Shown here: in pieces, positions 1-11,251 of the stretch | How positions within the stretch are numbered: position 1 is the stretch's first letter | Layout: every line of letters begins with the position of its first letter | From: Chloroflexota bacterium | Lineage (GTDB): Bacteria > Chloroflexota > Dehalococcoidia > DSTF01 > JACRBR01 | Assembly (NCBI GenBank): GCA_021813085.1 | Contig: JAKAMA010000042.1 | Coordinates: 1 to 11,251, forward strand | DNA length: 11,251 nucleotides | Direction of reading: 5' to 3' | Made by a program: the position numbers and the translations under genes | The notes under the pieces: model-generated | What the model was told of the DNA's origin: nothing | Databases searched by the model: none | Seen by the model: the letters and a program-made list of their open reading frames with translations, nothing else

Positions 1-988
1 CGACGAGCATGATGTGCTCGGCGCGCTCCTTCTCCGACGTCTGCAGCTCGTCCGCCATGCGCTGCTCGTCCTCGGCGTCGCGGCCGCGGCGCCGCGTGCC
101 GGCGATCGGGTGGGTCTCGATGACGCCGTCCTCGACCCGGACCAGCATCTCCGGCGAGGCGCCGACGACGTGCACGTCGCCCAGCTCGAGGTAGTACATG
201 TACGGCGAGGGGTTGACGGTGCGGAGCGCGCGGTACACCTCGAACGGGTGCGCGTCCGTATCGCGGCGGAAGCGCTGGGAGACCTGGATCTGGTAGGTCT
301 CGCCGCGCACGATGTACGCCTTCGCGCGCTCGACCTTGCGCATGAAGTCCTCGCGCGTGGTGTTGGAGACGGCCTCACTGGCGCGCGGCGGGCCGCTCGC
401 CGCCACCGCATACGGCAGCGCGGTCAGGGGCTTCGCGAGGCGCTGCACCAGCTCATCGATCTTCCACGTCGCCTGCCGGTAGGCAGCGTCGATGTCGCCA
501 TCGAGGCGGGCGTGGCTGACGACCTTGATCGTGTGCTGGAGGTGGTCGAAGACGAGCAGCGTGTCGGTGAAGAGGAAGATCGATTCCGGGAAGCCCTGCG
601 GGTCGGCGTCGGGCACCGGCAGCTTCTCGTAGTAGCGCGCGACCTCGTACGCCAGGTAGCCGACGGCGCCGCCGTGGAAGCGGGGCAGGCCATCGACCCG
701 CACCGGCTCGAAGCGCCGCAGCTCCTCCTGGATCGCGAGCAGCGGGTCGCCGTCGCCGTCGGCCGTCTGCAGCACGCGGTACGGTTCGGTGCCGATGAAG
801 CTGTAGCGCGCGAGCCGCTCGCCGCCCTCGACGGACTCGAGCAGGAACGAGTACGGGCCGCGCGCCACCTTGAGGTACGCCGACACGGGCGTCTCGAGGT
901 CGGCGACGATCTCGCGGTAGACGGGCACGACGTTGCCCTGCCCGGCGATCGCCTTCACCTGGTCGAGCGTCGGCGTGTACGTGGTCAT
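1..988 (-). CDS. trpE: Anthranilate synthase component I (TrpE), 3' end outside window
   Basis: TrpE converts chorismate to anthranilate, the committed step of tryptophan synthesis, with ammonia supplied by the TrpG glutaminase. The first 329 residues are present, against a usual length of about 490-500; the rest lies beyond the left edge. Near the N-terminus is the LLES motif (residues 49-52), followed by RYSFIG (61-66), which in the family forms the tryptophan feedback-inhibition site. Further on are the chorismate-binding-fold signatures GASPEMLVRV, HPIAGTRRRG and, at the edge, ERAEHIMLV. The ATG at 988 lies one base after the trpS stop (TGA-C-ATG), so translation is probably coupled to trpS. 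It is the last visible gene of the T-box-controlled trp operon; trpG, trpD or trpC may follow outside. A paralogue such as PabB is less likely, given the LLES motif and the operon. Confidence 0.95.
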   Translation of the reverse strand, partial: MTTYTPTLDQVKAIAGQGNVVPVYREIVADLETPVSAYLKVARGPYSFLLESVEGGERLARYSFIGTEPYRVLQTADGDGDPLLAIQEELRRFEPVRVDGLPRFHGGAVGYLAYEVARYYEKLPVPDADPQGFPESIFLFTDTLLVFDHLQHTIKVVSHARLDGDIDAAYRQATWKIDELVQRLAKPLTALPYAVAASGPPRASEAVSNTTREDFMRKVERAKAYIVRGETYQIQVSQRFRRDTDAHPFEVYRALRTVNPSPYMYYLELGDVHVVGASPEMLVRVEDGVIETHPIAGTRRRGRDAEDEQRMADELQTSEKERAEHIMLV

Positions 989-989
989 G

Positions 990-2018
990 TCAACGCGCCT
1001 CCGGCATGCCGCGGTCGAGGTAGTCCAGCCGCAGGGCCTTGCGGACGGCGGAGATCGTCTCCTCAGCGGCGTCGAAGCCGGCCTTGCCGCCCTTCGCGAG
1101 CGCGTCCTTGACGAGCTGCGGGCGCGCCTCGAAGTACGCGCGACGCTCCCGGATCGGGTCGAGCAGGTTGTTGATGGCGGCGACGAGCTTCGTCTTCACC
1201 TCGACGTCGCCGACGGCGCCGCGCACGTAGCGCTCCTTCAGGCCGGCGACCTCGGCCGCGTCCGGGTTGAAGGCGTCGTGGTACATGAACACGGGGTTGC
1301 CCTCGACGTGCCCGGGGTCGGTCGCGCGGAGGCGCGTCGGGTCGGTGTACATGCCCATGACCTTGCGGCGCACGGTCTCGGCGTCGTCCTTGAGGTAGAT
1401 CGCGTTGTCGAGCGACTTGCTCATCTTCGCCTGGCCGTCGGTGCCGACGAGCCGCGGCACGCGGCCGACGAGCGGCTCCGGCTCCGGGAAGACCTCGCCG
1501 AAGTCGCGGTTGAACTTGCGCGCAATCTCGCGCGTCATCTCGATGTGCGGGAGCTGGTCCTCGCCGACCGGCACGAGGTGCGCGCGCGGCATCAGGATGT
1601 TCGCCACCTGCATCACCGGATAGATGAAGAAGCCGACGGGCACGCCCTTCTTGCCGACGTCGAGGTCCGCCATCTCGGCCTTGAGCGTCGGGTTGCGCTG
1701 GAGGCGGCCGAGCGGCATGAACCAGCTCAGGTGCACCATCAGCTCGGCGTGCTGCGGCACCATGCTCTCGATGACGAAGTGACTGCCTTCGGGGTCGAGT
1801 CCGACGGCGAGCCAGTCGAGCGCCACCTCCCAGACGGACGCGCGCACGCGGTCGATGTCATCGGCGTAGTCCGACACCTGGTAGTCGGCGATGAGGAAGA
1901 AGCACTCGTACTCCTTCTGCAGGCGCACCCAGTTCTCGAGCGCGCCCGCGTAGTGGCCGAGGTGCAGCGGCCCGGTGGGGCGGATGCCGGTCAAGATGCG
2001 GCGGCGGGACGGTGTCAT
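990..2018 (-). CDS. trpS: Tryptophanyl-tRNA synthetase
   Basis: A class I aminoacyl-tRNA synthetase that charges tRNA-Trp in the cytoplasm. The protein is 342 residues, close to the usual 330-340. The HIGH signature is HLGH at residues 19-22, inside TGIRPTGPLHLGH, and the KMSKS signature is exact at 198-202. Between them is the tRNA-synthetase stretch VGEDQLPHIEMTREIA (151-166). An upstream in-frame start would add 21 residues unlike the family. ATG 2018 was chosen because the family begins with RRRILTGIRPTG and an AAGG ribosome-binding site lies 7 nt upstream (2026-2029). It follows the four-helix-bundle gene in the trp operon and is joined to trpE by a one-base gap. Having trpS under a Trp T-box makes sense, since the sensed molecule is uncharged tRNA-Trp. 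Confidence 0.96.
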   Translation of the reverse strand: MTPSRRRILTGIRPTGPLHLGHYAGALENWVRLQKEYECFFLIADYQVSDYADDIDRVRASVWEVALDWLAVGLDPEGSHFVIESMVPQHAELMVHLSWFMPLGRLQRNPTLKAEMADLDVGKKGVPVGFFIYPVMQVANILMPRAHLVPVGEDQLPHIEMTREIARKFNRDFGEVFPEPEPLVGRVPRLVGTDGQAKMSKSLDNAIYLKDDAETVRRKVMGMYTDPTRLRATDPGHVEGNPVFMYHDAFNPDAAEVAGLKERYVRGAVGDVEVKTKLVAAINNLLDPIRERRAYFEARPQLVKDALAKGGKAGFDAAEETISAVRKALRLDYLDRGMPEAR

Positions 2019-2074
2019 GGCGAGGCCTTGCCAGCGAGTGCGCCGTGAGGCGGGCCGCCGGAGCGAGAGTACGA

Positions 2075-2165
2075 CGGACAACAGACGCCAGACGCCAGAC
2101 GACAGACAACAGACAACAGACAGCAGACGACAGACGACAGACGACAGGCAACAGGCCGCAGATCA
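2075..2165 (+). repeat. CAGACRR heptamer array B, downstream of the four-helix-bundle gene
   Basis: About 13 consecutive 7-nt units in strict register. The consensus on the plus strand is CAGAC followed by two variable bases (GC, GA, AA, AG); the last three units are degenerate. The final unit (2159-2165) contains the stop codon of the four-helix-bundle gene, so the array abuts the ORF exactly. It lies in the gap between that gene and trpS. Bases 2112-2135 are a perfect reverse complement of 2643-2666 in array A. Confidence 0.93.
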
Positions 2166-2576
2166 GTCGGTGACATACTCTTCCTGCACGTCGCGGAACG
2201 CCTTCGCGCTGCCTGTCTGCCGATCGAGCTCGATCATCTGCGCGGAGATCATGCGCAGGATCTCGTCACACCGACGCATCAACTCTTCCTCCCGCTCCGG
2301 CGAGATGTAGCCTCCACGCCTCAACAGGTCGAGCCAGCTCAGTGTCTCATTCCCTGAGCCGCGCGCGATGGAGAGATGGTTACGATAAGCGCCCGCAGCG
2401 AATCTGCCGTGGCCCTCTGCGATGTTCGCCGCGATCGACGTCGCGGATTTGAGGAGTTGCTGTCCAAGAATCATGCTCGCACGATCTCCCGGCAGCGCCC
2501 TCACGACATGCAGCACGACCAACGAGAGCTCCTGCGCCTTCTGCCAGACCGCGAGATCGCGGAACGAGTACTTCAC
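2163..2576 (-). CDS. Four-helix-bundle protein of the S23/Avd-like family
   Basis: A 137-residue all-helical protein of the family first known from 23S rRNA intervening sequences and related to Avd of diversity-generating retroelements. Its role in this setting is unknown, although some relatives bind RNA. The family hallmarks are visible: YSFRDLAVWQKAQEL (residues 3-17), a second helix with KSATSIAANIAEGHGR (43-58), then YRNHLSIARGSGNE (64-77) and a C-terminal helix from about 93. GTG 2576 was chosen because it gives the usual family start, but no good ribosome-binding site precedes it. The frame stays open upstream to TTG 2690, through the heptamer array. The gene lies between trpB and trpS, is flanked by inverted heptamer arrays, and looks less GC-rich than its neighbours. 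All this fits an inserted cassette, although it is transcribed with the operon. Confidence 0.9.
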   Translation of the reverse strand: MKYSFRDLAVWQKAQELSLVVLHVVRALPGDRASMILGQQLLKSATSIAANIAEGHGRFAAGAYRNHLSIARGSGNETLSWLDLLRRGGYISPEREEELMRRCDEILRMISAQMIELDRQTGSAKAFRDVQEEYVTD

Positions 2577-2606
2577 GCGGCGCGAAGGACTGCGAAGCGA
2601 GCTCCG

Positions 2607-2668
2607 GTCTCTGTCGTCTGTTGTCTGCTGTTTGCCTCTGTTGTCTGTCGTCTGCTGTCTGTTGTCGC
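2607..2668 (-). repeat. CAGACRR heptamer array A, between trpB and the four-helix-bundle gene
   Basis: About eight 7-nt units. On the plus strand they read NNGTCTG (for example TCGTCTG, TTGTCTG, CTGTCTG), so on the minus strand the consensus is the same CAGACRR as array B but in opposite orientation. One unit (2635-2640) has lost a base, which shifts the register. The 24 bases 2643-2666 are the exact reverse complement of 2112-2135. The array lies wholly inside the open frame that extends the four-helix-bundle ORF upstream. Confidence 0.92.
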
Positions 2669-2696
2669 TCGTCACGGCGCCGGACTCCAATCTCTC

Positions 2697-4058
2697 TCAG
2701 GCGACCACGGGCACGGACTTCATCGCCTCCCGCACCTTCGCCTCCGGGTAGGCGAAGTCGTGCAGCTTCCCGGCCAGGTAGTTGTCGTACGCCGTCATGT
2801 CGAAGTAGCCGTGGCCGCTCAGGTTGAAGAGGATCGTCTTCTTCTCTCCCGACTGCTTGCAGGCGAGCGCCTCGTCGATCGCCGCGCGGATCGCGTGGGC
2901 GCTCTCCGGCGCCGGCACGATGGCCTCGCTGCGCGCGAACTGCATCGCCGCCTCGAACACGGTGTTCTGGTGGTAGGCGCGCGCCTCCATGAAGCCCTGG
3001 TCGTACAGCTCGCACACCAGGTTGGCCATGCCGTGGTAGCGCAGGCCGCCCGCGTGGATGCCCTCCGGGATGAACGTGTGGCCGAGCGTGTACATCTTGA
3101 CCAGCGGCGTCATGCCCGCCGTGTCGCCGAAGTCGTAGCGGAACTCGCCCTTCGTGAGCGATGGGCACGCCTCGGGCTCGACGGCGATGAAGCGCGTCTT
3201 GCGCCCTTCGACGAGCTTCTCCCGCATGAACGGGAAGGCGATGCCCGCGTAGTTCGAGCCGCCGCCCGCGCAGCCGATGACGATGTCCGGGTACTCGCCC
3301 GCCAGCTCCATCTGGCGGATGGCCTCCTGGCCGATGACGGTCTGGTGCATCAGCACGTGGTTGAGCACGCTGCCGAGGGAGTACTTCGTGTCCTCGCGGG
3401 TCGCCGCGTCCTCGACGGCCTCGCTGATCGCGATGCCGAGGCTGCCGGGCGTGTCCGGCGTCGCGGCGAGGATGGCGCGCCCAGCGTTCGTGTCGGGGCT
3501 CGGGCTCGGCACGACGCTGGCGCCGTAGACCTGCATCAGCGAGCGGCGGTACGGCTTCTGCTCGTAGCTCACCTTCACCATGTAGACCTTGAGCTCGATG
3601 CCGAAGAAGTTGCACGCCATCGCCAGCGCGCAGCCCCACTGGCCGGCGCCGGTCTCGGTGGTGATGCGCGTCACGCCCTCCTGTTTGTTGTAGTACGCCT
3701 GCGCGACGGCTGTGTTCGGCTTGTGCGAGCCGACGGGCGACGCGCCCTCGTACTTGAAATAGATGTGCGCCGGCGTGCCGAGCGCCTTCTCGAGCCGGCG
3801 GGCGCGGATCAGCGGCGTCGGCCTCCAGAGCCTGTAGACCTCGCGGATCTCCTCGGGGATGTCGATGTAGCGCTCCTGCGACACCTCCTGCTTGATCAGC
3901 TCCATCGGGAAGAGCGGCGCCAGCGCCTCCGGGCCGATGGGCTGGTGGGTGCCGGGGTTGAGCGGTGGCGGCGGCGCCTTCGGCAGGTCCGCGGCGATGT
4001 TGTACCAGCGCTCCGGCAACTCCGACTCCGGCAACATGAACTTCGTCTGCTCTACCAT
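2697..4058 (-). CDS. trpB: Tryptophan synthase beta chain, TrpB2 type
   Basis: A pyridoxal-phosphate enzyme that condenses indole with serine to give tryptophan. The 453 residues, longer than the roughly 400 of classical TrpB1, and the N-terminal stretch [14 protein letters not shown] followed by [10 protein letters not shown] mark the TrpB2 class. The cofactor lysine is Lys113 in GSHKPNTA. A glycine-rich phosphate-binding loop, [11 protein letters not shown], lies in the second half, and GETGxG-like TETGAGQWG follows the cofactor site. ATG 4058 was chosen over an upstream ATG (4115) because GGAGG sits 9 nt upstream (4068-4072), and because the upstream extension is encoded by heptamer repeats. 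First gene of the T-box operon; no trpA is visible nearby, which is common for TrpB2. TrpB2 may act alone on free indole or replace TrpB1, and the window cannot decide which. Confidence 0.95.
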
Positions 4059-4067
4059 GTGCTTCGA

Positions 4068-4072
4068 CCTCC
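4068..4072 (-). promoter_or_regulatory. Ribosome-binding site of trpB
   Basis: The minus strand reads GGAGG, 9 nt before ATG 4058. This decides the start against the in-frame ATG at 4115, which lies in the heptamer array. Confidence 0.75.
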
Positions 4073-4078
4073 GCTCTT

Positions 4079-4127
4079 CAGACCCAAGAACCATGAACCG
4101 AGAACCAAGAACCAAGAACCAATGACC
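4079..4127 (+). repeat. AAGAACC heptamer array C in the trpB leader
   Basis: Seven units of 7 nt: CAGACCC, AAGAACC, ATGAACC, GAGAACC, AAGAACC, AAGAACC and AATGACC. The sequence differs from the CAGACRR family but the period is the same. It lies downstream of the T-box terminator and just upstream of the trpB ribosome-binding site, so it is transcribed only when the riboswitch reads through. On the RNA strand it reads GGTTCTT repeats. Confidence 0.9.
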
Positions 4128-4144
4128 TGGGACGGGCGCCCAAA

Positions 4145-4178
4145 CAAAAAGCCCCCACCCCTATGAGGGGCGAGAGCT
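4145..4178 (-). terminator. Rho-independent terminator of the Trp T-box
   Basis: On the RNA strand a 13-bp stem (arms 4166-4178 and 4150-4162, with several G-U pairs) closes on a CAU loop and is followed by UUUUUGUUU. The 5' arm begins shortly after the T-box motif, as expected where terminator and antiterminator exclude each other. Confidence 0.93.
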
Positions 4179-4476
4179 TGCTCGCGGTACCACCCTGCGT
4201 TCGTCCCTACGGACGCGCGCCGTACGGACATCTCGGACGGCACAGGCGTTTCGGCCGATGCCGCGGGCCGTGGTAACGGCGCCCAACCCGTCGGTGACTA
4301 CTGCCCGGTGCCTGGAGCACGCAGCCGGGGGCGGCTACGCTCCATGTCCACCAGGGTTCGGTCCGAAGCTCCCGGGTCCATTCGGTCTGCTGCGCCGCCG
4401 CCGGCTTTCACCTGCCCCGGCTCTCTTCTCGGCCCGCTGCCAGACGTACTCTTCCCGATCGTTGCCTCCTGGTATG
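4145..4476 (-). promoter_or_regulatory. Tryptophan-specific T-box riboswitch leader
   Basis: A cis-acting RNA that binds uncharged tRNA-Trp and then prevents termination, switching on trpB and the genes behind it. The T-box motif AGGGTGGTACCGCG is exact on the minus strand (4183-4196); its UGGU pairs with the tRNA acceptor end. Stem I begins near 4460 with GGGAAGAGTAC. Its distal part carries GAGAAGAGAGCCGGGG and then GGTGAAAGCCGGC, matching the AG bulge and apical loop of known T-boxes. The specifier context is GAA-TGG-ACC, with TGG at 4378-4380, the codon for tryptophan, in agreement with the genes controlled. A CCGTTA element follows at about 4274. The terminator hairpin completes the switch. 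The exact 5' end is inferred from the promoter. Confidence 0.95.
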
Positions 4477-4483
4477 TGCGGGC

Positions 4484-4512
4484 AGTGTAGGCACGCGCGG
4501 CGAGGCTGTCAA
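4484..4512 (-). promoter_or_regulatory. Sigma-70-type promoter of the trp operon
   Basis: The minus strand shows a perfect -35 TTGACA (4507-4512), a 17-nt spacer and a -10 TACACT (4484-4489, 4 of 6 consensus bases). Transcription would start near 4476-4478, just before T-box stem I. Confidence 0.82.
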
Positions 4513-4532
4513 ACAGCGCACGGTTATCGTTC

Positions 4533-4541
4533 TGATATCAT
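4533..4541 (+). promoter_or_regulatory. Candidate extended -10 promoter of the antitoxin gene
   Basis: TGATATCAT fits an extended -10 (TG-A-TATCAT), 18 nt before the ATG, with no convincing -35. Its first eight bases, TGATATCA, are a perfect palindrome and could be part of an autoregulatory operator for the ribbon-helix-helix protein. It is divergent from the trp promoter and only about 20 nt from that promoter's -35. Confidence 0.4.
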
Positions 4542-4559
4542 TCGGGCGAGGTGGCGCCG

Positions 4560-4811
4560 ATGCCCGACGTGCTCGTGCGCGGTCTGGAACCGCCAGTCCT
4601 CGCGCGACTGAAACATCGCGCGAAGAAGCACCATCGCTCGCTGCAGGCCGAACTCAAGCTGATCCTCAGTGAGGCGGTCGAGGCCGACGAGGTTTCGTTC
4701 GAGGAGGCCGTCAGGTTCGCTGACGAGATGCGCCGGAAGTACGCGGGTACGATCACCGGCGATAGCACCGACCTGATTCGGGAAGCCCGCGACCTCGCCG
4801 CGGTCGACTGA
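4560..4811 (+). CDS. FitA/VapB-like ribbon-helix-helix antitoxin, without a toxin
   Basis: An 83-residue protein resembling antitoxins that bind DNA through an N-terminal ribbon-helix-helix and neutralise a PIN-domain ribonuclease (VapC/FitB) through the C-terminal tail. Residues 2-8 (PDVLVRG) form the DNA-contacting strand; helix A is about 10-23 and helix B about 27-39 (SLQAELKLILSEA). The C-terminal stretch DSTDLIREARD resembles the toxin-blocking tail of the family. ATG 4560 was preferred to GTG 4551 because GAGGTGG lies just upstream and MPDVLVRGL is the usual start. No toxin follows: the next gene is on the other strand, 9 nt after the stop codon. It may be an orphan antitoxin, a remnant of a lost VapBC pair, or a regulator of its own or of the adjacent trp promoter. 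Confidence 0.85.
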   Translation: MPDVLVRGLEPPVLARLKHRAKKHHRSLQAELKLILSEAVEADEVSFEEAVRFADEMRRKYAGTITGDSTDLIREARDLAAVD

Positions 4812-4820
4812 TCGACGAAC

Positions 4821-5585
4821 TCACTTCAAGAGGTACGCGCTCTTGACGGCGCACGGCCGGAAGCCCAGCGACGCGTAGAACCGCTTCGGCCAGTCGGCGG
4901 GGTCGGTGACGATGACGACGGGCCCAGCGCCCCGCGCCCGCGCATCGGCGACGCAGGCGTGCACGAGCGCCGTGGCGAACCCGCGCCGGCGGCACTCGGC
5001 GCGCACGTAGAGGTTCTCGACGATACCGGCGCCGCCGATGCCCTCCCACGCGGAGAAGAAGCCCGCAGGCGTCCCCCCGTCGTACGCGAGCCAGTAGCGC
5101 ACAGGCGGGCACTTGGCGCGGCGGCTGGCCGCGACGGCGGCGCCGTGCGCAAGGTCTTCGGTGGCGGCGGTGCGCTCACGGTACTCGCGCCAGTCGATGA
5201 CGTTGAGCGCCTCCCACGCGCGCCAGCCGTCCCCGTCCGCGATGGGACGCACGTCGTGTACGGGCGCGTCGCCGCGCAGTGGGCCGTCGAGCACCAGGAT
5301 CAGCGCATCTTCGCGCCGGTAGCCGTCGAGCACGAGACGGGCTTCGAATGGCGGCGGCGTGCGCGCGTCCACCTGGAACTGACGGAACGGGAGGCCGGCG
5401 AACTCCTGTCCGACGCGCTCAAGCAGCCGCTCGATCGCGGCGGGCGACGCGGCGGTGACGTGCGACACGAAATTGCAGCCAGGCAGGCCGGGGAAGCGCC
5501 GGTCGCGGACGAAACGCGCGCCATCGGCATCGAAGACGTCGGCCCCGAGCGCGAGCCACGCCTGGGCCACGTCGAGCGCGCGCAC
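4821..5585 (-). CDS. GNAT-family N-acetyltransferase
   Basis: A 254-residue protein whose C-terminal half (about 108-254) is an acetyl-CoA-dependent acyltransferase domain. Motif A is seen as VENLYVRAECRRRGFATALV (189-208), where RRRGFA matches the R-x-x-G-x-A pyrophosphate-binding loop, and motif B as FYASLGFRP (236-244). The N-terminal half, with a conserved-looking CNFVSHV segment and QFQVD, may be a degenerate second GNAT-like domain. The substrate cannot be told. The start is GTG 5585, 19 nt after the enoyl-CoA hydratase stop on the same strand, with only a weak ribosome-binding site (GGA), so the pair is probably co-transcribed. Convergent with the antitoxin gene. A slightly different start is possible. 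Confidence 0.85.
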   Translation of the reverse strand: MRALDVAQAWLALGADVFDADGARFVRDRRFPGLPGCNFVSHVTAASPAAIERLLERVGQEFAGLPFRQFQVDARTPPPFEARLVLDGYRREDALILVLDGPLRGDAPVHDVRPIADGDGWRAWEALNVIDWREYRERTAATEDLAHGAAVAASRRAKCPPVRYWLAYDGGTPAGFFSAWEGIGGAGIVENLYVRAECRRRGFATALVHACVADARARGAGPVVIVTDPADWPKRFYASLGFRPCAVKSAYLLK

Positions 5586-5604
5586 GGTGTCCAGCGTCGT
5601 GGGC

Positions 5605-6402
5605 TCAGGCTCCCTTGTAGTGCGGCTTGCGCTTCTGGGCGAAGGCGAGCGGGCCCTCGCGGGCGTCCTCCGAGGCGAGGACCTTGCGCGACTGCTCGTT
5701 CTCGAACTTGAGTCCTTCGTCGAGCGGGAGGTTGAGGCCGGCGTAGACCGCTTCCTTCACCAGGCGGACGGCGAGCGGGCCGTTCTCGCAGATCGCCTGG
5801 GCGATCGCGATCGCCTTCGGCATCACCTGGTCCGCGGGGACGACGTGGTTGACGAGTCCGTTGCGCAGCGCCCATGCGGCATCGAACCGGCCGCCCGTGA
5901 GCATGAGCTCGAGCGCGAGGCCGAGCGGGATGGTGCGGGGCAGCCGCTGCGTGCCGCCGGCGCCGGGGATGATGGCGCGCGTCACTTCGGGCAGCCCGAA
6001 CTGGGCGTGCTCGGCGGCGACGCGGATGTCGCAGGCGAGCGCGATCTCCAGTCCGCCGGCGAGGCAGTAGCCGTTGATGGCGGCGATGATCGGCTTGTGG
6101 CAGACGAAGTTGCGGGTGATGCCGCCGAACGGCGCGCGGAGGTAGGCGGCGGCCATCGCCGCCTGCCCCGACTGCTGCGCCTGCGACATCGCCACCAGGT
6201 CGTTGCCCGCCGAGAACGCGCGGTCGCCGGCACCGGTGAGGATGGCGACCCAGAGCGCGTCGTCGTCGCGGAAGGCGCTCATCGCCGCGTTCAGCTCGGC
6301 CGACGTCTGCGGGTCGATGGCGTTCATCCGCTCCGGGCGGTTGATCGTCACCACCGCGATGCGGTCGCGCGTCTCGTAGATGATCTTCTCGAAGTCAGGC
6401 AT
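5605..6402 (-). CDS. Enoyl-CoA hydratase/isomerase (crotonase family)
   Basis: A 265-residue cytoplasmic enzyme of normal family length that would add water to 2-enoyl-CoA esters, as in fatty-acid or aromatic-acid breakdown. The oxyanion-hole segment SAGNDL is at 64-69. Both glutamates that catalyse hydration in classical enoyl-CoA hydratase are present with the right 20-residue spacing: Glu119 in GGLEIALACD and Glu139 in FGLPEV. PGAGGTQRLPR follows, and the C-terminus KRKPHYKG is typical. The open frame continues far upstream, but ATG 6402 is the family start (MPDFEKIIYE) with GGAG 7 nt before it. It leads the GNAT gene and is divergent from the MarR gene, which is a plausible regulator. The exact acyl substrate is unknown. 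Confidence 0.93.
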   Translation of the reverse strand: MPDFEKIIYETRDRIAVVTINRPERMNAIDPQTSAELNAAMSAFRDDDALWVAILTGAGDRAFSAGNDLVAMSQAQQSGQAAMAAAYLRAPFGGITRNFVCHKPIIAAINGYCLAGGLEIALACDIRVAAEHAQFGLPEVTRAIIPGAGGTQRLPRTIPLGLALELMLTGGRFDAAWALRNGLVNHVVPADQVMPKAIAIAQAICENGPLAVRLVKEAVYAGLNLPLDEGLKFENEQSRKVLASEDAREGPLAFAQKRKPHYKGA

Positions 6403-6504
6403 GGCATCTCTCCGGGCGCTTCCCGCGTACCGTCGGTGGGCGCAAGGTAGATCGCGCGGGCAGGTGAATCCAGCGCAGAGCTCTGGACAATCGTTCACCG
6501 ACGT

Positions 6505-6520
6505 GCAAGAATATTCTTGC
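6505..6520. promoter_or_regulatory. Perfect 16-bp palindrome, probable MarR operator
   Basis: GCAAGAATATTCTTGC is a perfect inverted repeat in the divergent intergenic region, 103 nt from the hydratase start and 216 nt from the MarR start. MarR dimers typically bind 16-20 bp palindromes beside their own gene, so binding by the neighbouring regulator is likely but inferred. Confidence 0.65.
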
Positions 6521-6609
6521 GAGTGAGGGACAGGTGCCCGGGAAGATGTGGATCCCCAAATCTTTGCGAAAACAGCAGTGGCCGCCCGCTGGAGCGCATA
6601 ATTCATCAA

Positions 6610-6622
6610 ACTACCCGGTAGT
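6610..6622. promoter_or_regulatory. Second operator-like palindrome (ACTACC-C-GGTAGT)
   Basis: Six-base arms around one central base. The sequence differs from the palindrome at 6505, so it may belong to another regulator, possibly TetR-type, or be a second site of weaker affinity. Confidence 0.4.
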
Positions 6623-6649
6623 ATGATACGTAGACCGACGGATTGTCCG

Positions 6650-6678
6650 TTGCTCGCATGATAGAGGGGCGGTACACT
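6650..6678 (+). promoter_or_regulatory. Candidate promoter of the marR gene
   Basis: TTGCTC (6650-6655), a 17-nt spacer and TACACT (6673-6678). The -10 hexamer is the same as in the trp promoter. The -35 is weak. The leader would be about 50 nt. Confidence 0.4.
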
Positions 6679-6735
6679 CCGGCAGTTGATGGGGAAGACG
6701 AACGAGGGCCGGAGAGAAGGGGCAAGAGAACGCAT

Positions 6736-7263
6736 ATGGCCACAGCGACGAAGTCTCGAGCGGATTCGACCGCACCGATCCACCAGCGGATGATGCCTTG
6801 GGTCCTGGTGACCGAGATCTACTGGATGTCCTACAAGCTGCTCGAGCGCCGGTTCTACCACCTCGGCGTTTCGGCGTCGCAGGCGCGGGTGCTGGCCGTG
6901 CTGCATTTCGCCAAGGAGCCGATCAAGCCGAGCCTGGTGGCGACGCTCCTCTTCCAGGAGACCCAGAGCATCACCGGCATCCTGCACCGCATCGAGTCCC
7001 GCGGCTGGGTGCGCCGGCTGCCCGACCCCAACGACCGGCGGGCGGTCGGCCTTGAGCTCACCGACAAGGGCCGCGAGATCACGCAGGAGATCGTCGACAT
7101 CGCCGAGGCGCTCTACGCGGACATGTTCGGGAACGTGCTGACGGCGAGCGAGCGGCGGCAGATCGAGGCGGCGCTCAAGAAGGTGCGCGCGCTCGGGTTC
7201 AAGCTGCCGGAGACTGACTTCAAGCTCCGGCGCGCCCAGCAGTACGCCATCTGGAAGGACTGA
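6736..7263 (+). CDS. MarR-family transcriptional regulator
   Basis: A 175-residue winged-helix DNA-binding protein, probably a homodimer that responds to a small ligand, often an aromatic acid or acyl-CoA in this family. The winged helix runs from about 47 to 112. Helix 2 begins SQARVLAVL, the recognition helix lies within QETQSITGILHRIE (74-87), and the wing is DPNDRRAVGLELTDKG (97-112), with the usual D-x-R/R motif. N- and C-terminal helices would form the dimer interface; the C-terminal tail after 150 is somewhat long. ATG 6736 was chosen over an upstream in-frame start because the extra 31 residues are not family-like, and AAGAG lies 7 nt before the ATG. Divergent from the enoyl-CoA hydratase, the most likely target, and convergent with the CitE-like gene. 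Confidence 0.92.
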   Translation: MATATKSRADSTAPIHQRMMPWVLVTEIYWMSYKLLERRFYHLGVSASQARVLAVLHFAKEPIKPSLVATLLFQETQSITGILHRIESRGWVRRLPDPNDRRAVGLELTDKGREITQEIVDIAEALYADMFGNVLTASERRQIEAALKKVRALGFKLPETDFKLRRAQQYAIWKD

Positions 7264-7267
7264 CCCG

Positions 7268-7311
7268 CGCCCGCGGGCGTGTGCGCCCAGGCCGCGCGGC
7301 TAGCGCGCGGC
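7268..7311. terminator. GC-rich hairpins at the marR/CitE convergence
   Basis: Between the convergent stops lie a 12-bp palindrome CGCCCGCGGGCG (7268-7279) and an 8-bp stem with a 5-nt loop (7291-7311). The second overlaps the CitE-like stop codon. There is no U tract in either direction, so intrinsic termination is uncertain; the hairpins may instead protect 3' ends or work with Rho. Confidence 0.45.
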
Positions 7312-8223
7312 CGGGCGCCGCGCGATCGCGTCCGCGCGTGCGATCAGCCGGCGCGCGCGCTCCGCGACCGGTGCATCGACCATCTGTCCGTCGACGCTGA
7401 CGGCGCCCGCGTGGGCCGTGCGGTCGTATGCCGCGACGATCGCGCGGGCGCGCGCGACCTCGGCGTCCGACGGCGTGAAGGCGTCGTTGACCGGCCCGAC
7501 CTGGTCCGGGTGCAGCACGTACTTGCCCTTGAACCCGACCGCGCGCGCGAAGCCGGTCTCCGCGACCAGGCCGTCCCGGTCGCGCACGTCCGGGTACGGC
7601 GTATCGATCGCGACGAGCCCGTTGGCCGCGGCGACCTGCACGATCTGATAGCGGAGGTAGGCGATGGCCGTGCCCTCGACGTTGCGCTCGACCTCGAGCT
7701 CCGCGCAGTAGTCTTCGGCGCCGATCGAGAGCGCGCGCACGCGGTCGGACGCCCGCGCGATCTCGTCGGCGCGCAGGAGGCCGCGCGGGCTCTCGATGAT
7801 CGGGACCACCGCGACGTCGCCCGGACGCACGCCGTTCGCCAGCTCCGCCTCGCGCAGCAGGACATCGAGGTCGCGGAGGTCCTGCGGCGTCTCTGCCTTT
7901 GGCAGCACGACGGCGGCGAGTCCCGGCCGCACCACGGCGAAGAGATCGTCGCGCGTGAGGCCGGTGCGCACGCCGTTGACGCGGACGAAGGCCCGGACGG
8001 GCCGTCCGGCCGGCGTGCGGAGGGACAGCGCGTCGAGCGCGCCCCGCGCGGCCGCGCGCGCGGCCTCTTTGGCGGCGGGCAAGACGGCGTCTTCGAGGTC
8101 GAGCACAATGGCGTCGGCACCGGCATCGGCCGCCCGTGCGACCATCCGCTCGCGGTCCGCGGGCACGAAGAGCAGGGTGCGGAGGAGTGGCGCGTCGTCC
8201 AGCAGGAGGGCCTTTCCGTGCAT
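7300..8223 (-). CDS. HpcH/HpaI aldolase family, CitE-like CoA-ester lyase
   Basis: A 307-residue protein of the family that includes citrate lyase beta subunit, malyl-CoA lyase/thioesterase and CLYBL; these cleave or hydrolyse 3-hydroxyacyl-CoA esters with Mg2+. The family start LLFVPADRERM (17-27) is followed by DAIVLDLEDAV (37-47) and RVNG (81-84). The probable metal ligands are Glu144 in PIIESPRG and Asp171 in SIGAEDYCAEL. GKYVLHPDQVGPVNDAF (233-249) is the typical C-terminal signature. ATG 8223 is the only family-like start; the much longer open frame upstream looks random. No ribosome-binding site is visible before it, where a strong hairpin sits. It stands alone on the minus strand. The exact substrate (malyl-CoA, citramalyl-CoA or citryl-CoA) cannot be decided. 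Confidence 0.9.
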   Translation of the reverse strand: MHGKALLLDDAPLLRTLLFVPADRERMVARAADAGADAIVLDLEDAVLPAAKEAARAAARGALDALSLRTPAGRPVRAFVRVNGVRTGLTRDDLFAVVRPGLAAVVLPKAETPQDLRDLDVLLREAELANGVRPGDVAVVPIIESPRGLLRADEIARASDRVRALSIGAEDYCAELEVERNVEGTAIAYLRYQIVQVAAANGLVAIDTPYPDVRDRDGLVAETGFARAVGFKGKYVLHPDQVGPVNDAFTPSDAEVARARAIVAAYDRTAHAGAVSVDGQMVDAPVAERARRLIARADAIARRPAAR

Positions 8224-8241
8224 GAGGGCGGGGCCGACCGC

Positions 8242-8262
8242 GGCGGCGGACCAGCCGCCGCC
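8242..8262 (-). promoter_or_regulatory. Hairpin in the leader of the CitE-like gene
   Basis: GGCGGCGG and CCGCCGCC form a perfect 8-bp stem around a 5-nt loop, 18 nt before the ATG. It would lie almost at the predicted 5' end of the mRNA, where it could protect the transcript or affect initiation. Confidence 0.5.
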
Positions 8263-8268
8263 ACGCCG

Positions 8269-8297
8269 AGTGTACCAGCGCGGGTCGCGGCGGTCAG
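8269..8297 (-). promoter_or_regulatory. Candidate promoter of the CitE-like gene
   Basis: The minus strand reads CTGACC (8292-8297), 17 nt, then TACACT (8269-8274). The -10 hexamer is the same as in the trp promoter. The predicted start is near 8262. Upstream, at 8298-8416, I see only GC-rich sequence with no recognisable feature. Confidence 0.5.
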
Positions 8298-8416
8298 CCG
8301 TCGGCCGGCCGGTGGGCGCGAAAACGTAGGGCGCACACCGATGCGCCGCCGCCGCGCGCGGCCGAGATCTACCGTAGGAGGGCGGCGACCCGGTCGCGGC
8401 GATCCCCCCGTGGCGC

Positions 8417-8443
8417 TTGACACCGATCCGGCGATGCGATAAC
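8417..8443 (+). promoter_or_regulatory. Candidate promoter of rho
   Basis: A perfect TTGACA (8417-8422) is followed after 15 nt by GATAAC (8438-8443), which has a TG one base upstream (8435-8436) as in an extended -10. The short spacer makes this uncertain. The leader to the rho ATG would be about 190 nt. Confidence 0.45.
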
Positions 8444-8522
8444 AAGGAAGGCAGATTCGCCCGCCTCCAGTCGCGGCGCTTGTTCTCCCGGCGCCGAACA
8501 CTGAAATCCCCCTCGAACCTCC

Positions 8523-8561
8523 GGCACGATTCGGCTTGCCGAGCGCCACCGTGGCCGTGCC
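8523..8561 (+). promoter_or_regulatory. Three-way-junction structure in the rho leader
   Basis: An outer stem GGCACG/CGTGCC (8523-8528 with 8556-8561) encloses two small hairpins, TCGGC/GCCGA (8531-8542) and GCCA/TGGC (8545-8555). It lies in the untranslated leader downstream of a C-rich stretch. Function not known; a regulatory fold is possible. Confidence 0.35.
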
Positions 8562-8638
8562 CCAACAGGATCGTCCGAGGGCGACGCGGCTATCCAACGG
8601 GCTCAGAAGATGAAAGAACAACTGGTAGAGGTCCAACC

Positions 8639-9871
8639 ATGGGCGCTGTAAGAGAACGACGACGCATGCCGGCCGGTGTGCCGCGCGACCTGCCGCAAGA
8701 CGACGGCCCGCAAGCGCCGATGACCGCCCAGGAGCGCGAGAACGCGATCTTCACCGGCGGCATCCTGGATGTCGTCGACGACGGATATGGTTTCCTGCGC
8801 GGCGAGTCGCTGCTGCCCGGCCCGAACGATGTCTACGTGAGCCAGTCGCAGATCCGGCGGTTCGGGCTGCGGACGGGCGACTACGTGACGGGGCAGGTGC
8901 GTCCCCCGAAGGACAGCGAGAAGTACTACGGGCTGCTGCGCGTCGACAACATCAACGGCCTCGACCCGGAGGCCGCGAAGAGCCGCCCGTACTTCGAGAA
9001 CCTGACGGCGATCTTCCCCAACCAGATGATCAACCTGGAGACGGAGAACACCAGCGACCTCTCCGGCCGGCTGATCAACCTGATCTCACCGATCGGCCGC
9101 GGACAGCGCGGGCTCATCGTCTCGCCGCCGAAGGCGGGCAAGACGTTCCTGCTGAAGGCGATCGCGCGCGGCGTCGCCGCGAACTATCCCGACATCCACC
9201 TGATGGTCGCGCTGATCGGCGAGCGGCCGGAGGAAGTGACCGACATGAAGCGCTCGGTGAAGGGCGAGGTCGTGGCCTCGACCTTCGACGAGCCGGTCGA
9301 GGACCACACGCGCGTCGCCGAAATGGCGCTCGACCGCGCGAAGCGCCTCGTCGAGGGCGGCACCGACGTCGTGATCCTGCTGGACAGCATCACGCGGCTG
9401 ACGCGCGCCTACAACCTGGCGATGCCGCCGAGCGGGCGCACGCTGACCGGCGGTATGGACCCGGTCGCCCTCTACCCGCCGAAGCGCTTCTTCGGCGCGG
9501 CGCGCAACTGCGAGGAGGGCGGCAGCCTCACCGTCATCGCGACCTGCCTCGTCGACACCGGCAGCCGCATGGACGAGGTGATCTTCGAGGAGTTCAAGGG
9601 GACGGGCAACCAGGAGCTGCGGCTCGACCGGCGGCTCGCCGAGCGCCGCGTCTTCCCGGCGATCGACATCGCCGGCTCGAGCACGCGGCGCGAGGAGCTG
9701 CTGCTCGACGAGCCGACGCTGCGGCAGGTGTGGCTGATGCGCCGCATGATGTCGATGATCGCGTCGAACGCCAGCAACCCGTCGGAGGCGACCGAACGGC
9801 TGCTCGACCGGCTGTCGAAGACGAACAACAACGCCGAGTTCCTGATGACGCTGAGCAAGTCCGAGGTGTAG
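8639..9871 (+). CDS. rho: Transcription termination factor Rho, without N-terminal helical domain
   Basis: A hexameric RNA-dependent ATPase that pulls transcripts from RNA polymerase. The 410 residues give a short N-terminal tail (1-37) and then the cold-shock RNA-binding domain, with GYGFLRG (49-55) and DVYVSQSQIRRFGLRTGD (64-81). The ATPase follows: Walker A PPKAGKT (163-169), the catalytic-glutamate segment GERPEEVTD (194-202), Walker B VILLDSITRL (245-254), the Q-loop region LTGGMDPVAL (269-278), PKRFFGAARN (281-290), and the arginine finger in SSTRREEL (347-354). The roughly 45-residue helical domain that precedes the cold-shock domain in E. coli Rho is missing. The position of E. coli Asp210 is Gly194. 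ATG 8639 was chosen for the AGAGG 6-7 nt upstream; the longer open frame upstream has no Rho-like sequence. Confidence 0.96.
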   Translation: MGAVRERRRMPAGVPRDLPQDDGPQAPMTAQERENAIFTGGILDVVDDGYGFLRGESLLPGPNDVYVSQSQIRRFGLRTGDYVTGQVRPPKDSEKYYGLLRVDNINGLDPEAAKSRPYFENLTAIFPNQMINLETENTSDLSGRLINLISPIGRGQRGLIVSPPKAGKTFLLKAIARGVAANYPDIHLMVALIGERPEEVTDMKRSVKGEVVASTFDEPVEDHTRVAEMALDRAKRLVEGGTDVVILLDSITRLTRAYNLAMPPSGRTLTGGMDPVALYPPKRFFGAARNCEEGGSLTVIATCLVDTGSRMDEVIFEEFKGTGNQELRLDRRLAERRVFPAIDIAGSSTRREELLLDEPTLRQVWLMRRMMSMIASNASNPSEATERLLDRLSKTNNNAEFLMTLSKSEV

Positions 9872-9892
9872 GCGGGCGCCTCCGGCGCAGGG

Positions 9893-9920
9893 CAGACGGC
9901 AGACAGCAGACGACAGAAGG
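9893..9920 (+). repeat. CAGACRR heptamer array D behind rho
   Basis: Four units (CAGACGG, CAGACAG, CAGACGA, CAGAAGG) between the rho stop codon and its terminator. Eighteen bases (9900-9917) are identical to 2117-2134 in array B, 7.7 kb away. No four-helix-bundle gene accompanies it. Confidence 0.88.
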
Positions 9921-9942
9921 CCCGCCGCATCGGCGGGCTTTC
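9918..9942 (+). terminator. Hairpin terminator of rho
   Basis: GCCCGCCG and CGGCGGGC form an 8-bp stem around CAT (9920-9938), followed by TTTC, 50 nt after the rho stop. The U tract is short, so termination may be partial. Confidence 0.72.
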
Positions 9943-9980
9943 GTGTGGGCCCCGCGTGAGTTGGCCGCCGCGCACCAGTG

Positions 9981-10033
9981 CGGCCTCACCCCCGGCCTTC
10001 GGCCGCCCCTCTCCGACTGGCGGAGAGGGGGCC
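9981..10033. repeat. REP-like double-hairpin element
   Basis: CGGCC-TT-CGGCCG forms one hairpin (about 9993-10005). Next to it, a 10-bp stem with arms 10006-10015 and 10021-10030 (CCCCTCTCCG facing CGGAGAGGGG) closes on a 5-nt loop. The layout, CCTCACCCCCGGCC followed by CCCTCTCC and its complement, resembles intergenic repetitive palindromes common in many bacterial genomes. The rest of 9943-10165 shows nothing I can name. Confidence 0.6.
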
Positions 10034-10165
10034 AGGACGCAGCGCGGCGCGCGTGACGCCGGCCTCCGCGCCTCGCACACGACAGATGGCGGCGCCGGGC
10101 TACCGCCTGATGGCGACGCTCCGATCTTCCTCTGCGCATGGCCGAAGCGCCTGCGCCGCCGGCGC

Positions 10166-11251
10166 TCACACGAACAGCAGGACGACCGGGACGAGGAAGA
10201 TGGCGCCGAGGAAGAGGGCGAAGCCGCGCCTGCTGCCGGTGGCCCTGCCCGCGGCGGCGAGGATGACCTCGCGGAAGGGGTTGAAGGCGAACGCGAGGAC
10301 GAGCAGCGACACCGTGAGCACGGCGAGCATCTCGGCGAAGATGATGGTGAAGGCGCGCGGCGCATCGAGCAGCAGCGAGACGAAGAGCTTGTCGACGAAC
10401 GTGCCGACCTGCGCGCCCATGACGTACGGGATGATGTTCCTGCGCCGGACGATGCCCTTCATCGACAGCGGTACGAGGACCGTCAGCGAGACGGCGACCG
10501 AGACCGTGAGCACGGTGACCGCGACGCCGAGGACGAACATCGTGAAGCGCTGGTGGAAGAACTCGACGGCGTGCCGCACGCGCGGGCTCGTCGACTCGAG
10601 CGACGGCAGGGCGGCGTCGAAGAGCTTCAGCGAACAGACGACCGCGACGACGCCGGAGGCGAACAGCGCGAGCCGCGGCAGCAGGCCGGCGAAGAGGTCG
10701 ACGACGGGCGCGTAGCCATCGTTGACGCCGCGGATGACGCCGGGCGAGCCGAAGCGTACGCCATCGAGCCAGCCGCTCCGGAGCAGCCCGAAGCCGAGCG
10801 GGATGCCGGCCGCGTAGACGAGCGCGGTGGTGATCAGGGCGACGGCGCCGATGTACAGGCCGTCGGGCGCGCGGCGGCCGCGCACGTAGTACAGGAAACC
10901 GACGAAGAGGACGATGAACGACGCGCCGAGGCGGCCGCCGCTGATCATGAAGTACGCCTCGGCGTCGCTGACGACGCCGCGGCTGAAGAGCGTCAGCGCC
11001 ACCGAGGCGACGGGCGAGCCGCTGCTGAGCAGGTAGGCGCTGAGCCAGCCGAAGCCGATGTAGTTCGCCGGGCCGTGCACGCTGAGCGCATCGATGATCG
11101 GCGTCAGGCCGGCCGCGCCGCGCTTCATGAGCTGTAGCGAGAGGACGAATAGCGCGAGCGCGAAGGAGATCGAGAGCAGACGCGCGAGCACGCGGCCGCT
11201 CAGCGCGAGCTTCGGGACGTGCGGGACGGGCAGGACCAGCTCGGGCTCATC
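10166..11251 (-). CDS. Na+/phosphate cotransporter II-like membrane protein, 5' end open at window edge
   Basis: A hydrophobic protein with about eight membrane segments and two internally related units, as in the NptA/Na_Pi_cotrans family that carries inorganic phosphate with Na+. Counted from GTG 11191, unit 1 (about 48-92) has WLSAYLLSSGSPVASVALTL and then ISGGRLGASF. Unit 2 (about 231-267) has VAVSLTVLVPL and then VMGAQVGTFVD. The family's QSSS and GANIGTT motifs are thus recognisable but degenerate (SSGS, GAQVGTF), so the substrate may differ from phosphate. No PhoU-like C-terminal domain is present. GTG 11191 would give 341 residues, but the frame stays open for another 20 codons to the window edge (including DEPELVLPVPHVPK), so the true start is probably outside. 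Confidence 0.75.
   Translation of the reverse strand, partial: DEPELVLPVPHVPKLALSGRVLARLLSISFALALFVLSLQLMKRGAAGLTPIIDALSVHGPANYIGFGWLSAYLLSSGSPVASVALTLFSRGVVSDAEAYFMISGGRLGASFIVLFVGFLYYVRGRRAPDGLYIGAVALITTALVYAAGIPLGFGLLRSGWLDGVRFGSPGVIRGVNDGYAPVVDLFAGLLPRLALFASGVVAVVCSLKLFDAALPSLESTSPRVRHAVEFFHQRFTMFVLGVAVTVLTVSVAVSLTVLVPLSMKGIVRRRNIIPYVMGAQVGTFVDKLFVSLLLDAPRAFTIIFAEMLAVLTVSLLVLAFAFNPFREVILAAAGRATGSRRGFALFLGAIFLVPVVLLFV

Follow-up and report, generated by a model that had tools for sequence, protein, structure and literature searches.

The S23-family gene inserted between trpB2 and trpS in the window (the whole 11,251-nucleotide stretch of Chloroflexota DNA analysed here) is probably, at a rough probability of 0.7, one copy of a very small mobile element that occurs in many bacteria, has no recognised recombinase and gives rise to MITE-like satellites, in the manner of REPIN/RAYT systems. 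Such an element would comprise an S23 gene between inverted arms of 7-nt (sometimes 8-nt) units with a Y-R-G core, mostly 4.5 units long; it would sit at gene junctions, often within operons, and come or go along with its arms, and in some genomes arm pairs of the same word would spread as satellites without the gene. The features of the window are as follows:

2163..2576, minus strand: S23-family (PF05635/TIGR02436) four-helix bundle gene of 137 codons, from GTG (2574-2576) to TGA (2163-2165) by ORF reading; profile matches, model pLDDT 92.6.
2610..2666, minus strand: 5' arm of tandem heptamers, word CAGACRR on the gene sense strand (array scan).
2071..2154, plus strand: 3' arm of 11 heptamers, on the gene sense strand the 5' arm word reverse-complemented (array scan).
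2112..2135, plus strand: left half of an exact 24-bp inverted repeat (sequence comparison).
2643..2666, minus strand: right half of the same repeat (sequence comparison).
2697..4058, minus strand: TrpB2-type tryptophan synthase beta gene, the host gene before the insertion (PRK12391, TIGR01415).
990..2081, minus strand: trpS, the host gene after the insertion, ORF as listed (TIGR00233); its true start is probably near 2018.
4080..4122, plus strand: single array of a different word, AGAACCA, at the trpB2 start, separate from the cassette.
9891..9921, plus strand: short CAGACRR-type array after rho, separate from the cassette.
4163-4471, minus strand: T-box-like leader upstream of trpB2 (57.2 bits, under the gathering score of 93).
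4551-4811, plus strand: orphan FitA-like ribbon-helix-helix antitoxin gene (PF22513).

The order on the minus strand is T-box-like leader, trpB2, S23 gene, trpS and trpE, the last identified by its Anth_synt_I_N and Chorismate_bind domains. A preliminary description of this DNA had placed an S23-like gene between trpB and trpS; both the family (99.1 bits with PF05635, cut-off 33.8; 96.8 bits with TIGR02436, cut-off 24) and the insertion were confirmed, although the upstream gene is a TrpB2-type paralogue. The modelled protein has the four-helix bundle fold of solved S23 members. The CAGACRR arrays in opposite orientation on each side and the 24-bp inverted repeat are as described there, but the stop codon of the gene, which was thought to lie within the downstream array, falls just outside the strict 7-nt array. 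The genome assembly to which the window belongs (G000; 2.5 Mb, 77% complete) contains three S23 genes, all three with inverted heptamer arrays and each with its own word: CAGACRR in the window, GTCAGTA at L021 and GGGAAGC at L023. CAGACRR is not limited to the cassette, as exact CAGACRRCAGACRR occurs at 144 places in this assembly compared with about 0.3 expected by our estimate from letter frequency.

The expectation that heptamer arrays would also flank homologues at other loci was borne out. At 51 S23 places, drawn from this genome and others of the class, period-7 arrays (score of at least 10 within 250 nt) were present on 73% of 102 flanks compared with 2% of 96 control segments taken within those loci; for any other period between 4 and 13 the share was 0-6%. 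A scan of 84,980 species gave 589 confirmed S23 stretches, the best 80 of which were examined as named loci: 7- or 8-nt arrays flanked the gene on both sides at 48, were one-sided at 21 and were not found at 11, with period 7 on 90/154 flanks (9/146 controls) and period 8 on 22/154 (2/146 controls). These best 80 loci span 18 named phyla as well as unplaced records, with arrays in 16 of the 18 phyla, and include one archaeal locus with a one-sided array. In the same relatives, ParE-toxin genes, used as a control for small accessory genes, had arrays on 0/60 flanks (30 loci). Chance or assembly artefact was rejected in view of the class, named-locus and ParE controls and of complete plasmid records. 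The lack of arrays at 11 of the best 80 named loci and at several of the 51 class loci counts against a mobile element of this kind. The low-scoring PF05635-like matches L044 and L045 had no arrays. None of these best 80 loci matched LSU rRNA at the gathering score, so that '23S rRNA intervening sequence protein', as the family is called, is a misnomer for them. A single tblastn query against 50,697 phage records returned no S23 match. Random 20-kb stretches (200 kb from each set) contained too few arrays for a comparison of S23-bearing with S23-free genomes (4 versus 1 for period 7; 5 versus 0 for period 8). One 10.5-kb locus (L059; G006, C18) carries four clustered S23 genes or remnants, each with its own pair of arrays and with different words, and resembles repeated insertion into one region.

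The arms were compared at those 79 of 139 loci where both flanks carry 7-nt arrays. They are inverted and match within each locus: the 5' unit and its own 3' unit agree at 6.1/7 letters when the latter is reverse-complemented, compared with 3.1/7 for the direct 3' unit and 3.75/7 for other loci, and in 60/79 the partner arm is the best or tied match. The words themselves are diverse, with 86 distinct among 102 units, and share a common register, a Y-R-G core and then four less constrained letters (log-likelihood -702; the best of ten letter-shuffled sets reached -742). Read on the gene sense strand, G exceeds C in 92/111 5' arms and C exceeds G in 90/101 3' arms. Arm length peaks at 4.5 units (62/181 arms; medians of 4.57 units for 7-nt and 4.31 for 8-nt arrays), and four units plus the next triplet contain five Y-R-G cores; the arms in the window exceed this norm, which counts against the element. 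Mean agreement between words falls with protein identity (6.1/7 at 80% or more, 7 pairs; 4.9 at 65-80%, 19 pairs; 3.5-3.9 below), and the idea that the protein dictates the word was rejected (Spearman 0.165; 0/500 permutations). A period of 7 or 8 fixed for each S23 clade was likewise rejected, with 14 changes compared with 18.8 in shuffles (at most 2/500 as low), a count that rests on a poorly resolved 105-column tree. Within single arrays CAAACAG changes into CAGACAA (L264, 545-623) and GAACCAA into CAGACAA (L013, about 1447-1522), in both cases with the 7-nt phase kept.

That the two arrays could pair in the mRNA, as the preliminary description proposed, agrees with the predicted fold of the cassette RNA, in which they are paired at -307.7 kcal/mol compared with -260.4 (sd 5.9) in 20 shuffles. 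The arms might accordingly be no more than an RNA hairpin for excision by RNase III, spread by ordinary recombination with the protein uninvolved; the Coxiella intervening sequence (IVS), with its RNase III excision and 28-bp inverted ends, offers a precedent (PMC4990558, in excerpt). A hairpin, however, needs no 7-nt periodicity, common Y-R-G core or 4.5-unit arms, and across phyla the S23 protein is conserved and keeps invariant polar residues, so that we regard this explanation as quite improbable.

The preliminary description implied that the trpB2-trpS junction should be empty in sister genomes if the cassette were mobile, and that the cassette should not be fixed there throughout the lineage. 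trpS adjoins next in 15 of the 20 trpB2 loci read, and in these 15 the contents of the slot vary: an S23 gene in five (G000, G001, G006, G009, G015), nothing in seven (G003, G008, G010, G014, G016, G020, G021), and a Y1 transposase (G007, PF01797), a gene-less arm pair (G017) or another ORF (G028) in the remainder. The cassette is not fixed at this junction. The transposase ORF in the G007 slot (L074, 2684-3280) is IS200-like and flanked by GCGCGGGC palindromes in a RAYT/REP-like arrangement; the pair in G017 (L077) consists of inverted AGAACC-type arrays just after trpB2. Comparison of G000 with G001 was informative, as the difference at 4-fold sites is 0.12 for TrpB2 and 0.15 for TrpS but 0.68 for S23, and the array words differ; the slot has therefore been refilled or its cassette replaced. 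The copies in these two sister genomes are not identical by descent, and a single vertically fixed cassette was rejected on this ground and on that of the varying slot contents. An S23 gene also directly precedes trpS in G011 and in G002, where it is decayed and no trpB2 was found. This arrangement recurs in the order, and the genes concerned fall near each other in the tree, in a region of weak support, so that a target preference is possible.

Empty sites were found on cyanobacterial plasmids, where S23 genes separate the partners of an operon (nrdB/nrdA, cas6/cas4, cmr2/cmr3, conjugation genes) and close plasmids without the insertion exist. The arrays at L102, L103, L104 and L107/L108 are inverted and 7-nt, and those at L105 and L106 scored with period 8. 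At the conjugation-gene site the element is present in two T. variabilis plasmids and in Scytonema, with 14 nt of difference between the Trichormus and Scytonema arrays; the site is empty and array-free in Aulosira, N. linckia, N. carneum and Tolypothrix, whose matched parts are 97-98% identical. The empty site has a single GTAAT and the filled one has GTAAT at either end of the insertion, a possible target duplication seen at this site only. A decayed remnant lies at the same insertion point in Nostoc C052, so that gain and precise loss are not distinguishable here; both points count against the element. A second site, after an integrase gene in Calothrix, has three empty counterparts. A different Aulosira plasmid carries a related copy (82% identity), with homology over 416 nt that is bounded by the two arrays. 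For the cas6/cas4 copy no empty plasmid site was found, one record covering the cas4 side. At L104 (cas6/cas4) and L105 (cmr2/cmr3) the S23 gene lies within a CRISPR operon; the 23S rRNA IVP domain figures among the CRISPR-linked domains of a published survey (PMC10910872, in excerpt), a link that such insertions might explain.

These sites bear on the possibility that the arrays were there first, as genomic repeats, with the S23 gene just inserting into them. Single arrays are indeed common in the genome of the window, where 18 of 20 fetched array regions held a single array and 2 a pair, which also counts against a mobile element with two arms. The empty sites, by contrast, are array-free; moreover, insertion into one array would leave direct arms, and the arms are inverted (6.1/7 versus 3.1/7, as above). 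We consider prior arrays a highly implausible explanation.

Among 60 genomes CAGACRR occurs at 144 places in G000, 118 in G001, 17 in G002, 17 in G006 and 11 in G007, and at 0-4 in the others; S23 genes with this word are present in G000, G002 and G006. G001 has its 118 places yet a slot copy with the word CAAACAG, and in the 72% complete assembly of G007 no matching S23 was seen beside its 11; both count against the element, as does Geobacter AOG1, where the word occurs only in its own S23 array and is not dispersed. Elsewhere the word is specific to its genome, with CAGTTCT at 176 places in its own Terriglobia genome and CGGGATT at 80 in its own Rhodanobacter genome, compared with 0-1 in 12 others in each case.

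The 80 places in this Rhodanobacter genome (G060) form 54 arrays, 30 of which make up 15 convergent pairs, with no divergent pairs. All 15 pairs are gene-less, with 20-86 nt between the arms, and by loose patterns they share with the single gene-bearing copy an inner AAGC/GAGC motif (13/15) and a GCTTT-like motif (12/15) beside the arms. One pair lies between pheS and pheT; in an alignment of 14 of 15 Rhodanobacter-genus genomes (G076 left out) this junction is occupied by an arm pair in three (G060, G073, G075), the other 11 being empty and array-free there. Matches to the junction query, flanks included, numbered 50 in G060, 33 in G071, 50 in G073, 52 in G075 and 3-11 in the other 11 genomes, counts that may be low as only 21 candidates were scored per genome. 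S23 genes are present in five of the 15 (G060, G071, G073, G075, G083), with GGGATT-type arms in G060, G073 and G075, four CGGGACT units plus CGG on both sides in G071, and a different, GTGAGAA-like word in G083. The four satellite-rich genomes thus each have an S23 gene of the same word or of a one-letter variant, and the word of G083 differs; in this one genus, satellites have expanded only beside an S23 gene of matching word. Many copies were found in 4/5 genomes with any S23 gene and 0/10 without (Fisher P 0.004; Mann-Whitney P 0.02), the P values being a guide only as these genomes are related and not independent. The preliminary interpretation of a repeat-protein cassette with mobility is supported in part.

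Word matching within a genome, and the restriction of satellites to genomes that have a matching S23 gene, would also fit a regulon, in which S23 is a nucleic-acid-binding regulator that recognises the arrays in mRNA leaders and gaps, its own among them, the arrays are kept by selection on regulation, and any mobility is incidental. The arrays do lie at gene junctions, and regulatory sites were proposed by the authors who described arrays in Geobacter and Beggiatoaceae (PMC2700814, PMC4679880, both in excerpt). Against this, for many satellites a clean empty counterpart marks them as inserted DNA (judged at one junction, pheS-pheT), array words turn over fast, and the entire unit of gene plus arms is gained or lost. 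A regulon is rather unlikely as the whole explanation; neither it nor an excisable hairpin excludes a mobile element.

How such an element might move can be sketched tentatively. Two solved S23 entries have five chains each. TRAP is an RNA-binding ring that reads spaced triplets. By analogy, a five-subunit S23 ring could bind the five cores of an arm, one Y-R-G core per subunit, as single-stranded RNA or DNA; we hold this five-core model to be possible rather than probable. The ring would bring the arms to a host activity that copies them; if the element encodes no enzyme, copying must come from the host. The absence of any known enzyme from the element, and the indirect nature of the evidence for movement, count against the mobile reading. 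That the arms match despite fast-changing words suggests that both are rewritten together, which could occur by copying through the paired hairpin or if each new copy were made from one arm; the arms of one element would then match while its word drifts freely. As the arms can pair in the transcript, insertion into an operon may stay nearly harmless, as for 23S rRNA intervening sequences. Pentameric assembly has a published example in XCC0516, described as a homopentameric ring (PMC4990558, in excerpt).

The mobile element proposed here shares traits with several described systems. The 23S rRNA IVS of Coxiella has an S23 ORF and terminal inverted repeats, both also present in the window cassette, and carries 2-3 tandem GACAGAT heptamers before the ORF in strain-variable copy number (PMC4990558, in excerpt). 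The cassette differs in lying in a protein-coding operon (trpB2, trpS), with no rRNA match in the window, and S23 elements differ in their two-sided array arms and in the existence of satellites. The REPIN/RAYT system (PMC3116915, in excerpt) is resembled by Rhodanobacter, with one gene copy per genome and many gene-less inverted pairs with the same ends. S23, however, does not belong to the Y1 transposases, and no catalytic domain is known in it, PF05635 being the only Pfam match of the window protein (E of 0.001 or less), and the element ends are arrays of 7- or 8-nt units rather than single palindromes. A cautious reader could label the S23 element an IVS- or REPIN-type variant. Avd of diversity-generating retroelements is a structural relative with about 12% identity; no reverse transcriptase was recognised among the part of the window ORFs that was scanned.

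Tandem units of 7 (or 8) nt, often in convergent pairs and intergenic, also characterise heptamer repeat families in cyanobacteria, Xanthomonas, Geobacter and Beggiatoaceae, and the genome of the window has the STRR-like trait of tandem heptanucleotide units dispersed between genes, at the 144 exact places noted above. In the excerpted sources, heptanucleotide repeats date from Calothrix in 1990 (cited in PMC4692102); GGGAATC arrays in Xanthomonas are mostly of four units, with 70 convergent pairs in X. campestris and no known role (PMC4692102); Geobacter has paired tandem hepta- and octanucleotide sites of about four per array, called regulator sites (PMC2700814); and the TAACTGA arrays of Beggiatoaceae have no evident transfer mechanism (PMC4679880). 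In the accessible portions of these three papers the term S23 is absent and no partner gene is proposed, and those of PMC10910872 and PMC11637426 merely name the S23 family. In the open-licence literature we found no paper generally linking S23 genes to such arrays, and the association, which is real and general, is unreported as far as our searches go.

To our knowledge, no known mobile system joins array ends of free 7-nt sequence with a non-catalytic ring protein. S23 structures have been solved since 2006-2007 without a known function, and the heptamer arrays of cyanobacteria, Xanthomonas, Geobacter and Beggiatoaceae have so far had no known origin; the link between them gives each something definite to test, in the form of a protein, a candidate target about 31 nt in length, and sister genomes that either carry or lack satellites. 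It is conceivable, and we suggest it with reserve, that S23 rings are the trans-acting parts of bacteria-wide recombinase-less mobile DNA, the ring reading arms of about 31 nt and the host copying them, and that the heptamer repeats described since 1990 are its satellites. If true, this would be a class of mobile element that lacks a recombinase gene and whose ends are almost unconstrained in sequence, and would bear on how Avd came to serve reverse transcriptases.
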